A DNA stretch of 64,000 bases. It comes from Myroides phaeus. Lineage in GTDB: Bacteria; Bacteroidota; Bacteroidia; Flavobacteriales; Flavobacteriaceae. Positions 1-64,000 of the stretch are shown here, in pieces; within the stretch, counting starts at the first letter, position 1, and each line of letters opens with the position of its first letter. The notes under the pieces are model-generated. The model had not been told where the DNA came from. It saw only the letters and a program-made list of their open reading frames with translations, and made no database searches. The stretch is from assembly GCF_009799805.1 (NCBI RefSeq), contig NZ_CP047050.1, positions 1,192,001 to 1,256,000 of the forward strand. The letters run 5' to 3'. The translations under genes were made by a program, and so were the position numbers.

Positions 1-1
1 A

Positions 2-274
2 AGTTTTGGAGTGAGTAGTTCAGGTAAAATTACTGCATCAGGAAAAGCAAATGAGGTTAATGCATCAGCATCAAGTTCTGGAAATATCAAAGCAAGAGAA
101 TTTGCTACAAAGACATTAGATGGCCGTGCAAGTTCATCAGGTTCAATGATTTTTACTGTTTCTGATGAGGTAGTAGGGAGAGCAAGTTCATCAGGGCGCG
201 TTCAATACGTTGGTGATGTTCAAAAAGTAAATGTTTCAACTTCTTCATCAGGATCAGTAAAGAGGGTTGAGTAA
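2..274 (+). CDS. DUF2807 (GIN-domain) protein, C-terminal fragment
   Basis: The reading frame is open from the left edge, so only the last ~90 residues are visible. They form a regular series of short strands, each with an S-S-S-G or A-S-S-S-G turn (five copies at about 15-20 residue spacing). This is the pattern of the right-handed beta-helix 'head GIN' domain DUF2807, found in cell-surface or periplasmic proteins of Bacteroidota. No function is established for the family. It ends 34 nt before the ABC permease gene on the same strand, so it may belong to the same transcript. The start codon and any signal peptide are outside the window. Confidence 0.8.
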   Translation, partial: SFGVSSSGKITASGKANEVNASASSSGNIKAREFATKTLDGRASSSGSMIFTVSDEVVGRASSSGRVQYVGDVQKVNVSTSSSGSVKRVE

Positions 275-308
275 TCAATACAGATAAAATAAAAGTGTAA
301 GGATTCCT

Positions 309-2735
309 ATGATAGCGAATTGGTTTAAATTATATATCAAGAATTTAATGAAGAACAAGATTGTTTCTGCATTAAACATTTTAGGGTTGGCGGTTGGAAT
401 GACAGCTGTTATCCTCGTATTGTTATTTTGGAATAACGAGCATAGTTATAACCAGTGGAATCCTTATAAAAATAGAGTATATGAAGTAGAGGGAACGTCA
501 GAGTCGTATTTTAAAAATTGGTTTCCAGCGCCTGTTACAAACAATTTAGATAAGCTATCAGATATTGTAGAAGCTTATAACTTTAGCTTTACGTTTGACG
601 ATATTTCAAGTGTTGAGGTAGAGGGACGCAAAGATTTTTTGTACGAAATAAGTGAGAAGCAAGCTAACTTTTTTGAATTTTTTCCGTTTGAAGCAATTTA
701 TGGAAGTGCAGAGGAATATAAAAAGAATTATAAAGACGCTTTAGCGATTGACATAACAGAAGCAGAGCGATTATTTGGCAAAGGGGTTAATCCAATTGGG
801 AAGACGATTGTACTGGAAAATGGAAAGGTGTTATCTGTCCGTTTTGTTTATCGTGTTCCTGGAAATAGTTCCGTTACTTTTAAAGGCTTAACCTCTTTTG
901 TTACTGAAGACCAAATAGCTTTTAATAGAGAAAATAATTGGGGAGATCACAATTATACTTTGTTGCTGAAGTTAAAAGAAGGAATCCAGATTAAAGATGT
1001 TCAGGAACGTATCAGAGATGTGATTTACGACGATGTTTTTCAAATGTATATGAAGAATAAGTCGCTTACTTTAGAAGAGTTAAAGAAAAATTTTAAAGAT
1101 AACATTGTACTTCATTTTAATCCATTAGATACAGTTCACTTAAATCCCCTTTCAGGAGGATTGGGAGGAGGAGCAACTGCGGCAAAGGTGTTGAATATAA
1201 TGATGGTTTCTGCTGTCTTATTGTTAGTGTTATCTATTATAAACGCAGTTAACTTGGCTTTAGTTAACAGTTTTAAACGCGCCAAAGAAATAGGAATCAG
1301 AAAAGCAATAGGCGTTACAAAAGGACAATTGTTTCAACAGTTTATTTTTGAATCAATTCTTACTGTAGCTGTAGCTTTGGCGATTGCTTTAGTGTTTGTT
1401 GAGGTATTACTACCGTATTTTAATTTGTTAGTTAATCGAACCATTGTGTTTAATCTATCTACTCTTGCATTGCCAATTGTTGGAATTGCTTTAGTGGTTA
1501 TTTTATTGTCGGGTACATTGCCAAGTTTATTCTTGATTTCATTTGATACGTTGAAAGTGTTGAAGGGGAATTATATGCGTGGAAAAGCAGGTATTCGCAT
1601 TCGAAATGTGTTTTTAATTTTACAGTTTGTCATCGCCTTTTTCTTTTTGACAACCGCTGTTTTTATTCACAAACAGGTAGATTATATTTTACAAGAGGAC
1701 TTAGGCTTTAATGGCAATCAGGTTGTTAATATTAATTTTAAAATTAAGGATATTAGCAAGCGAAATACGCTTTATCAACAGATAGAATCTGACTTAAAAA
1801 AGATTGCAGGCGTAAAAGAAACGACGATGCATTCAATGCGTATTGGTGGAGGGTATAGCAGTGCTTCTGGAAATAAAATAGGAGACACTTCTGTTCAAAG
1901 TAACAATGTTTCTGTAGGTTATGATTTTTTAAAAGTGTTTGATGGAGAGTTGGTAGAAGGGCGTTTCTTTGATCGTAACCTTGCAACAGATAGTGTTAGT
2001 AAAGTTCTCGTTAATGAAACATTTAAAACAACTTTCAATTTTTCAGATGGAATACTTGGAAAGAAGATAAAGTGGAATGGAAAAGAGTTTGAGGTAATTG
2101 GTGTTGTAAAAGATATGAAGATAGAAGGGGTTAGTAAAAGCACTAATCCGTCAACCTATTTTATGCCTAATTCAGTTGATTGGTTTTATTATTTGGCGGA
2201 TCATATCGCAGTAAAAATAGACGCTAAAGATACCCAAAAAACATTACAGGCATTAGAGGATTTTTGGAGTAAAAGGATAGACTCTACATATCCTATGCAA
2301 TATACATTTGCAAATGAAGACTTCGCTAAGAGTTACCAAAAAACACTATATCAACGTACGTTGTTTATGTGTTTGATGGGGGTATCAGTATTTATAGCGC
2401 TGTTTGGCTTGATGGCAATTGTGTCTTTCAGTATTGAAAGCAGGTTAAAAGAAATAGCAATTCGCAGGGTATTAGGAGCTGATTCCACTAATCTGATTTT
2501 AAAGTTATCTGTGCGATTTATTGTGTATTGTCTTATTGGTTTTATCATATCAATTTACCCTGTAGTCTATGTAATGAATCTGTGGTTAGAGGACTTTGTT
2601 TATCGCATTTCAATCACTGTATTACCATTTGTTATTGCTTTTGTATGCTTGATGCTTTTCTCAATGTTATTAGTGTTTTGGAAAGCTTGGCAAGCAACGC
2701 GTATTAATGTTTTAAAGTATATTAATTATGAATAA
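309..2735 (+). CDS. ABC transporter permease, MacB/FtsX family
   Basis: An inner-membrane permease of 808 residues built from two tandem FtsX-type units. A membrane segment near residues 18-40 is followed by a large extracytoplasmic MacB-PCD-like domain (about 45-285), three membrane helices (295-410), a second unit starting with a helix near 435-460, another periplasmic domain (465-680) and three final helices (685-800). The motif R-A-K-E-I-G-I-R-K-A after the first helix set and L-K-E-I-A-I-R-R-V in the second are the usual FtsX coupling-helix signatures. Such permeases work with a MacB ATPase and an adaptor, neither of which is in the window. The gene overlaps the TolC-like gene by 8 bp, which supports an efflux role. 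The substrate is unknown. Confidence 0.88.
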   Translation: MIANWFKLYIKNLMKNKIVSALNILGLAVGMTAVILVLLFWNNEHSYNQWNPYKNRVYEVEGTSESYFKNWFPAPVTNNLDKLSDIVEAYNFSFTFDDISSVEVEGRKDFLYEISEKQANFFEFFPFEAIYGSAEEYKKNYKDALAIDITEAERLFGKGVNPIGKTIVLENGKVLSVRFVYRVPGNSSVTFKGLTSFVTEDQIAFNRENNWGDHNYTLLLKLKEGIQIKDVQERIRDVIYDDVFQMYMKNKSLTLEELKKNFKDNIVLHFNPLDTVHLNPLSGGLGGGATAAKVLNIMMVSAVLLLVLSIINAVNLALVNSFKRAKEIGIRKAIGVTKGQLFQQFIFESILTVAVALAIALVFVEVLLPYFNLLVNRTIVFNLSTLALPIVGIALVVILLSGTLPSLFLISFDTLKVLKGNYMRGKAGIRIRNVFLILQFVIAFFFLTTAVFIHKQVDYILQEDLGFNGNQVVNINFKIKDISKRNTLYQQIESDLKKIAGVKETTMHSMRIGGGYSSASGNKIGDTSVQSNNVSVGYDFLKVFDGELVEGRFFDRNLATDSVSKVLVNETFKTTFNFSDGILGKKIKWNGKEFEVIGVVKDMKIEGVSKSTNPSTYFMPNSVDWFYYLADHIAVKIDAKDTQKTLQALEDFWSKRIDSTYPMQYTFANEDFAKSYQKTLYQRTLFMCLMGVSVFIALFGLMAIVSFSIESRLKEIAIRRVLGADSTNLILKLSVRFIVYCLIGFIISIYPVVYVMNLWLEDFVYRISITVLPFVIAFVCLMLFSMLLVFWKAWQATRINVLKYINYE

Positions 2736-4023
2736 AGTAAGTTGTTTATTGTTTGTCATAATGTTTGCGTTTAGTTCTTATGCTCAAGAACAATGGACTT
2801 TGCGTGATTGTGTTGAAAAAGGCAAAGAAAATAGCTATAAGCTGATGGTTGCCAGTTTAACGAAAAGCGTTGCAGAGAAGTCAAAGCAAAGTGTTGCTTC
2901 TTATTATTTGCCTAAAGTAAATTTAAATGGGAGTCAAGGATATAACTTTGGTTCGGCCGTAGATATGAGTACAAACTCGCGTGTTAGTTCAAATATTGCA
3001 ACAACACAAGCTTCTGTAAATACCAGTTTAGAGTTGTTTAATTGGTCAAATTTTGTAGAAAATAAGCAACAGCAGTTATTGGTTGATTATGCAGAATTGA
3101 GCGAACAAGAAGTATTTTATGAATACCAATCAGAATTGTTGCAATTGTTTTTTGGGATTATTGGAACACAAGAATTTTTAAAGATTCAACAACAGCAATA
3201 CGTCAATAGTGAAGAGAACTTCCACCGTGTAAGGAAAGAAGTTGAAGCAGGTGCAAAGCCACAGAGTGACTTGTATGATATAGACTTTATTTTTCACAAT
3301 GAGAAAATCAATATTCAGCAAACAGAGAATGATTTGAATAATCAAAAGATGCGGCTATTGCATTTGTTGAATGTAGACTCGCTGTCAACAAGTCAAATTA
3401 CGTTGGTTTATCAAGAGGAAGTAATAGATTTATTTACAGACTATACATTCAATCCTACGCTTGAGAAGTTTCGTTTAAATCAGATGATTTTGGAGAAAGA
3501 CAAGCAACTTTTAAGGTCATCTAATTTGCCTTATTTATCAGCTAATTATTCTTTTGGATCTTTTTATTCACGTCCTTTCAATACTGCTTTAGACCTTGAT
3601 ATTAACGCTTTTTCAAAGCAAATGGGAGACAATAAGAGTCATTCTATTAGCTTGCAATTAACCATTCCAATATTTCAAGGAGGGAATATTATTCGTAAAG
3701 TGAAAAAGAAAGAAGAAGAATTGCGATTAAATGAAATGCGAATTAAAGAGAGTGAAACAGGATTATTGAAGCAAAATCAAGAAATAAATCAGGAGATTGA
3801 ACAATTAGATTTAATAGCACAACAGCTGTCTAAGGGAATAGAGTTGTCACAGAAGTCATTCATTACAACGCAAGTTAAGTACGAGAATGGTAAAGCAGAT
3901 ATTTTTTCTTTCAATGCTGCTAAAAATCAAATGTTAAGTGCTCAATATGCCTTGATTAAGAATAATATAAACAGGTCTTTATTGGTAAAAAGACTTCAGT
4001 TAAATAATACTAATATGCTATAA
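2728..4023 (+). CDS. TolC-family outer membrane efflux protein
   Basis: 431 residues beginning with a signal peptide (cleavage probably after F-S-S-Y-A, residue 19). The remainder is mostly long amphipathic helix, with a repeated organisation in the two halves, as expected for outer membrane efflux protein repeats that form the TolC channel-tunnel. The length agrees with the family. The ATG lies inside the last codons of the permease gene (8-bp overlap), so the two are translationally coupled and probably form the permease and exit duct of one tripartite exporter. A hairpin overlapping the stop codon may end the transcript. No particular substrate can be assigned. Confidence 0.88.
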   Translation: MNKVSCLLFVIMFAFSSYAQEQWTLRDCVEKGKENSYKLMVASLTKSVAEKSKQSVASYYLPKVNLNGSQGYNFGSAVDMSTNSRVSSNIATTQASVNTSLELFNWSNFVENKQQQLLVDYAELSEQEVFYEYQSELLQLFFGIIGTQEFLKIQQQQYVNSEENFHRVRKEVEAGAKPQSDLYDIDFIFHNEKINIQQTENDLNNQKMRLLHLLNVDSLSTSQITLVYQEEVIDLFTDYTFNPTLEKFRLNQMILEKDKQLLRSSNLPYLSANYSFGSFYSRPFNTALDLDINAFSKQMGDNKSHSISLQLTIPIFQGGNIIRKVKKKEEELRLNEMRIKESETGLLKQNQEINQEIEQLDLIAQQLSKGIELSQKSFITTQVKYENGKADIFSFNAAKNQMLSAQYALIKNNINRSLLVKRLQLNNTNML

Positions 4024-4045
4024 TTAAAAGTTATAGCATTATTTG
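4015..4045 (+). terminator. Weak terminator-like hairpin after the TolC gene
   Basis: Arms ATGCTATAA (4015-4023) and TTATAGCAT (4031-4039) are perfectly complementary over 9 bp with a 7-nt loop and are followed by a T-rich stretch. The left arm contains the stop codon. The stem is AT-rich, so termination may be inefficient. Confidence 0.5.
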
Positions 4046-4086
4046 TATTTAGAATATATTAACATTAAAATTTCAAATATTCCCAC

Positions 4087-4094
4087 TATATTTG
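4087..4094 (+). promoter_or_regulatory. Bacteroidota -7 box for the mrp operon
   Basis: TATATTTG matches the Bacteroidota -7 consensus TAnnTTTG exactly and lies 46 bp before the mrp start codon. No clear TTG/TTTG -33 element is visible at 17-23 bp spacing, so this is a partial match. Confidence 0.5.
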
Positions 4095-4140
4095 CGTTAG
4101 TCAGAATTTATATTAAATTGTTGAAAACTAATCGCATATA

Positions 4141-5271
4141 ATGAAATTAGATAGAAAAGAAATTCTTAAAGCATTGGAAACTATTTCAATCGCTGGAGAA
4201 GGAAAGAATATGGTAGAAAGTGGAGCTGTTAGCAACGTAGTAACTTTTGGAGACGAAGTTGTTGTTGATTTAGTGTTAACTACACCAGCTTTACATATTA
4301 AAAAAAGAGCGGAAGTGGATGTAATGAAAGTTATTCACGACCAAATTTATGACAAAGCAAAAGTAAAAGTCAATATAAAAGTAGAAGCTCCAGAGAAACC
4401 TGAAATCAAAGGAAAAGCAATACCAGGTATTAAGAATATCGTTGCTGTATCTTCAGGAAAAGGAGGAGTAGGTAAATCTACTGTAACTGCAAACTTAGCA
4501 GCAAGTTTAGCAAATATGGGATTCAAAGTTGGTATTTTAGATGCTGATATTTACGGTCCTTCTATGCCAATTATGTTTGACGTAGAGAATGCTAAACCAA
4601 TCTCTGTAGAAGTAGATGGTAAATCTAAGATGAAGCCAGTAACTGCATATGGAGTAGAAATTCTTTCAATCGGATTCTTCACAAAAGGAGATCAAGCGAT
4701 CATTTGGAGAGGACCAATGGCAGCAAAAGCATTAAACCAGATGATTTTTGATGCAGATTGGGGAGAATTAGATTTCTTATTAGTTGACTTACCTCCAGGA
4801 ACAGGAGATATTCACTTATCAATTATGCAGTCTTTACCAATTACAGGAGCAGTTGTAGTTTCTACACCTCAAGCTGTAGCATTGGCAGATGCTAAAAAAG
4901 GAGTATCTATGTTTATGTCAGAAAGTATCAACGTACCAGTATTGGGAATTGTTGAGAATATGGCGTATTTTACACCTGAAGAATTACCAGAAAACAAATA
5001 TTACATTTTCGGAGAAAACGGAGCTAAAAACTTAGCAGAAGATTTACAAGTACCTTTCTTAGGAGAAGTGCCAATTGTACAAAGTATTCGTGAAGCAGGA
5101 GACTATGGTCGCCCAGCAGCGTTACAAAATGATACGATCATTTCAGAAGTTTTCAATAACGTTACAAGAAATGTAGTAGAGCAAGTTGTGTTAAGAAATG
5201 AATCTTTACCACCAACAGAAGCTATTAAAATTACTACTATGGCTGGTTGTTCATCAGCAGGTAAAAAATAA
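4141..5271 (+). CDS. mrp: Mrp/NBP35-family Fe-S cluster carrier ATPase
   Basis: 376 residues. An N-terminal DUF59/MIP18-like domain (about 1-95) precedes a deviant Walker A P-loop G-K-G-G-V-G-K-S (residues 106-113) of the Mrp/NBP35 group, followed by the D-A-D-I-Y-G-P-S motif. Members bind and transfer Fe-S clusters to apoproteins using ATP. The neighbours (NifU-like protein, ferredoxin reductase, ferredoxin) fit this role. The CxxC pair that usually follows the 'G-I-V-E-N-M' motif is missing here: the segment reads M-A-Y-F-T-P-E-E. The only C-terminal cysteine is in the tail A-G-C-S-S-A-G. How this variant holds its cluster is not clear from sequence. Confidence 0.92.
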   Translation: MKLDRKEILKALETISIAGEGKNMVESGAVSNVVTFGDEVVVDLVLTTPALHIKKRAEVDVMKVIHDQIYDKAKVKVNIKVEAPEKPEIKGKAIPGIKNIVAVSSGKGGVGKSTVTANLAASLANMGFKVGILDADIYGPSMPIMFDVENAKPISVEVDGKSKMKPVTAYGVEILSIGFFTKGDQAIIWRGPMAAKALNQMIFDADWGELDFLLVDLPPGTGDIHLSIMQSLPITGAVVVSTPQAVALADAKKGVSMFMSESINVPVLGIVENMAYFTPEELPENKYYIFGENGAKNLAEDLQVPFLGEVPIVQSIREAGDYGRPAALQNDTIISEVFNNVTRNVVEQVVLRNESLPPTEAIKITTMAGCSSAGKK

Positions 5272-5291
5272 TGATTAATTTATAAAGAAAT

Positions 5292-5531
5292 ATGACATCA
5301 CAAACTATCAAACAGAATGTCGAAAAGGCGTTAGATGAAATCCGTCCGTTTTTACAAGCAGATGGAGGAGACATCACACTTTTAGACATTGTAGATGACA
5401 AGCACGTAAAGGTTCGCTTAGAAGGAGCTTGTACAGCTTGCAGTGTTAATCAAATGACGCTAAGTGCTGGAGTGGAAACTACTATTAAAAAGTATGCTCC
5501 AGAGATCGAATCTGTAGTTAATGTCGGCTAA
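5292..5531 (+). CDS. NifU C-terminal-domain protein (Fe-S scaffold or carrier)
   Basis: A 79-residue stand-alone NifU C-terminal domain, with the conserved F-L-Q-A-D-G-G-D motif and the cluster-binding C-x-x-C (Cys47 and Cys50, in G-A-C-T-A-C). Proteins of this kind (Nfu) accept and deliver 4Fe-4S or 2Fe-2S clusters. It starts 20 nt after mrp on the same strand and is followed by a strong hairpin, so mrp and nfu form a two-gene transcript of Fe-S cluster carriers. Confidence 0.92.
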   Translation: MTSQTIKQNVEKALDEIRPFLQADGGDITLLDIVDDKHVKVRLEGACTACSVNQMTLSAGVETTIKKYAPEIESVVNVG

Positions 5532-5540
5532 AAATAACAT

Positions 5541-5607
5541 AGTCAACTATCAATAAACAACCCGTTTGTGGTGTTATTCATTGATAGTTGACTTTTATCA
5601 TTTTTAA
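5541..5607 (+). terminator. Long-armed terminator after the nfu gene
   Basis: A perfect 14-bp inverted repeat, AGTCAACTATCAAT (5541-5554) with its complement at 5580-5593, separated by 25 nt and followed by ACTTTTATCATTTTT. The arms are longer than in most terminators of this window and the loop is large. Confidence 0.7.
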
Positions 5608-5649
5608 TAATTATAGCAAAGAGGAACTTTGCCCAAAAGAAACTACATC

Positions 5650-6705
5650 ATGATTGAAACAGATATAATAATTATTGGAGCGGGCCCTACAGGTCTGTTC
5701 GCTGTATTCGAAGCAGGATTATTAAAATTAAAGTGTCATCTAATAGATGGGCTTCCTCAGCCAGGAGGTCAGTTAACTGAGTTGTATCCAAAGAAACCTA
5801 TTTTTGATATTCCTGGATATCCATCAGTTGGTGCTGCAGAGTTGATCGATAATTTAATGGAACAAATAAAACAGTTCCAACCTGGATTTACATTAAATGA
5901 AGTTGCAGAAACAGTTGAAAAACTTGAAGATGGAACGTTTATCGTTACAACAAATAAAGGTACAAAACATCACGGAAAAGCAGTTGCTATTGCTGGAGGT
6001 TTAGGTTCTTTTGAACCAAGAAAACCAGAATTAGAGAACTTAGCTTTTTACGAAGATAAAGGAGTTGAATACTTTGTGAAAAAACCTGAAATGTTTGCAG
6101 GTAAGAAGATTGTTATCGCTGGTGGTGGTGACTCTGCTTTAGACTGGAGTATTTACTTAGCTGAGATTGCAGCTGAAGTTCATTTGGTTCACAGAAGAAA
6201 TGAATTTAGAGGAGCTTTAGATTCAGTTGAAAAAGTACAGGTTTTAAAAGATCAAGGTAAGATAAACTTAATTACGCCTGCAGAGGTTGTTGCTTTAAAA
6301 GGGAATGACGAGAAATTAGAGGCTGTAGTGATTGAGAAAGATGGAGAGCAATCAGAAGTTGCTTGTGATTACTTTATTCCTTTATTCGGGTTAACACCTA
6401 AGTTAGGACCAATTGCTAATTGGGGATTAGAGATAGAGAAAAATGCTATTAAAGTTAATAATGCATTAGACTATCAAACTAACATTCCTGGTATTTATGC
6501 TATTGGAGACGTAAACACTTATCCTGGTAAATTAAAGTTGATTTTATGTGGTTTCCACGAAGCAACATTAATGTGTCAAAGTGTTTATAATATGATGAAT
6601 CCTGGTAAGAAATTTGTATTAAAATATACAACAGTATCTGGAATTAACGGGTTTGATGGAACACGTAAAGAAGCAGAAAAAGCTGTTGTAAAAGCAATAG
6701 ACTAA
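5650..6705 (+). CDS. Ferredoxin--NADP reductase (thioredoxin reductase-like type)
   Basis: 351 residues. The FAD-binding motif I-I-I-G-A-G-P-T-G-L-F is at the N-terminus and the NAD(P)-binding motif V-I-A-G-G-G-D-S-A near residue 160. The redox-active CxxC of thioredoxin reductases is absent, which places it with the TrxR-like ferredoxin--NADP+ reductases that move electrons between NADPH and ferredoxin. The next gene, 1 nt downstream, is a 2Fe-2S ferredoxin, the likely partner. A TTG codon at 5629 would extend the protein by seven residues. I chose the ATG at 5650 because it puts the dinucleotide fold at the very N-terminus, as is usual. Confidence 0.9.
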   Translation: MIETDIIIIGAGPTGLFAVFEAGLLKLKCHLIDGLPQPGGQLTELYPKKPIFDIPGYPSVGAAELIDNLMEQIKQFQPGFTLNEVAETVEKLEDGTFIVTTNKGTKHHGKAVAIAGGLGSFEPRKPELENLAFYEDKGVEYFVKKPEMFAGKKIVIAGGGDSALDWSIYLAEIAAEVHLVHRRNEFRGALDSVEKVQVLKDQGKINLITPAEVVALKGNDEKLEAVVIEKDGEQSEVACDYFIPLFGLTPKLGPIANWGLEIEKNAIKVNNALDYQTNIPGIYAIGDVNTYPGKLKLILCGFHEATLMCQSVYNMMNPGKKFVLKYTTVSGINGFDGTRKEAEKAVVKAID

Positions 6706-6706
6706 T

Positions 6707-7045
6707 ATGGCAGAAGATATTAAAATTACGATTGTAGACCGCGATGGCGTTGCCCATGAGGTAGATGCTCCTACAGACATGAATATGAACGTAATGGAGT
6801 TAGTACGTGCTTATGAGTTAGCTCCAGAAGGAACGATTGGAATTTGTGGAGGTATGGCGATGTGTGCTTCTTGTCAATGTTACGTCTTGAATGCAGATGA
6901 AGTAGAGCTTCCTGAGATGAATCCAGATGAGGATGCTATGCTATCAGAAGCATTTAACGTAAAAGACAATAGTAGATTAGGTTGTCAGTTGCATTTAACA
7001 CCTTCATTAGAAGGTTTAAAAGTTGAATTAGCGCCAGAAGGCTAA
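6707..7045 (+). CDS. 2Fe-2S ferredoxin (adrenodoxin type)
   Basis: 112 residues with the cluster pattern C-x5-C-x2-C (G-I-C-G-G-M-A-M-C-A-S-C) and a distal cysteine in R-L-G-C-Q-L-H-L, typical of adrenodoxin/putidaredoxin-type ferredoxins. It is a small cytoplasmic one-electron carrier. Its ATG follows the reductase stop codon by a single base, so the two are co-translated and almost surely exchange electrons. The acidic middle (E-V-E-L-P-E-M-N-P-D-E-D) fits a partner-docking surface. A strong terminator follows. Confidence 0.92.
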   Translation: MAEDIKITIVDRDGVAHEVDAPTDMNMNVMELVRAYELAPEGTIGICGGMAMCASCQCYVLNADEVELPEMNPDEDAMLSEAFNVKDNSRLGCQLHLTPSLEGLKVELAPEG

Positions 7046-7070
7046 TTATATAACAATACATAGTAATATA

Positions 7071-7101
7071 AAGGCTGTACGTTTACGTACAGCCTTTTTT
7101 T
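7071..7101 (+). terminator. Rho-independent terminator after the ferredoxin gene
   Basis: AAGGCTGTACG and CGTACAGCCTT form an 11-bp stem with a very short loop, followed by a run of Ts (7095-7101). Confidence 0.88.
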
Positions 7102-7151
7102 GTAACGATCATTGTAATCTTAGGTAAATTAAGGAGGATATTGAGAAGTAC

Positions 7152-7183
7152 AAAAAAAGGGATAACAATTTGTTATCCCTTTA
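7152..7183 (-). terminator. Rho-independent terminator after dedA (minus strand)
   Basis: The stem AAAGGGATAACA / TGTTATCCCTTT surrounds a short AT loop. On the minus strand it is followed by seven Ts (the A-run at 7153-7159). It lies just after the dedA stop codon. Confidence 0.85.
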
Positions 7184-7196
7184 TGTATATTTTATT

Positions 7197-7901
7197 TTAA
7201 GCTTCTTCACTGCTTTTTTTCTTTTCAGAACCACCTTTGCTTTTCATCAATTTGATGATTACAGGAAGTGTAGTAACTAAAACCAAGAATAAAACAATGT
7301 ACTCGATATAATCTTTTAAGTTGATACCGTAGCTATCCATTAACCATACTTGTAAGTAGTGACCTGCAAAGATTAATGTAGTAGCCCATAAGAAAGAACT
7401 GATTACGTTATATAACATAAAACGTTTGATATCCATTCTTACGATCCCAGCAATAATCGGAGCAAATGTTCTTACAACAGGTAAGAAACGAGCAAAGATA
7501 ATAGCTCTACCACCGTGTCTTTCAAAGAATACTTTAGATTCGTATAAGTATTTCTTTTTGTAAATAAAGTTATCTTTTACGTTATACAAATAGTTACCAC
7601 TTTTTGCACCAAACCAATAGCCAAAGGTGTTACCTAATATTCCGGCTAAGGCAACTAAAGTAGAAAGTAAAGCAACATTTACAAAGTCACTTTCAATTGC
7701 AAAAAGCTCTTGCATTAAAGCTGTGCTATAAATTCCAGAAAGGAATAATAAACTGTCTCCAGGTAAAAAGAATCCTGCAAACAATCCCGTTTCAGCGAAT
7801 ACAATGAATAGTACTACATAGATTCCGATTGAGTGACCAGCGATTTGTAGATTTATATAAAACTCAGGGTTAATTAACTGAGAAATTTGAAATTCGTCCA
7901 T
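7197..7901 (-). CDS. DedA-family membrane protein
   Basis: 234 residues with hydrophobic segments and the DedA/SNARE-associated (VTT) signatures E-T-G-L-F-A-G-F-F-L-P-G-D-S-L near residues 35-50 and F-A-R-F-L-P-V-V-R-T-F-A-P near 135-147. Members are inner-membrane proteins, several acting as undecaprenyl-phosphate or phospholipid transporters. Which lipid this one handles is not evident. The C-terminal tail is short, charged and Lys/Glu-rich. The gene begins 8 nt after the symporter stop codon on the same strand, so the two form an operon ending in the terminator at 7152-7183. Confidence 0.9.
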   Translation of the reverse strand: MDEFQISQLINPEFYINLQIAGHSIGIYVVLFIVFAETGLFAGFFLPGDSLLFLSGIYSTALMQELFAIESDFVNVALLSTLVALAGILGNTFGYWFGAKSGNYLYNVKDNFIYKKKYLYESKVFFERHGGRAIIFARFLPVVRTFAPIIAGIVRMDIKRFMLYNVISSFLWATTLIFAGHYLQVWLMDSYGINLKDYIEYIVLFLVLVTTLPVIIKLMKSKGGSEKKKSSEEA

Positions 7902-7909
7902 AATTGTTT

Positions 7910-9163
7910 TTATTCTATATCAAGTGTTTCATTAGTGTGTTCTTCTTTTTCCTCAAATTTATCAATTGCTGCAGTTGATAAAGCATTTCCTAATACGTTT
8001 GTCATACTTCTACCCATATCACAGAAGTGGTCAATAGGTAAGATAAATGCAATACCTTCAGGTGGAATATTAAACATTGCGCAAGTAGCAACAATAACAA
8101 TTAAAGAAGCTCGAGGTACTCCTGCAACTCCTTTACTCGTAACCATTAAAACAAGAAGCATTAATATTTGATCACCTAAGGTCATAGGTACGTCGTAAAT
8201 CTGGGCAATAAAGATACTGGCAAATGTAAGATACATCATACTACCATCTAAATTGAAAGAGTAACCCAAAGGTAAGGTAAATGAAACTATTTTAGAAGAA
8301 CAACCGTAAGCTTTTAATTGTTCAACTAATTTAGGGAATACTGCTTCACTACTTGTTGTAGAAAAGGCAATTAGTAAAGGTTCTTTAATTGCTTTTAACA
8401 ATCTCCAAACGTCTTTTCCAATAATAAGGAACCCTACCAAAATTAAAACAGCCCATAGAATCACTAATCCTAATGCGAAAGCACCTAAATATTTAGCATA
8501 CGTGATAAAGATTGTTAGTCCATAAAGAGATACTGCACTCGCAATTGCTCCAAGAACTCCCAATGGGGCAGTCCACATAATATATGTAACCATTTTTAAA
8601 ACTACTTCAGATATTCTGTCAAATAGTTTAATAACTGGTTTTGCTTTTTTTCCTAAAGTAGATAAGGCAATTCCAAAGAACACCGAGAATACTACAATTT
8701 GAAGAATCTCATTATGCGCAAAAGCTTCGAAAATACTCTTAGGGATTAAGTGCTCAATGAATGACTGTAAACTAAGTGCATCTGTTTTAGTCAATAAATC
8801 ATTGGCAGAAGAAACATTATTTAAATCAAAGTTAGCACCAACACCAGGTTTAAACCAATTAACAAGGACTAATCCGATACCCAGAGAAACCATAGATGCT
8901 GTAATAAACCAGCCCATTGCTTTCATACCAACTCGTCCAACCATTTTCATATCTCCCATTTTAGCTATTCCGACTACAAGCGTACAGAAAACTAAAGGAG
9001 CGATAATCATTTGAACTAAACGAATAAAGATTGTTCCAAGTAATTTAATGTTGTTGGAAAAACCTTCGATATATTCAGGTAAGGTATAGTGAATAATACT
9101 TCCGAATATCACTCCGATAACAAGAGCGATAATAATTGCAATGAAAAGTTTGTTGTTCTTCAT
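7910..9163 (-). CDS. Dicarboxylate/amino acid:cation symporter (DAACS family)
   Basis: 417 residues and about eight membrane spans. Hallmarks of the glutamate/dicarboxylate:Na+ or H+ symporters are visible: the serine-rich hairpin A-F-S-T-T-S-S-E-A near residue 270, the Y-S-F-N-L-D-G-S-M-M segment, and V-A-G-V-P-R-A-S near 345. The frame is open upstream to an ATG at 9250, but the extra 29 residues are Lys/Phe-rich and low complexity. I chose the ATG at 9161-9163 (M-K-N-N-K-L-F), directly ahead of the first membrane helix. It is upstream gene of an operon with dedA. The substrate cannot be told from sequence. Confidence 0.88.
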   Translation of the reverse strand: MKNNKLFIAIIIALVIGVIFGSIIHYTLPEYIEGFSNNIKLLGTIFIRLVQMIIAPLVFCTLVVGIAKMGDMKMVGRVGMKAMGWFITASMVSLGIGLVLVNWFKPGVGANFDLNNVSSANDLLTKTDALSLQSFIEHLIPKSIFEAFAHNEILQIVVFSVFFGIALSTLGKKAKPVIKLFDRISEVVLKMVTYIMWTAPLGVLGAIASAVSLYGLTIFITYAKYLGAFALGLVILWAVLILVGFLIIGKDVWRLLKAIKEPLLIAFSTTSSEAVFPKLVEQLKAYGCSSKIVSFTLPLGYSFNLDGSMMYLTFASIFIAQIYDVPMTLGDQILMLLVLMVTSKGVAGVPRASLIVIVATCAMFNIPPEGIAFILPIDHFCDMGRSMTNVLGNALSTAAIDKFEEKEEHTNETLDIE

Positions 9164-9458
9164 TTTTAGTTGTGATTTGAGCGTGAAAATAGTTATTTTT
9201 TTAGAAAAAAAAGTTCTTTTAGAAAAAAATAACAAATGTTTTTGTATCACTTCTATGTTTTTTGTGGAGAATTTATTAATATGAGAATTTTATAAGTGAT
9301 TATTCGATTTTTATAACTATTTAAATCGATGTGAAAAAGGTTTGAGTTTTCAACAATTTTGTTTCTATCGAATTCTAAGGACGTTGTGATAGAATTCTTT
9401 ATCTTTCGGCTCAAATCGAAAGAAAGTTTATATTTACACACTTTATAAAACCCTAATT
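9164..9458. other. Divergent intergenic region, symporter and S9 peptidase
   Basis: 295 bp of very AT-rich DNA holding the promoters of two divergent genes. On the plus strand TATATTTA (9429-9436) is one mismatch from the -7 consensus and lies 23 bp before the peptidase ATG. CTTTCG (9403-9408) and CGAAAG (9417-9422) form a small inverted repeat. GAATTCT occurs twice (9370s and 9390s). I could not identify a regulator for these sites. Confidence 0.4.
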
Positions 9459-11360
9459 ATGAAAAAAATATTCTTATTTGCCTTGAGCTTAGCAAGTTTA
9501 TCTTCATTTTCTCAGGAAGTTATGACCAAAGAATTGCTTTGGAAGCTGGGGAGAGTAACTCCGATTGGTGTTACTAAAGATGGTAAAAACCTTATTTACA
9601 AAGTAGGGCACGCTAATATGGAGGAAGATAAGTTTGATTCAAAGACTTATCAAATACCTTTAACAGGTGGTAATCCTGTTGAAGTAACAGATTTTAAATC
9701 GTTATTAATAGACAAGAACATTTCTCCTGATGGAAAAATGATTTTATCTGACAAAGCAGTAAAAGTTGGAAAAGTTCTTGGAAAAGATTTATACCCAACA
9801 ATGGAAAAATCGGATGCTTATGTGTTTGATGGTTTAGATTACAGACATTGGGATACTTGGAATGATGGAACACATAATCACGTTTTTTACAGTTCAGTAG
9901 GAGATGAAAAAGGTGCGATTGACATTATGGTTAATGAACCGTATGATGCTCCACAAAAGCCATTTGGAGGTGATGAGGATTATACTTGGACACCAGATGG
10001 AAAGAGTATTATTTACGTTTCTAAAAAGAAATTCGGAACAGAATACGCTACAAGTACAAATACTGATTTGTATGAGTACAATTTAGAAACAAAGAAAACG
10101 AAGAACTTAACTGAGTCGAATTTAGGATACGATACTAATCCTACTTTCTCTCCACAAGGGCACTTAACTTGGTTGCAAATGAAACGCGACGGTTTTGAGG
10201 CTGATAAAAATGATTTAATCGTTCGTTACGATGGTAGAGATTTAAACCTTACTGCTAATTGGGATGGTACAGTTGCAGGTTACCAATGGAGTAAAGATGG
10301 TAACAAAGTTTATTTTACTGCTGCTGTAGGTGGAACAATTCAGTTATTTGAAGTTAACTTCCCAGGAAGAAAGCGTATTGCTCCAGTAGTTCACCAAATC
10401 ACAGACGGAATGTTTGACGTAACAGGAATTGTTGACGTGATTGGTGATAAAGCAATTGTAACGCGTACAGACTTCAATCACGCAGCAGAAGTTTTCTCTT
10501 TCGATATGAAGAAAAATGAGTGGACTCAAATTACAAAAGTAAATGACGAAGCTTATTCAAAAATTGCAATGAGTAAAAGTGAGAAGCGAATTGTAAAAAC
10601 AGTTGACGGAAAAGATATGGTAACTTGGGTTGTATATCCACCAAACTTTGACCCTAATAAAGAATATCCAACTTTATTATACTGTCAAGGAGGACCACAA
10701 TCTGCTTTATCACAATTCTATTCATTCCGTTGGAACTTCCAATTAATGGCGGCAGAAGGATACATTATCGTTGCTCCAAACAGAAGAGGTATGCCAGGAC
10801 ACGGAGTAGAATGGAATGAAGCAATCAGTAAAGATTGGGCAGGTAAACCAATGCAAGATTACTTAGCAGCTATTGATGATGTAGCACAAGAAAAATATGT
10901 TGATAAAAACAGATTAGGAGCAGTAGGAGCGAGCTATGGAGGATATTCAGTATTCTACTTAGCAGGAATCCACGAAAATCGTTTTAAATCGTTTATTTCT
11001 CACTGTGGAGTATTTGACTTAGTAAGTATGTACGGAACTACTGAAGAGGTGTTCTTCCCTAATTTTGATACAGGAGGAGCATACTGGGAGAAAGATAACA
11101 AGGATGCACAAAATGCATATGCTAACTTTAACCCAATCAACAATGTTGATAAATGGAATACTCCAATCTTAGTTATCCAAGGAGGAAAAGATTACCGCGT
11201 ACCAATCGGACAAGGTCAAGAAGCTTTCCAAGCTGCACAATTAAGAGGAATAAAAAGTAGGTTTTTATACTTACCAGAAGAAAATCACTGGGTTGTAAAA
11301 CCACAAAATGCACAAGTATGGCAAGGTGAATTTTTCCGTTGGTTAAAAGAAACTTTGTAA
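9459..11360 (+). CDS. Secreted S9-family peptidase (dipeptidyl aminopeptidase-like)
   Basis: 633 residues with a signal peptide (M-K-K-I-F-L-F-A-L-S-L-A-S-L, cleavage near residue 19), so periplasmic or secreted. Residues ~40-380 show WD40/PD40-like beta-propeller repeats (Y-T-W-T-P-D-G-K-S-I, Y-Q-W-S-K-D-G-N-K). The C-terminal alpha/beta hydrolase domain carries Ser492 in G-A-S-Y-G-G-Y, Asp578 in G-G-K-D-Y-R-V-P and His610 in E-E-N-H-W. This is the prolyl oligopeptidase/DPP arrangement, which clips short peptides. The gene is monocistronic, with its own terminator. It probably takes part in peptide use, together with the C1 peptidase nearby. Confidence 0.92.
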   Translation: MKKIFLFALSLASLSSFSQEVMTKELLWKLGRVTPIGVTKDGKNLIYKVGHANMEEDKFDSKTYQIPLTGGNPVEVTDFKSLLIDKNISPDGKMILSDKAVKVGKVLGKDLYPTMEKSDAYVFDGLDYRHWDTWNDGTHNHVFYSSVGDEKGAIDIMVNEPYDAPQKPFGGDEDYTWTPDGKSIIYVSKKKFGTEYATSTNTDLYEYNLETKKTKNLTESNLGYDTNPTFSPQGHLTWLQMKRDGFEADKNDLIVRYDGRDLNLTANWDGTVAGYQWSKDGNKVYFTAAVGGTIQLFEVNFPGRKRIAPVVHQITDGMFDVTGIVDVIGDKAIVTRTDFNHAAEVFSFDMKKNEWTQITKVNDEAYSKIAMSKSEKRIVKTVDGKDMVTWVVYPPNFDPNKEYPTLLYCQGGPQSALSQFYSFRWNFQLMAAEGYIIVAPNRRGMPGHGVEWNEAISKDWAGKPMQDYLAAIDDVAQEKYVDKNRLGAVGASYGGYSVFYLAGIHENRFKSFISHCGVFDLVSMYGTTEEVFFPNFDTGGAYWEKDNKDAQNAYANFNPINNVDKWNTPILVIQGGKDYRVPIGQGQEAFQAAQLRGIKSRFLYLPEENHWVVKPQNAQVWQGEFFRWLKETL

Positions 11361-11381
11361 TATAACATAGTATAATTTACG

Positions 11382-11413
11382 AAAAAGGCTGTCTTCTATA
11401 GACAGCCTTTTTT
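11382..11413 (+). terminator. Rho-independent terminator after the S9 peptidase
   Basis: AAAAAGGCTGTC and GACAGCCTTTTTT form the stem around TTCTATA, ending in a T-run. Confidence 0.88.
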
Positions 11414-11492
11414 GTTTCTGTAATTTAATGAAAGAGAAATTGAATGTTTTGTAAAACGTATTTTAGTTAATTTTTTTAAGGTATGTTTTGGC

Positions 11493-11500
11493 TAATTTTG
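11493..11500 (+). promoter_or_regulatory. -7 box before lipoprotein gene
   Basis: TAATTTTG is a perfect TAnnTTTG match 21 bp ahead of the lipoprotein start codon. No good -33 element is seen at the usual spacing. Confidence 0.45.
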
Positions 11501-11521
11501 TTAAAAATATAAATTTAAGAT

Positions 11522-12364
11522 ATGAAAAAGATTTTATTTAGTTTAGTAGTAATTGGAGGATTATTAGTGAGTTGTAGCTCAGATGACAATAGTTCAAATG
11601 AAAATGGAACTACAGTAGGTGGAATTACAGCACCTCATAAAGTGATTAGAGTTCTTGAGAAGATTAAGGTTAGTTCAACTAGAACTTGGCATGATGGAGA
11701 AGTAGAGACATCAAATAGTGCAATTACTTATGAGTATGAAAATGGAAAGTTAGTTAAAATTGTTACTGATAGAAATGAGGTAGTAGGTGAGATAAAGTAT
11801 AATAAAGGAGGAATTGAGAGTATTTCTAATATTGAGGATACTTTCTTTTTGTCTGAAATCACAGGAAAAAAGCTTGATGGGGCTAAATATGGAAAAGTGA
11901 ATCAAATTCACAAAGGTAATCCTGTTGATCTTACGTTTTACTCATTTGATGAAGATGAAAAAGAAATTGAAGGAGAATTTCAAACAAAAATATCTTATGA
12001 TGCAAAACCATTTTTTGCGTTCCATACTCTAAATACGACAGGGGCAATTGATTTATCTAAGAAAACACAGATTGATTTTGGTTCTCCAGTTGGTGCTGCT
12101 TTAAGTGGAATTAATGAGGCAAATAAGTTATTACCTGTGAATAATATTACTGGAATAAACCATATTTATGGTGAAAAGGAATCATTTAGTGCTACTGTTA
12201 CATATGAATATGACAAAGAGGGGTATCCTGTAACTGCTATTTTTGAAACAGTTGATAAATATACTTATAACGATTGGAATAGGGAAACAAGAGAGTCTTT
12301 TGAGGTTATAGCAGAAGATAAAGATAAAGGAACTGTAAAATTCTATTTCAAAGAAATAAAATAA
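11522..12364 (+). CDS. Lipoprotein of unknown function
   Basis: 280 residues. The N-terminus is a type II signal peptide with lipobox L-L-V-S-C, followed by S-S-D-D-N, which resembles the acidic export signal that sends flavobacterial lipoproteins to the cell surface (inference). The body is rich in beta-strand and contains YD/RHS-like phrases (I-T-Y-E-Y-E-N-G-K-L-V-K-I-V and V-T-Y-E-Y-D-K-E-G-Y-P-V), a style common among flavobacterial surface lipoproteins. I do not recognise a named family. It stands alone between two terminators. Confidence 0.8.
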   Translation: MKKILFSLVVIGGLLVSCSSDDNSSNENGTTVGGITAPHKVIRVLEKIKVSSTRTWHDGEVETSNSAITYEYENGKLVKIVTDRNEVVGEIKYNKGGIESISNIEDTFFLSEITGKKLDGAKYGKVNQIHKGNPVDLTFYSFDEDEKEIEGEFQTKISYDAKPFFAFHTLNTTGAIDLSKKTQIDFGSPVGAALSGINEANKLLPVNNITGINHIYGEKESFSATVTYEYDKEGYPVTAIFETVDKYTYNDWNRETRESFEVIAEDKDKGTVKFYFKEIK

Positions 12365-12422
12365 TATAAGGAGTTGAAAAGCTTGAGAGGCAAGTTATTT
12401 TAACTTAATTGTACTTTTGTTA

Positions 12423-12453
12423 AAGCCTAAGAGATTGTCTCTTAGGCTTTTTT
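12423..12453 (+). terminator. Rho-independent terminator after lipoprotein gene
   Basis: AAAGCCTAAGAGA and TCTCTTAGGCTTT form a long stem around a very short loop, followed by Ts. Confidence 0.88.
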
Positions 12454-12719
12454 GTTGTTTACTTGTTTAAGATTACTTTTAGATGTACTATAATGAAAAC
12501 GAGGTAATCCTATTGTGTTTCCATACGATTTCCATAGTTTTTATGGTGCTACTGGAGAACTCTGTCTCGCCTCGCTATAGCTGTACACTTTTTTTGAGGT
12601 TTTAATGTTAGCAAGGGGAAGGTAAAGAGAGGTAAAAACATTTTTTTTGTGTAAAAACTAATTTATTTTATACTTTAACTCCGTTTTTAATGTTGAAAAT
12701 GTATGTTTGTTTGAAACAA

Positions 12720-12752
12720 TTTGGAATAAACCTAAAGCTTTTTTTATCTTTA
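12720..12752 (+). promoter_or_regulatory. Promoter of the C1 peptidase gene
   Basis: TTTG (12720-12723), 21 bp, then TATCTTTA (12745-12752). This matches the Bacteroidota -33/-7 pair with one mismatch in the last base of the -7 box. It ends 21 bp before the start codon. Confidence 0.6.
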
Positions 12753-12773
12753 CAAATCTAACAACCTAACAAT

Positions 12774-13973
12774 ATGTATAAAAATCAATTAAAAGCATGG
12801 GCATTAGCGCTTATGTTATCAGCTGGTTACTCTGTAACTTCATTTGGACAAGATAACTTAGTAAACTCACTAAGATTAAATGCAAGTGAAAAGAGTAAGG
12901 AATTATATCAATTTACAGATGTAGTTGATATTGAAGCAACTTCAGTAAAAAATCAAGGTTCATCAGGAACTTGTTGGAGTTATTCAGCAAACTCATTTAT
13001 CGAATCAGAAATGATGAGAATGGGAAGAAAACCAGTTGAGATTTCACAAATTTTCTCTGCTCGTAATGCTTATGTTGAGAAAGGAAAAATGTATGTGCGT
13101 ATGCACGGAGCTGTTACTTTAGGTGATGGTGGAGCATTTCACGATGTAATGAATATGTACAAAATGTACGGAGCTGTTCCTCAATCTGTTTACACAGGAT
13201 TAAATTACGGAACAGATAAAAATAAGTTTGGAGAAATGGCTGCAATACAAGAAGGAGTATTAAAAGCTATAGTTTCTAATCCAAACGGAAAGTTAACTCC
13301 AAACTGGGAGAAAGCTTATGCAGCTGTAATTGATGCTTATTTAGGAGAAGCTCCTAAAAAATTCAAATGGGAAGGAAAAGAATATACTCCTCAATCTTTT
13401 GCTAAAGAAGTTATTGGTGTAAATGCTGATGATTATGTTGAAATTGGTTCAGACTTAAATTACCCATTATATGATAAGTTTGTTTTATTAGTTCCTGATA
13501 ACTGGGCTTTTAATCAAGCATACAACGTTAAAATGGATGAATTAACAGAGATTGTTGACCACGCAGTAAACAATGGTTTTACAGTAGCTTGGGCAGGAGA
13601 TGTTAGCGAAAAATACTTTAGCTGGAAAAATGGTGTAGCTTTTGTACCTGAGAAGGAATATGAAGATATGACTTTGGAAGAAAGACAAGAAATGTTTAAC
13701 GGACCAAAACCAGAACGTAAAGTAACGCCAGAAATGCGTCAAGAAGCTTTTGATAATTATACAACTACGGATGATCATGGTATGCATATTGTAGGAATTG
13801 CAAAAGATCAAAACGGAAGAGAGTATTATGTTATTAAAAACTCTTGGGGAATTTCAAATGACTACAAAGGATATATGTATATGAGTAAAGAATACGTTAA
13901 GTATAAAACTACTGATATTATGATTCACAAAGATGGACTTCCAAAAGGAATCGCTAAAAAATTAAAAATATAA
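12774..13973 (+). CDS. Secreted C1-family peptidase (bleomycin hydrolase/PepC-like)
   Basis: 399 residues with a signal peptide (cleavage near S-F-G-Q, residue ~25). The papain-like triad is in place: Cys67 in S-S-G-T-C-W-S-Y, His338 in H-G-M-H-I-V-G and Asn356 in K-N-S-W-G. The long insertion between Cys and His and the D-D-H-G-M-H motif are those of aminopeptidase C/bleomycin hydrolase. Unlike cytoplasmic PepC it carries an export signal, which is the common form in Bacteroidota. It probably removes residues from peptide N-termini in the periplasm. It is followed 16 nt later by mscS on the same strand. Confidence 0.92.
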   Translation: MYKNQLKAWALALMLSAGYSVTSFGQDNLVNSLRLNASEKSKELYQFTDVVDIEATSVKNQGSSGTCWSYSANSFIESEMMRMGRKPVEISQIFSARNAYVEKGKMYVRMHGAVTLGDGGAFHDVMNMYKMYGAVPQSVYTGLNYGTDKNKFGEMAAIQEGVLKAIVSNPNGKLTPNWEKAYAAVIDAYLGEAPKKFKWEGKEYTPQSFAKEVIGVNADDYVEIGSDLNYPLYDKFVLLVPDNWAFNQAYNVKMDELTEIVDHAVNNGFTVAWAGDVSEKYFSWKNGVAFVPEKEYEDMTLEERQEMFNGPKPERKVTPEMRQEAFDNYTTTDDHGMHIVGIAKDQNGREYYVIKNSWGISNDYKGYMYMSKEYVKYKTTDIMIHKDGLPKGIAKKLKI

Positions 13974-13989
13974 CAGATAAAAAATTGCT

Positions 13990-14817
13990 ATGGAGAAGAT
14001 TGTATTGAGTTTAGAAAACTTTTTAGAACAGATATTATTAGCCTTACCGAGATATGCTGTAGGTATATTGGTAATTATAATAGGTATCTATGTTATTAAA
14101 GGTGTTGTAGGTATTATAGGAAGAAGATTTGAGAAGAGAGACCTTGATAAATCATTAAGAGGGTTCTTGCTTAGTATGATTCGTTTCATGCTTTATATCG
14201 TTCTATTTGTTGTGGTATCGGGTATTATGGGCTTTAAGTCGATGAGTTTTACTGCCATATTTGGTGCCGCTGGTTTAACGATTGGTTTGGCTTTACAAGG
14301 AAGTTTATCAAACTTTGCAGGTGGAGTTTTAATCTTAATGTTTAAGCCGTTTAAAGTAGGTGATTATATTTCAAACACGGGTAGTACTGAAGGAACTGTA
14401 GAGCGTATAGATTTATTATATACTACGTTAACTACTGCTGCTGGATTAAAAGTTTTTAGTCCAAATGGTACATTAGCAAACTCAGTGATTACAAATTATA
14501 GTGAGATTACTGCAAGACGTTATGACTTTGTAGTTGGTATTTCTTACAGTGCTAATATTAAAGAAGCAAGAGAGGTTATTTTAGCTGCTTTAGATAAGCA
14601 TGAGTCTATTCAAAAAGATCCAAAACCAATTGTTTTTGTAAATGGATTAGCGGATAGTTCAGTTAACTTAAACGTTCGTGCTTGGATGGCAAAAGAGGAT
14701 TACTGGAATACAGTATTTGAAATTCAACAATTAGTAAAAGTTGCGTTGGATGAAGCAAATATCGAAATTCCATTTCCACAAACAGATTTACACATTATCT
14801 CAGATAATACAAAATAA
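13990..14817 (+). CDS. Small-conductance mechanosensitive channel (MscS family)
   Basis: 275 residues. Three N-terminal membrane helices (about 15-40, 60-85 and 88-115) precede the pore-lining helix, with A-A-G-L-T-I-G-L-A-L-Q-G-S-L-S-N-F-A-G-G, the signature MscS TM3 repeat of Gly and Ala. The beta domain follows with F-K-V-G-D-Y-I. The length is close to E. coli MscS (286). The channel opens under membrane tension and releases solutes on hypo-osmotic shock. The 16-nt gap from the peptidase gene suggests co-transcription, though there is no functional link. Confidence 0.93.
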   Translation: MEKIVLSLENFLEQILLALPRYAVGILVIIIGIYVIKGVVGIIGRRFEKRDLDKSLRGFLLSMIRFMLYIVLFVVVSGIMGFKSMSFTAIFGAAGLTIGLALQGSLSNFAGGVLILMFKPFKVGDYISNTGSTEGTVERIDLLYTTLTTAAGLKVFSPNGTLANSVITNYSEITARRYDFVVGISYSANIKEAREVILAALDKHESIQKDPKPIVFVNGLADSSVNLNVRAWMAKEDYWNTVFEIQQLVKVALDEANIEIPFPQTDLHIISDNTK

Positions 14818-14824
14818 TACGAAG

Positions 14825-14853
14825 AGCCCTTTCAGTTTTGAAAGGGCTTTTTT
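14825..14853 (+). terminator. Rho-independent terminator after mscS
   Basis: AGCCCTTTC (14825-14833) pairs with GAAAGGGCT (14840-14848) around a 6-nt loop, followed by a T-run. Confidence 0.9.
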
Positions 14854-14988
14854 ATTGTCTATGCCTTTAAAGCTGTGGCTTGGTTACTAATTTAAGGCTA
14901 TTGGAAAAGGAGTGTTTTAAGGTTGATTATAAGTAGGTTGAAATGTGTTATAGAGAAAGTTGCTAAAACTCTTCGCAATGAATTTTTA

Positions 14989-15016
14989 TTGTATGTTATA
15001 AATTATAGTAGTTTTG
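14989..15016 (+). promoter_or_regulatory. Promoter of the DJ-1/PfpI gene
   Basis: TTG (14989-14991), 17 bp, TAGTTTTG (15009-15016), a perfect -7 box. Only 12 bp separate it from the ATG, so the transcript should have a very short leader. Confidence 0.65.
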
Positions 15017-15028
15017 AAATAAAAAAAG

Positions 15029-15613
15029 ATGGAACGTAAGAATATCTACATTTACTTATTTGATGGTTACTCGGATTGGGAGGTTTCTTATATTATGCCT
15101 GAAATTCGAAAAAATGCACACTATAGACTCATCACTGTTTCTGACAAAGGAAGGGCAGTAATGTCAAGTGGAGGACTGCGAGTTTTACCGGATGTTTCTG
15201 TTGAAGAAATAAACTTAGCTAACGCAACAATGTTTATCTTACCTGGCGGTAAGTTGTGGGAAACCCAATTACCTACAGATATTAGAATAGATGCTGTTAT
15301 TAATTATGCTTTGGCGCAAGGTATGATGATTGCAGGAATATGTGGGGCAACTGCTTATTTAGGTAAAAAAGGTGTTCTTGATAATCGTTTCCATACAAGC
15401 AATGATGTTTCTTATCTGAAAGCTTTAGCGCCAGCTTATACAGGTGATAAGTTGTATTTAAACAGTTTAGCAGCAAGTGATGATTTAATTATTACAGCAA
15501 GCGGAATTGGAGCTGTTGAATTTACAAGAGAAATTATGCTGCAATTGCTATTTGAAAAACAATATATAGAACAATGGTTTGAGTTGTTCAAAAACGGAAA
15601 TTTAGTTGCTTGA
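15029..15613 (+). CDS. DJ-1/PfpI family protein (class I glutamine amidotransferase-like)
   Basis: 194 residues forming one DJ-1/PfpI domain. The nucleophile elbow A-G-I-C-G-A-T-A contains Cys105, preceded by the glycine-rich F-I-L-P-G-G segment. The first strand reads I-Y-I-Y-L-F-D-G-Y-S-D-W-E, the arrangement of YoaZ/putative stress-response members. Family members range from deglycases and proteases to regulators, and this one cannot be placed more closely. It is monocistronic with a perfect -7 promoter. Confidence 0.85.
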   Translation: MERKNIYIYLFDGYSDWEVSYIMPEIRKNAHYRLITVSDKGRAVMSSGGLRVLPDVSVEEINLANATMFILPGGKLWETQLPTDIRIDAVINYALAQGMMIAGICGATAYLGKKGVLDNRFHTSNDVSYLKALAPAYTGDKLYLNSLAASDDLIITASGIGAVEFTREIMLQLLFEKQYIEQWFELFKNGNLVA

Positions 15614-15635
15614 TAAAGCGATATTTTTAGAGAAG

Positions 15636-15665
15636 AAAAAAGCTCCTTAATTGGAGCTTTTTTTA
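15636..15665. terminator. Bidirectional terminator between the DJ-1 gene and dusB
   Basis: AGCTCC/GGAGCT around TTAATT with an A-run before and a T-run after, so it can serve both converging genes. The dusB stop codon lies at the right edge of the T-run. Confidence 0.85.
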
Positions 15666-16655
15666 TTCTATAACGTAATCTTTGTATTCTTCCGCAATGC
15701 GATCAAATAAACTTAATAATTCAATAGGATCATCAGTTGTAACTAATTTTAAACGATGTGGTTTAAAACCGTGAATACCTTTGAAATAGTTAGTGTAATG
15801 ACGTCTCATTTCAACGATACCAACACGCTCACCTTTCCATTCCATAGACCATATTAAGTGGTTTTTAGCAGCCTCTAAACGATCTTTTATTGTTGGAGGA
15901 GGAAGTAATTCACCTGTTTTAAAATAGTGTTTGATTTCATCAAAAATCCAAGGATATCCAATAGCTGCACGACCAATCATCATACCATCTAAACCGAATT
16001 TCTCTTTGTACTCTAATGCTTTTTGTGGACTATCAATATCACCATTACCAAAAATAGGCATTGTAATACGTGGATTATTTTTAATGCGTTCAATATGTGT
16101 CCAGTCAGAATGCCCTTTATACATTTGTGCACGAGTACGCGCGTGAATAGTTAAAGCTTGTACTCCGATGTCTTGTAATCTTTCAGCTACTTCGTCAATG
16201 TTGATAGAATCATCATCCCATCCTAAACGAGTTTTAACCGTAACAGGTAAATTTGTACTGTTGATAACTGCTTTTGTTAAGCGTACCATCAAATCAATGT
16301 CTTTTAAAACACCAGCACCAGCACCTTTAGATACTACTTTTTTTACAGGACAACCAAAGTTGATGTCAACTAAGTCTGGTTGAACTGTTTCTACAATACG
16401 AGCAGACATTGCCATAGCTTCTTCATCTCCACCGAAGATTTGAATACCTACAGGTCTTTCGTAATCAAAAATGTCTAACTTCATCTTACTTTTCATCGCA
16501 TCTCTAATCAACCCTTCTGAAGAAATAAATTCTGAGTACATAAGATCTGCTCCGTGTTTTTTACACAAACGACGGAATGGTGGATCACTTACGTCTTCCA
16601 TAGGAGCTAAAAGAAGCGCGTGGTCAGGAAGTTCTATGTTGCCAATTTTAATCAT
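15663..16655 (-). CDS. dusB: tRNA-dihydrouridine synthase (DusB-like)
   Basis: 330 residues, an FMN-dependent TIM barrel that reduces uridines in the tRNA D-loop. Signatures: L-L-L-A-P-M-E-D-V-S-D near the N-terminus, N-F-G-C-P-V-K-K-V with the catalytic Cys, and H-A-R-T-R-A-Q-M-Y-K-G and G-N-G-D-I in the flavin site. The frame extends upstream to an ATG at 16677-16679, but that codon lies inside a perfect promoter -7 box (16677-16684). The ATG at 16653-16655 (M-I-K-I-G-N) is therefore preferred, and matches where DusB proteins start. Confidence 0.92.
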   Translation of the reverse strand: MIKIGNIELPDHALLLAPMEDVSDPPFRRLCKKHGADLMYSEFISSEGLIRDAMKSKMKLDIFDYERPVGIQIFGGDEEAMAMSARIVETVQPDLVDINFGCPVKKVVSKGAGAGVLKDIDLMVRLTKAVINSTNLPVTVKTRLGWDDDSINIDEVAERLQDIGVQALTIHARTRAQMYKGHSDWTHIERIKNNPRITMPIFGNGDIDSPQKALEYKEKFGLDGMMIGRAAIGYPWIFDEIKHYFKTGELLPPPTIKDRLEAAKNHLIWSMEWKGERVGIVEMRRHYTNYFKGIHGFKPHRLKLVTTDDPIELLSLFDRIAEEYKDYVIE

Positions 16656-16676
16656 ATTCGTTTTCGAAATTTGATG

Positions 16677-16705
16677 CAAAAGTACAATAATTTTAGTTTT
16701 TCAAA
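16677..16705 (-). promoter_or_regulatory. Promoter of dusB (minus strand)
   Basis: On the minus strand: TTTG (16705-16702), 17 bp, TACTTTTG (16684-16677), a perfect match to both Bacteroidota elements. It decides the dusB start at 16655. Confidence 0.75.
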
Positions 16706-16809
16706 TTTTTGTAAGTAAGAAACTTGTCAATTCTACATTATACTGAGTTAATCTATAGCCCGACAAGTAGTTATTTGTTATCTTTAAGGCACTAAAGAAC
16801 CCCATAATT

Positions 16810-19176
16810 ATGCGATTAACAACTTTTGAATTTACGCCTTTTAACATTGAGTTTTCTTTTCATCGATTGATAAAAGCGATGAATGAATTTATTGTAGATC
16901 CGAACAGGAATGAGATAAAAAAGACTTATCTAAAAGATTTATTGGAGAGAATAAATGTTGTTCCTGATTTATGTACAAACATTACAGCTACAGAAGTTCT
17001 TCAAGATAATGAGGCTTTGATTCAAGAGTTGTTAGAGATTTTATTTCCAGTAGCTTTAAAAGACAATGAAATAAAAGCAGTTTCTATGCCTTTTCAGCAA
17101 TTGATGTTTAACTACACCAATCGTTTTAAAAAAATAATTGCCGAGAGTGGGATAAGTTATGATATAGAAATTCGTGATTTTGATCAGCATCAATATTATA
17201 TTGCTTGTTGTTGTATTATTATGAATCATTATTTCAACGCTGATTTTGATTTGACCCGACCGTTGTTTATCGACTTGCCAGATGCAAAAGGAATTATACA
17301 TCACTATCGCGTGTTATACAATGCTGATTTTGTTGAAATAATTCCAACTGATAAAGCTATTATGCTGACAAAGGCGGATATAGAATTGTTGCAAGATAAT
17401 TTTGACAACTTAGACTTGTGGAAAGAGAAATTTCCTCAAGAAAGTTGGATTATACGTGGTTTTGGTATTGTTAGTTTGGTAGATGTTACGGTTGAAAGTG
17501 CTTTATCATTGTTGAAAGAAAACTTTTTAAAGTCGCAATTACAGCGAACACCTATTGGCGATACATTAGGACAAATATTCAGTTCTATTTTTAGAGTGCC
17601 TAATTTAAAAATTGGTTATACACCGATTGAATTAGAGACATTGGTTCAGAAAGAAACTCGTGATATAATGGGACTGAAAAGTCATTTATTGAATGATGAA
17701 AGCACAGATATTGTTTTATCTAAAAAGGCTTATGAGGAGCTTATTTCAGAAAAAAAGTATTTCTGTATCTCTGATATTGATGAAATGATGTTAGATAAGC
17801 AGGAAGAGAAAATGTGTCTGCATCTGAGAAAACAAGGTGTTAGGAGCTGTTTGTTTAGACCTGTGGTTATATCAAGTGGTTTGGAGGGGATCTTGGAGGT
17901 TGTCTCTGAAGTACCTCGCGATTTACACACTGTAAACGCACAGAAGTTAGAAGCAATGATGCCTATTATTTCAGAAACCTTTGAGCGTGTAAAAGCAGAT
18001 TTGCTTAACCAAGTTGAAGCTATTATACAGCGAGAGTTTACGACGATTCACCCAAGTGTTTATTGGAAGTTTATTGAAGAAGCAAAACGAAACTATATAG
18101 AAAGTGTTATTGATAAAGATTATATTATTAGTCCGATATCATTTCCAAAAGTATTTCCTTTGTTTGGAGAAATAGACATTAAAGGATCAAGCAAGTTGAG
18201 AAATGAAGCAATTGTTGCTGATTTGAAATCTCAATTGACTTATTTAATTAATATGTTTGATAAAAGTGCTTGTCGCAATGGGGCACTTGTTTTTGAGAAA
18301 CACTGTTTGCGTTTAAATGCTTATTTACGTCAATTAGAAACTCGTTTTTATTCTGGTTTAGAACAGTTGATTCAGAACTATATTAAAGAAGATATACACC
18401 CATTTTTAAGAAAAGAAGGGCATCTTTTTGATGAAGAAATATTAAAAGAATACCTGTCTCATATAGATGTTCAGTTTGATATTTATTATGAACAACGCAA
18501 GGTTTTTGACAACCAAGTAGGTCGTATGAATAAGTGTTTTTCAGATATCTTAGACGAGCGTCAACAAATAGTTCAAAAAGTATTTCCACATTATTACGAA
18601 AGATTTAAAACGGACGGAATAGAACACAACATTTATATTGGGGAGTCTATATGTCCGACGATGTCTTTTGATTTTACTTACTTACAAAACCTGCGTTTGT
18701 GGCAATTGCAAGTAATGACTGAATTGATGTGTGTTCACTACCGCAATAATATTCAGGATATGATTAAAATGGATGTTACAGTACTAATTTTTGTGTACGA
18801 TACATCTTTGGGAATACAGTTTAGAATGGATGAAAAACGCTTTGATATAGATGGCTCATATAATACCCGTTATGAAGTAATTAAAAAGCGTTTAGACAAG
18901 GCGTGTATTAAAGGCACAGAAGAGCGAATTGTTCAACCACAAAAGTTGACAATTGCGTTTGCCTCTACAGAAGATTTAGAAGAATACAGACAATATCTAA
19001 CGTATGGGCAACAAATAGGTGTGCTGCTTGGCGAAATTGAGCAATTTGAAATTGAAGATATGCAAAGTGTTTCAGGCCTACTTGGTCTGAGAGTAAATGT
19101 TAATTTAGACTTTGATATAGAACAATTAGATTACAATAATTTAATGCATGATTACCTTAGAAGCCAATACCTCTAA
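16810..19176 (+). CDS. Conserved GAF-like protein of unknown function
   Basis: 788 residues, no signal peptide and no membrane segments, so cytoplasmic. Residues about 260-395 resemble a GAF domain, ending in V-R-S-C-L-F-R-P-V, G-L-E-G-I-L-E-V-V-S and a long helix with I-I-S-E-T-F-E-R-V-K. The remaining parts (1-250 and 400-788) are mostly predicted helix and match no family I can name. No enzymatic output domain (HATPase, GGDEF, cyclase) is visible. The convergent HD-DUF5706 gene overlaps its 3' end by 20 bp. A ligand-binding or scaffolding role is possible, but this is only inference. Confidence 0.75.
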   Translation: MRLTTFEFTPFNIEFSFHRLIKAMNEFIVDPNRNEIKKTYLKDLLERINVVPDLCTNITATEVLQDNEALIQELLEILFPVALKDNEIKAVSMPFQQLMFNYTNRFKKIIAESGISYDIEIRDFDQHQYYIACCCIIMNHYFNADFDLTRPLFIDLPDAKGIIHHYRVLYNADFVEIIPTDKAIMLTKADIELLQDNFDNLDLWKEKFPQESWIIRGFGIVSLVDVTVESALSLLKENFLKSQLQRTPIGDTLGQIFSSIFRVPNLKIGYTPIELETLVQKETRDIMGLKSHLLNDESTDIVLSKKAYEELISEKKYFCISDIDEMMLDKQEEKMCLHLRKQGVRSCLFRPVVISSGLEGILEVVSEVPRDLHTVNAQKLEAMMPIISETFERVKADLLNQVEAIIQREFTTIHPSVYWKFIEEAKRNYIESVIDKDYIISPISFPKVFPLFGEIDIKGSSKLRNEAIVADLKSQLTYLINMFDKSACRNGALVFEKHCLRLNAYLRQLETRFYSGLEQLIQNYIKEDIHPFLRKEGHLFDEEILKEYLSHIDVQFDIYYEQRKVFDNQVGRMNKCFSDILDERQQIVQKVFPHYYERFKTDGIEHNIYIGESICPTMSFDFTYLQNLRLWQLQVMTELMCVHYRNNIQDMIKMDVTVLIFVYDTSLGIQFRMDEKRFDIDGSYNTRYEVIKKRLDKACIKGTEERIVQPQKLTIAFASTEDLEEYRQYLTYGQQIGVLLGEIEQFEIEDMQSVSGLLGLRVNVNLDFDIEQLDYNNLMHDYLRSQYL

Positions 19177-20320
19177 AAGCCAATACAAAAGCTAAAACAG
19201 ATGCGATAATTCCAACTGTAAAGATGGTATAAGTAATGCGCAATAGTTTATATTTTTTATCAAGTACTACACCTAAATTGTACAAGTCTTTTGTCAATGC
19301 GTGGTGTAGGTACTTATTGTTTTTTAAAATAGTCATTAAAGTCTCTTCATACTCGTCAAAAGGCATTTGGTGAAATGTACCAAAGAAAAGTAAATTAACC
19401 TCGTTGTTGTCAACTTCTTCTTTTGTAAAGGTACCAGAGGTTACTTTTGGTCTTGTAGATTGTATGGCGAAAATAATCGTAGCCACGCTAAAAAACAATA
19501 AAATAAAAGTAGGGTAAATCAAGTGAGCATTGCTCGGACTATCTAATTTTGGAATTAAAGTAGAAAGACAAATAGAGATAATAATAGCATTTACAGAAAG
19601 CAATATATTCGCTTTTCTATCTGCTATAGCACTTAAAGAAGTGTGATTTCTCAAGGTCGTTCTGAACAAAGTATCAATAGTTCTACTTGATTCTGCTTTT
19701 TTCTTACGCGCCTTTCTGGTTTCTATTTTTTCTATTTTGGCAAGAATAGCCAATAAGTTTTTCTGTTTATAAGGTTGCCATTGTTGTTGGGCATACACAG
19801 TATAATATCTGTGTTTATAAAGCATAATATCTCTATTTTGCTCTAACCATTCTAAATCAGTAAAGGTTTTATTACAAAAATGTTCAACTTCTTTTCTTAG
19901 CAAGTCACTTACATCTACATAATTATCATCTGAAAAGTGAGCAAAATCAGCATCTTTTAAAATGCATTCAAGATCATTTTCAGGAACATAGTCCAATTTT
20001 GTAGCCCTAATTAATTGCATAACAATATGTACGTCATCTACATCAACACCATTTTCAAGTAAGAAAGTTTGCGCCATTTGTGCACCACGTTCTTCGTGTT
20101 CTTCCCAAGAGTTGATATATCCAATATCGTGAAACCACGCAGCGTAACGAAGAATATTAGCTTCTTTATTTGTTACGTCAACAGTTTTTAGAATTTCTTC
20201 TAAACCATTAACAACACGTAATGTATGGTTAAAGTTGTGGTATGTATATTGATGTGATAGTGTATCTTTGTGTATCTGAAAGATATGTTCTTCAACCTTT
20301 TGTAGAATTGTCATATTCAA
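19157..20320 (-). CDS. HD-domain protein fused to a DUF5706 (Pycsar-effector-like) membrane domain
   Basis: 387 residues. Residues ~10-180 form an HD phosphohydrolase domain with the metal ligands visible as His32 (N-F-N-H), His64-Asp65 (W-F-H-D-I-G-Y) and an Asp in K-D-A-D-F near residue 128. A basic linker (about 195-212) leads to a C-terminal domain of three hydrophobic segments starting L-F-R-T-T-L-R-N-H-T, with A-D-R-K-A-N-I-L-L-S-V-N. This matches DUF5706, the membrane domain of Pycsar system effectors. No nucleotide cyclase is adjacent. Its start codon is only 21 bp from that of the divergent lipoprotein-barrel gene. The HD domain might degrade a cyclic nucleotide that the membrane domain senses (inference). 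Confidence 0.82.
   Translation of the reverse strand: MNMTILQKVEEHIFQIHKDTLSHQYTYHNFNHTLRVVNGLEEILKTVDVTNKEANILRYAAWFHDIGYINSWEEHEERGAQMAQTFLLENGVDVDDVHIVMQLIRATKLDYVPENDLECILKDADFAHFSDDNYVDVSDLLRKEVEHFCNKTFTDLEWLEQNRDIMLYKHRYYTVYAQQQWQPYKQKNLLAILAKIEKIETRKARKKKAESSRTIDTLFRTTLRNHTSLSAIADRKANILLSVNAIIISICLSTLIPKLDSPSNAHLIYPTFILLFFSVATIIFAIQSTRPKVTSGTFTKEEVDNNEVNLLFFGTFHQMPFDEYEETLMTILKNNKYLHHALTKDLYNLGVVLDKKYKLLRITYTIFTVGIIASVLAFVLAFRGIGF
20263..20270 (+). promoter_or_regulatory. -7 box for the lipoprotein-barrel gene, inside the HD gene
   Basis: TATCTTTG is a perfect -7 box on the plus strand, 71 bp before the ATG at 20342, and lies within the first codons of the divergent HD-DUF5706 gene. 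A TTG at 20235-20237 is 25 bp upstream, a little farther than usual. Confidence 0.4.
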
Positions 20321-20341
20321 AACCTTTATAACCTCTAAATT

Positions 20342-23300
20342 ATGAAATTATTTCCTCACATATCTATAAATGCTTTAAAAATAGGTTTAGCATCGCTATT
20401 TTCATTTGCTGTTTTGAATTCTTGTGCCACGTATGGTACACAATATGGAAAGAAAAGTAAAGAGACAATTGCTGCTGAGGAGGCTGTTTCTAAAGCGGAA
20501 ATATCACATACTTATTACTTATTAGGGAATACGGGATTTGACAAGAATAAGTCGAGAAAAAAACACTTTGATAAATTATCTTCTTTTATAGACAAAGGTG
20601 AAAAAGAGTCAACGTTAGTTTTCTTAGGTAATAGTATCGATAGGGGAATGGCTAAAGAAGGTGCGAAAAGTAGAGGGAAAGTAGAAGAAACATTGGCCAC
20701 TCAATTGGGATTGGCAAAAGATTTTAAAGGGAATACTGTTTTTATAAATGGAAACGCTGAATGGGCAAGAGGGTATGAAGGAGTTAAGCGTTTTTCAGAT
20801 TATATGGCATTAAATTTAGAAGATAAGAAAGCGGTATTACCGAGAAAAGTTTGTGGTTTTGAGCGATTAAAAATCAATGATGAAACTGTATTAATTGCAG
20901 TTGATAGCGAATGGTATCTACAAGATTGGGATAAGCAACCCAATATTAATGAGGATTGTGATATCAAGACAAGAGAAGATTTTTTTGATGAACTAAGAGG
21001 AGAGATTAACAAAAATCAGAATAGAATAGTGGTGTTGGCCATGCATCACCCTGTTTACAGCAATGGAAATTATGGTGGTCATTTTTCTTTTAAAGACCAT
21101 ATTTACCCATTAAATTCCAATGTACCGTTGCCAATTATTGGTTCGGTTATAAACTATACAAGAGCACTTTCTGGCATTAATACACAAGATTTACAGAGTA
21201 AGAATTACAATGAGTTTAATAAGCGCATTAGAACAATGGCGCAGATGTATGACAATGTTGTAATTGCTTCAGCACATGAACAAAATTTACAATACATAGC
21301 ACAAGATGGGGTAAAACAAGTTATCAGTGGAGGTATGGCTGAAACGACACCTTCAAGAGCTATTTTACCGAATGATATTTCAATCGCACAAGCTGGATTT
21401 ACGACACTTGAGGTTTTGAAAGATCGCAGTGTAGTGTTGAATTTCTATGTTTTTGACGAAAAAGGTGTTCAGTTAGTTACTAAGAAAAAAATATTTGAAC
21501 CGAGTTCTTATGTTTATGAAGGAGATAATGAAGTAAAAGAAGGAATAACTAAAGCAAGTGTATATCCTGCAGAGTGGACAAAAAAAACAGCTTGGTATCG
21601 CTTTTTATGGGGAAAGCACTATAGAGATATATACAGCAGACCTGTTGAAGTTGAAATAGCGGATCTAACAAAGATTAAAGGGGGATTGACGCCAACTATT
21701 TCAGGAGGTGGTAACCAATCTATGTCGCTTCGTGTTGTTGATAAAGACGGAAAAGAATACGTAATGAGAGGGGTGCGTAAGAGTGTTTCTCGTTTTGTTC
21801 AAACAGCTGTTTTTAAAGATCAATATGTGATGAATTCGTTTCAAGATACTTGGGCGGAAAGATTTATTTATGATTTTTATACGACATCACATCCTTATAC
21901 TCCGTTTATCATTAGTGACCTTTCTGAAGCAATAGGTATGTTTCATACAAATCCGGAGTTATATTATATTCCGAAACAAAAAACATTGGGAAGATTTAAT
22001 GAAAACTACGGAGATGAGTTGTATATGATTGAAGAACGTCCTACCAGTGGTTTTGAAGATGAGGATAGTTTTGGAAATGCGACGAAGATAATTAGCACGA
22101 CAGATGTGATTGCTAATTTGAGAAAAGACGAAAAGTATGCTATTGATCAAAAAGCATTTTTGCGTGCACGTATTTTTGATATGCTAATTGGCGACTGGGA
22201 TAGACACGGAGATCAGTGGAGATGGTCTGAGTTTAAAGAAGAAGGTAAGGTAATTTATAAACCTGTACCTCGAGATAGAGATCAAGCTTTTGCTAAGATA
22301 GATGGTGCTTTGTTATCATTGATAAAAAAGCTTCCTCCCTTGAGACATATGCAAAGTTATAAAGAAGATTTTGCTAATCCTCGTTGGTTGAATAAGACGG
22401 CTTTTCCTTTGGATCAGTATTTATTAAAATCAACTTCTGAAGAAGATTGGATTACAGAGGCAAAAGATATTGTGACAACACTAAGTGATGAAGTCATCGA
22501 AGAGGTATTTGCTAAATTGCCTAAAGAAGTACAAGACAAAGAGATAGACGAAATTAAAAGAATATTGAAGGTTAGAAAGAGTAATATTGTTGCCTATTTG
22601 CCAAAGTACTATGCTAAATTGAGAGAGTATGTTATTGTGGCAGGTACGGATAAAAAAGACTTTTTCGACATAGAGCGCTTGTCAAATGGCGATGTAAAAC
22701 TGACACAATATCGCGATAAGAAATCAGGAAAAGAACTTGAATTTGAAAAAGTATATTCGGCAAAGCAAACTAAAGAGATTTGGATTTACGGCTTAAATGA
22801 TGAAGATGAATATGTAGTGAGAGGAGAGGGAAAAGCAAAGATAAAATTGCGTTTAATAGGAGGTAAGAATCAAGATACATACGCGATTGAAAACCCACGT
22901 AAAACAATTGTTTATGATTATGCAGATAAGAAAAATGAAATAGTTGAAAAGAATGGTGTTGTTCGAAAATACAGTACGAATAAATATGATTTGAATAATT
23001 TCAACTATGAAAAAGTTCCTGTAAACATCAATATGTTATTGCCAAATATTGGTTTTAATCCTGAAGATGGTATTAAGTTAGGTTTTATGTATAGTTCAAC
23101 TCGTATGAAGTTTTTACAAGACCCATTTACCAGTAAACACGAATTAAAAGGTTTCTATTCGTTTAACACGAAAGGCTTAGAAGCTGAATATAAAGGGTAT
23201 TTTCCGAATGCTACAAATAATTGTATGTTTACTTTAGGAGCAAGAGCTACGAGTCCAAATTTTGCCAAAAACTACTATGGTATTGGAAACGAAACATATT

Positions 23301-24070
23301 ATTTTGACAAAGAAAAAGGAGATGATTACAAACGTGTGCGTGTTGAAAGTTATTCAATAGCTCCTGGATACCGTTATGAGGGAAAACAAGGAGGCGCTTT
23401 TGAAGTAAATCTTGGATACGACGCATTAAAAGTACAAAACAAGTCTAATCGATTCATTACGAGTTCACCAGAAGTTGTCAATCAGAAAGTTTTTGATTTT
23501 CAACAATATGGTTCGTTTAATGTGGAGTATAATTATGAACAGTATAACTATCCTGCTAATCCAACAGTTGGATTTGGTTTCAATTCGAAAGCGGGATGGC
23601 GTATGAATTTAGAAGATACTAAACAGAACTTCGCTTACTTAGATATGCGAATGAACTTTATTCATTTTATAGACAGAGGAGAGCGTTTTGTATTTGCTAC
23701 AAATTTCAATTATCAAACAAGGTTTAATGACAATTACGATTTTTATCACGCAGCAACAGTTGGTGGTAACGCAAATTTAAGAGGATTTAGACCAGAGCGA
23801 TTTACAGGAAAGACATCATTTGTACAAACAACAGATATTCGTTTTAATGCAGGTCAGTTTACCGCAGGATTTATACCAATGAGTTATGGTTTCTATGCTG
23901 GTTTTGATTATGGAAGGGTATGGACTCCATTAGAAAGTTCAAATAAATGGCACAACGCTTATGGAGCAGGTTTTTGGATAAATGCCATAGAACAAGCAAC
24001 CCTACACTGCTCTTATTTCAACAGTGTAGATGGAGGTCGCTTTGTGTTTGGATTAGGGTTTGGGTTTTAA
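20342..24070 (+). CDS. Lipoprotein fusing a degenerate metallophosphoesterase, a kinase-like region and a BamA-type barrel
   Basis: 1242 residues. A type II signal peptide ends at lipobox Cys28 (V-L-N-S-C). Residues ~55-360 follow a calcineurin-type phosphoesterase, but key metal ligands are changed: G-N63 for G-D, G-N97 in G-N-S-I-D, and G-N-A-E-W (137-141) for G-N-H-D/E. The M-H-H-P motif is kept, and A-H-E-Q-N replaces G-H-D-H-N. Residues ~450-760 contain I-G-D-W-D-R-H-G-D-Q (616-625) and P-R-D-R-D-Q-A-F (643-650), reminiscent of Fam20/HipA-like kinase active sites. The rest (about 890-1242) is an Omp85/BamA-superfamily barrel ending in an aromatic residue. Phosphoesterase-barrel fusions are known in Bacteroidota; their role is not. 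Position: outer membrane. Confidence 0.85.
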   Translation: MKLFPHISINALKIGLASLFSFAVLNSCATYGTQYGKKSKETIAAEEAVSKAEISHTYYLLGNTGFDKNKSRKKHFDKLSSFIDKGEKESTLVFLGNSIDRGMAKEGAKSRGKVEETLATQLGLAKDFKGNTVFINGNAEWARGYEGVKRFSDYMALNLEDKKAVLPRKVCGFERLKINDETVLIAVDSEWYLQDWDKQPNINEDCDIKTREDFFDELRGEINKNQNRIVVLAMHHPVYSNGNYGGHFSFKDHIYPLNSNVPLPIIGSVINYTRALSGINTQDLQSKNYNEFNKRIRTMAQMYDNVVIASAHEQNLQYIAQDGVKQVISGGMAETTPSRAILPNDISIAQAGFTTLEVLKDRSVVLNFYVFDEKGVQLVTKKKIFEPSSYVYEGDNEVKEGITKASVYPAEWTKKTAWYRFLWGKHYRDIYSRPVEVEIADLTKIKGGLTPTISGGGNQSMSLRVVDKDGKEYVMRGVRKSVSRFVQTAVFKDQYVMNSFQDTWAERFIYDFYTTSHPYTPFIISDLSEAIGMFHTNPELYYIPKQKTLGRFNENYGDELYMIEERPTSGFEDEDSFGNATKIISTTDVIANLRKDEKYAIDQKAFLRARIFDMLIGDWDRHGDQWRWSEFKEEGKVIYKPVPRDRDQAFAKIDGALLSLIKKLPPLRHMQSYKEDFANPRWLNKTAFPLDQYLLKSTSEEDWITEAKDIVTTLSDEVIEEVFAKLPKEVQDKEIDEIKRILKVRKSNIVAYLPKYYAKLREYVIVAGTDKKDFFDIERLSNGDVKLTQYRDKKSGKELEFEKVYSAKQTKEIWIYGLNDEDEYVVRGEGKAKIKLRLIGGKNQDTYAIENPRKTIVYDYADKKNEIVEKNGVVRKYSTNKYDLNNFNYEKVPVNINMLLPNIGFNPEDGIKLGFMYSSTRMKFLQDPFTSKHELKGFYSFNTKGLEAEYKGYFPNATNNCMFTLGARATSPNFAKNYYGIGNETYYFDKEKGDDYKRVRVESYSIAPGYRYEGKQGGAFEVNLGYDALKVQNKSNRFITSSPEVVNQKVFDFQQYGSFNVEYNYEQYNYPANPTVGFGFNSKAGWRMNLEDTKQNFAYLDMRMNFIHFIDRGERFVFATNFNYQTRFNDNYDFYHAATVGGNANLRGFRPERFTGKTSFVQTTDIRFNAGQFTAGFIPMSYGFYAGFDYGRVWTPLESSNKWHNAYGAGFWINAIEQATLHCSYFNSVDGGRFVFGLGFGF

Positions 24071-24934
24071 AGCACCCAAATCCACTTTATAGATTTTACC
24101 ACCTGTTTGCTTTTTAACTTCATCAGCAATGTAAACAGTATTGTTTCCATCGAAAGAAACAGATTCTTTTTGAGAAACGTGGTTTAATTTGTGTTCAGAT
24201 ATTTTACCATCTAAGATTGCGTTAGGATTGAATCCGTCAATAATCCACAATTTAGAATGTGATAATAAAACAAAAGTCTTTTGGTCGGGACTAATAGCAG
24301 CCCCTGTAATAGCACAGTGTTTATAAACATTACACCCTTTGAATGTTTGTACCAATTGAGCTTTGTGATGTCCTGCTACATTGGGAATTTTATAAACATT
24401 TGATCTACCGTCAAAGCCTTTACTTCTGTTTTTTGTAAAGATGTAAAAATTGTCATTATATAAAAAGAATGCCTCCGCATCATAAATCAACTCTGTGTCT
24501 TTGGGAGGAAATTGTTTTTGCTCAGGATATTCAAAAGAGATAATAGCAGAAGCATCAACTTCTTCTTTATCTAAGTTATTTTTGTCTACTTTAATAATTT
24601 TCAGGTCTTTTCTCGTGTTTTTGTTATTTCCAAAATCACCGATATACAAGTTTCCTTCAGAATCACTTGTAAGTTCTTCCCAATCTTTATTTTTTTGGTT
24701 TTTAACTTTAACGGTATGCACTATACTTCCAGTTGCATCTATTTGGTAAAGTTCATTGCTATTTCCACTGTCCTGAACGGTCCAAAATGTTTTAGAAGTT
24801 GCGTCGTAATGCAAACCAGAAACCTCTTGTAGATGATTAGGCAGTGTAATAAAATCTTCTGTAATTTCTTTTTTTTGACCACAACTAATCAATGTAAAAA
24901 AAGATAGTGTTGCGATGGATAAGAATGTTTTCAT
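24053..24934 (-). CDS. Lipoprotein with a beta-propeller-like fold
   Basis: 293 residues with a type II signal peptide (lipobox T-L-I-S-C, then G-Q-K-K). The body is repetitive beta structure with phrases such as L-Q-E-V-S-G-L-H-Y-D, D-S-E-G-N-L-Y-I-G-D-F-G-N-N and S-F-D-G-N-N-T-V-Y-I-A-D, typical of SdiA-regulated/NHL-like propellers. Cys-x(n)-Cys in F-K-G-C-N-V-Y-K-H-C may form a disulfide. No catalytic residues can be named. Its last 18 bp overlap the end of the convergent lipoprotein-barrel gene and no terminator is seen between them. Confidence 0.78.
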   Translation of the reverse strand: MKTFLSIATLSFFTLISCGQKKEITEDFITLPNHLQEVSGLHYDATSKTFWTVQDSGNSNELYQIDATGSIVHTVKVKNQKNKDWEELTSDSEGNLYIGDFGNNKNTRKDLKIIKVDKNNLDKEEVDASAIISFEYPEQKQFPPKDTELIYDAEAFFLYNDNFYIFTKNRSKGFDGRSNVYKIPNVAGHHKAQLVQTFKGCNVYKHCAITGAAISPDQKTFVLLSHSKLWIIDGFNPNAILDGKISEHKLNHVSQKESVSFDGNNTVYIADEVKKQTGGKIYKVDLGALKPKP

Positions 24935-25235
24935 TGCGCGAATTTTTAGAAAGTATAAAGTTAGTAAAAGTGTTAATAAAAACGGGGCATTTGGCAGTTT
25001 AATCTTAGTGGTTAAAATACTTGGTCTGTAAAGGATGAAAAGTGTTGATAACTTTAGGTATAACGAAAAAAATGATTAAAAATTCAAACTTTAAAGTATA
25101 TTTGCAAAATATAGGCTTATATTGTTGTAAACAGAAGATAATAAAAGTCTTAGAATCTTGATTATATGATTATTGAAAGTTGTTTCAATACTTCTAATGG
25201 GCGTATAATCTAATTAAAACTTTGATATAACGAAG
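24935..25235 (+). other. Intergenic region between the propeller lipoprotein and lepA
   Basis: 301 bp of AT-rich DNA between divergent genes. It holds a perfect -7 box (25097-25104) for lepA and one copy of TGTTGATAAC (25043-25052), the motif that is clustered inside the tenI-like gene at 57.6-58.0 kb. No ORF or known RNA is seen. Confidence 0.4.
25097..25104 (+). promoter_or_regulatory. -7 box upstream of lepA
   Basis: TATATTTG, a perfect -7 box, which would give a leader of about 125 nt before the lepA ATG. No -33 match is evident. Confidence 0.45.
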
Positions 25236-27032
25236 ATGAAGAACATTAGAAACTTTTGTATTATTGCTCACATTGACCACGGAAAGAGTACGTTAGCAGA
25301 CCGTTTATTGGATGCTACACAAACGGTAACTGCACGTGAGCAACAAAATCAGCTTTTAGATAGTATGGATTTGGAACGCGAAAGAGGGATTACAATTAAA
25401 TCTCATGCGATTCAAATGGAGTATGAATATGAAGGCGAGAAATATATTTTAAACTTAATTGATACTCCAGGGCACGTAGACTTTTCTTATGAAGTTTCTA
25501 GGTCTATTGCTGCGTGTGAAGGGGCTTTGTTGATTGTAGATGCAGCACAAAGTATCCAAGCACAAACTATCTCTAACTTGTATTTAGCGTTAGAGAATGA
25601 TTTGACTATTATTCCTGTATTAAATAAAGTTGACTTACCAAGTGCTAACCCAGAAGAGGTGAGTGATGATATCGTTGACTTATTAGGATGTGATTATGAA
25701 GAAATTATTCCTGCATCTGGTAAAACAGGTTTAGGAGTAGAAGATATTTTAAAGGCAATTATCGAGAGAGTTCCTGCTCCAAAAGGTAATCCTGAAGAGC
25801 CATTACAAGCATTAGTTTTTGACTCTGTTTATAACCCATTCCGCGGTATTGAAGTTATCTTCCGTGTTGTTAATGGTACTATTAAGAAAGGTCAGAAGAT
25901 TAAATTTATGGCTACAGGGAAAGAGTATTTTGCAGATGAGATTGGTACACTTAAATTAAACCAAGTTCCTAAACAAGAAATTAAAACAGGTGACGTAGGT
26001 TACTTAATTTCTGGTATTAAGGAAGCTAAGGAAGTTAAAGTAGGGGATACGTTAACAGATGCAAAAGAACCAACTCAAAATATGATTGAAGGGTTTGAGA
26101 ACGTTAAGCCAATGGTATTCGCTGGTATTTATCCAGTAGATACAGAGGACTATGAAGAATTGCGTAACTCAATGGAGAAATTGCAATTGAATGATGCTTC
26201 TTTAGTATTTGCTGCTGAGAGTTCTGCTGCTTTAGGGTTTGGTTTCCGTTGTGGATTCTTAGGAATGTTACATATGGAGATTATTCAGGAGCGTTTAGAG
26301 CGTGAGTTTAATATGACTGTTATTACTACTGTACCTAACGTTTCTTACTTAGCTTATACTAAGAAAGAACCAGATACACCAATTGTAGTAAATAACCCAT
26401 CTGATTTACCAGAACCTTCTAAATTAGAAAGAGTAGAAGAGCCATATATTAAAGCGACAATTATTACTAAAGCTGACTTCGTTGGTCAAGTAATGAGTTT
26501 GTGTATTGACAAACGTGGTATTATTACAAACCAAACTTATTTAACGGAAGACCGTGTAGAGTTGACGTTTGATATGCCATTAGCAGAGATTGTATTTGAC
26601 TTCTATGATAGATTAAAAACAGTTTCTAAAGGATATGCTTCATTTGACTATTCTCCTATTGGAATGCGTACGTCTAACTTAGTGAAAGTTGACGTTATGT
26701 TGAACGCAAACGTAGTAGATGCTTTATCTGCTTTAATGCACGCAGATAATGCGTACTACATTGGTAAGAAGATGTGTGAGAAGTTAAAAGAACTTATCCC
26801 ACGTCAACAGTTTGATATTCCTATTCAAGCGGCTATTGGAGTGAAAGTAATTGCTCGTGAAACAGTAAAAGCACTTCGTAAAGACGTAACAGCTAAATGT
26901 TATGGAGGGGATATTTCACGTAAACGTAAATTACTTGAAAAACAAAAGGCAGGTAAGAAACGTATGCGTCAAGTAGGTAACGTTGAGATTCCACAAGAAG
27001 CTTTTATGGCTGTATTAAAATTGAATGACTAA
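25236..27032 (+). CDS. lepA: Elongation factor 4 (LepA), ribosome back-translocation GTPase
   Basis: 598 residues, the normal length for LepA. The GTPase motifs are complete: A-H-I-D-H-G-K-S-T near residue 10, R-G-I-T-I-K (switch I), D-T-P-G-H-V-D-F (G3), N-K-V-D (G4). The LepA-specific C-terminal domain contains [20 protein letters not shown]. This translation factor binds stalled or mistranslocated ribosomes. It is a single-gene unit with its own terminator, with no signal peptidase gene downstream as in enterobacteria. Confidence 0.98.
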
Positions 27033-27056
27033 CAATTAGTTATATAAATAATGAAA

Positions 27057-27089
27057 AAAAACTATCAGTAAAACGATAGTTTTTTTTTG
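27057..27089 (+). terminator. Rho-independent terminator after lepA
   Basis: AAAACTATC pairs with GATAGTTTT around AGTAAAAC, followed by a run of Ts. Confidence 0.85.
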
Positions 27090-27119
27090 CTCAAAAATCA
27101 CTTAAATACAAATTAACTG

Positions 27120-27947
27120 ATGAAAAAAGTATTAATTGTCTTGGGGTTGCTAATACTAATCGGCTGTAAAGAAACTGCAGAAACAGAGTCTGAGGGTACA
27201 CAAGAACTTACAGAAGAAAATAGTGTTGAACAAGAAGAAATAAAAGATGTTCACCGATTTACAGATGCTTATGGTAAAGAGGTAAAGGAGGTAATGACAC
27301 TTTTATTACCCGCATATTATGATGATGATTCGACAGATACTTACTCTGCGATTAACGAAAATTGGTTGGAGTTTAGAAAGGTTGATAAAACACATTTTAT
27401 TGTGAAACAAGCGGATTATAATTTGACAGATCCGATTTTGAATGAATGTACTGAAGTAAATCAAATTGGGGTATTCTCTCCTGAGGAAGAAGAGCCACTT
27501 TTTTTCTGTGCCCCTAATAAGTTACTTACTAAGGGAGATATTGTCTCTTTGCCTATTAAAAAGAAGCCATTATGGCCAGGTGAAGTATATGAATACAAGT
27601 ATAAAGGACATACATATGCTTTAGAAGCGGAAGGTACAGTAAAAAACACCTATATGTACACGGATGATACAGATCCAAAAGGGAAGGAATTTAGAGAGAT
27701 TGAGGATTATAAATTGTATATCAGTGTAGATGGGGCACAACAACAGATGGTTTTAAATATCCCTATTTTCAGTGATACTTTTGTCGAATTGCTTTTTGTT
27801 GGAGATTTAGATGGAGATGGTAAGCTTGATTTTGTATTTGATACATCAGCAGATTATGAACAAAAAGAAATACAAGTATATTTATCTAAAGAAGCAAAAC
27901 ACTATTTATATCTTGCAGGAAGTGGAGGATATGACTTTAGTTGTTAA
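27120..27947 (+). CDS. Lipoprotein of unknown function with a calcium-binding-like motif
   Basis: 275 residues with a type II signal peptide (lipobox L-I-G-C) followed by an acidic Glu/Thr-rich linker (residues 18-45). Near the C-terminus, G-D-L-D-G-D-G-K-L-D-F is a DxDxDG loop of the kind seen in FG-GAP/dockerin-type calcium sites and in VCBS-like repeats. I do not recognise the central part. The gene has terminators on both sides and no functional neighbour. Confidence 0.78.
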   Translation: MKKVLIVLGLLILIGCKETAETESEGTQELTEENSVEQEEIKDVHRFTDAYGKEVKEVMTLLLPAYYDDDSTDTYSAINENWLEFRKVDKTHFIVKQADYNLTDPILNECTEVNQIGVFSPEEEEPLFFCAPNKLLTKGDIVSLPIKKKPLWPGEVYEYKYKGHTYALEAEGTVKNTYMYTDDTDPKGKEFREIEDYKLYISVDGAQQQMVLNIPIFSDTFVELLFVGDLDGDGKLDFVFDTSADYEQKEIQVYLSKEAKHYLYLAGSGGYDFSC

Positions 27948-27950
27948 ATA

Positions 27951-27977
27951 AAAAAAGGTCTCAATTGAGACCTTTTT
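27951..27977. terminator. Bidirectional terminator between the lipoprotein and thioredoxin genes
   Basis: AAAGGTCTCAATTGAGACCTTT is a near-continuous palindrome with an A-run before it and a T-run after, usable from both sides. Confidence 0.88.
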
Positions 27978-27979
27978 CA

Positions 27980-28297
27980 TTAGTAATTATTCTTGTATTG
28001 CTCTATGTTAGCAAGTAAAGTTTGTTTATCCATATATCCGGATTGGCGCCATAATAACTTACCTTTTCTAAACAACATCAAAGTAGGTACACCTCTCATT
28101 TGATACTGTGTACTATATTGTGTTGTTAATGCTTGGTTTTTATCAACGTCAATCTTAATGATTGTAATATTGTCTTGTAGTGTTTGTTTTACTTCTTCCA
28201 AGACAGGTGCAAGCATCTGACAAGGACCACACCAAGTGGCAAAGAAGTCCACTAAGACTAACTGATCACTATTGATTAGTTCTTCAAATTTATTCAT
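27980..28297 (-). CDS. Thioredoxin
   Basis: 105 residues, a single thioredoxin domain with the active site W-C-G-P-C (Cys23 and Cys26) and cis-proline segment R-G-V-P-T. No signal peptide, so cytoplasmic. It begins 7 nt after the MBL-rhodanese gene, which makes it part of that operon. A reductant for persulfide or thiosulfate chemistry by the MBL-rhodanese protein is the natural inference. Whether it is also the general thioredoxin of the cell cannot be decided from the window. Confidence 0.93.
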   Translation of the reverse strand: MNKFEELINSDQLVLVDFFATWCGPCQMLAPVLEEVKQTLQDNITIIKIDVDKNQALTTQYSTQYQMRGVPTLMLFRKGKLLWRQSGYMDKQTLLANIEQYKNNY

Positions 28298-28304
28298 TTC
28301 TGTA

Positions 28305-29732
28305 TTATTTTCCTGTTGTTGGACAAGTAGCAGTACAAGTGCTTTCTTTTAAAGCAATACCTGTATTTTTAATTGCTCCGAAACCTCCGATTACATCAAT
28401 CATATTGTGGAATCCTCTTGCTTTCAAGATAGATGAAGCAATAAGTGATCTATATCCTCCAGCACAGTGGATAAAGAAAGTTTCATCTGTTGGGAATTCA
28501 GCTAAATGATCGTTTAAGTAATCTAATGGTGTGTGGTTAACATTCTTATAGTCGATATGAGCAGAATTATATTCTCCTACTTTACGAACGTCAAAGATGT
28601 TGATATCTTCATTTTTAACTTTATTAGCTAACTCATCAGCAGTAACTTGTTGAACAGTGTCATATTCCATTCCTTCGTTCTTCCAGTTTGCAAAACCACC
28701 TTCTAAGTAACCTAATGTATTGTCATAACCAACACGAGAAAGTCTAATAATAGCCTCTTCTTCTCTTCCTTCTGGACAAACGATTAAGATAGGTTGTTTA
28801 ATATCTGTAATTAAAGCACCAACCCAAGGAGCAAACTGCCCATCTAATCCAATAAAGATAGATCCAGGAATATGTCCCGCTGCAAACTCTGCACCAGGTC
28901 TAACATCTAAAATTAATGCTCCAGAATCATCAGCTAAAGCTTGGAAATCTTTAGGTGATAATTTTTTATTATTAGTGATAATCGTTTCAACGTTCTCGTA
29001 TCCTTCTTTGTTCAACTTCACATTTAAAGGGAAGTAAGCAGGAGGAGGTAAAAGACCATCAGTAACTTCTTTTACGAATTCAGCTTCTGTCATATCCGCA
29101 CGTAACGCATAGTTTGTTTGCTTTTGTTCACCAAGAGTACCTACAGTTTCTTTACTTAAGTTTTTACCACAAGCAGAACCAGCTCCGTGTGCAGGGTAAA
29201 CAATTACGTCATCTGCTAACGGCATAATTTTCGTACGTAAGCTATTGTATAAAGTAGCTGCTAATTGCTCTTGTGTTAAATTAGCTGCTTTTTGTGCTAA
29301 ATCAGGACGACCTACATCTCCTAAGAAAAGGGTATCTCCACTAAAAATAGCGTGGTCTTTACCATTTTCATCTTTTAATAAGTAAGTTGTACTCTCCATA
29401 GTATGACCAGGAGTATGTAAAGTTGTAATAGTAACTTTTCCAAGTTGAAAAACTTCTCCATCTTTAGCAATGTGTGCTTTAAATGAAGGGTTAGCATTTG
29501 GTCCATAAACGATTGGAGCGCCAGTTTTTTCAGCTAAAGTAACGTGTCCACTTACGAAGTCAGCGTGAAAGTGAGTTTCAAAAATATACTTGATCGTAGC
29601 ATTATCTTTTGTTGCTTTGTCCAAATAAGGTTGAACTTCTCTCAGAGGGTCAATAATTGCCACTTCTCCTTCGCTTTCAATGTAGTATGCTCCTTGAGCA
29701 AGACAGCCGGTATAAATTTGTTCTATTTTCAT
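28305..29732 (-). CDS. MBL-fold hydrolase with two rhodanese domains (persulfide dioxygenase-like)
   Basis: 475 residues. An N-terminal metallo-beta-lactamase domain carries the metal motif H54-F-H56-A-D58 and later H-T-P-G-H-T and F-S-G-D-T-L, as in ETHE1-type persulfide dioxygenases. Two rhodanese domains follow: the first with I-L-D-V-R and V-C-P-E-G-R, the second with I-F-D-V-R and I-H-C-A-G-G-Y-R-S, so both keep an active-site cysteine. The tail has C-T-A-T-C. The protein should oxidise glutathione- or protein-bound persulfide and move sulfane sulfur. It heads an operon with thioredoxin and is preceded by a palindromic operator and promoter. Confidence 0.9.
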   Translation of the reverse strand: MKIEQIYTGCLAQGAYYIESEGEVAIIDPLREVQPYLDKATKDNATIKYIFETHFHADFVSGHVTLAEKTGAPIVYGPNANPSFKAHIAKDGEVFQLGKVTITTLHTPGHTMESTTYLLKDENGKDHAIFSGDTLFLGDVGRPDLAQKAANLTQEQLAATLYNSLRTKIMPLADDVIVYPAHGAGSACGKNLSKETVGTLGEQKQTNYALRADMTEAEFVKEVTDGLLPPPAYFPLNVKLNKEGYENVETIITNNKKLSPKDFQALADDSGALILDVRPGAEFAAGHIPGSIFIGLDGQFAPWVGALITDIKQPILIVCPEGREEEAIIRLSRVGYDNTLGYLEGGFANWKNEGMEYDTVQQVTADELANKVKNEDINIFDVRKVGEYNSAHIDYKNVNHTPLDYLNDHLAEFPTDETFFIHCAGGYRSLIASSILKARGFHNMIDVIGGFGAIKNTGIALKESTCTATCPTTGK

Positions 29733-29763
29733 ATCGTAGTGTATTTCTGTTGTTATTATAAAG

Positions 29764-29807
29764 TAAAATTAGGAAGATGTTTTGAATTGTACAGTAACAA
29801 GAGTTAC
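29764..29807 (-). promoter_or_regulatory. Crp/Fnr-type operator and promoter of the MBL-rhodanese operon
   Basis: The palindrome GTAAC-AAGA-GTTAC (29794-29807) is centred 36.5 bp upstream of the end of a minus-strand -7 box, TAATTTTA (29771-29764, one mismatch). With a start site about 4 nt beyond, the operator is at -41.5, the class II activator position. The leader would be about 28 nt. Confidence 0.6.
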
Positions 29808-29810
29808 AAA

Positions 29811-30602
29811 CTAAAGAAACACTTCTTTTATTAAAATATAGATGGCCATAATTAAAACAAAATAACCAAAGCCTTTTTTTAAGTTGTTATCTGGGACAAA
29901 TTTAGTTAAGTATATCCCTATAAATATTCCGATGATTGAAATTGCACTAAAAGTTAGTAATAATGCCCAATCCATCGTTGTGTGTCCTATATCTCCTAAG
30001 AAACCGATTAGCGATTGTATAGCAACGATACATAGTGATGTACCTACTGCTTTTCGCATTGGTAAGTTTGAGAATAATACCAAAGCTGGAATAATAAGGA
30101 AACCACCTCCTGCACCAACTGTACCGGCTAATAATCCAATTAATAATCCTTGTATTACCAGTCCTCCTAAGTTAGGATTGCTTTCTTCAATTATTTGATC
30201 TTTGCGAGGTCGAATCATCTTGATCGCCGATGTAAGCATTACAATTGCAAACAGCACCATAAGTGCAATGTTTTTATCTAATTGTAAACTTCCAATAGAA
30301 ATAATATCAGGAACTAAGGGGAGTAAAAATGCTCTTGTAATATAAACTGATATTAAAGAAGGAATACCGAATAAGACAACAGCTTTTGTGTCAACTTTTT
30401 TATCAATTAGGTTTTTGAAACCACCTACTAATGAGGTTGAACCTACAATAAATAGGGAATAAGCAGTTGCAACAAATGGTTCTATCTTCATTATATAAAC
30501 TAAAATAGGAACAGTAAGTATTGATCCTCCACTTCCTATAAGTCCTAATGAAATACCAATTAGTAAGGCTAAAGAATAACCTATTAACGATGTGTAATCC
30601 AT
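29811..30602 (-). CDS. TauE/SafE-family sulfite or organosulfur exporter (TSUP)
   Basis: 263 residues with about eight membrane helices. Both halves carry the TSUP repeat: G-S-G-G-S-I-L-T-V-P near residue 23 and G-A-G-G-G-F-L-I-I-P near 165. These inner-membrane proteins move sulfite, sulfoacetate or similar anions. It starts 6 nt after the Crp/Fnr gene and is followed by the MBL-rhodanese operon, so export or uptake of a sulfur anion linked to persulfide oxidation is likely. Confidence 0.88.
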   Translation of the reverse strand: MDYTSLIGYSLALLIGISLGLIGSGGSILTVPILVYIMKIEPFVATAYSLFIVGSTSLVGGFKNLIDKKVDTKAVVLFGIPSLISVYITRAFLLPLVPDIISIGSLQLDKNIALMVLFAIVMLTSAIKMIRPRKDQIIEESNPNLGGLVIQGLLIGLLAGTVGAGGGFLIIPALVLFSNLPMRKAVGTSLCIVAIQSLIGFLGDIGHTTMDWALLLTFSAISIIGIFIGIYLTKFVPDNNLKKGFGYFVLIMAIYILIKEVFL

Positions 30603-30608
30603 AGTGTT

Positions 30609-31244
30609 TTACTGAGATTTAAGTAACTCAATATATTTTCGATTGAGTTGTATAATTCCTTTATTCTCAAGAGTTTTTAAGATACGAGAAATAACTACTC
30701 TCGATGTGTTAAGCTCTTCAGCCAACTCTTGATGTGTGTTGTTTATAAATCTACTATTGTAAACCTTAGCTTTATCTTGAAGTAATTTGCACAAGCGTTC
30801 TTCCATATTCATAAACGCTAAACTATCTACTGCAGAAAGTAATTCATTCATTCTGTTGTTATAGCTATTAAGTACGAAGTTTCTCCAACTTTTGTATTTC
30901 ACTAACCATTCGTCCATTTTTCCAACAGGAACTAATATAACACTACCATCGCGTTCTGCAATAGAACGCACTTGACTTTTCGTTTCACCCAAACAACAAG
31001 TTAATGTCATTGCACAGGTGTCTCCTTGCTCAATGTAGTATAAGACAATCTCTCCCTCTTTTTGATCTTCTCTAATTATCTTGATAGCACCTGCTAATAG
31101 AAGAGGTATTTTTTTTATGTACTCTCCAATTTCCATCAGTCTTTCACCTTCTTTAAAATCTTTGATAGTTGAAACTTTGATAATTTCTTCTAACAATTCT
31201 TCTTCAAAGATGTAGCGGTATTTCGTTTTGATAATATGTTCCAT
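30609..31244 (-). CDS. Crp/Fnr-family transcriptional regulator of the sulfur genes
   Basis: 211 residues. The N-terminal cyclic-nucleotide-binding-like domain (about 20-125) lacks the phosphate-binding R-S of CRP and instead has a cysteine cluster C77-A-M-T-L-T-C83-C84. The C-terminal winged helix-turn-helix has H-Q-E-L-A-E-E-L-N-T-S-R-V-V-I-S-R as its recognition region. Such proteins often respond to redox or sulfur species. It lies amid sulfur genes, two of whose operons carry the same palindrome at the same promoter distance. It is in an operon with the TauE/SafE gene. Confidence 0.88.
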   Translation of the reverse strand: MEHIIKTKYRYIFEEELLEEIIKVSTIKDFKEGERLMEIGEYIKKIPLLLAGAIKIIREDQKEGEIVLYYIEQGDTCAMTLTCCLGETKSQVRSIAERDGSVILVPVGKMDEWLVKYKSWRNFVLNSYNNRMNELLSAVDSLAFMNMEERLCKLLQDKAKVYNSRFINNTHQELAEELNTSRVVISRILKTLENKGIIQLNRKYIELLKSQ

Positions 31245-31564
31245 AAAGATTGAATAAGATGGTTTTGGGTTTTAAAATTACTTTATTTAAAGCAACTTAT
31301 CAATTTTATTGCAATCTTAAAAGAGACAATATAAAATATTAGTCGTTGTAATTTTTTATTAATGAATGAAATAGAATAAAAAAAGCTAAAGAATATTGTT
31401 GTGTAATTAGACTATATCGACAGTGTTCTGGTACTTTTAACCAAAGAAATGCTTGTTTTCAAGAAGGAAGTACCAGAAATATGTCTATAAATTGTCACTT
31501 ACTGCAAGTGAATATTTATGTAATGTTTTGTGTATGCAGTATTTCAAAAGCTAAGTATTGTTGA
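31245..31564. other. 320-bp intergenic region upstream of the Crp/Fnr gene
   Basis: Lies between the second YeeE-like gene and the regulator gene, both on the minus strand. Besides the regulator promoter (no clear consensus found), it holds a large nested inverted repeat at 31419-31485 and a smaller palindrome, TCACTT-ACTGC-AAGTGA, at 31495-31511. No ORF is supported. Confidence 0.4.
31419..31485. repeat. Long nested inverted repeat
   Basis: GACA-gtg-TTCTGGTACTT (31419-31436) pairs with AAGTACCAGAA-ata-TGTC (31468-31485): 11 bp perfect, a 3-nt symmetric internal loop, then 4 bp more. Inside the loop, CTTG-TTTT-CAAG (31452-31463) makes a second small hairpin. No T-run follows on either strand, so it is not an ordinary terminator. 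Confidence 0.7.
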
Positions 31565-31978
31565 TTAATGAGGTAAGTATTTTCTCACTAATCCATAAAC
31601 CCAAGTACCAAGAAGTGCACCAACAATAGCGAAGATAATTGAGTAGAATCCTGCACCAAAGTTAGCAAACATAGGTCCTGGACAAGCTCCTCCAAGTGCC
31701 CATCCTAATCCAAAGATTATTCCACCAAATAAGTACCTTGGAATACTCATATCTTTTGGAGTAAATATGATTGGGTTACCAGAGAAGTCTTTAATGTTTT
31801 TCTTTTTGATAATTTGTGTTGCTATAACTGCTATAGTTAATGCTGTTCCCATAATACCATACATATGGAAACTGTCAAATTGGAACATCTCATAAATTCT
31901 AAACCAAGAAGCGGCTCCTGATTTAAACATTCCAATTCCGAATATCATTCCTACGAATAAATAAGCTAATTTTTTCAT
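31565..31978 (-). CDS. YeeE/YedE-like membrane protein, C-terminal half
   Basis: 137 residues and about four membrane helices, with the G-G-A-C-P-G-P motif near residue 100 that corresponds to the second half of thiosulfate transporters of the YeeE (TsuA) type. It starts 12 nt after a gene for the first half, so together they probably make one split transporter for thiosulfate or a related sulfur compound. The single motif cysteine is retained. Confidence 0.85.
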   Translation of the reverse strand: MKKLAYLFVGMIFGIGMFKSGAASWFRIYEMFQFDSFHMYGIMGTALTIAVIATQIIKKKNIKDFSGNPIIFTPKDMSIPRYLFGGIIFGLGWALGGACPGPMFANFGAGFYSIIFAIVGALLGTWVYGLVRKYLPH

Positions 31979-31990
31979 TTCGAATATAAT

Positions 31991-32551
31991 TTAAAAGATG
32001 AATGGAAATAATAAATGAACCATAATAAGACCTCCAATGAAGAAACCAATTACAGCAATTAATGAAGGTAATTGTAGATTACTCAATCCACTAATAGCGT
32101 GTCCTGATGTACAACCACCAGCATAACGAGAACCAAAACCTACAAAGAAACCAGCTAAGATTAAAATTCCAATATTCTTTAAAGAAGAGAAAGTTTCGTT
32201 GCTGTAAAGTTCTGTTGGTACATAAGCTTTACCAGCACTCTCAATTCCTAATTCGTTTAATTTTTGAATGGTGTTTTCTCCTAAAGGAATAGCAGCTGCG
32301 TCAACACTTAAAAAGTGATATGCAATAAAACCTCCTGCAATTGTACCTACTAAGAAAAGTAAGTTCCACGTTTGTGCTTTCCAATTAAAGCAGAAGAAAT
32401 CACACGATTTACCAGCTCCCATCATCGAACACATAGTTCGCAAGTTTGATGAAAAACCAAAAGATTTACCAAGAAGTAATAATAATATTAAGGTGATTGC
32501 GATAAATAATCCACCAAGATACCACGGCCAAGGCTCAAATATCCAACTCAT
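31991..32551 (-). CDS. YeeE/YedE-like membrane protein, N-terminal half
   Basis: 186 residues, with about five membrane helices. The motif [12 protein letters not shown] near residue 145 is the cysteine motif of the first half of TsuA/YeeE transporters. The extra segment K-S-C-D-F-F-C-F near residue 50 adds two cysteines. It is the first gene of a two-gene operon and has a promoter with an operator at -41.5 (32583-32626). Likely imports thiosulfate or a polysulfide into the cytoplasm. Confidence 0.85.
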
Positions 32552-32582
32552 TTTCTTATTGTTTAAAGAATTAATAATAGTA

Positions 32583-32626
32583 CAAAGGTCTCTATTAAAA
32601 ATGACACAGAATGTAACTTAGGATAC
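32583..32626 (-). promoter_or_regulatory. Crp/Fnr-type operator and promoter of the YeeE operon
   Basis: GTAAC-TTAG-GATAC (32613-32626) repeats the GTAAC-N4-GTTAC palindrome with one mismatch. Its centre is 36.5 bp from the end of a minus-strand -7 box GACCTTTG (32590-32583), the same spacing as at the MBL-rhodanese operon. The predicted leader is again about 28 nt. Confidence 0.58.
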
Positions 32627-32728
32627 ACTACTGCAAAAAAGATATTTGGCAATAAGTGGTACTATTAGTGAGGTTTTTCATAGCTTTATAAAACCAAAAA
32701 TTAAATCATAAATTTAAAAGAGAAGATT

Positions 32729-33088
32729 ATGAAAGAAGCTAATCACAAAGTAGTTTTTCAATTAAACACAGATAATATAATTGAGCAAAATGCTTTGATT
32801 ACGTATATCACAAATGTGAAAAATCACTGGGCAGATGATGTAGTAATTCACGTTGTTGTACACGGACCTGGAATTGGTATGGTGCGAAAAAGTAAAACGA
32901 TGGTTGGAGAAGGATTGAGAATAGTTATGCAGAAGGGGATAAAGTTCTATGCGTGTCAAAATACGATGAATGCAAGAATGATATCGGAAGATGATATTAT
33001 TGAAGGAGTAGCTTTTGTACCATCAGGATTAGTTGATATAATTGAAAAGCAAGAACAAGGATGGGCTTATATTAAGTGTAACCTTTAG
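32729..33088 (+). CDS. DsrE-family protein
   Basis: 119 residues, a single DsrE/DsrF-like domain with a cysteine in F-Y-A-C-Q-N-T-M near residue 76, the place where family members carry persulfide sulfur. No signal peptide. It is divergent from the YeeE operon with 177 bp between, which contains the palindromic operator. Sulfur relay from the importer to the MBL-rhodanese protein is the plausible role (inference). Confidence 0.85.
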   Translation: MKEANHKVVFQLNTDNIIEQNALITYITNVKNHWADDVVIHVVVHGPGIGMVRKSKTMVGEGLRIVMQKGIKFYACQNTMNARMISEDDIIEGVAFVPSGLVDIIEKQEQGWAYIKCNL

Positions 33089-33134
33089 TTGTAAATATTA
33101 CGCCTTTTAAAAGTCGTTTAATTGAAACTCTCTT

Positions 33135-33142
33135 TACTTTTG
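33135..33142 (+). promoter_or_regulatory. -7 box upstream of murF-alr
   Basis: TACTTTTG, a perfect -7 box 31 bp before the murF start codon. A -33 element at regular spacing is not obvious. Confidence 0.5.
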
Positions 33143-33173
33143 CAAGTAGAATTTTTTGAAATAAAAAATAGTA

Positions 33174-35615
33174 ATGAATATTGATACGAATGCTTTTTGT
33201 ACGTTTTTAGGAGCAGAGGTTTTGGGAGAGAATGCCCAAGATAATTTGACAATTACAAATATCTCTGTTGATAGTAGGTCTTTGTTAAATGATGAGCATA
33301 CGTTATTTTTTGCTTTGCAAGGAAAGAACCACAATGGGCACATATATATAAATGAGTTAATCACAAAAGGAGTTAAGTATTTTGTGGTATCAGAAGATAA
33401 TCTACCTAATGAAACTTCTGGTGTCGTTTATTTTAAAGTAAAGAATACATTAGCTGCTTTCCAAAAAGCAGCTAATTTTCATCGCAGTCATTTTAATTTA
33501 CCTGTAATTGGAATAACAGGAAGTAAAGGAAAGACTGTAGTGAAAGAATGGTTGAACTTTTTACTAAATGAAGAGTTCTCTGTTATAAAGAGTCCGAAGA
33601 GTTATAATTCTCAAACGGGAGTTCCTCTTTCTGTTTTTGGAATTGAGGAGAAACACAATCTTGGAATATTTGAAGTTGGTATTTCGACTATCGGTGAGAT
33701 GGAACGATTAGAGCCAATAGTTAAACCTACAATAGGTGTGTTTACTGCTATTACTGAAGAACACAGCGAAGGGTTTGAGAGTGTAGAACAAAAAATTCAA
33801 GAAAAGATTAAGTTGTTTACAAATGTTGATAACATCGTTTGTGAAGACGATATTCGCATTACCTCTTTCTTACCAAAAGACAAGTTGTATTGTTGGAGTT
33901 TTGACAATAAAGAAGCACAAGTTTTTGCGTCTTTGCAGAATGATACGTTAATAGTTACTCCAAATGCTAAATCTGCTTTTGAAGTTAATTTACCTTTTTC
34001 AGATAATGCTTCTGTTCGCAATATTCTTACCTGTATCACTACGATGCTATTAATGAATTATTCGACTGAAATAATTAAGCATCGCATAGAATTATTATAT
34101 CCAGTTGAATTGCGATTGCAGTTAAAAGACGGATTGAATAATTGTACTTTAATTGATGATGCTTATAATGCCGATTATCAGTCGTTAGTAATTGCCCTTG
34201 ACTTTTTAGAGAAACACAAGATAAATAAGTCTAAAACTGTTATTCTATCAGATGTGTTTAGAAGTGGTTTTGAAGAAGCTGAATTGTATGATTTAGTTCG
34301 TTCGTTACTCCTTAATAATAATATTACACGCTTAATAGGAATTGGGAATCATATAACAGAGTACTTATATGGTATTCCAAATACTTACTTATTTAAAACA
34401 ACAGAAGAGTTTCTTCAAAAAATGTCTGTTGAAGATTTTTCAGATGAGACAATTTTAATCAAGGGAGCAAGAGCATTTCGCTTTGATAAGATAGTTACTG
34501 CCTTGGAAACAAAAACGCACGAGACAGTTTTAGAGGTGAACTTAAATGCCATACGACATAATTTGAACTTCTACCGTTCTAAATTAGAAAGTAAGACTAA
34601 GATTATGGTTATGGTTAAGGCGTTTGGATATGGTAATGGTAGTTTTGAGATAGCAAAATTATTAGCACACGAGAACGTTGACTATTTAGGAGTGGCATTT
34701 GCGGATGAGGGTATTGATTTGCGTAAAGCAGGTGTTAATACTAAAATTATTGTAATGAATCCTGAGATAAGTACGTTTTCTGCTATGATTGCGTATGACT
34801 TAGAACCAGAGGTCTATTCTGTCAGAGAATTGAACGCTTTTCTAAAAGTAGCTCGTGAGCGCAATTGTTATCAATATCCAATTCACATTAAGTTAGACAC
34901 TGGAATGCATAGACACGGTTTTTTAACCAATGAACTTCAAGAGTTAGTAGAATTGCTAAAGACTACAAATGTTGTAGAAGTTAAGTCGATTTTTTCACAT
35001 TTATCGTCAAGTGATATGCCAGAGTATCGTGAATTTACTTTGGATCAGATTAATATGTTTACCAAAAATGCAGATTACTTAATGAGTAGTCTTGATATAC
35101 AACCTATACGTCATATTTTGAATACGTCTGGAGTTTATAATTTTTCAGCGTATCAAATGGAAATGGTTCGCGTTGGAATTGGTTTATATGGTGTAGGGAA
35201 TGATGAAGAGGAGATGAAACAATTACATAATGTAAGCACATTGAAAACACGTATTATGCAGATAAAAGAAATTGAAGATGCAGAAAGTGTTGGGTACGGA
35301 CGTCGCTTTAGAGCGGTTGGAAAAACGAAGATTGCAACAGTACCTATTGGGTATGCAGACGGCGTACATCGTTCTTGGGGAAATGGAGTAGGATATGTGT
35401 TAATTAATGGACAGCAAGCACCAATTGCTGGCTCAATATGTATGGATATGTTAATGGTTGATGTTACCGCAATTGATTGTGTAGAAGAGGATGAGGTAAT
35501 TATTTTCGGACAAGATTTACCAGTTACACTAATTGCGAATAGAATTAACACTATTCCGTATGAAATATTGACAAGTGTAGCACAACGTGTGAAAAGAATT
35601 TTTTATGAAGAGTAA
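33174..35615 (+). CDS. Bifunctional MurF ligase / alanine racemase
   Basis: 813 residues. Residues ~1-440 are a Mur ligase, UDP-MurNAc-tripeptide:D-Ala-D-Ala ligase, with the P-loop G-I-T-G-S-K-G-K-T near residue 115. Residues ~450-813 are a PLP alanine racemase, with the cofactor lysine in V-M-V-K-A-F-G-Y-G, and [15 protein letters not shown] and S-I-C-M-D-M of the active site. The fusion couples D-Ala supply to its use in peptidoglycan and is standard in Bacteroidota, so it is not an assembly error. The MscL gene follows closely. Confidence 0.96.
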
Positions 35616-35623
35616 ATTTGTAC

Positions 35624-35631
35624 TATTTTTG
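35624..35631 (+). promoter_or_regulatory. -7 box upstream of mscL
   Basis: TATTTTTG, perfect -7 box, 34 bp before the mscL ATG. It begins 8 bp after the murF-alr stop codon, so mscL has its own promoter. Confidence 0.5.
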
Positions 35632-35665
35632 CTCACTTAAACTCAATACTAAAAAAAAGAAGACT

Positions 35666-36130
35666 ATGGGATTTGTAAAAGAATTTAAAGAATTCGCTGT
35701 CAAGGGTAATGTAATGGACCTTGCAGTTGGGGTAATTATCGGTGGTGCATTTGGTAAAATTGTTACCAGTGCTGTAAACGATGTAATTATGCCGCTTGTA
35801 TCTGCTGTAATTGGTACACCAGATTTTTCAAATATGTATACAGTGTTAAAAGGTACTGTTACAGAAGGAGCTGCATTGGCAGATGCTAAAGCTGTAGAAG
35901 GAGCTGTAGTTTTTGCTTATGGTAATTTCATTACTGAAGTGATTAGTTTCTTATTATTAGCTTTAGTTGTATTTATGCTTGTTAAAGGGATAAATAAATT
36001 AAGAGAAGCAGAAGAGAAATTAACTAAAAAGAAAGAAGAAGAAGCTGCTCCTGCTGTTGAAGAGCCAAAAGGACCGTCACAAGAGGAGTTGTTATCTGAG
36101 ATCCGTGATTTGTTAAGAAATCAAAAGTAA
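35666..36130 (+). CDS. mscL: Large-conductance mechanosensitive channel MscL
   Basis: 154 residues. The pore helix reads [20 protein letters not shown], almost diagnostic of MscL. A second membrane helix sits near residues 85-110, then a Glu/Lys-rich cytoplasmic helix. An upstream in-frame start at 35618 would add 16 residues but would overlap the promoter; the ATG at 35666 is the conserved start. The channel is the last-resort osmotic release valve. Confidence 0.96.
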
Positions 36131-36172
36131 AAGTTAACTTTCATTAGGTTAAATAAAACAATATATGTTGTT

Positions 36173-36204
36173 AAAGCCACGTTTAAACAAACGTGGCTTT
36201 TTTT
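36173..36204 (+). terminator. Rho-independent terminator after mscL
   Basis: AAAGCCACGTTT (36173-36184) pairs with AAACGTGGCTTT (36189-36200) over 12 bp around AAAC, then Ts. Confidence 0.92.
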
Positions 36205-36291
36205 ATGCTAATTATTGATTGTGTTATTTTTATATATTTTAATGCGTTTTTTTCTGTAAAAAAGCCTAAATGATGAATAAAGTAGTAGTTA

Positions 36292-36299
36292 TATCTTTG
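36292..36299 (+). promoter_or_regulatory. -7 box upstream of the SusC operon
   Basis: TATCTTTG, perfect -7 box 95 bp before the susC-like ATG. The region between is AT-rich, with no sigma/anti-sigma or regulator gene nearby. Confidence 0.45.
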
Positions 36300-36394
36300 T
36301 TAAATAATATTTTATAAAAACTTAAATCAAGGTTGACTTTGTGGAATTTTTGTTAGTTATTTGTTAACGATAAAATAATAAATAGTTAATAAGT

Positions 36395-39300
36395 ATGAGG
36401 AAATTTCTACTTCATTTCTTTTTGATGTTTATGACGCTTACTATAAGTGGTAGCGTATATGCTCAAAATAAAGAAATTAAAGGTAAAGTTGTAGCTGCAG
36501 ATGACGGTATGTCATTACCAGGTGCGACTGTGTTTATTAAAGGCACAAAAGAAGGAGTTCAAACTGATTTAGACGGTAATTACTCTATTAAAGTTAAGAG
36601 TAATGAAACTGTATTAGTTTTTGAATTCATGGGATTCAACACTGTTGAAAAAAAGGTAGGAGCGCAATCTATTGTTAACGTATCTTTAGCTGAGGCTACA
36701 GAAATGATTGATGAAGTTGTTATTACTACAGGTTATGAAAAGCTTTCTAAAAGAACTTTCACAGGAGCGGTAAGTACTATTTCTGAAAAAGAATTGAAAG
36801 TAGATGGTGTAGCTGACGTAAGTAGAATGATTGAAGGTAAAGCTGCAGGGGTTTCAGTACAAAACGTTACTGGTACTTTTGGTTCTGCTCCTAAAATCAC
36901 TGTTCGTGGTTCATCATCAATTCTTGGAGACACTAAACCATTATGGGTTATTGATGGTGTTGTTCAAGAGGATATCGTAAACGTTTCTTTCCAAGACTTA
37001 GCTTCTGGAAACTCTGAAACTTTATTAAGTTCTGCTATTGCAGGATTGAACAGTAATGATGTTGTTAGTATCGAAATCTTAAAAGATGCTTCTGCTACTT
37101 CTATCTACGGTTCTCGTGCAATGAATGGTGTTGTTGTTATTACAACTAAATCTGGTATCAAAGATTCTCCAATGAGAATTAACTATACTATGGAAAATGC
37201 TATTCGTACTGTGCCAAGTTATGCACAATATGATATTTTAAACTCTCAAGAAAATATGTCTATTTTACAAGAGATGTCAGGAAAAGGATTGTTAGAGTAT
37301 CCTGATGTTGTTCAAAATAGATATGGTGGAGTTTACAACTTATTAGCTCGTTCTATGGGACAAGTTAATCCTGATGGATCATTTGTTGTAAGTAACTTTA
37401 ATTCTGATAAAAATAAGTTTTTACAGCCGTATGAAATGGCTAATACAAACTGGTTCAAAGAGTTATTTAGACCAAGTATTACTCAAAACCATACTTTAAG
37501 CTTCTCTGGAGGTGGTAAAAACAATGCATACTTTACATCTATTGGATACTACACTGATCCAGGATGGACTATTGCTGACCAAGTACGTAGATTAACTATT
37601 AATACAAAAAATACTTTCTTCGTTACAGATAAATTTAATTTATCATTTGGTGTTAACTTCTCTAACCGTGATCAAAAAGCGCCAGGAAGTTACAGTAGTA
37701 AAACTGACGTAGTTAATGGTGGTACTTCAAGAGACTTTGATATCAACCCATTTAGCTATGCTTTAAATACATCAAGAACTTTACGTGCTTATGATGGAAG
37801 TGGTAACTACGAGTATTACCGTATGAACTGGGCTCCTTTTAACGTATTGAATGAGTTAGAAAATAACGAAATCGATATGAACGTTAAAGATATTAAAGCT
37901 CAAATTGATGCTGAATATAAAATTTTACCTAAGTTAACTTATAATGGTAGTGCGTCTGTACGTTATGCAATGTCAAAACGTGACCACAATATTTATGAAG
38001 GATCTAACGTGGTTGGTGCTTATAATGCAAACGAAACAACTATCGTTAACAAACAAAATATTTTCTTATATCAAGATCCAAACGATCCTGATGGAATTAA
38101 AGTTCCTGTTTTACCAGAAGGTGGTATCAGATACCGTCACAACAATAACTTATTAGCTTATAACGTAAGAAACAGTATTAGCTATAAAGATGTTTTCGCT
38201 GATAAACACGAATTAGAAGCATTTGTTGGTACTGAAATGCGTTCAGTAGATAGAAATTATGACTATTTAAGTGCTTTCGGATTACAATTTAATAAAGGAT
38301 ATGTTCCTTATACTGACCCTCGTCTATTAGAAAAAATTATTTCTGATGGTGGAACTTATTATGAGTTTGATGAAGAGCGTGAAAGAACTGTAGGTTTCTT
38401 TGGTAAAGCTTCTTATATCTATGATAACAGATATATCTTGTCTTTAACTGGACGTTATGATGGTTCTAACAGACAAGGAGATAGTAATGCTTCTCGTTGG
38501 TTACCAACTTGGACTGTTTCTGGAAAATGGAATGCTAAACAAGAGAAATTCTTATTGGATAATGAAACAATCAGTAACTTAAGCTTCAGAGGTTCTTACG
38601 GATTAACTGCTACTGCAGGTCCTGCTACTAACTCTTTAGCTATTTACAAAAGTATGATTACTGATAGACAATTTACTGGAGAAAGAGAGCCAGGATTAGA
38701 AATCGAAGATTTACAAAACGGTGATTTAACTTGGGAAAAACAACACGAATTAAACGTTGGATTTGACTTAGGTTTATGGAATAATAGAGTTCAATTAGTA
38801 GTTGATGCTTATCAAAGAAAAGCGTTTGACTTAATTGATGTTGTAACAACAAGTGGTATTGGTGGACAAAGATCTAAATTAGGTAATAATGCAGATATGA
38901 CTACTAAAGGTATTGAGGTAGCTTTAACTACAAGAAATATTAGTACTCCTGATTTTAACTGGACTACTACTATTAATGCTTCTTACTACGATCAAGAAAT
39001 TACAAGACTTCAGAATATTTCGAGAGTTATTGATTTAGTTGGTCCTACAGGAGGTAATGTAGTTGGAAGAGCAAGAAACAGTATTTATTCTTACCAATTT
39101 ACAGGATTAAACGGAGAAGGTCTTCCTACTTTCGTTTTAGCTGATGGTGTTACTAATAACGTGTTTGGAGCTAACTTCCAAGATAGAACTGACATCACAG
39201 GATATTTAAAATATGAAGGATCTGTTGAGCCTAACAAATCTTTAGGTATTACAAATACTTTTAGTTACAAAAACTGGTCATTAAATGTTTTCATTGTGGC

Positions 39301-39751
39301 TTCAGGTGGTAACAAAATTAGATTAAACCCAGATTTCAAAGGAAATTATACAGACTTAGATGTATTCACTAAATCTTTCCAAAATAGATGGATTAATCCT
39401 GGTGATGAGCACATAACTGATATTCCTACTATTGCTTCTGCTTGGCAGATTGCTAACTACGGTAGCTCAAATATTAGTAAAGCTTATAATACGTATAACT
39501 ATTCTGATGCACGTATTGTTGATGGTGGTTTCGTAAGATTAAAAGATGTTTCTTTAAGCTACGAGTTCCCTGATTTGTTAAAGAAACAATTGAAATTATC
39601 TAATTTCTCAGTTAGAGCTACAGCAAGTAACCCTTGGTTGATTTATGCTGACAAGAAATTAAATGGACAAGATCCTGAGTTCTTTAGAAGTGGTGGTGTT
39701 GCAATGCCAGTAACTACGCAATACACTTTAACTTTAAATGTAGGATTCTAA
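36395..39751 (+). CDS. SusC/RagA-family TonB-linked outer membrane protein
   Basis: 1118 residues. Signal peptide (cleavage near S-V-Y-A-Q, residue 24), a carboxypeptidase-D regulatory-like domain (about 25-110, I-K-G-K-V-V-A-A-D-D-G), then the plug domain with A-T-S-I-Y-G-S-R-A-M-N-G-V-V-V-I-T-T, the SusC/RagA signature, and a 22-strand barrel ending in an aromatic residue. It imports an oligomeric nutrient with the SusD partner that follows 10 nt later. The substrate is not evident. A zinc metallopeptidase in the same operon suggests peptide or protein rather than glycan. Confidence 0.95.
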   Translation: MRKFLLHFFLMFMTLTISGSVYAQNKEIKGKVVAADDGMSLPGATVFIKGTKEGVQTDLDGNYSIKVKSNETVLVFEFMGFNTVEKKVGAQSIVNVSLAEATEMIDEVVITTGYEKLSKRTFTGAVSTISEKELKVDGVADVSRMIEGKAAGVSVQNVTGTFGSAPKITVRGSSSILGDTKPLWVIDGVVQEDIVNVSFQDLASGNSETLLSSAIAGLNSNDVVSIEILKDASATSIYGSRAMNGVVVITTKSGIKDSPMRINYTMENAIRTVPSYAQYDILNSQENMSILQEMSGKGLLEYPDVVQNRYGGVYNLLARSMGQVNPDGSFVVSNFNSDKNKFLQPYEMANTNWFKELFRPSITQNHTLSFSGGGKNNAYFTSIGYYTDPGWTIADQVRRLTINTKNTFFVTDKFNLSFGVNFSNRDQKAPGSYSSKTDVVNGGTSRDFDINPFSYALNTSRTLRAYDGSGNYEYYRMNWAPFNVLNELENNEIDMNVKDIKAQIDAEYKILPKLTYNGSASVRYAMSKRDHNIYEGSNVVGAYNANETTIVNKQNIFLYQDPNDPDGIKVPVLPEGGIRYRHNNNLLAYNVRNSISYKDVFADKHELEAFVGTEMRSVDRNYDYLSAFGLQFNKGYVPYTDPRLLEKIISDGGTYYEFDEERERTVGFFGKASYIYDNRYILSLTGRYDGSNRQGDSNASRWLPTWTVSGKWNAKQEKFLLDNETISNLSFRGSYGLTATAGPATNSLAIYKSMITDRQFTGEREPGLEIEDLQNGDLTWEKQHELNVGFDLGLWNNRVQLVVDAYQRKAFDLIDVVTTSGIGGQRSKLGNNADMTTKGIEVALTTRNISTPDFNWTTTINASYYDQEITRLQNISRVIDLVGPTGGNVVGRARNSIYSYQFTGLNGEGLPTFVLADGVTNNVFGANFQDRTDITGYLKYEGSVEPNKSLGITNTFSYKNWSLNVFIVASGGNKIRLNPDFKGNYTDLDVFTKSFQNRWINPGDEHITDIPTIASAWQIANYGSSNISKAYNTYNYSDARIVDGGFVRLKDVSLSYEFPDLLKKQLKLSNFSVRATASNPWLIYADKKLNGQDPEFFRSGGVAMPVTTQYTLTLNVGF

Positions 39752-39761
39752 ATTATAGATT

Positions 39762-41279
39762 ATGAAAAGAGTTAAAATATTAATTGCAAGCTTAATATTA
39801 GCTGCAAGTTTTACATCATGTAGTGATTTCTTATCTGAGATTCCAGATAACAGAACTCAGTTAGACTCTTCTGTAAAAATTGGAGAGCTTTTAGTTACTG
39901 CTTATCCTCAGTATGGTTATCCTTCATTTACAGAGTTAATGTCTGATAACGTTTGGGATTGTGGAGATGAAACAATGACAATTGACTATCATTTATCAGA
40001 ATTTAAATGGGAGTTAGAAGAGAGAATATCTCAAGATTCACCTTCTGCTTATTGGGATGGTTGTTATAAAGCTATTGCTGCTGCAAACGAGGCGTTAGAT
40101 GCTATTGATAAGCTTGGTAATGATGACGGTAAATTAAACGCATTAAGAGGTGAAGCATTAATGGCGAGAGCTTATGCACACCATATGTTAGTTCAATTAT
40201 GGTCTAAAGCTTATAATCCAGCTACAGCTGCTTCAGATGTTGGTATTCCATACGTAAATAAACCAGAGCGTAAATTAATTCAAGAGTATTCAAGAGGTAC
40301 TGTTCAAGAAGTTTATGCAAATATTGAAAAGGATTTATTAGAAGGTCTTCCATTATTAACGGATAATTATAAACAACCGAAATTTCACTTTAATAGAACA
40401 GCAGGACATGCATTTGCATCTCGTTTCTATCTAACTATGGGGAATTTTGAGAAGGTTTTAGAACATTCAGAATATTTAGCTGCTAATCCAAGTGCTTTTA
40501 TTAGAGATTATGCTGAATTTAATGCAATTAACTTAAATGCTAAATTCCAACAGTATAGTAGACCATCTGTTAGAACTAACTTATTGTTAACTACTGCTGT
40601 TTCTTCTTATAACCGTTATAATAGATATTCTCGCTTCTGGTTAACAGGTGCTGACGAAGGAATCATTATGGGTGCGACTATTCAAAGTCAAGGTATAATT
40701 AACTCGAAAAACCCTTGGAATAAATGGTGGTTATATGATTCTGGTTCTTTCAATGGTCAAAAAACTATGGTTTATCCTAAATTAGGAGAGTACTTTAGAT
40801 TAGATGATCCATCTGCTGGAACTGGGTTACCTTTCGTTAACTTTGTATTATTGAGTAACGATGAGGTTTATCTTAATAGATTAGAAGCTTTAGTAATGAC
40901 TAATAGAGTTCAAGAAGCTGTTGACGGATTGAACTTCTTTTTAGCAGCTCGTACTGAAGGGTATGTTGCTTCTTCTGATAAGAAAGTTGATATTGCTAAA
41001 TTGAAAGCATTATATCCTGCTGAAGAAGGTTATTTAACACCTGCCTTTGAAATGACAAATGAACAAGCTATTGTTATGAATGCTATTTTAGAAGCAAAAC
41101 GTAGAGAGTTTATTCAAGAAGGACAAAGATGGTTCGATGTTAAGCGTTTCAATATTGTTGTAACACATGAATTTGTTTCAGGAGAGAAGTTAGTATTAGG
41201 AAAAGATGACCCAAGACGTCAATTACCTTTACCTCTACACGTAACAGCTGCTGGAATACCAGATAACCCAAGAAACTAA
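39762..41279 (+). CDS. SusD/RagB-family nutrient-binding lipoprotein
   Basis: 505 residues with a lipobox (S-F-T-S-C, then S-D-F-L). TPR-like helices characteristic of SusD occupy residues ~60-250 (A-Y-A-H-H-M-L-V-Q-L-W) and the C-terminal R-R-E-F-I-Q-E-G-Q-R-W-F-D-V-K-R motif is the family's most conserved part. It sits on the cell surface as the lid of the SusC barrel. It lies 10 nt after susC and 7 nt before the metallopeptidase gene. Confidence 0.95.
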   Translation: MKRVKILIASLILAASFTSCSDFLSEIPDNRTQLDSSVKIGELLVTAYPQYGYPSFTELMSDNVWDCGDETMTIDYHLSEFKWELEERISQDSPSAYWDGCYKAIAAANEALDAIDKLGNDDGKLNALRGEALMARAYAHHMLVQLWSKAYNPATAASDVGIPYVNKPERKLIQEYSRGTVQEVYANIEKDLLEGLPLLTDNYKQPKFHFNRTAGHAFASRFYLTMGNFEKVLEHSEYLAANPSAFIRDYAEFNAINLNAKFQQYSRPSVRTNLLLTTAVSSYNRYNRYSRFWLTGADEGIIMGATIQSQGIINSKNPWNKWWLYDSGSFNGQKTMVYPKLGEYFRLDDPSAGTGLPFVNFVLLSNDEVYLNRLEALVMTNRVQEAVDGLNFFLAARTEGYVASSDKKVDIAKLKALYPAEEGYLTPAFEMTNEQAIVMNAILEAKRREFIQEGQRWFDVKRFNIVVTHEFVSGEKLVLGKDDPRRQLPLPLHVTAAGIPDNPRN

Positions 41280-41286
41280 TTTGACT

Positions 41287-42144
41287 ATGAAGAAAATTGT
41301 AAGATTTGTAAGTTTATGTTGTTTAACTGCTATGTTCGGTTTAACAGCATGTTCTCAAGAAGATAGTTTAGGGGATTCAAGATTAGATACTACTCCTGAA
41401 CAAAAAAATGCGTTGGATACATGGATTGATGATAACTACACTTATCCATACAATATGGCTGTTTTTTATAAATGGGATCCATATAAAGTTGACCAAGCAC
41501 GTTTTTTAACTCCGATTGAAGTAAATAAAGTACAACCAGCTCTTGAAGTAATTAAGACTATTTGGTTAGATAGTTACAAAGAAATTGCTGGGGAAATGTT
41601 TGTTAAGAAAACTGCACCAAGAGAATTGGTAATGGTTGGGTCAGTAAATGCTAACACAACTAATACTGTAACTTTAGGGTTAGCTGAGCAAGGTGTAAGA
41701 ATTTCTTTATTCTCAATGAATTATTTAGATACTAAGAATAAAGCAGAAGTTGAAGAATTTATTCATACTATTCAACACGAATATGTTCACATTTTAAACC
41801 AAGCTATTCCTTTTGATGAAGGAGAATATGGTAAGATTAGTGGTGCATATAGAGGTGACTGGCAAAATGGTAAATTACCAGAAGCATTTAAGTTAGGATT
41901 TATTTCTACTTACGCTCGTTCTAATGCTACTGAGGATTTTGCAGAACAAGCTTCTTGGATGTTAAAGGATATCAATGCTTATAACAAATTGGTGAAAGAT
42001 AATCCATATCCAGAAGGAAAAGCTAAGATTCAACAAAAGGAGGCTTTCGTAGTTAAATATTACAAAGAAGCATTCGGAATTGATTTTTATGAGCTTTGTA
42101 ACTTAACAACTGCAAATACAGAGAAAGCTGTTAACAAAAAATAA
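41287..42144 (+). CDS. Substrate import-associated zinc metallohydrolase lipoprotein
   Basis: 285 residues. Type II signal peptide (lipobox G-L-T-A-C). The zinc motif H-E-Y-V-H, in T-I-Q-H-E-Y-V-H-I-L near residue 160, marks the HExxH lipoproteins that travel with SusC/SusD pairs (TIGR04549 type). A downstream Glu, in A-T-E-D-F-A-E near 218, is a candidate third ligand. I took the ATG at 41287, not the TTG at 41281, because it starts the signal peptide. It probably cuts a protein or peptide on the cell surface before import. Confidence 0.88.
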   Translation: MKKIVRFVSLCCLTAMFGLTACSQEDSLGDSRLDTTPEQKNALDTWIDDNYTYPYNMAVFYKWDPYKVDQARFLTPIEVNKVQPALEVIKTIWLDSYKEIAGEMFVKKTAPRELVMVGSVNANTTNTVTLGLAEQGVRISLFSMNYLDTKNKAEVEEFIHTIQHEYVHILNQAIPFDEGEYGKISGAYRGDWQNGKLPEAFKLGFISTYARSNATEDFAEQASWMLKDINAYNKLVKDNPYPEGKAKIQQKEAFVVKYYKEAFGIDFYELCNLTTANTEKAVNKK

Positions 42145-42153
42145 AAGTTAGAG

Positions 42154-42990
42154 ATGAGAAAAAATATATTAAAAGCTTTTATTGCTTTTGGAGCAATAGC
42201 TATGTTTGCTTCTTGTAGTAGTGATAACTTTGAAAGTAAGTTTGATGAAAATCCAACTGAACGTTTTGAGAATAGAAAAAAAGATTTAACAAACGATCTT
42301 TTATCAAGCGAGTTCGGATGGAAAGCTACCTACTTTACGAATGATCAAAAATTCGGTGGTTATACGCACTTAATGAAATTTAAAGATGCTACTAACGTTG
42401 AAATGATTAGTGATTTTGATTATCAAAGCTATAATGGTTTGAAAGTTATAGAAAGTGAGTATAAAATCGGATGGAGTACTACTGTAAGCTTGATGTTTAA
42501 TACTCCTAACCATATTCATATGTTAGGAAATAATCAAATCGCACCTGGTAAAAAAGGAAAAGGTTTTGAAGGAGACTTTGAGTTCTTGTTTAATGCTAAA
42601 AATGGACTTGATTTAGATTTCATTACTGTTAGAAGTGGTGTGAATGTTAAATTCGAAAGAGCTCAAGAGAGCGATTGGGAAGATATTAAATTCCATTACG
42701 ATACTAAGAATGCATTGAATGTAAAGAGAAATTTAGTATTAGTTGAAAATGGTGAAGAAACTACATTTAGTTTCCAATTTGACAGAAATACAAGATGGGC
42801 TTGGGTTTTAAATGCTGATCAAACAGAATCTGTAAATGGTACTGGTGGTATTGGAATCGGGTTTAGAAAAGATGGAATTGTTATTAGTCCAGCTATCGAA
42901 TTCGAAGATGGAACTTCAGTTTCGGAATTTGTTAAAGATGGAACTACTTATGTAGCACAAGTTGGTACTAACAGAGTTATTATCAAATAA
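42154..42990 (+). CDS. DUF4302-family lipoprotein
   Basis: 278 residues, with a lipobox (M-F-A-S-C) followed by S-S-D-N-F-E, close to the flavobacterial surface-export signal. The start of the mature part, E-R-F-E-N-R-K-K-D-L-T, and the G-W-K-A-T-Y-F motif match DUF4302, a family that accompanies SusC/SusD/HExxH operons. It probably binds substrate at the surface. Last gene of the operon; a strong terminator follows. Confidence 0.82.
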   Translation: MRKNILKAFIAFGAIAMFASCSSDNFESKFDENPTERFENRKKDLTNDLLSSEFGWKATYFTNDQKFGGYTHLMKFKDATNVEMISDFDYQSYNGLKVIESEYKIGWSTTVSLMFNTPNHIHMLGNNQIAPGKKGKGFEGDFEFLFNAKNGLDLDFITVRSGVNVKFERAQESDWEDIKFHYDTKNALNVKRNLVLVENGEETTFSFQFDRNTRWAWVLNADQTESVNGTGGIGIGFRKDGIVISPAIEFEDGTSVSEFVKDGTTYVAQVGTNRVIIK

Positions 42991-42995
42991 ATTTT

Positions 42996-43025
42996 AAAAG
43001 AGCCGCGATAGCGGCTCTTTTTTTT
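42996..43025 (+). terminator. Rho-independent terminator of the SusC/SusD operon
   Basis: AAAAGAGCCGC, GATA loop, GCGGCTCTTTT, extended by Ts to 43025. GC-rich stem, so it should be efficient. Confidence 0.93.
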
Positions 43026-43039
43026 GTCTTGTATTGTAG

Positions 43040-43047
43040 TATCTTTG
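43040..43047 (+). promoter_or_regulatory. -7 box for the phosphopantetheinyl transferase gene
   Basis: TATCTTTG, perfect -7 box 24 bp before the ATG. Confidence 0.5.
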
Positions 43048-43071
43048 AATCTCATTTATTAAAGCAAAAGA

Positions 43072-43683
43072 ATGCCATTATTAAAGGTTACAGATACAGG
43101 AAATGCTATTGTTTATCTTTGGAGGATTGAAGAATCTGTTGAAGAACTACTTGCTGGAGTAAACTTGCGAGAGGCAAGTAGTACTCGTTTAAGCAGTATG
43201 AAATCTGAGGTTCACAAACAAGGATTTTTAAGCATTAGACAATTACTTAAAGTTGCTGGATATAGCGATAGTGAGTTGCTATATGATACTAATGGCAAAC
43301 CTTATCTAACAGATAAGAAGTGTATTTCTATTTCGCATTCATTTCAATATGCTACGATTATTATAAGTAATGAAAATGTAGGTATTGACATAGAAATGAA
43401 AAGAGAAAAGATTAAGCGTATTGCAGCTAAGTTTTGTAGTTTAAATGAGTTAGCAGCTGTTGAGGAAAGCGATAATGATATTCTCGAATTAACAACAATT
43501 TGGTGTGCAAAAGAGGCTATGTTTAAAATGTGTGACTCTCGTAGTTTAAGTTTTAAAGATCATATGTCTGTCGATGTTAGGCAAAGTATTTGTGAGGTGA
43601 ATGCTAAAGCGTTCAATAAACAATTTAGTTTTGAAAGTGTTGACTTAGAAGATTTTTTATTAGTCTATGCTTTTGAAAAATAG
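43072..43683 (+). CDS. 4'-phosphopantetheinyl transferase
   Basis: 203 residues of the Sfp/AcpT superfamily. The magnesium motif reads V-G-I-D-I-E near residue 103 and W-C-A-K-E-A-M-F-K near 144, with the S-I-S-H-S motif before them. It moves the phosphopantetheine arm from CoA to acyl or peptidyl carrier proteins. The length fits the short bacterial type. It may serve the fatty acid ACP or secondary metabolism; nothing nearby decides this. Confidence 0.9.
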   Translation: MPLLKVTDTGNAIVYLWRIEESVEELLAGVNLREASSTRLSSMKSEVHKQGFLSIRQLLKVAGYSDSELLYDTNGKPYLTDKKCISISHSFQYATIIISNENVGIDIEMKREKIKRIAAKFCSLNELAAVEESDNDILELTTIWCAKEAMFKMCDSRSLSFKDHMSVDVRQSICEVNAKAFNKQFSFESVDLEDFLLVYAFEK

Positions 43684-43691
43684 AATAATAG

Positions 43692-43721
43692 TTTGTTTAT
43701 AACTCTAAAATTGTATTTTTG
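43692..43721 (+). promoter_or_regulatory. Promoter of the Bax inhibitor-1-like gene
   Basis: TTTG (43692-43695), 18 bp, TATTTTTG (43714-43721): perfect Bacteroidota -33 and -7 elements, 22 bp before the ATG. Confidence 0.75.
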
Positions 43722-43743
43722 GAGTGAAAATATATAGATTGAT

Positions 43744-44451
43744 ATGGAAAATAACTTTAATTACGTGGCAGTTGCTCACGAGTCAGAAGCTGTAAAAGCA
43801 CAGTTTTATAAGAAGACGTATGCAAACCTTGCAATAGGTGTTTTAGCATTTATCGTTTTCGAAACAGTATTATTAAATACGCCTATTGTTGTAGAAGGAA
43901 TGTTTCAATTAATGGGTATGGGTAGATTCTCTTGGCTTATTGTTTTAGGAGCTTTTATGGGGGTTACTTGGTATGCTCAAAAATTAGCTAATGAAACAGT
44001 GAACAAACCGAAACAATATGCTGGTTTTGCACTTTATGTATTGGCTGAAGCATTTATTTTTGTTCCGATTCTTTACGTTGCAATGCAAATGACTAATGAT
44101 GGTTCTTTAATCGTTCAGGCAGGTATTCTAACTTTAGCGTTATTTGGTGGATTAACAGGAGTAGTGTTTGGTTCTAATGCTAATTTCTCATTTTTGCGAT
44201 CTATTTTAACGATTGGTTTCTTCCTTGCATTAGGTACTATGATTGCAGGAATGATATTTGGATTTAACTTAGGTTTATGGTTCTCTTTAGCGATGGTAGC
44301 TTTAGCATCAGGATCTATTTTATATTCAACTTGGCAAATTAAAAACGAGTATGCTGCTGATCAATATGTTCCAGCTGCGTTGTCTTTATTTGCTTCTTTA
44401 ATGCTTTTATTCTGGTATATCTTAAGAATATTAATGAGTAGAAATAACTAA
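43744..44451 (+). CDS. Bax inhibitor-1/YccA-family membrane protein
   Basis: 235 residues with seven membrane helices and a short polar N-terminus. The pattern F-Y-K-K-T-Y-A-N-L-A-I-G at the start of TM1 and the small-residue rich helices fit the BI-1/YbhL/YetJ group, which in YetJ acts as a pH-sensitive calcium leak channel. Function in Bacteroidota is unproven. Single-gene unit with its own perfect promoter and terminator. Confidence 0.9.
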   Translation: MENNFNYVAVAHESEAVKAQFYKKTYANLAIGVLAFIVFETVLLNTPIVVEGMFQLMGMGRFSWLIVLGAFMGVTWYAQKLANETVNKPKQYAGFALYVLAEAFIFVPILYVAMQMTNDGSLIVQAGILTLALFGGLTGVVFGSNANFSFLRSILTIGFFLALGTMIAGMIFGFNLGLWFSLAMVALASGSILYSTWQIKNEYAADQYVPAALSLFASLMLLFWYILRILMSRNN

Positions 44452-44476
44452 TTGTAGTTAATAAATTATACTTTTG

Positions 44477-44507
44477 AACCGCGTTCCTTTTGGATACGCG
44501 GTTTTTT
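44477..44507 (+). terminator. Rho-independent terminator after the BI-1-like gene
   Basis: AACCGCGT (44477-44484) and ACGCGGTT (44496-44503) form an 8-bp stem around 11 nt, with Ts following. Confidence 0.88.
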
Positions 44508-44523
44508 ATTAAATCATTTTCTT

Positions 44524-45141
44524 ATGTTCGAATTTTTCTTTGGCGCTTATAAAGATGCCACTACATTGCAAATCGTATTAGAGATTATCGTTTTTTTCTT
44601 CGGAATTTTTAGTGTTTGGTATGCAGGAAAAGAAAATATACTTGTCTTTCCTACAGGATTAATAGCAACAGTTATTACCGTTTATTTATTATATAAAGCG
44701 GGGTATTTAGGAGATATGGTACTCAATGGGTACTATTCAATTATGAGTATCTATGGTTGGTATAATTGGTCGCGTGGCAAAGGGGGAGAGGATTCGCTTA
44801 AAATTAGTAGAACAAATAACAAAGAAAAGTTATACGGTTTTCTCATTTTTGTGGTTACTCTTTTCGTAATCTTCGGCGTTTATAAAGTAGCTGGAAATGA
44901 GATTATGCCAGAGAACTATATCGATATTTTTACATCAGGAGTTTTCTTTACTGGGATGTACTATATGGCACTAAAGAAAATAGAGAACTGGACTTTGTGG
45001 ATTTTTGCTGATATTATATCTATTCCTTTGTATGCTTATAGAGGGTTAGGAATATTGGCAGTGCAATTCGCTATCTTTACCATATTGGCGATTATGGCTT
45101 ATATATCGTGGTATAAAATTTTAAAAGCAGAAAATGAATAA
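44524..45141 (+). CDS. PnuC-family transporter (possibly thiamin, PnuT-like)
   Basis: 205 residues with about seven membrane helices. PnuC features are visible, including the aromatic motif G-W-Y-N-W near residue 79 (WxxW of the vitamin site) and a second one in K-I-E-N-W-T-L-W. PnuC proteins carry nicotinamide riboside, but close relatives carry thiamin (PnuT) or riboflavin. The next-but-one gene is a TonB receptor behind a TPP riboswitch, and in Bacteroidota such receptors often occur with PnuT, so thiamin is a fair guess. Its stop codon overlaps the arfB start by 8 bp. Confidence 0.85.
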   Translation: MFEFFFGAYKDATTLQIVLEIIVFFFGIFSVWYAGKENILVFPTGLIATVITVYLLYKAGYLGDMVLNGYYSIMSIYGWYNWSRGKGGEDSLKISRTNNKEKLYGFLIFVVTLFVIFGVYKVAGNEIMPENYIDIFTSGVFFTGMYYMALKKIENWTLWIFADIISIPLYAYRGLGILAVQFAIFTILAIMAYISWYKILKAENE

Positions 45142-45535
45142 GGAAATAATAGAAAGAGAATTAGATTTTAAAGCAGTGCGCAGTGGAGGTGCTGGTGGAC
45201 AACACGTCAACAAAGTGTCTTCAAAGGTTGTGCTTTCTTGGAATTGCAGTGCTTCAGAAGGTCTTTCAGAAGATGAGAAAACGTTGTTTTTAGAACGTTT
45301 TAGCAATAGAATATCGAAAGATGGCTTGTTGGTTATGGATGCCGATAGTACGCGTAGTCAGATTAAAAATAAAGAGATTGTTATAGAACGTTTTTTCCAG
45401 CTTTTGGCATTGGGCTTAAAGATTGAGAAACCGAGACGTGAAACAAAAGTTCCAAGACGTGCTATCTTAAAGAGAAAAGACAATAAACAACAAATGTCGT
45501 TGAAAAAAGCACTTAGAAAGAGACCGAATTTTTAG
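45134..45535 (+). CDS. arfB: Peptidyl-tRNA hydrolase ArfB (ribosome rescue factor)
   Basis: 133 residues. The catalytic loop reads S-G-G-A-G-G-Q-H-V-N-K (GGQ), followed by a single release-factor-3-like domain and a basic tail ending K-K-A-L-R-K-R-P-N-F that enters the empty mRNA channel. It frees stalled ribosomes without a codon. It overlaps the PnuC-like gene by 8 bp, so the two are co-translated, an unrelated pairing. Confidence 0.92.
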   Translation: MNKEIIERELDFKAVRSGGAGGQHVNKVSSKVVLSWNCSASEGLSEDEKTLFLERFSNRISKDGLLVMDADSTRSQIKNKEIVIERFFQLLALGLKIEKPRRETKVPRRAILKRKDNKQQMSLKKALRKRPNF

Positions 45536-45581
45536 TAAAAAGGATAGATAACTAAATCTATTTCAGTTATAACTACAATAT

Positions 45582-45614
45582 GAGATTTATTATTACCTTT
45601 GCAAAATAAATCTC
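45582..45614. repeat. Inverted repeat straddling a promoter -7 box
   Basis: GAGATTTATT (45582-45591) and AATAAATCTC (45605-45614) are perfectly complementary over 10 bp, with 13 bp between. The spacer contains the -7 box TACCTTTG (45594-45601). The right arm is the first part of the riboswitch transcript. Confidence 0.75.
45594..45601 (+). promoter_or_regulatory. -7 box ahead of the TPP riboswitch
   Basis: TACCTTTG, perfect -7 box, placing the start site near 45605, just before the riboswitch. Confidence 0.6.
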
Positions 45615-45678
45615 AAAGGGGTGCCGTACGGCTGAGATCATACCCATAGAACCTGGGCGGGTAATGCTGCCAAGGGAG
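45611..45678 (+). promoter_or_regulatory. TPP riboswitch (THI element) of the TonB receptor gene
   Basis: Conserved THI-box pieces occur in order: AAAGGGGTGCC, GGCTGAGATCATACCC, GAACCTGGGCGGGTAATGC and CCAAGGGAG. These are the pyrimidine-sensing GCUGAGA and the pyrophosphate-sensing domains. TPP binding should reduce expression of the receptor. CCCCTTT at 45744-45750, 24 nt before the ATG, is complementary to AAAGGGG in the aptamer and may be the switching strand. The family is established; the platform is inferred. Confidence 0.93.
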
Positions 45679-45773
45679 TAAAGTAATCGTTGTTCAACGG
45701 TTGCTATGGAATAAGTGTAATTATTAATCTATTAAATAATTGCCCCTTTTATTTGTGAAAGTATTTTTTACGA

Positions 45774-47954
45774 ATGAAAAAAAAACTAACTAATCCTTTA
45801 TTAGCTCTTACCTTGTGCGTTAGTGCACAAATGTCTTCTTTAGCCCAAGAAAAACAAGTTAATGATTCGATCCACCATACTTCGTTGGATGAAATTGTTT
45901 TATCTGCTGTTAAGATTGACGACAAAACACCTATTGCATATAGCAATTTATCAAAGAAAAACTTAGCTGCTCGTAACTTAGGACAAGATATTCCGTCTAT
46001 GATGGGATATATGCCTTCTGTTGTTACTACTACAGATGCAGGAAATGGTGTGGGATATTCAAGTTTTAGAGTTCGTGGTTCTGATGCTACAAGGGTAAAC
46101 GTAACTTTAAACGGAATACCGTATAATGATGGTGAATCTCAAGGTTCTTTCTGGGTTAATATGCCTGACTTTACATCTTCTGTTCAAAGTTTACAATTGC
46201 AAAGAGGGGTAGGAACATCTACAAATGGTTCTGCGGCTTTTGGAGCGAGTTTAAATCTAAAAACAGATGACTATTCTCACGATGCTAACGGAGAAATTTC
46301 AAACTCTTTTGGTAGTTATAACACCAGAAAATCAACTGTAAAATTCAGCACAGGGTTGATGAATAACAAATTTGAAATCGCTGGTCGTTTATCTGATATG
46401 CATTCAGATGGATACATAGATCGTGCTGAATCAAAAATGAAATCATACTATTTACAAGGAGTTTATGTAGGTAATTCGTCTTTGGTTAAAGCAATTGTTT
46501 TCGGTGGAAAACAAAAAACTTACCAAGCGTGGAATGGTGTTGAACAGGCAGATATTGATAAATATGGTCGTCGTTATAACCCAGCTGGAAATTATAAAGA
46601 TGATGAAGGTAATGTACAATTTTACAACAATGAAACGGATAACTATATCCAAAATCATTACCAATTACATTGGAGTGAGCGTTGGTCTGATAGTTGGACT
46701 TCAAACGTGTCATTACACTATACAAAAGGGGATGGATACTATGAAAACTATAAGAAAAAACAAAAGTTTAAAGAGTATGGCTTCAAACCTATTGTAGTTG
46801 ATGGTAAAGAAGTGAATAGAACAGATCTTATTCGTAGAAAAGGATTAGATAATCACTTCTATGGTGCAGTGTTTAGTACAAACTATCACACAGATGATTT
46901 TAGCCTTTCAATGGGTGGAGGTGCTAATAAGTATGAAGGAGATCACTTTGGTCAAGTATTATGGACTAAAGAAGCTGTAGCGCATAGTTATAAGCAAGAA
47001 TACTACAGAGATAGTGCTGTTAAAACGGATATGAACTTTTTTACAAAAGCTACTTGGCAGTTTACAGATAAGTTTAGCTTATTTGGGGATATGCAATATA
47101 GACGTGTAACTTATCAAACAGAGAGCCTTGAGGTAGGGGATTTGAATGAAAACTTTATTTTCTTTAATCCTAAAGCTGGTTTAACGTATCAAGCAAATGA
47201 GAATAACCAAGTTTATTTTTCTTATGCAAGAGCTAATAGGGAGCCAAACCGTACGGATTATAAAGAAAGAAAAATGGATGTGTTGCCTAAAGCAGAACGT
47301 TTAGATGACTTTGAGTTAGGGTGGAGATTTAATGGAAATGGATCTACAATTAACGTGAATGCATACTATATGAAATACAAAGATCAGTTAGTTGTAACTG
47401 GTGATTTGAACGATGTAGGAGCAGCGGTTAGAGAAAACTCTAAAGATAGTTACCGTTTAGGTATAGAAATTGATGCTAATGTAAAAGTGTTAGATAAGTT
47501 ATATTGGAGTCCAAGTGTAACAATTAGCTCAAATAAAAACAAAAATTTCGAGTACTTCTGGGAAGGAGAAAGAAAGAATTTTGGAACAACAGCAATTGCT
47601 TTTTCTCCTGATTTCGTAGCGTCAAACGCATTGACTTATTTACCTATAAATGGGATGAGTGTTTCATTATTGACTAAGTTTGTTGGAGAACAGTTTATGT
47701 CTAACATTGAAACAGAGAATTCTAAGTTAGATTCTTATTTTGTAAATGATTTAAGTGCTACTTATGAGTTTCCAATTAAAGGATGGGTAAGAAGTATAGG
47801 AGTGTCTGTATTGGCTAATAATATTTTTAATGTGAAGTATATTTCTAATGGATATTATTGGACAGGGTATGATGGAACGAGTATGATGGATGGAGCAGGA
47901 TATTATCCACAAGCAGAATTTAATATTTTAGCAGGACTTACAATTAAATTTTAA
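45774..47954 (+). CDS. TonB-dependent receptor, probably for thiamin
   Basis: 726 residues: signal peptide (cleavage near S-S-L-A-Q, residue 25), plug domain (S-F-R-V-R-G-S-D-A-T-R-V-N-V-T-L-N-G-I-P) and a 22-strand barrel ending G-L-T-I-K-F. There is no SusD partner and no carboxypeptidase-like N-terminal domain, unlike the SusC protein. The TPP riboswitch in its leader indicates that its expression falls when TPP is plentiful, so thiamin, a phosphate ester or a precursor is the likely ligand. Monocistronic; terminator follows. Confidence 0.9.
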   Translation: MKKKLTNPLLALTLCVSAQMSSLAQEKQVNDSIHHTSLDEIVLSAVKIDDKTPIAYSNLSKKNLAARNLGQDIPSMMGYMPSVVTTTDAGNGVGYSSFRVRGSDATRVNVTLNGIPYNDGESQGSFWVNMPDFTSSVQSLQLQRGVGTSTNGSAAFGASLNLKTDDYSHDANGEISNSFGSYNTRKSTVKFSTGLMNNKFEIAGRLSDMHSDGYIDRAESKMKSYYLQGVYVGNSSLVKAIVFGGKQKTYQAWNGVEQADIDKYGRRYNPAGNYKDDEGNVQFYNNETDNYIQNHYQLHWSERWSDSWTSNVSLHYTKGDGYYENYKKKQKFKEYGFKPIVVDGKEVNRTDLIRRKGLDNHFYGAVFSTNYHTDDFSLSMGGGANKYEGDHFGQVLWTKEAVAHSYKQEYYRDSAVKTDMNFFTKATWQFTDKFSLFGDMQYRRVTYQTESLEVGDLNENFIFFNPKAGLTYQANENNQVYFSYARANREPNRTDYKERKMDVLPKAERLDDFELGWRFNGNGSTINVNAYYMKYKDQLVVTGDLNDVGAAVRENSKDSYRLGIEIDANVKVLDKLYWSPSVTISSNKNKNFEYFWEGERKNFGTTAIAFSPDFVASNALTYLPINGMSVSLLTKFVGEQFMSNIETENSKLDSYFVNDLSATYEFPIKGWVRSIGVSVLANNIFNVKYISNGYYWTGYDGTSMMDGAGYYPQAEFNILAGLTIKF

Positions 47955-48053
47955 TTTGTATCTTTTGATTAACAAATTGAAAAGTAAATTAAATAACTTA
48001 CGATTACAGCAGTGATGGGTCGAAAAAGGAGCGTAAGCTCTACATTGTTGCAG

Positions 48054-48085
48054 AAAGCCTTTTACGAAAGTAAAAGGCTTTTTTT
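48054..48085 (+). terminator. Rho-independent terminator after the TonB receptor
   Basis: AAAGCCTTTTAC (48054-48065), GAAA tetraloop, GTAAAAGGCTTT (48070-48081), then Ts. A GNRA loop on a 12-bp stem. Confidence 0.92.
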
Positions 48086-48105
48086 GTGGGTTTTATACAG
48101 TGTGT

Positions 48106-48148
48106 TTGTATAGTGTATGTATACTCTATGTATACCCGTTGTATACTT
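48106..48148. repeat. Tandem 11-bp repeat with GTATAC core
   Basis: GTATAG at 48108 and GTATAC at 48119, 48130 and 48141 recur with exactly 11-bp spacing (about one helical turn). Flanking bases are partly conserved (aT/tT before, three variable after). GTATAC is itself palindromic. Confidence 0.75.
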
Positions 48149-48416
48149 TCTATGTAAAAATATACAAGCATTTTACATATGATATACAAAAAGAATACAA
48201 GCAACACGCATAAAACGATTATTGTACTTGAAATACATAGTATAAGTATATGTTTTTGTAAGAAGTTACTTGAGTTTTTTGTATAGAAATAGAGTTTTAA
48301 AAACCCAAATAAAGGTGCAAGGAGGCTATCTTTACTTAAACAGAGTAGTATCTGATATCGATTTCAAATAATTAAAATAATATTATGGAATTACCAATGT
48401 TATAGCAAGCATTATA

Positions 48417-48869
48417 CTAATAATTTACAATTAAATAGTCTCCCCTTTTAGTAACAGGATAGGGTTTAAGCTGATAATTAATGCCAGGGGTTAGTGATTG
48501 TCCAGTTATCAAGCTAAATTGTGCTTCTTGTCCATTGTGTTGATGAATACATTTACAATTTACATAAACTCCTTTGTTGTCTTTGCGCATTAATCGAGAA
48601 CACGGTCTCTCAATTGCGTGATTAGGACAGGCTAAATCATAGGCGAAAAACTGCCCACCACCATTAAAAATAGCTACTCCCATAATTCCTTCATTATAAT
48701 TTATATAAACACCTCCTGGGTTTAGTACTTCTAAGGCATCAGGATTGTTTAGATATACTGAAAAATTCACCGGTTGACTTGGTAAATATGGGTTAGCGTA
48801 TTTGCTATTGCTTTTACTACAAGCAACCAATATTAGGACAGAGAAAATAAATAGAAAAGCTTTTTTCAT
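48417..48869 (-). CDS. Lipoprotein resembling a Rieske-type protein
   Basis: 150 residues. Type II signal peptide with lipobox Cys17 (L-V-A-C). The mature part resembles the small Rieske-fold lipoproteins of Flavobacteria: F-A-Y-D-L-A-C81-P-N-H84, then P-C90-S, and V-N-C105-K-C107-I-H109, with a final L-I-T-G-Q-S-L. A classic Rieske site is C-x-H ... C-x-x-H. Here the first pair is C-x-x-H and the second is C-x-H or C-x3-H, so cluster binding is uncertain. An upstream ATG at 48887 is possible, but 48869 starts the signal peptide. Confidence 0.7.
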   Translation of the reverse strand: MKKAFLFIFSVLILVACSKSNSKYANPYLPSQPVNFSVYLNNPDALEVLNPGGVYINYNEGIMGVAIFNGGGQFFAYDLACPNHAIERPCSRLMRKDNKGVYVNCKCIHQHNGQEAQFSLITGQSLTPGINYQLKPYPVTKRGDYLIVNY

Positions 48870-48880
48870 AGTATAAAGTA

Positions 48881-48911
48881 TTTGCAAAACAAATTTAATT
48901 ATTTAACTTTG
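48881..48911 (+). promoter_or_regulatory. Promoter of greA
   Basis: TTTG (48881-48884), 19 bp, TAACTTTG (48904-48911): perfect match of both elements. It predicts a start near 48915 and a leader of about 110 nt. Confidence 0.72.
48890..48897 (-). promoter_or_regulatory. -7 box of the Rieske-like lipoprotein gene
   Basis: TAAATTTG on the minus strand, a perfect -7 box 20 bp before the start codon. It lies between the -33 and -7 of the divergent greA promoter, so the two promoters overlap. Confidence 0.5.
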
Positions 48912-48974
48912 ACAAATAGAGTTCAAGATTTTATATATAGATTAAACGAAAAAAAATAATAAATATTTTATAGG

Positions 48975-49006
48975 AAGAATCCCGTTTTATGGGATTCTTT
49001 CTATTT
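48975..49006 (+). terminator. Terminator-like hairpin in the greA leader
   Basis: AAGAATCCC (48975-48983), 7-nt loop, GGGATTCTT (48991-48999) and then TCTATTT. It lies between the greA promoter and its ATG, so it would stop or pause most leader transcripts before greA. Confidence 0.6.
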
Positions 49007-49023
49007 ATATAAACCAGATAATT

Positions 49024-49500
49024 ATGAGTAAGATTTCGTATTATACTGCAGAAGGTCTTAAGAAATTAAAAGACGAGTTAGAGCAGTTAAAAAGCGTTGA
49101 GCGTCCTAAGGCATCACAAGCTATTGCTGATGCAAGGGACAAGGGGGATTTATCGGAGAATGCTGAGTATGATGCAGCTAAAGAAGCACAAGGTTTATTA
49201 GAACTTAAAATCGCTAAATTAGAAGAAGTAGCATCTAATGCAAGACTTATAGATGAATCTCAATTAGACAACTCTAAAGTGTTAGTATTGTCTAAAGTTA
49301 AGATCAAAAACCAAACAAACGGAATGCAATTAACTTACACGTTAGTAGCAGAAAGTGAAGCTGATTTAAAAGCAGGAAAAATTTCTGTAACTTCACCTAT
49401 CGGAAAAGGTTTGTTAGGTAAATCTGTTGGGGATGTTGCTGAAATTAAAGTACCTAATGGAATTATGAATTTTGAAGTTTTAGAAATCTCAAGAGACTAA
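49024..49500 (+). CDS. greA: Transcription elongation factor GreA
   Basis: 158 residues, the usual GreA size. The N-terminal coiled coil (about 5-75) carries the acidic tip D-A-R-D-K-G-D-L-S-E-N-A-E-Y-D-A that reaches the RNA polymerase active site and triggers transcript cleavage. The C-terminal FKBP-like domain contains S-P-I-G-K-G-L-L-G-K. It rescues backtracked RNA polymerase. The HIT gene follows 18 nt later. The leader holds a terminator-like hairpin. Confidence 0.97.
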   Translation: MSKISYYTAEGLKKLKDELEQLKSVERPKASQAIADARDKGDLSENAEYDAAKEAQGLLELKIAKLEEVASNARLIDESQLDNSKVLVLSKVKIKNQTNGMQLTYTLVAESEADLKAGKISVTSPIGKGLLGKSVGDVAEIKVPNGIMNFEVLEISRD

Positions 49501-49518
49501 TTAAAAAAATAAGATATT

Positions 49519-49908
49519 ATGAGTTCTATTTTTACAAAGATCATCAGTGGAGAGATACCTGCTTATAAAGTTGCAGAAGATGATAATTTTTTAGCATTTT
49601 TAGATATTAATCCTAATGCTAAAGGACATACATTGTGTATCCCTAAGAAAGAAATTAATAAGATTTTTGATATGGAAGAAGATCATTATATCGAATTAAT
49701 GAAGTTCTCTCGTAAAGTTGCTATTGCCTTAGAAAAAGCAGTGCCTTGTAAACGAGTAGGTGTAGCAGTTGTAGGTCTTGAAGTACCTCACGTACACGTT
49801 CATTTAATCCCGTTACAGGAAATGGATGATATGCGCTTTACGAAAAAAGAAAAATTAGCTCCTGAGGAGTTTGAAAGTATAGCGAAAACTATTAATAGTC
49901 ATTTATAG
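49519..49908 (+). CDS. HIT-family nucleotide hydrolase
   Basis: 129 residues with the histidine triad H-V-H-V-H-L near residue 95, and F-L-D-I-N-P-N-A-K-G-H-T at the purine site. HINT-like proteins remove groups from nucleoside phosphoramidates or AMP conjugates. It lies in the same direction as greA with an 18-nt gap and ends before a terminator, so it forms a bicistron with greA. Confidence 0.92.
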   Translation: MSSIFTKIISGEIPAYKVAEDDNFLAFLDINPNAKGHTLCIPKKEINKIFDMEEDHYIELMKFSRKVAIALEKAVPCKRVGVAVVGLEVPHVHVHLIPLQEMDDMRFTKKEKLAPEEFESIAKTINSHL

Positions 49909-49930
49909 GACTAATAGAAAGATAGAAGAG

Positions 49931-49956
49931 AGGCTGCCCCATAGGACAGCCTTTTT
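49931..49956 (+). terminator. Rho-independent terminator after the HIT gene
   Basis: AGGCTG...CAGCCT, extended by CC/GG around ATA, with Ts after it. The histidine kinase stop codon on the other strand lies in the T-run. Confidence 0.8.
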
Positions 49957-51094
49957 ATTTTTTATAAGTAATACAGAAGGTAGTTCCTTTACCTATTTCT
50001 GAGTGTAATACTTTTATTTTTCCATTTTGGAAATCTTCAACGATTCTCTTCGTTAGTGATAATCCTAATCCCCAACCTCTTTTTTTAGTGGTATAACCAG
50101 GTTCAAATATTTTGTTGAACATTTTTTTAGGAATACCTCCTCCTGTGTCGCTGATAAAGATGTTTACTTGTTTTGTATTTTCTTGAATTAAGACATCTAA
50201 GCCTCCTTTTCCTTTCATTGCATCAATCGCATTCTTAATTAAGTTTTCTATAGTCCAGCTGTGTAATTCTTTATTTAAAGGGATAAGAATTTCGTGTTGC
50301 GGACTTTCAAATGTAAAGTTGATTTGTTTAGAGTTTCTTAATCGCAAATAAGAAAATATTTTCTCTGTTTCTGCTACAATATCAATGTTGGTTAATTGTG
50401 GTTTGGAACCAATCTTAGAAAAACGGTCGGCAATTATTTCTAATTTCTTGACGTCTTTTTCGATTTCTTCAATTATTTGAGGATCTACATTGTCTAACCT
50501 CATAATTTCTAACCAGCCTAATAATGACGAAAGAGGCGTACCTATTTGGTGGGCTGTTTCTTTTGCCATTCCTGTCCATAGCCTATTTTGTGTGGCTATC
50601 TTATTGCTTCGATAGAAGTTGAATAATAAGATAGTGAAAAACAAAAAGATTAATACCAAAGAGATAGGATAGTACTTTAACTTGGTAAGTAAAGACGAGT
50701 TTCCGTAGTATAGGTATTGTGTGCTTTTCCCTACTTTAATTTCAATAGGAGGGTTTTGTGATTTTAGCTTTTTGAGGAAGCGTATTGTTTTTTCAGAACT
50801 GTTGATAATTTTATCATCAATATTGATCATTGATAAAATACTATCCTTATCTGTTGTTTGTATGATAGGAATTGTACTGTTTTCTGTAATGATTAATAGG
50901 GGTAATGATAAGTCAGTATCAAATTGGGTTGCATCATTTAAAGTATTAGATGCTTCTGCCCAGATGTTCATTTTTATTCGTTCTTCTTCTTTGTAAGTTT
51001 GAAAGAAGGAATAGGTATTCCACAAAATAACCAATAGGGTAACGAATGCCATTGCAATGACAGTCCAGCGAAATATTTCTTTTTTTCTAGTCAA
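49955..51094 (-). CDS. Sensor histidine kinase (orphan)
   Basis: 379 residues. TM1 near 9-31, a periplasmic sensor segment of about 105 residues, TM2 near 141-160, then the dimerisation domain with phospho-acceptor motif T-A-H-Q-I-G-T-P-L-S-S (His near residue 183) and an HATPase domain with E-N-L-I-K-N-A-I-D-A (N box), D-T-G-G-G-I-P and G-W-G-L-G-L-S. The acceptor His is followed by Gln where many kinases have Glu, the usual Bacteroidota variant. No response regulator is next to it. The 20-aa juxtamembrane stretch carries no HAMP domain I can see. Confidence 0.9.
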   Translation of the reverse strand: MTRKKEIFRWTVIAMAFVTLLVILWNTYSFFQTYKEEERIKMNIWAEASNTLNDATQFDTDLSLPLLIITENSTIPIIQTTDKDSILSMINIDDKIINSSEKTIRFLKKLKSQNPPIEIKVGKSTQYLYYGNSSLLTKLKYYPISLVLIFLFFTILLFNFYRSNKIATQNRLWTGMAKETAHQIGTPLSSLLGWLEIMRLDNVDPQIIEEIEKDVKKLEIIADRFSKIGSKPQLTNIDIVAETEKIFSYLRLRNSKQINFTFESPQHEILIPLNKELHSWTIENLIKNAIDAMKGKGGLDVLIQENTKQVNIFISDTGGGIPKKMFNKIFEPGYTTKKRGWGLGLSLTKRIVEDFQNGKIKVLHSEIGKGTTFCITYKK

Positions 51095-51231
51095 TTTTTT
51101 GTTGATTTGTAATCAGTATTTAAAAGTAAATAAAATAAATGAATTGCATACTTAGTTAAGTAGCTAATAAAAATTTTTACCTTCATAAAAGCTTTTGTAA
51201 CTTTACTTTTTGCACTTAATATTAATTATTG

Positions 51232-52104
51232 ATGAAAACAATTACACCAAAAGACATATCAACAGTTGACTTACAGCGCTATTTACAAACTGCTGTAGGG
51301 CCAAGACCTATTGCTATGGCAAGTACAGTAGATGCAGATGGACGACCAAACTTATCGCCATTTAGTTTCTTTAACTTGTTTAGTGCAAATCCACCTATTT
51401 TAGTTTTTTCGGCTTCAAGAAGGGTGAGAGATAATAGTTTAAAACACACATTGTTTAATGTACAGGCAACGATGCAAGTTGTTATAAATGTTGTAAATTA
51501 TGAAATGGTACAACAAACTTCTTTGTCGAGTACAGAATATAAAGATGGGGTTAATGAGTTTGTGAAATCAGGCTTAACAATGATTCCGTCTGAGATTGTA
51601 AAGCCATTTAGAATTAAAGAGAGTCCGGTTCAATTTGAATGTGCAGTACAGGAGATAATTCCTTTAGGAAATGAAGGAGGAGCTGGAAACCTTGTAATTT
51701 GTGAGGTGTTAAAAATGCACATAAGTGAAGAGGTGTTGGATGAAAATGGAAATATTGACCAACATAAGATTGACTTAGTTGCGCGTATGGGAAGCAATTG
51801 GTACACGCGTGCAAATGAAGGAATGTTTGAGGTTGAAAAACCATTGACAACTTTAGGAGTTGGGGTAGATGCCTTGCCTAAAGAAGTTGTAGAAAGTGGC
51901 GTTTTCTCTGGAAACGATTTAGGTATTTTAGGTAATATAGAACAGATACCTACAGATGAAGAGGTTGCTGAATTTGTAGCTTCAAATGGTGAAGTTCAGG
52001 AATTAGTAAAGCAGGGAAATCAAAGCGAGAAATTTAAAAAAGCAAAAATATATTTAGAAGAAAATAATGTACCTTTGGCTTGGAAAACAATTTTAGCTAA
52101 ATAG
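51232..52104 (+). CDS. Flavin reductase-like protein (FMN-binding split barrel)
   Basis: 290 residues. The N-terminal half matches flavin reductase/RutF-like FMN-binding proteins: G-P-R-P-I-A-M-A-S-T-V-D-A-D-G, then N-L-S-P-F-S-F-F-N and L-V-F-S-A-S-R-R. The second half (about 200-290) is a helical extension typical of the longer flavobacterial members. An ATG at 51232 was chosen; a TTG 3 nt upstream is in frame. The 137-bp gap from the histidine kinase gene is a divergent promoter region. Biological electron acceptor unknown. Confidence 0.85.
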   Translation: MKTITPKDISTVDLQRYLQTAVGPRPIAMASTVDADGRPNLSPFSFFNLFSANPPILVFSASRRVRDNSLKHTLFNVQATMQVVINVVNYEMVQQTSLSSTEYKDGVNEFVKSGLTMIPSEIVKPFRIKESPVQFECAVQEIIPLGNEGGAGNLVICEVLKMHISEEVLDENGNIDQHKIDLVARMGSNWYTRANEGMFEVEKPLTTLGVGVDALPKEVVESGVFSGNDLGILGNIEQIPTDEEVAEFVASNGEVQELVKQGNQSEKFKKAKIYLEENNVPLAWKTILAK

Positions 52105-52137
52105 TTACATTTAAATAACGAGGTAAAAAAGATTAAC

Positions 52138-52734
52138 ATGGAAGTAACAGGAAGAATCAGATTAATAGGACAAACACAAGATATCAGCTCATCTTTTAGA
52201 AAAAGAGAGGTTGTTGTAACAACAAGTGAACAATATCCTCAACATATTATGATTGAGTTTACTCAAGATAGAGTAGGTTTATTAGATGCATATCAAGTAG
52301 GACAAGAAGTAAGAGTATCTATTAATTTGAGAGGAAGAGAGTGGCAAAGTCCACAAGGTGAAACAAGATACTTCAATACAATTCAAGGATGGAGAATTGA
52401 GCCTTTTGCTCAAGGACAAGAAGCTCCTCAATTCCAACAACAACAGTCTTACGGAGGACAACAAGGTGGTTTTAACCAAAACCAACAACAAGGTTCTCAG
52501 TTTGGACAAACAAATCAGTTTGCTCAACCAAACCAACAAGGTGGATTCAACCAAACGCAACAACAAGGTGGTTTTAATCAAAACCAACAACAGGGTGGTG
52601 GAATGCCTCAACAGAACTTTCAGCAAGGTGGTCAACAACAGTACAACCAATTTGCTCAAAATAATAATTCTGGTAATCAATTCCCTCCAGCTTCAAGTTA
52701 TAATGAAGAGGAACACGATGATTTACCATTTTAA
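52138..52734 (+). CDS. DUF3127 protein with a Gln/Asn-rich tail
   Basis: 198 residues. The first ~90 form a DUF3127 domain, probably an OB fold, with L-I-G-Q-T-Q-D-I-S-S and N-L-R-G-R-E-W. The rest (about 95-180) is low-complexity Gln/Asn/Gly with repeated Q-Q-G-G-F-N-Q units, ending with an acidic E-E-E-H-D-D-L-P-F tail. That final D-D-L-P-F closely recalls the acidic-tip of single-stranded DNA-binding proteins, which binds partner proteins. A role with nucleic acids is possible (inference). A terminator follows. Confidence 0.82.
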   Translation: MEVTGRIRLIGQTQDISSSFRKREVVVTTSEQYPQHIMIEFTQDRVGLLDAYQVGQEVRVSINLRGREWQSPQGETRYFNTIQGWRIEPFAQGQEAPQFQQQQSYGGQQGGFNQNQQQGSQFGQTNQFAQPNQQGGFNQTQQQGGFNQNQQQGGGMPQQNFQQGGQQQYNQFAQNNNSGNQFPPASSYNEEEHDDLPF

Positions 52735-52749
52735 TTAATAGTATAATTT

Positions 52750-52783
52750 AATCCCTAAGTTCTCTTACTTAGGGATTTTTTTT
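52750..52783 (+). terminator. Rho-independent terminator after the DUF3127 gene
   Basis: AATCCCTAAGT (52750-52760) and ACTTAGGGATT (52767-52777) with a 6-nt loop, then Ts to 52783. Confidence 0.9.
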
Positions 52784-52795
52784 ATTTATAACTAT

Positions 52796-53440
52796 ATGAT
52801 TGTACTTTTAGACGAGAATACTTTATTTTTTCCTCCTGTTGATGAAACACACGAATCTGGTATTATTGCTATAGGGGGTGATTTGTCTGTGGAACGAATT
52901 GCTTTAGCTTATAAATCGGGTATTTTTCCTTGGTTTGAAGATGGAGAACCGATTACGTGGTGGTCGCCTGAATATAGAATGGTCTTGTTTTTAGATGAAT
53001 TACGCGTCTCTAAGAGTATGCGAAATATCTTGAATAGAAATATTTTTAAGGTTACTTATAATACGTGTTTTCGAGAAGTAATTATGCATTGCCAGAATGT
53101 AAAACGCGAAGGACAATTAGGTACTTGGATTACGGATGAGATGTTAGAGTCATATTGTAAATTACACGAATTGGGGATTGCAAAGTCTGTTGAGGTATGG
53201 CAAGAAGACCAATTGGTGGGAGGATTATACGGTATGGATTTAGGACATATATTTTGTGGTGAGAGTATGTTTTCTCTTGTGCCGAATGCCAGTAAGGTTG
53301 CGTTTATTAATTTGGTAAGAAAGTTAGCGGAAGAGGATTACGCTTTGTTAGATTGTCAAGTGTATAATGATCATTTAGACAGTTTAGGTGCTCGTGAGAT
53401 ACACAGAGAAGAGTTTATGGAATACCTCCATAGGAAGTAA
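52796..53440 (+). CDS. aat: Leucyl/phenylalanyl-tRNA--protein transferase
   Basis: 214 residues. Motifs of Aat are clear: S-G-I-F-P-W-F-E-D-G-E-P-I-T-W-W-S-P near residue 45, G-L-Y-G-M-D-L-G near 145 and F-C-G-E-S-M-F-S near 155. The enzyme adds Leu or Phe to proteins with N-terminal Arg or Lys, marking them for ClpS/ClpAP degradation. Its stop codon directly abuts the stop of thiF on the opposite strand, with no gap and no terminator between. Confidence 0.94.
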   Translation: MIVLLDENTLFFPPVDETHESGIIAIGGDLSVERIALAYKSGIFPWFEDGEPITWWSPEYRMVLFLDELRVSKSMRNILNRNIFKVTYNTCFREVIMHCQNVKREGQLGTWITDEMLESYCKLHELGIAKSVEVWQEDQLVGGLYGMDLGHIFCGESMFSLVPNASKVAFINLVRKLAEEDYALLDCQVYNDHLDSLGAREIHREEFMEYLHRK

Positions 53441-54151
53441 TCAGAAACTGAGTTTCTGTACTTCCCAATGTAAGGTATCTATGATAAGCAATTGATTGTT
53501 TAAGTGCGGTAAACCTATGATTACTTTTAGGGCTTCTTGTGCCATCATTGTTCCTATAATTCCAGGAAAAGTTCCTAATACACCGTTTAGGCTACAATTA
53601 GGGACATCACTTTCATTAGGTGGTTCAGGAAACAAATCTCGTAGGTTTTTACTCTTGTTGTGATTAAAGACGGCTAATTGACCTTGAAAACCTAAAATGG
53701 TTCCATATATAAGGGTTTTATTTAACTTCACACAATAATCGTTTACTAAATAACGAGTTTGAAAGTTGTCAGAGCCATCAATAATGTAGTCGTATAGACT
53801 GAATAACTTTTCTATATTTTCTATTGTTAGTTTTTCGTTGTAAGCAGTAAATACAATGTTTGGGTTAAGATTGTAAATTTGCTGTTTTGCTATTGCTGTT
53901 TTGGCAACTCCTATATTTTTGGGCGTGAATAAGATTTGACGGTGAAGGTTGTGTTCCTCTATTACGTCAAAATCTACTACAGCCAAGTTACCAACGCCAC
54001 AAGTAGCTAAATAGGTTAGGATAGGAGAACCAAGTCCACCCGCGCCAATAACTAATACTTTTGCATTTTTGATAAGTAGTTGTCCCTCCACCCCAATACT
54101 ATCCAAAGCCATTTGTCTGCTATATCTCAAAAAATCAGCTGTGTCTATCAT
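53441..54151 (-). CDS. thiF: ThiF/HesA-family adenylyltransferase for ThiS
   Basis: 236 residues. It has the nucleotide-binding motif V-L-V-I-G-A-G-G-L-G-S-P near residue 32 and D-F-D-V-I-E-E-H-N-L-H-R-Q, with a Cys in N-C-S-L-N-G-V-L-G. It lacks the zinc CxxC pairs of E. coli ThiF and the rhodanese tail of MoeB-type proteins. It should adenylate the C-terminal glycine of ThiS and pass on sulfur. It is the last gene of the thiamin operon, 10 nt after thiH. Confidence 0.9.
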   Translation of the reverse strand: MIDTADFLRYSRQMALDSIGVEGQLLIKNAKVLVIGAGGLGSPILTYLATCGVGNLAVVDFDVIEEHNLHRQILFTPKNIGVAKTAIAKQQIYNLNPNIVFTAYNEKLTIENIEKLFSLYDYIIDGSDNFQTRYLVNDYCVKLNKTLIYGTILGFQGQLAVFNHNKSKNLRDLFPEPPNESDVPNCSLNGVLGTFPGIIGTMMAQEALKVIIGLPHLNNQLLIIDTLHWEVQKLSF

Positions 54152-54161
54152 ATTCTATTGT

Positions 54162-55274
54162 TTATGAGTGATACGAATGATGCCAGTCTTTCCAAACAGG
54201 GTCATAGCCTTGCGCTTTTATCATTTCGATTATTTGCTCAGTTGACCTATTATCACATATTTCAAATTGTTCAAGTGAATCTTCGTCAACAGCGTAACCA
54301 CCAGGGTTAGTTTTAGAACCTGCGCTCATAGAGGTAGCTCCCAATTTGATGATGTTATTTCTCAATACCTCATTTTCTCTGGTAGAGATAGATATCTCTA
54401 AATCTTCATTCCACAAGCGATAAGCGCATATCAGTTGCACTAAATCTCTGTCGTCCATTATAAAGTTAGGTTCAATCATTCCTTCAGCAGGGCGTAATCT
54501 TGGAAATGAGACAGAATACTTGGTTTGCCAATACGTTTTTTGCAAGTAGTTTATGTGTAAAGCATTGAAAAAACTATCGACACGCCAATCTTCAAGTCCC
54601 AGTAATACACCTAAACCAATTTTGTGTATGCCCGCTTTTCCAATTCTATCAGGTGTATCAAGGCGGTATTCAAAGTTTGACTTTTTTCCTTTTGGGTGAT
54701 ACTGTTTATAGACTTCTTTGTGATAAGTTTCTTGATACACTAAAACAGCATAAACACCTAAAGTAGCTAAGGTGCTGTACTCGTCTTCAGAAAGAGGTTG
54801 TACTTCAATAGAGATAGAAGTAAAGTCTTTTTTGATTTGTTCTACTGCTTGTTTGAAATAGTTAATATTCACGGTGTAGTTAGCCTCTCCTGTTACCAAT
54901 AAAATATGGTCATAACCTTGTTTCTTGATAACATCAACTTCCTGTTTAATCTCCAGAGAAGTGAGCGTTTTTCTCTTAATTTTATTGTCCAGACTAAAAC
55001 CACAGTAAGTACAAATATTTTGACACTCATTGCTCAAATACATCGGTGCGTAAAGAGAGATGGTTTTACCAAACCTTTTTTGAGTAACTGTATGACTTAG
55101 TTGTGCCATTGTTTCAAGATAAGGAGCAGCAGCAGGAGAGATGAGGTTGATAAAATCCTCAAGCGTTTTTTTAGGTTGTTGTAAACTCTGTTCAACTTGA
55201 TGTACGGTAGTGGCGTATATTCTTTGTTTTACGTCTTCCCAGTTATATTGGTTAAAAGTATCTAAGAAAGCCAT
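54162..55274 (-). CDS. thiH: 2-iminoacetate synthase ThiH (radical SAM tyrosine lyase)
   Basis: 370 residues. The radical-SAM motif is C-x3-C-x2-C, in N-E-C-Q-N-I-C-T-Y-C-G-F, about residues 85-95. The enzyme splits tyrosine to give dehydroglycine (2-iminoacetate) for the thiazole ring. The presence of ThiH, with no ThiO in the operon, points to the tyrosine route. It lies 2 nt after thiG in the operon. Confidence 0.95.
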   Translation of the reverse strand: MAFLDTFNQYNWEDVKQRIYATTVHQVEQSLQQPKKTLEDFINLISPAAAPYLETMAQLSHTVTQKRFGKTISLYAPMYLSNECQNICTYCGFSLDNKIKRKTLTSLEIKQEVDVIKKQGYDHILLVTGEANYTVNINYFKQAVEQIKKDFTSISIEVQPLSEDEYSTLATLGVYAVLVYQETYHKEVYKQYHPKGKKSNFEYRLDTPDRIGKAGIHKIGLGVLLGLEDWRVDSFFNALHINYLQKTYWQTKYSVSFPRLRPAEGMIEPNFIMDDRDLVQLICAYRLWNEDLEISISTRENEVLRNNIIKLGATSMSAGSKTNPGGYAVDEDSLEQFEICDNRSTEQIIEMIKAQGYDPVWKDWHHSYHS

Positions 55275-55276
55275 GG

Positions 55277-56047
55277 TTATTCTTGTAAAAAAGTGGTGAG
55301 TGGACTTGATGCTTGTGCGTGAGAACGAATACCTCCCAGTTTGGCTTCAAAAGCTTGTCTGCCTGAGATAACAGCATTTTTAAAAGCAGTAGCCATTAAT
55401 GCAGGATTACCTGCTACGGCAATGGCTGTATTAACAAGAACTGCATCAGCTCCTAATTCCATTGCTTTAGCAGCATCAGAAGGAGCGCCTATTCCCGCAT
55501 CAACAATAACAGGGACATTGCTGTTTTCGATAATAATTTCTAAGAAGTCGATAGTTCGCAAGCCTTTGTTAGTACCAATTGGTGCTCCTAATGGCATTAC
55601 AACGGCAGTACCCGCATCTTCTAAGCGTTTACATAAAACAGGGTCGGCGTGAATATAAGGTAGAATAACGAAGCCTAATTTAGCCAACTCCTCTGTAGCC
55701 TTTAGCGTTTCAATAGGGTCAGGTAATAAATATTTAGGGTCGGGGTGTATTTCTAATTTAAGCCAATTTGTTTCTAAAGCCTCACGCGCTAATTGTGCCG
55801 CAAATATGGCTTCTTTTGCATTCCGTGCACCAGAGGTATTGGGCAATAAATTAATGTGTGGATGTTGCAGATGATTTAAGAGTAAATCAGTTTCTGTTTC
55901 TGCATCAATTCTTTTTAAAGCAACAGTTACTAACTCTGTTTCAGAGGCAAGTGTTGCAGCCTCCATTTGTACGGGAGAACCAAACTTACCTGTTCCCAAG
56001 AATAAGCGAGAGTTAAATTGTTTGTCTGCTATGTGGAGTAGTTTCAT
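55277..56047 (-). CDS. thiG: Thiazole synthase ThiG
   Basis: 256 residues, a TIM barrel with the Schiff-base lysine in V-T-V-A-L-K-R near residue 45. Motifs [15 protein letters not shown] and [11 protein letters not shown] are those of the family. It condenses DXP, dehydroglycine and ThiS thiocarboxylate to form the thiazole phosphate. It overlaps thiE by 4 bp. Confidence 0.96.
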
Positions 56048-56664
56048 TTTAATATATCATTTAGTTGTGTGAGTATTTCTGTTTTGTCTTGCGCATTGTA
56101 GAGCAGGCCTGATAAAGCGATACCGTGTACGCCAGATTGGATAATCGAATGAATATCGCTGATTTCAATTCCACCAATAGCGATAATTGGAATGTTGATA
56201 TTATCCTGTCTCATCTGTGTTAATAATTGTTGATAACCCTCTAAGCCAAGAACAGGACTAAGTTTGGCTTTGGTTGTTGTAAATCGGTAAGGCCCCAGAC
56301 CAATGTATGTACATTGTTCGTGCGCACGTTGTAAGATATGTTCATACGTATTAGCCGTTCCTCCAATTATTTTGTTCGGTAAGAGTAGTTTTGCTTGAAC
56401 AACAGACAAGTCGGTTAATCCTAAGTGTACACCATCCGCATCTATTGCTTTTGCTAAATCTACGTGGTCATTGATAATAAGTGTAGCCTTATACGTTTCA
56501 CAAAGTTTTTTCACTTTTTCGGCAGTACTCCATCGAATAGAAGATAAAGTATTTTTAAAGCGGTATTGTATCCAATCTTGTCCAGCATCAAGTACTTTTT
56601 CAATGTGGTACAATTGTTCTTGTGGGGAATCCCCGTGACTGATATATTGAATTTTAGATAGCAT
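56044..56664 (-). CDS. thiE: Thiamin phosphate synthase ThiE
   Basis: 206 residues with the canonical motifs: Q-Y-R-F-K at the N-terminal barrel, I-I-N-D-H-V-D-L-A near residue 63, [11 protein letters not shown] and A-I-G-G-I. It couples the HMP pyrophosphate and thiazole phosphate to TMP. It overlaps thiD by 11 bp and thiG by 4 bp. This copy is the genuine synthase; the paralogue two genes upstream is TenI-like. Confidence 0.93.
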
Positions 56665-57409
56665 GATATCCTAATAATGTATGGTTAGACTCTAAGTATT
56701 TTTCCATGTATCGCTTGGCGTTATACATAGCATATTCTATTGGTTCGCCCAAAGCTAAGTTGGCAGCGATAGCAGAAGAAAGCACACAACCAGAACCGTG
56801 TTTAGGGTAGTCAGATAGTTTTTTAGGAGCAAAGGTTTGTATGTTTTGTTTGTGAATGAGGTAATCAAAACCTAAAGCATTCTCATTATGCCCCCCTTTT
56901 AGAACAACCGTACAATATTGACTTAGTTCACGTGCTTTTTCTATGGCATCTTCATTTGTTTGTACCAAATCGTGTATCTCTAAGTAATTAGGAGTGATAA
57001 TATCTATTTGGTTTAAAATCTGTAATAATGTCTTTTTCTCTATATTATCTGTAAACTCAAAAGCTCCAGTAGCTTTAAATACGGGGTCCCACACAATTTT
57101 TGTTGTAGGATATTTGTCTTTGATGAGGTTGATATAAAGAAGTAAATCTTTAGAATTTGGAATAATACCTATTTTAACCACATCAGGTTTATAGCGATTT
57201 AGTAAAGCAGATAATTGTTGTACGACAAACGCTTGTTTCTCCCAAGAGACAGTCAATACATTCTCTTCCGTTTGTATTGTGTTTGCCGTAATGACTGCTA
57301 ATCCCAATACTCTGTGGTTTTCAAGTGTTTTAATGTCCGCCAGTGTTCCTGCGCCTCCCGTGGGGTCAAGACCTGCTATAGTTAAGACAATTGGTCGTAA
57401 TGTTGACAT
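56654..57409 (-). CDS. thiD: HMP/HMP-phosphate kinase ThiD
   Basis: 251 residues of the ribokinase-like fold. Signatures: G-L-D-P-T-G-G-A-G near residue 14, V-V-K-I-G, and near the C-terminus G-S-G-C-V-L-S-S-A-I. It phosphorylates hydroxymethylpyrimidine twice. It overlaps the tenI-like gene by 28 bp and thiE by 11 bp, so translation is tightly coupled. Confidence 0.94.
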   Translation of the reverse strand: MSTLRPIVLTIAGLDPTGGAGTLADIKTLENHRVLGLAVITANTIQTEENVLTVSWEKQAFVVQQLSALLNRYKPDVVKIGIIPNSKDLLLYINLIKDKYPTTKIVWDPVFKATGAFEFTDNIEKKTLLQILNQIDIITPNYLEIHDLVQTNEDAIEKARELSQYCTVVLKGGHNENALGFDYLIHKQNIQTFAPKKLSDYPKHGSGCVLSSAIAANLALGEPIEYAMYNAKRYMEKYLESNHTLLGYHAI

Positions 57410-58008
57410 AATTCAAATGTTTTTAAAGGGTTTTCAGATAGCCATATACTGCCAAGTAAGGCATAGTCTTCAAATCCCATTTGTTTAATAGCCGGTATAT
57501 CGGTTGGCTTAATACCTCCTAATGCTACTAATGTTGTATGAGCATTGTCTTTTTTAGCTAATTCCTCTGTCCAATTTATTGATGATACATACCCAGGCTT
57601 AGATATACTTGGGTAAATTGGACTTATGAACGCTCTATGATAGATTGTTGATAACTTATTATACTCACTTATACAATGAACAGATGTTGATAACTTTGGT
57701 AAGTAACTGATATAGTTGTTAACAAGTGTTGTATTGATTGTTGATAAGTGTGTATAATAGCTGTCTAAATTGTTGATAACTTCTAAATACTGTTGAAAAA
57801 GGTATTCATTGTTGTTAATAACCTTGTTTGAAATGTGTATAACTAACTTTCTATGGTGCTGTTTATCTATCTTTTTTAGCCAAAGCTTTAGGTATTCAAT
57901 ATCACAATCAGGTTTTCTAACGTGGACAAGGGGCAAACCCTTATCAAACATTTTGTTGATAAGAGTTGCTTCTTGTTTTACCTCATTTGGCATCGTAATT
58001 AGAACCAT
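57382..58008 (-). CDS. TenI-like protein (ThiE paralogue, probable thiazole tautomerase)
   Basis: 208 residues. It keeps the barrel ends of the ThiE/TenI family (P-L-V-H-V-R-K-P-D near residue 25 and L-V-A-L-G-G-I-K near 165) but lacks the ThiE pyrophosphate loop. The segment S-T-S-V-H-C-I-S-E-Y aligns with TenI, where the His is catalytic in thiazole tautomerisation. The middle (about residues 60-130) is unusually rich in Asn, Ser, Thr and Tyr. The DNA of that part contains many TGTTGATAA-like motifs. It lies between thiC (2-nt gap) and thiD (28-bp overlap). Confidence 0.8.
   Translation of the reverse strand: MVLITMPNEVKQEATLINKMFDKGLPLVHVRKPDCDIEYLKLWLKKIDKQHHRKLVIHISNKVINNNEYLFQQYLEVINNLDSYYTHLSTINTTLVNNYISYLPKLSTSVHCISEYNKLSTIYHRAFISPIYPSISKPGYVSSINWTEELAKKDNAHTTLVALGGIKPTDIPAIKQMGFEDYALLGSIWLSENPLKTFELCQHYDQLS
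57646..57963. repeat. Cluster of TGTTGATAA-like motifs within the tenI-like gene
   Basis: On the plus strand, GTTGATAAC at 57647, 57686 and 57772, GTTGATAAG at 57740 and 57955, GTTGTTAAC at 57715 and GTTAATAAC at 57814, all in one orientation. Related TGTGTATAA occurs near 57750 and 57834. They lie in more than one codon phase. Confidence 0.65.
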
Positions 58009-58010
58009 TG

Positions 58011-59855
<1,845 letters not shown>

Positions 59856-59865
59856 TCAAATGGAA

Positions 59866-60072
59866 TCAACCGCCTTGAGTGGCTGTAATAATCAAGATAT
59901 TATCAGAAGGGTTTAGATAATAAGTAGCCCAATTATCTTTTGTAATCACTGTTTGATTAACAGCAATTGCAATGCCTTTTTGATGCGTTGGCTTATGAAT
60001 ATCAAGCATATTCTGGATGCTTAATTTATCACAGTTGAATTGTACTTTTTGATTGTTGATTTGTAATTCCAT
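59866..60072 (-). CDS. thiS: Sulfur carrier protein ThiS
   Basis: 68 residues, a ubiquitin-like fold ending in the required Gly-Gly (A-T-Q-G-G), which becomes a thiocarboxylate and donates sulfur to ThiG. First gene of the operon, with its start 80 nt after the TPP riboswitch. Its start codon lies within a 7-bp inverted repeat (60069-60075 with 60102-60108), which could hide it. Confidence 0.92.
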   Translation of the reverse strand: MELQINNQKVQFNCDKLSIQNMLDIHKPTHQKGIAIAVNQTVITKDNWATYYLNPSDNILIITATQGG

Positions 60073-60152
60073 TCCATTGTTAATTTTGAGATATAACTTT
60101 AGGAATGGCTACAATAAGATACGGACGTACCTATTTATGAAGTCATCTTACT

Positions 60153-60231
60153 TTTCCCTACGCTGGTATTAACCAGATCAGGTTCAAAGGGTGAAGTCTC
60201 AGCCTACATAATGATGTAGACACCCCTAAAG
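60153..60231 (-). promoter_or_regulatory. TPP riboswitch (THI element) of the thi operon
   Basis: Read on the minus strand, the element has TAGGGGTGTC, GGCTGAGA, CACCCTTTGAACCTGAT and TACCAGCGTAGGGAA, an almost textbook THI box. TPP binding should lower expression of all eight thi genes. The leader between it and thiS contains CCATTCC/GGAATGG pairing that could cover the thiS start codon. Confidence 0.96.
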
Positions 60232-60238
60232 TTGTTAG

Positions 60239-60246
60239 CAAATATA
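60239..60246 (-). promoter_or_regulatory. -7 box of the thi operon
   Basis: TATATTTG on the minus strand, perfect -7 box, ending about 8 nt before the riboswitch, as expected for a leader that begins with the aptamer. Confidence 0.62.
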
Positions 60247-60348
60247 AACAAATTTTATTAGCATCCTATTGAATGATACTTTGTAGAGGAGTAAAAAAAG
60301 GTAGTTTATAAGCTATAAAATAGTCGTTAGGTGCTGATTTTAGGGCAT

Positions 60349-60380
60349 AAAAAAAGGCAAGAAATTATTTCTTGCCTTTA
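60349..60380 (-). terminator. Rho-independent terminator after the second symporter
   Basis: AAAGGCAAGAAA (60353-60364), TTA loop, TTTCTTGCCTTT (60368-60379) with 12-bp arms, and a T-run on the minus strand beyond 60353. Confidence 0.9.
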
Positions 60381-60404
60381 GATATATTTGTTTTAGTAAA
60401 TTAA

Positions 60405-61571
60405 TTATGCAACCGATTTATTTGATATTTTGTTTACAATAACGGCAATTGCACCATCTCCCATTACGTTACAAGCAGTCCCAAAACTGTCCATCGCAAT
60501 ATAAAGAGCAATCATTAAACTTTGTTGTTCAGTATCAAATCCTAAGATTGAGTGTAACACTCCTAAAGAAGCCATAATAGCTCCACCAGGAACACCAGGA
60601 GCAGCTACCATTGCTATTCCTAACATAAAGATAAATCCTACAATTTGAAGAGGATCAATAGTGGCACCTTGTACGAGCATTAAAGCAATAGCACAAGCTA
60701 CAATTTTAAGTGTACTACCACCAAGGTGAATAGTAGCACATAAAGGAATTGTAAAACCTGCAATAGTAGGGTTGACATCATTTTTTAAAGTTTGTTTTAA
60801 AGTAATTGGAATCGCCGCAGCAGAAGACTGTGTACCCAAAGCTGTAAAGTAAGCAGGTAACATATTTCTCATTAAAGTAAGCGGATTCTTTTTACTAACT
60901 ACTCCAGCAATTGTATATTGGAATAGTAAAACAAAAATATGTAGAACGAAAATTACTCCGATGATCTTAACAAAAGTGTCAAGAACAGCAAAGACTTGTC
61001 CGTTATAAGTCATGTTTAAGAATATACCAAAAATAAAGAGCGGTAAGAAAGGAATAATAGCTCTGTTGATTAAAGACATTACTATTTTCTGAAACTCGTT
61101 AAAAACCCCTTCTAAATACGGGAAATCGTTTTTTGATATAGTTATTCCTAATAAGAAAGAAAGTATAAGAGCACTCATCACATCAAATAGAGGAGGCATA
61201 CCAATTTCAAAAAAAGGAACTAAGTTTCTTGTATTTTCACTGATGTTTTCAAAAGATTCAGTAGAAAGGATACTTGGGAAAATAGAGTAACTTACCCCAT
61301 AAGAAATGAATCCTGCAAAAAGTGTGGATCCATAAGCAATTGCTGTTGTTATAAGAAGTAGTTTACCCGCATTCTTTCCTATGTTTCCAATTGCTGGAAC
61401 AATAAGACCAATAATAATTAAAGGAATGGAGAAGCTAAGGAAACTTCCGAAAATACTATTAAACGTACTGAAGATTCTACCTATTTGTTCAGGGAGAACG
61501 TTACCTAATATGCTACCTAAGAAAATAGCAATGATTATCTGCAAAAGCAGATGTTTTTTTAAGAATTTCAT
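60405..61571 (-). CDS. Dicarboxylate/amino acid:cation symporter, second copy
   Basis: 388 residues with about eight membrane spans. DAACS signatures are T-A-L-G-T-Q-S-S-A-A-A-I-P (serine-rich hairpin, near residue 250) and A-A-P-G-V-P-G-G-A-I-M near 330. It is shorter than, and not closely similar to, the copy at 7910-9163. The substrate is not evident. It is a single-gene unit between two terminators. Confidence 0.9.
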   Translation of the reverse strand: MKFLKKHLLLQIIIAIFLGSILGNVLPEQIGRIFSTFNSIFGSFLSFSIPLIIIGLIVPAIGNIGKNAGKLLLITTAIAYGSTLFAGFISYGVSYSIFPSILSTESFENISENTRNLVPFFEIGMPPLFDVMSALILSFLLGITISKNDFPYLEGVFNEFQKIVMSLINRAIIPFLPLFIFGIFLNMTYNGQVFAVLDTFVKIIGVIFVLHIFVLLFQYTIAGVVSKKNPLTLMRNMLPAYFTALGTQSSAAAIPITLKQTLKNDVNPTIAGFTIPLCATIHLGGSTLKIVACAIALMLVQGATIDPLQIVGFIFMLGIAMVAAPGVPGGAIMASLGVLHSILGFDTEQQSLMIALYIAMDSFGTACNVMGDGAIAVIVNKISNKSVA

Positions 61572-61609
61572 ATTTTAAATCAATTGCGTAGAAGTAAATG
61601 TACGCAAAA

Positions 61610-61644
61610 AAACAAAAAGCCTCAGAATTTCTGAGGCTTTTTTA
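61610..61644. terminator. Terminator after tsf, usable from both strands
   Basis: AGCCTCAGAA and TTCTGAGGCT form a long stem with A-runs on the left and Ts on the right. It lies downstream of the tsf stop (minus) and upstream of the symporter gene. Confidence 0.85.
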
Positions 61645-61660
61645 AATTATAATAAAAAGA

Positions 61661-62626
61661 TTATCCTAAAGATGCTCTTTTGAATCCAGTGATTGCAACA
61701 CCGAAAGCGTTAACGTAGTCTCCTACTTTTTTAGCCTCATCTTTAATAAAGTTTTGGTCTAATAAAGCTTTCTCTTGGTCTAAAGTTGTGTTATCGCTGA
61801 TAAAACGTTGAATTTTTCCAGGAACGATTCTATCCCAAATAGCTTCTGGTTTACCTTCAGCTTTTAATTCAGCTTTAGCATCTTCTTCCGCTTTTTTCAA
61901 TACTTCAGGAGTAATTTGAGCGTAAGAAATATATTGAGGTACATTTTTAAGAGTTTTTCCTAAACGTACTAATTCTTCATTTTCTTTTACGATAACAGCA
62001 ATACGAGCTTCAGTTTCTTTAGCGATGAATTCTGCGTCAAAATCTTTGTAAGATAAAGTTTCAGCTCCCATAGAAGCAACTTGCATAGAGATATCTTTAC
62101 CGATTTCTTCAGCTTTAGCAACAGCTTCAGATAAAGCAACGATAGCAGCAATTTTGTTTCCGTGTACGTAAGAACCGATGAAAGCACCATCTAATACTTC
62201 GAAAGAACCGATTTCGATTTTTTCACCGATAACTCCAGTTTGCTCGATACATTTTTCAGCAACAGTCATTGAAGCATCGTAAGGAGAAGCTAAGAATTCT
62301 TCTTTAGTATTAAAGTTGATAGCTTTTTCAGCTAATTCTTTAGCTAAAGTTTGGAAAGCTTCGTTTTTACCTACGAAGTCAGTTTCACAGTTTAATGTAA
62401 TAACAACACCTCTAGTTTTATCAGCATTAACTAAAGCTACAGCAGCACCTTCGCTTGACTCACGGTCAGAACGGTTAGCAGCAACTTTTTGTCCTTTTTT
62501 ACGTAAAACTTCGATTGCTTTATCGAAATCTCCTTCAGCTTCAACTAAAGCTTTTTTACAGTCCATCATTCCGGCACCTGTTTGTTGTCTTAGTTTATTT
62601 ACTTCTGCAGCAGTAATATTCGCCAT
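61661..62626 (-). CDS. tsf: Elongation factor Ts
   Basis: 321 residues. The N-terminal UBA-like domain has R-Q-Q-T-G-A-G-M-M-D-C-K-K-A-L, and the core has L-N-C-E-T-D-F-V near residue 78, both signature motifs. It is the guanine-nucleotide exchange factor for EF-Tu. It follows rpsB by 103 bp, the intergenic region of which holds a hairpin and its own -7 box. Confidence 0.98.
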   Translation of the reverse strand: MANITAAEVNKLRQQTGAGMMDCKKALVEAEGDFDKAIEVLRKKGQKVAANRSDRESSEGAAVALVNADKTRGVVITLNCETDFVGKNEAFQTLAKELAEKAINFNTKEEFLASPYDASMTVAEKCIEQTGVIGEKIEIGSFEVLDGAFIGSYVHGNKIAAIVALSEAVAKAEEIGKDISMQVASMGAETLSYKDFDAEFIAKETEARIAVIVKENEELVRLGKTLKNVPQYISYAQITPEVLKKAEEDAKAELKAEGKPEAIWDRIVPGKIQRFISDNTTLDQEKALLDQNFIKDEAKKVGDYVNAFGVAITGFKRASLG

Positions 62627-62656
62627 TTTAGTCGTATTTAAAGTTAATAATTAAAA

Positions 62657-62712
62657 AAAGTCGTTAGTGACAGTTGAATACAAAGGTAAACATCTATCAG
62701 CATAACGACTTT
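62657..62712 (-). terminator. Long-looped hairpin with T-run between rpsB and tsf
   Basis: On the minus strand AAAGTCGTTA (62712-62703) pairs with TAACGACTTT (62666-62657) over 10 bp, extended inwards by TGATAG/CTGTCA, and is followed by a T-run. Within the loop is the -7 box TACCTTTG (62688-62681). Probably partial termination after rpsB. Confidence 0.65.
62681..62688 (-). promoter_or_regulatory. -7 box for tsf inside the intergenic hairpin
   Basis: TACCTTTG on the minus strand, a perfect -7 box 55 bp before the tsf ATG. No -33 match at standard spacing. Confidence 0.5.
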
Positions 62713-62729
62713 ATGATATTGTTAAAAAA

Positions 62730-63470
62730 TTATGCTTTAGCAGGAGCTTCTACTTTAGCAGCAGCTTCTTCTTTTTCAGATTTTCTTTCTGCATTACCTT
62801 CGATAATAGCAGAAGTAACTAAAGATAAAATTTTATCGATTGATTTAGAAGCATCATCGTTTGCTGGTATAACGAAATCAACTTGACGTGGGTCAGAGTT
62901 AGTATCTACCATAGCGAAGATCGGAATGTTTAATTTTTGAGCTTCTTTTATCGCAATGTGTTCAGCTTTAATATCTACTACAAATAGAGCTGCTGGTAGA
63001 CGAGTCATGTCAGCAATAGAACCTAAGTTCTTCTCTAATTTAGCACGAAGACGTTCTACTTGTAAACGCTCTTTTTTAGAAAGAGTCATAAATGTACCGT
63101 CTTTTTTCATTCTATCGATTGAAGCCATTTTTTTAACAGCTTTACGAATAGTAACGAAGTTTGTTAACATACCACCTGGCCATCTTTCAGTGATGTAAGG
63201 CATGTTAGCCGCAGCTGCTTTTTCAGCTACGATGTCTTTTGCTTGCTTTTTAGTAGCAACGAAAAGAACTTTTCTTCCTGATGCAGCGATTTTTTTCAAA
63301 GCTTCATTAGCTTCTTCAATTTTAGCTGCAGTTTTATATAGATTGATAATGTGAATACCATTACGCTCCATATAGATATAAGGAGCCATGTTTGGATCCC
63401 ATTTTCTAGTCATGTGTCCGAAATGAACACCTGCTTCTAGTAAATCTTTAACTTCTACTTTGTTTGCCAT
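62730..63470 (-). CDS. rpsB: 30S ribosomal protein S2
   Basis: 246 residues. Recognised from L-L-E-A-G-V-H-F-G-H at the N-terminus, R-W-P-G-G-M-L-T-N and V-D-T-N-S-D-P, with the family's usual length plus a Lys/Glu/Ala-rich tail (E-K-E-E-A-A-A-K-V-E-A-P). Order rpsI-rpsB-tsf is typical of Flavobacteria. Confidence 0.98.
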   Translation of the reverse strand: MANKVEVKDLLEAGVHFGHMTRKWDPNMAPYIYMERNGIHIINLYKTAAKIEEANEALKKIAASGRKVLFVATKKQAKDIVAEKAAAANMPYITERWPGGMLTNFVTIRKAVKKMASIDRMKKDGTFMTLSKKERLQVERLRAKLEKNLGSIADMTRLPAALFVVDIKAEHIAIKEAQKLNIPIFAMVDTNSDPRQVDFVIPANDDASKSIDKILSLVTSAIIEGNAERKSEKEEAAAKVEAPAKA

Positions 63471-63611
63471 TTTCTAATAGTTTACGTTCTGTTACTTTAG
63501 CAATGAGTAAGTAGCGATTTCTCGGTCTTAATCATTTAGATGCTAAACTACCTCTTACAGCAATTGTAAGTGGGGCAACAAAAACCTAGATTTTTTAATA
63601 ATAAATAAATA
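63471..63611 (-). other. rpsI-rpsB intergenic region
   Basis: 141 bp. CTTAC/GTAAG (63555-63571) forms a small hairpin. The region could hold a leader that S2 binds to control its own gene, as in other bacteria, but I could not recognise a known motif. No clear -7 box was found. Confidence 0.3.
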
Positions 63612-63998
63612 TTAACGTTTAGAGAATTGGAATCTCTTACGAGCTTTCTTCTGACCGAATTTCTTACGCTCAACCATACGAGGGTCACGTGTAAGTAAAC
63701 CTTCTGGTTTCAATACAGCTCTGTTTTCAACATCAATTTCACACATTGCTCTAGCGATAGCCATACGCACTGCTTCAGCTTGACCTGTTGTTCCTCCACC
63801 GTATACATTTACTTTAATATCAAAGTTCTCAGCATTTTCAGTTAATGAAAGTGGTTGTAAAACTTTGTACTGTAATGTACCAGTTGGGAAATAAATTTTA
63901 AAATCTTTTTTGTTTACTGTAATGTTTCCTGTTCCTTCTGAAACATAAACACGAGCAACAGCGGTTTTTCTTCTACCGATTTTGTGAATAACTCCCAT
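63612..63998 (-). CDS. rpsI: 30S ribosomal protein S9
   Basis: 128 residues, complete, starting [16 protein letters not shown] and ending K-R-F-Q-F-S-K-R, the basic tail that reaches the P-site tRNA. The conserved [10 protein letters not shown] and [12 protein letters not shown] motifs are present. rplM usually lies upstream, beyond the window. Confidence 0.98.
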
Positions 63999-64000
63999 TA

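Follow-up and report, generated by a model that had tools for sequence, protein, structure and literature searches.

The persulfide sensors described in PMC7315123 and PMC9774590 are members of the CsoR, ArsR and sigma-54 families from other bacteria. FisR is a sigma-54 activator, BigR/SqrR belongs to the ArsR and CstR to the CsoR family, whereas the regulator considered here is of the Crp/Fnr type; according to the same papers, the predicted system resembles them in the kind of target gene, namely PDO, SQR, TauE and YeeE/YedE. The main text of the review PMC9774590 makes no mention of "Fnr", "Bacteroid" or "Flavobact", and we found no description of such a system in searches of open-access literature, some of them limited by word form.

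The cyanobacterial nitrogen regulator NtcA binds GTAN8TAC sites near -41.5 and works with a TAN3T -10 box in a class II arrangement, as described in PMC3898017. In this study, a window of 64 kb (the whole stretch of Myroides phaeus DNA that was analysed) was found to hold GTAAC-N4-GTTAC operators that fit GTAN8TAC and lie in a class II layout, and the recognition helix SRVVISR of a neighbouring regulator aligns with TRVTVTR of NtcA. However, this regulator is only about 20% identical to NtcA (Foldseek TM-score 0.53), its predicted targets are mainly of sulfur/thiol type rather than genes of nitrogen assimilation, it carries three cysteines in its cassette, and the -7 box is of the Bacteroidota kind.

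Escherichia coli Crp has the same domain order and fold as the window regulator, and its half-site is TGTGA with an N6 spacer; a contact rule for Crp E181, older specificity mutants of the E181V type included, is part of this background. Glu at the position equivalent to E181 goes with GTGAC halves in relatives of the Glu-183 type, as in Crp, whereas the M. phaeus protein has Val there, GTAAC sites, an N4 spacer and the cassette CAMTLTCCLG, and scores far under the cut-off of the curated Crp model. Fnr proper has four cluster cysteines, most of them in an N-terminal motif, while the well conserved cysteines of the window protein are only C77, C83 and C84. The best sequence match in the PDB (4.9e-11) is 3dv8, a Crp/Fnr structure from Eubacterium rectale, whose cysteines align with C77 and C83 but which has Ile at the position of C84. 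HcpR of Porphyromonas gingivalis, which serves the nitrosative stress response through haem and controls hcp, shares both phylum and Crp/Fnr superfamily with the window regulator (Foldseek 9day, TM-score 0.71); the window system has other predicted target genes.

The locus and its two operators

The features of the M. phaeus locus are as follows.

27980..28297, minus strand: thioredoxin gene, 7 nt after the MBL-rhodanese gene (TIGR01068, 108.2 bits, above cut-off)
28305..29732, minus strand: MBL-fold protein with two rhodanese stretches, persulfide dioxygenase/sulfurtransferase type (PF00753; PF00581 in 2 stretches)
29764..29771, minus strand: -7 box TAATTTTA of the MBL-rhodanese promoter, 22 bp downstream of the operator (read from the sequence)
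29794..29807, minus strand: operator of the MBL-rhodanese/thioredoxin promoter, GTAACAAGAGTTAC, an exact match to GTAAC-N4-GTTAC
29811..30602, minus strand: exporter of TauE/SafE type, 6 nt downstream of the regulator gene (PF01925, 2.4e-43)
30609..31244, minus strand: Crp/Fnr regulator, 211 aa (PF13545, 1.9e-11; PF00027, 24.8 bits, cut-off 27.5)
30684..30704, minus strand: recognition-helix codons 181-187, SRVVISR; the type of operator half-site varies with residue 183
30993..31016, minus strand: codons 77-84 with conserved C77, C83 and C84, cNMP phosphate cassette region
31565..31978, minus strand: YeeE/YedE-type sulfur transporter, second half (PF20398, PF04143)
31991..32551, minus strand: YeeE/YedE-type sulfur transporter, first half (PF04143, 9e-15)
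32583..32590, minus strand: -7 box GACCTTTG of the YeeE/YedE promoter, 22 bp downstream of the operator (read from the sequence)
32613..32626, minus strand: operator of the YeeE/YedE promoter, GTAACTTAGGATAC, GTATC-N4-GTTAC, one mismatch
32729..33088, plus strand: divergent DsrE-family gene (PF02635, 3.6e-12)

The positions that the sequence-only reading had given for both palindromes and both -7 boxes proved right on direct reading, and the equal distance it had reported was recovered on recalculation: the palindromes, centred at 29800.5 and 32619.5, each lie 36.5 bp from the 3' end of their own box. Each of TAATTTTA and GACCTTTG has one mismatch to TAnnTTTG, which we take to be the Bacteroidota promoter (-7) consensus. 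Judged by spacing, this fixed place of the palindrome near -41.5 relative to the -7 box is the class II layout.

The same arrangement, defined as a composite of palindrome, 22 bp and TAnnTTTG, was sought at the other promoters of the locus. On the plus strand no fitting -7 box stands at 21-23 bp for the divergent DsrE gene, and with 5 mismatches in the best composite its control from the shared YeeE site is unsupported. The promoter of the regulator and TauE genes has no operator in the window (best composite 7 mismatches), which leaves autoregulation there unsupported, and the TauE/SafE gene has none of its own in the window (best upstream composite 6 mismatches).

Both operators are conserved in relatives, palindrome and spacing alike. 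Among 12 Myroides-clade loci, M. phaeus itself included, the YeeE palindrome is kept in all 12, its GTATC half included, and is followed at 22 bp by GAnnTTTG (11/12) or CAnnTTTG (1/12); the MBL-rhodanese palindrome is kept in 11/12, with TAnnTTTA at 22 bp in each of these 11. In 80 related loci, a TAnnTTTG-like box lies 21-23 bp downstream in 105 of 112 distinct sites, the offset being N22 in 95 and N21 in 10, with 4 or fewer at any other offset. Outside Myroides, 54 of 68 loci have a palindrome with at most one mismatch in the 220 bp ahead of a cluster gene, and 14 have none near the genes tested. In some relatives (L056, L061) a site stands in front of the regulator gene.

Composite sites across genomes

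That the match of two sites is hard to get by chance, as had been argued from the window, does not hold for the palindrome alone: with up to one mismatch it occurs 145 times per strand in the M. phaeus genome, where the reversed control gives 167, and in the 64-kb window 5 times against 1.77 expected, with at least 5 in 5 of 100 shuffles. We therefore rejected the palindrome alone as evidence; it is also without a common theme. The argument does hold for palindrome plus box, since the composite gives 6 genome sites at up to one mismatch against 0 for its reversed version, and the sulfur theme to be looked for in a genome scan appears here in 4/6, placed upstream of genes of sulfur type, in one case with a weak match to DsrE. 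The six include the MBL-rhodanese site, and the two outside the theme precede a haem-type lipoprotein and an uncharacterised small membrane protein. At up to three mismatches there is no enrichment (32+33 against 42+43 in the control), so weaker targets are not callable. The YeeE composite, with 2 mismatches, surfaced only at a looser setting of the genome scan, and its support is therefore conservation rather than that scan.

Several matches were set aside. Of 8 exact palindromes among the matches listed, L001, L004 and L007 lie inside ORFs, and L006 falls in a gap some 160 bp ahead of the closest ORF start and has no composite, so that all four were regarded as chance; further exact palindromes, beyond these 8, occur near 2528080-2528151. 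The two-mismatch composites L116, L118, L120, L121 and L122 are inside ORFs and were likewise dropped; L119 maps to the intergenic stretch at the DsrE-like gene.

In 199 genomes of the family, M. phaeus included, 700 composites were found against 58 in the control. The 156 genomes that encode the regulator (E < 1e-60, a cut-off chosen post hoc that takes in at least one Glu-183 genome, G127) have a mean of 4.39 composites (control 0.32), compared with 0.67 (control 0.33) in 12 genomes with weaker regulator matches only and 0.23 (control 0.13) in 31 genomes without a match. Two or more composites occur in 137/156 regulator genomes versus 3/43 of the rest (Fisher p 7e-24); the composite is absent in 4/156 regulator genomes, and 6/31 genomes without the regulator have 1-2. 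Among 47 sampled zero-mismatch sites of family genomes, 32 stand before sulfur/thiol/haem-type genes or the regulator, 11 before TolC-type genes and 4 before others; sulfide and sulfane sulfur families dominate, and Tll0287-like and HTHP proteins (haem-type) and peroxiredoxin are present. Genomes lacking the regulator are frequently smaller.

Cysteines and recognition helix of the regulator

The Crp/Fnr identity that had been assigned to the 30609-31244 gene was confirmed, as PF13545 (1.9e-11), the AF2 model (mean pLDDT 81) and Foldseek matches to Crp, 3dv8 and NtcA agree on a cNMP-type beta-roll with a Crp-type winged helix. The curated models for NtcA (TIGR03697, 31.9 bits, cut-off 244.95), Fnr (NF008365, 21.2 bits versus 228) and Crp (NF008732, 55.4 bits versus 266) all fall short. 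In near relatives C77 is kept in 81/81, C83 in 79/81 and C84 in 81/81, and a fourth Cys column (152) in 12/81, leaving 77, 83 and 84 as the only positions where Cys is well conserved; across a broader sample of 72 the counts are 72, 67 and 38, with C84 missing in the distant Glu-183 type and C83 in L209, L270-L272 and L275. Model confidence at the cysteines is low (pLDDT 57-64). A trio or pair of cysteines conserved through the family is what a persulfide sensor would call for, and since C77, C83 and C84 sit where cAMP binds in Crp, the regulator is likely a thiol or persulfide sensor.

Residue 183 of the helix goes with the operator half-site in a comparison of 61 genomes of the GTDB genus. 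The 27 Val-183 genomes contain 117 sites of GTAAC type and 7 of GTGAC type, the 28 Glu-183 genomes 55 and 56, mostly hybrids counted twice, and 4 regulator-free genomes 0 and 0, with controls over all 61 at 13 and 6. The richness of Glu-183 genomes in GTAAC/GTGAC hybrids ties the regulator to these operators. A GTGAC half is also present in 15/134 composites of Val-183 loci, and of the 5 Glu-183 loci among near relatives only 2 show a GTGAC site, with identical sequence in both. Because the Val and Glu types largely coincide with lineages, the link between helix and half-site rests on few independent events.

A proposed sulfur regulon and its alternatives

From the operators, their spacing, their co-occurrence with the regulator, the link of helix and half-site and the conserved cysteines, all of which are present in the genomes, we infer binding, activation (as opposed to repression), the effector and the sensing chemistry. 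Very probably a single explanation joins them, in which the Crp/Fnr protein at 30609-31244 would activate a sulfur regulon: its dimer would bind GTAAC-N4-GTTAC, an NtcA-like GTA-N8-TAC site with its centre some 41.5 bp upstream of the transcription start, at the place of a -33 element, and would help RNA polymerase to use the TAnnTTTG -7 box by class II activation. The earlier proposal that it activates MBL-rhodanese/thioredoxin and YeeE thus gains support from conservation, the theme of the composites, co-occurrence and residue 183, the step of activation itself being our reading of them. As targets in M. phaeus we predict YeeE/YedE, MBL-rhodanese-thioredoxin, a flavoprotein of SQR type, a small rhodanese, an exported protein weakly similar to DsrE, together with the 61-aa membrane protein encoded divergently from it, and a lipoprotein resembling Tll0287 along with a flavin reductase. 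The inducer would most likely be sulfide-derived, a persulfide or polysulfide reacting with C77, C83 and C84 at the position of the Crp cAMP site.

One alternative, rather unlikely, keeps protein and operators and assigns them a non-sulfur effector (Fe-S cluster, haem, oxygen, NO or disulfide stress), with sulfur genes induced secondarily. The haem-type proteins and peroxiredoxin among the sampled targets would suit it, as would the cluster-binding cysteines of Fnr-type proteins; however, the latter lie mostly near the N terminus, whereas near relatives have well conserved Cys at 77, 83 and 84 only, within 8 residues, and the sampled targets are mostly sulfide/sulfane sulfur families. It is very improbable that another regulator binds real operators and that the neighbouring gene is incidental: the genome has three more PF13545-matching proteins (two under cut-off) and further Crp/Fnr proteins may have been missed, but all three lack both the SRVVxSR helix and the cysteine block; across genomes the composites go with the 30609-31244-type protein, and the half-site goes with its helix residue 183.

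Repression, or dual use of sites at which the protein competes with RNA polymerase, seems quite improbable, as repressor sites need no fixed position relative to a -7 box and here the box follows at 21-23 bp in 105/112 sites. In its favour, GTAN8TAC boxes at other positions also serve NtcA in the repression of some genes, according to PMC3898017. Chance, to which the palindrome alone would lend itself (background level in the genome, weak enrichment in the window), is hardly credible against conservation, fixed spacing and co-occurrence of regulator and sites.

Returning to activation by the Crp/Fnr protein, a regulon under such an activator appears to extend across flavobacteria, and the operators suggest a way in which the detoxification of sulfide and sulfur is switched on in them. 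If true, this would bring in a further family, with an activator whose operator and promoter geometry are defined and for which some dozen types of target are predicted, and would reveal a flavobacterial control of sulfide and sulfane sulfur with targets predictable in many genomes. We regard a wider reading as evenly poised: the protein might be a flavobacterial, perhaps class-wide, thiol-based persulfide/polysulfide sensor whose cAMP pocket became a sulfur switch on C77 and C83 (with C84), a master activator of sulfide oxidation, of the transport and removal of sulfane sulfur and, in many family relatives, of TolC-type efflux and a SulP permease, with natural Val/Glu swaps at one helix residue re-tuning the regulon operators between GTAAC and GTGAC. 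Such swaps would be a natural record of joint change in a single residue of the recognition helix and in a regulon's operators.

A scan of 118 genomes of the phylum gave 32 composites against 4 in the control for the family (11 genomes), 0 against 0 for the rest of the order (2 genomes) and 20 against 5 for the rest of the class (16 genomes). A Bacteroidota-wide system was not borne out, the 89 genomes outside the class being near background (18 against 14); 17 of these 89 encode a relative of the regulator at E <= 1e-30.

Window promoters and the composite motif

The sequence-only reading had proposed that a Crp/Fnr regulator activates two minus-strand sulfur operons from equally spaced operators, and at both sites the palindromes, the -7 boxes and the 36.5-bp offsets were all as it had described. 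The cluster comprises the following genes.

32551-31565, minus strand: YeeE/YedE-type halves
31244-30609, minus strand: Crp/Fnr regulator
30602-29811, minus strand: TauE/SafE, starting 6 nt after the regulator
29732-28305, minus strand: MBL-fold protein with two rhodanese stretches
28297-27980, minus strand: thioredoxin
from 32729, diverging: DsrE-family gene

Separate operators were looked for at the window TauE/SafE gene and upstream of the regulator gene, and none was found. The genome is a single contig of 3.11 Mb (window, 1192001-1256000); its regulator is identical to that of M. phaeus strain DSM 23313, and the remaining cluster proteins are 97-100% identical.

The argument that such a match is hard to get by chance failed for the palindrome GTAAC-N4-GTTAC alone and held for the composite, in which TAnnTTTG follows the palindrome after 22 bp. 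Allowing one mismatch, the palindrome occurs 5 times in the window (1.77 expected) and 145 times per strand genome-wide versus 167 in the reversed control, and is by itself not unusual. The composite at up to one mismatch has 6 genomic sites versus 0 in its reversed control; the YeeE site deviates from it by two mismatches, and at up to three mismatches no enrichment was seen in this genome. The six sites precede the following genes.

Site 1: MBL-rhodanese, in the window
Site 2: 105-aa rhodanese
Site 3: flavoprotein, best NCBIfam match type III sulfide quinone reductase (SQR)
Site 4: exported protein, matching DsrE families below cut-offs only
Site 5: divergent 61-aa membrane-type protein, no Pfam match
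Site 6: Tll0287-like lipoprotein, then a flavin/NAD reductase

The flavoprotein scored 219.5 bits, under a cut-off of 525 that belongs to the selenoprotein subtype of type III SQR. The genome scan for a sulfur theme therefore gave sulfur-type matches behind four of six sites, one of them weak.

Conservation and co-occurrence with the regulator

One scan of genome contigs with the regulator as query yielded 80 loci, and comparison with relatives bore out the conservation of palindromes and spacing (12 Myroides-clade loci, L030-L041, of which L030 is M. phaeus itself; 112 distinct sites over the 80 loci). All 12 Myroides-clade loci carry GTATC-N4-GTTAC before YeeE, with a box at 22 bp reading GAnnTTTG in 11 and CAnnTTTG in one; exact GTAAC-N4-GTTAC precedes MBL-rhodanese in 11 of the 12, each with TAnnTTTA at 22 bp. 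The remaining locus (L041) has lost the MBL-rhodanese operator and retains the YeeE operator and the regulator. The YeeE imperfections are themselves conserved, namely GTATC instead of GTAAC in the promoter-distal half (32613-32626; 12/12) and G instead of T as first base of the -7 box (32583-32590; 11/12), and the invariant GTATC half looks as if a weaker site were being retained.

Outside Myroides, 54 of 68 loci carry a palindrome with at most one mismatch no more than 220 bp upstream of a cluster gene, and the same search found none in the other 14. Of the 112 sites from all 80 loci, 95 have a TAnnTTTG-like box (at most one mismatch) at a distance of 22 bp from the palindrome and 10 have it at 21 bp, any other offset accounting for at most 4. 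Base frequencies at positions 23-30 after the palindrome are T.75, A.83, n, n, T.94, T.92, T.81, G.68, and a strong -33 element is absent from the frequencies downstream of the palindrome.

The 199 family genomes together contain 700 composites versus 58 matches to the control (sums of copied counts). When genomes were split by a search with a 21-sequence alignment, those with a regulator match below 1e-60, a cut picked after the list was seen, numbered 156 and held 685 sites (4.39 each; control 0.32), including at least one distant Glu-183 type (G127); 12 genomes with weaker matches only held 8 (0.67 each; control 0.33), and 31 without a match held 7 (0.23 each; control 0.13). At least two sites were present in 137/156 versus 3/43 genomes (Fisher p 7e-24). 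Four genomes (G045, G122, G128, G130) have a regulator at E < 1e-60 and no composite at up to one mismatch, where operators may have drifted. In one further genome a stop interrupts the regulator gene (G345:C9:24434-24889, locus L241), and that genome is without a composite site.

The conserved operators, together with composite sites tracking the regulator in the 199 genomes, support the activator reading; we consider the operator-regulator pairing with class II activation highly probable, and its extension from two promoters to a predicted family regulon is supported. A regulator relative at E <= 1e-30 was found in 42 of 118 genomes of the phylum, and composite versus control counts, summed by hand, were 32 vs 4 in the family (11 genomes), 0 vs 0 in the rest of the order (2), 20 vs 5 in the rest of the class (16) and 18 vs 14 in the rest of the phylum (89). 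Outside the class the composite as a whole is near background, and after these counts a phylum-wide range was dropped in favour of family and class. Seventeen genomes outside the class with a relative at E <= 1e-30 hold 11 composites versus 5 controls (hand sums), and in some distant genomes (G223, G239, G260, G301) a site lies directly behind the regulator gene.

Genes behind composite sites in the family

We assigned genes behind 60 listed sites, 47 without mismatch and 13 with one, taking the longest ORF starting within 450 nt. Pfam was queried with one representative from each of five groups (TolC, SulP, DUF983, YgaP, peroxiredoxin), and other members were assigned by BLAST to these or to window or genome proteins. 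Behind 32 of the 47 exact sites lie TauE (10), MBL-rhodanese or rhodanese (8), SulP (4), thioredoxin-like (3), YgaP-like membrane protein (2), the regulator (2, one 387 bp away), SQR, Tll0287-like protein and peroxiredoxin (1 each); the rest precede TolC-type outer membrane proteins (11), a small unknown protein (3) and DUF983 (1). The one-mismatch sites precede MBL-rhodanese (2), YeeE (2), TauE, rhodanese, DUF983 and an HTHP haem protein (1 each) and unknowns (2), and for 3 of the 13 no gene was found at promoter distance.

The TolC-type targets are in L150, L152, L154, L156, L157, L161, L162, L165, L169, L177 and L179; in all three of these loci that were viewed, the next protein resembles, on visual inspection, a membrane-fusion protein. 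The small protein of about 120 aa stands directly behind exact composites in three genomes (L167:2035-2403, L176:2033-2392, L181:103-462); that of L167, the sole one searched, had no Pfam match. DUF983-type proteins follow composites in two genomes (L164:2001-2387, by Pfam; L198:1963-2373, by BLAST to L164).

Recognition helix, known systems and cysteines

Judged from the sequences compared, recognition-helix residue 183 and the operator half-site go together, although lineage effects leave few independent events behind this link. Near relatives carry Val in 76/81 and Glu in 5/81. The GTDB genus (61 genomes) divides into groups as tabulated, its Glu-183 type being at about 40% identity.

Table. 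Composites by regulator type in the GTDB genus
Val-183, 27 genomes: GTAAC-type 117, GTGAC-type 7
Glu-183, 28 genomes: GTAAC-type 55, GTGAC-type 56
Third type, 2 genomes: GTAAC-type 5, GTGAC-type 3
No regulator, 4 genomes: GTAAC-type 0, GTGAC-type 0
Controls, all 61 genomes: GTAAC-type 13, GTGAC-type 6

Hybrids with one GTGAC half make up 43 of 50 listed GTAAC-type sites of the Glu-183 group, a list in which double-GTGAC sites cannot appear. Of the 80 loci, 75 are of the Val-183 type, and 67 of these carry a composite (134 sites; 116 GTAAC/GTTAC, 15 with a GTGAC half); 2 of the 5 Glu-183 loci carry one, both sites being GTGAC/GTTAC and identical in sequence. The equivalent residue of Crp, Glu-181, reads the G:C pair that matches base three of GTAAC/GTGAC; Val at Crp 181 has been reported to change specificity.

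NtcA promoters share the window geometry, with GTAN8TAC near -41.5 plus a -10 box (PMC3898017); however, the window regulator scores 31.9 bits against an NtcA-model cut-off of 244.95. FisR, BigR/SqrR and CstR are known persulfide regulators, of other protein families, for the same kind of genes (PMC7315123, PMC9774590). A full-text search of mainly open-access literature returned no account of this Crp/Fnr sulfur system.

Since the predicted targets are SQR, MBL-rhodanese, rhodanese, YeeE and thioredoxin, the simplest reading is that C77 and C83 form a switch worked by persulfide or polysulfide, and we give about even chances that the cysteines sense sulfur species. Near relatives have C77 in 81/81, C83 in 79/81 and C84 in 81/81; among the 72 sequences of a broader set the counts are 72, 67 and 38, and the Glu-183 type of the GTDB genus retains C77 and C83 only. 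The AF2 model (mean pLDDT 81) fills the cassette region with a short helix at 78-85, within a stretch of low pLDDT (57-64 at residues 61-90), and in 3dv8, the top PDB match by sequence, the positions of C77 and C83 are both Cys.
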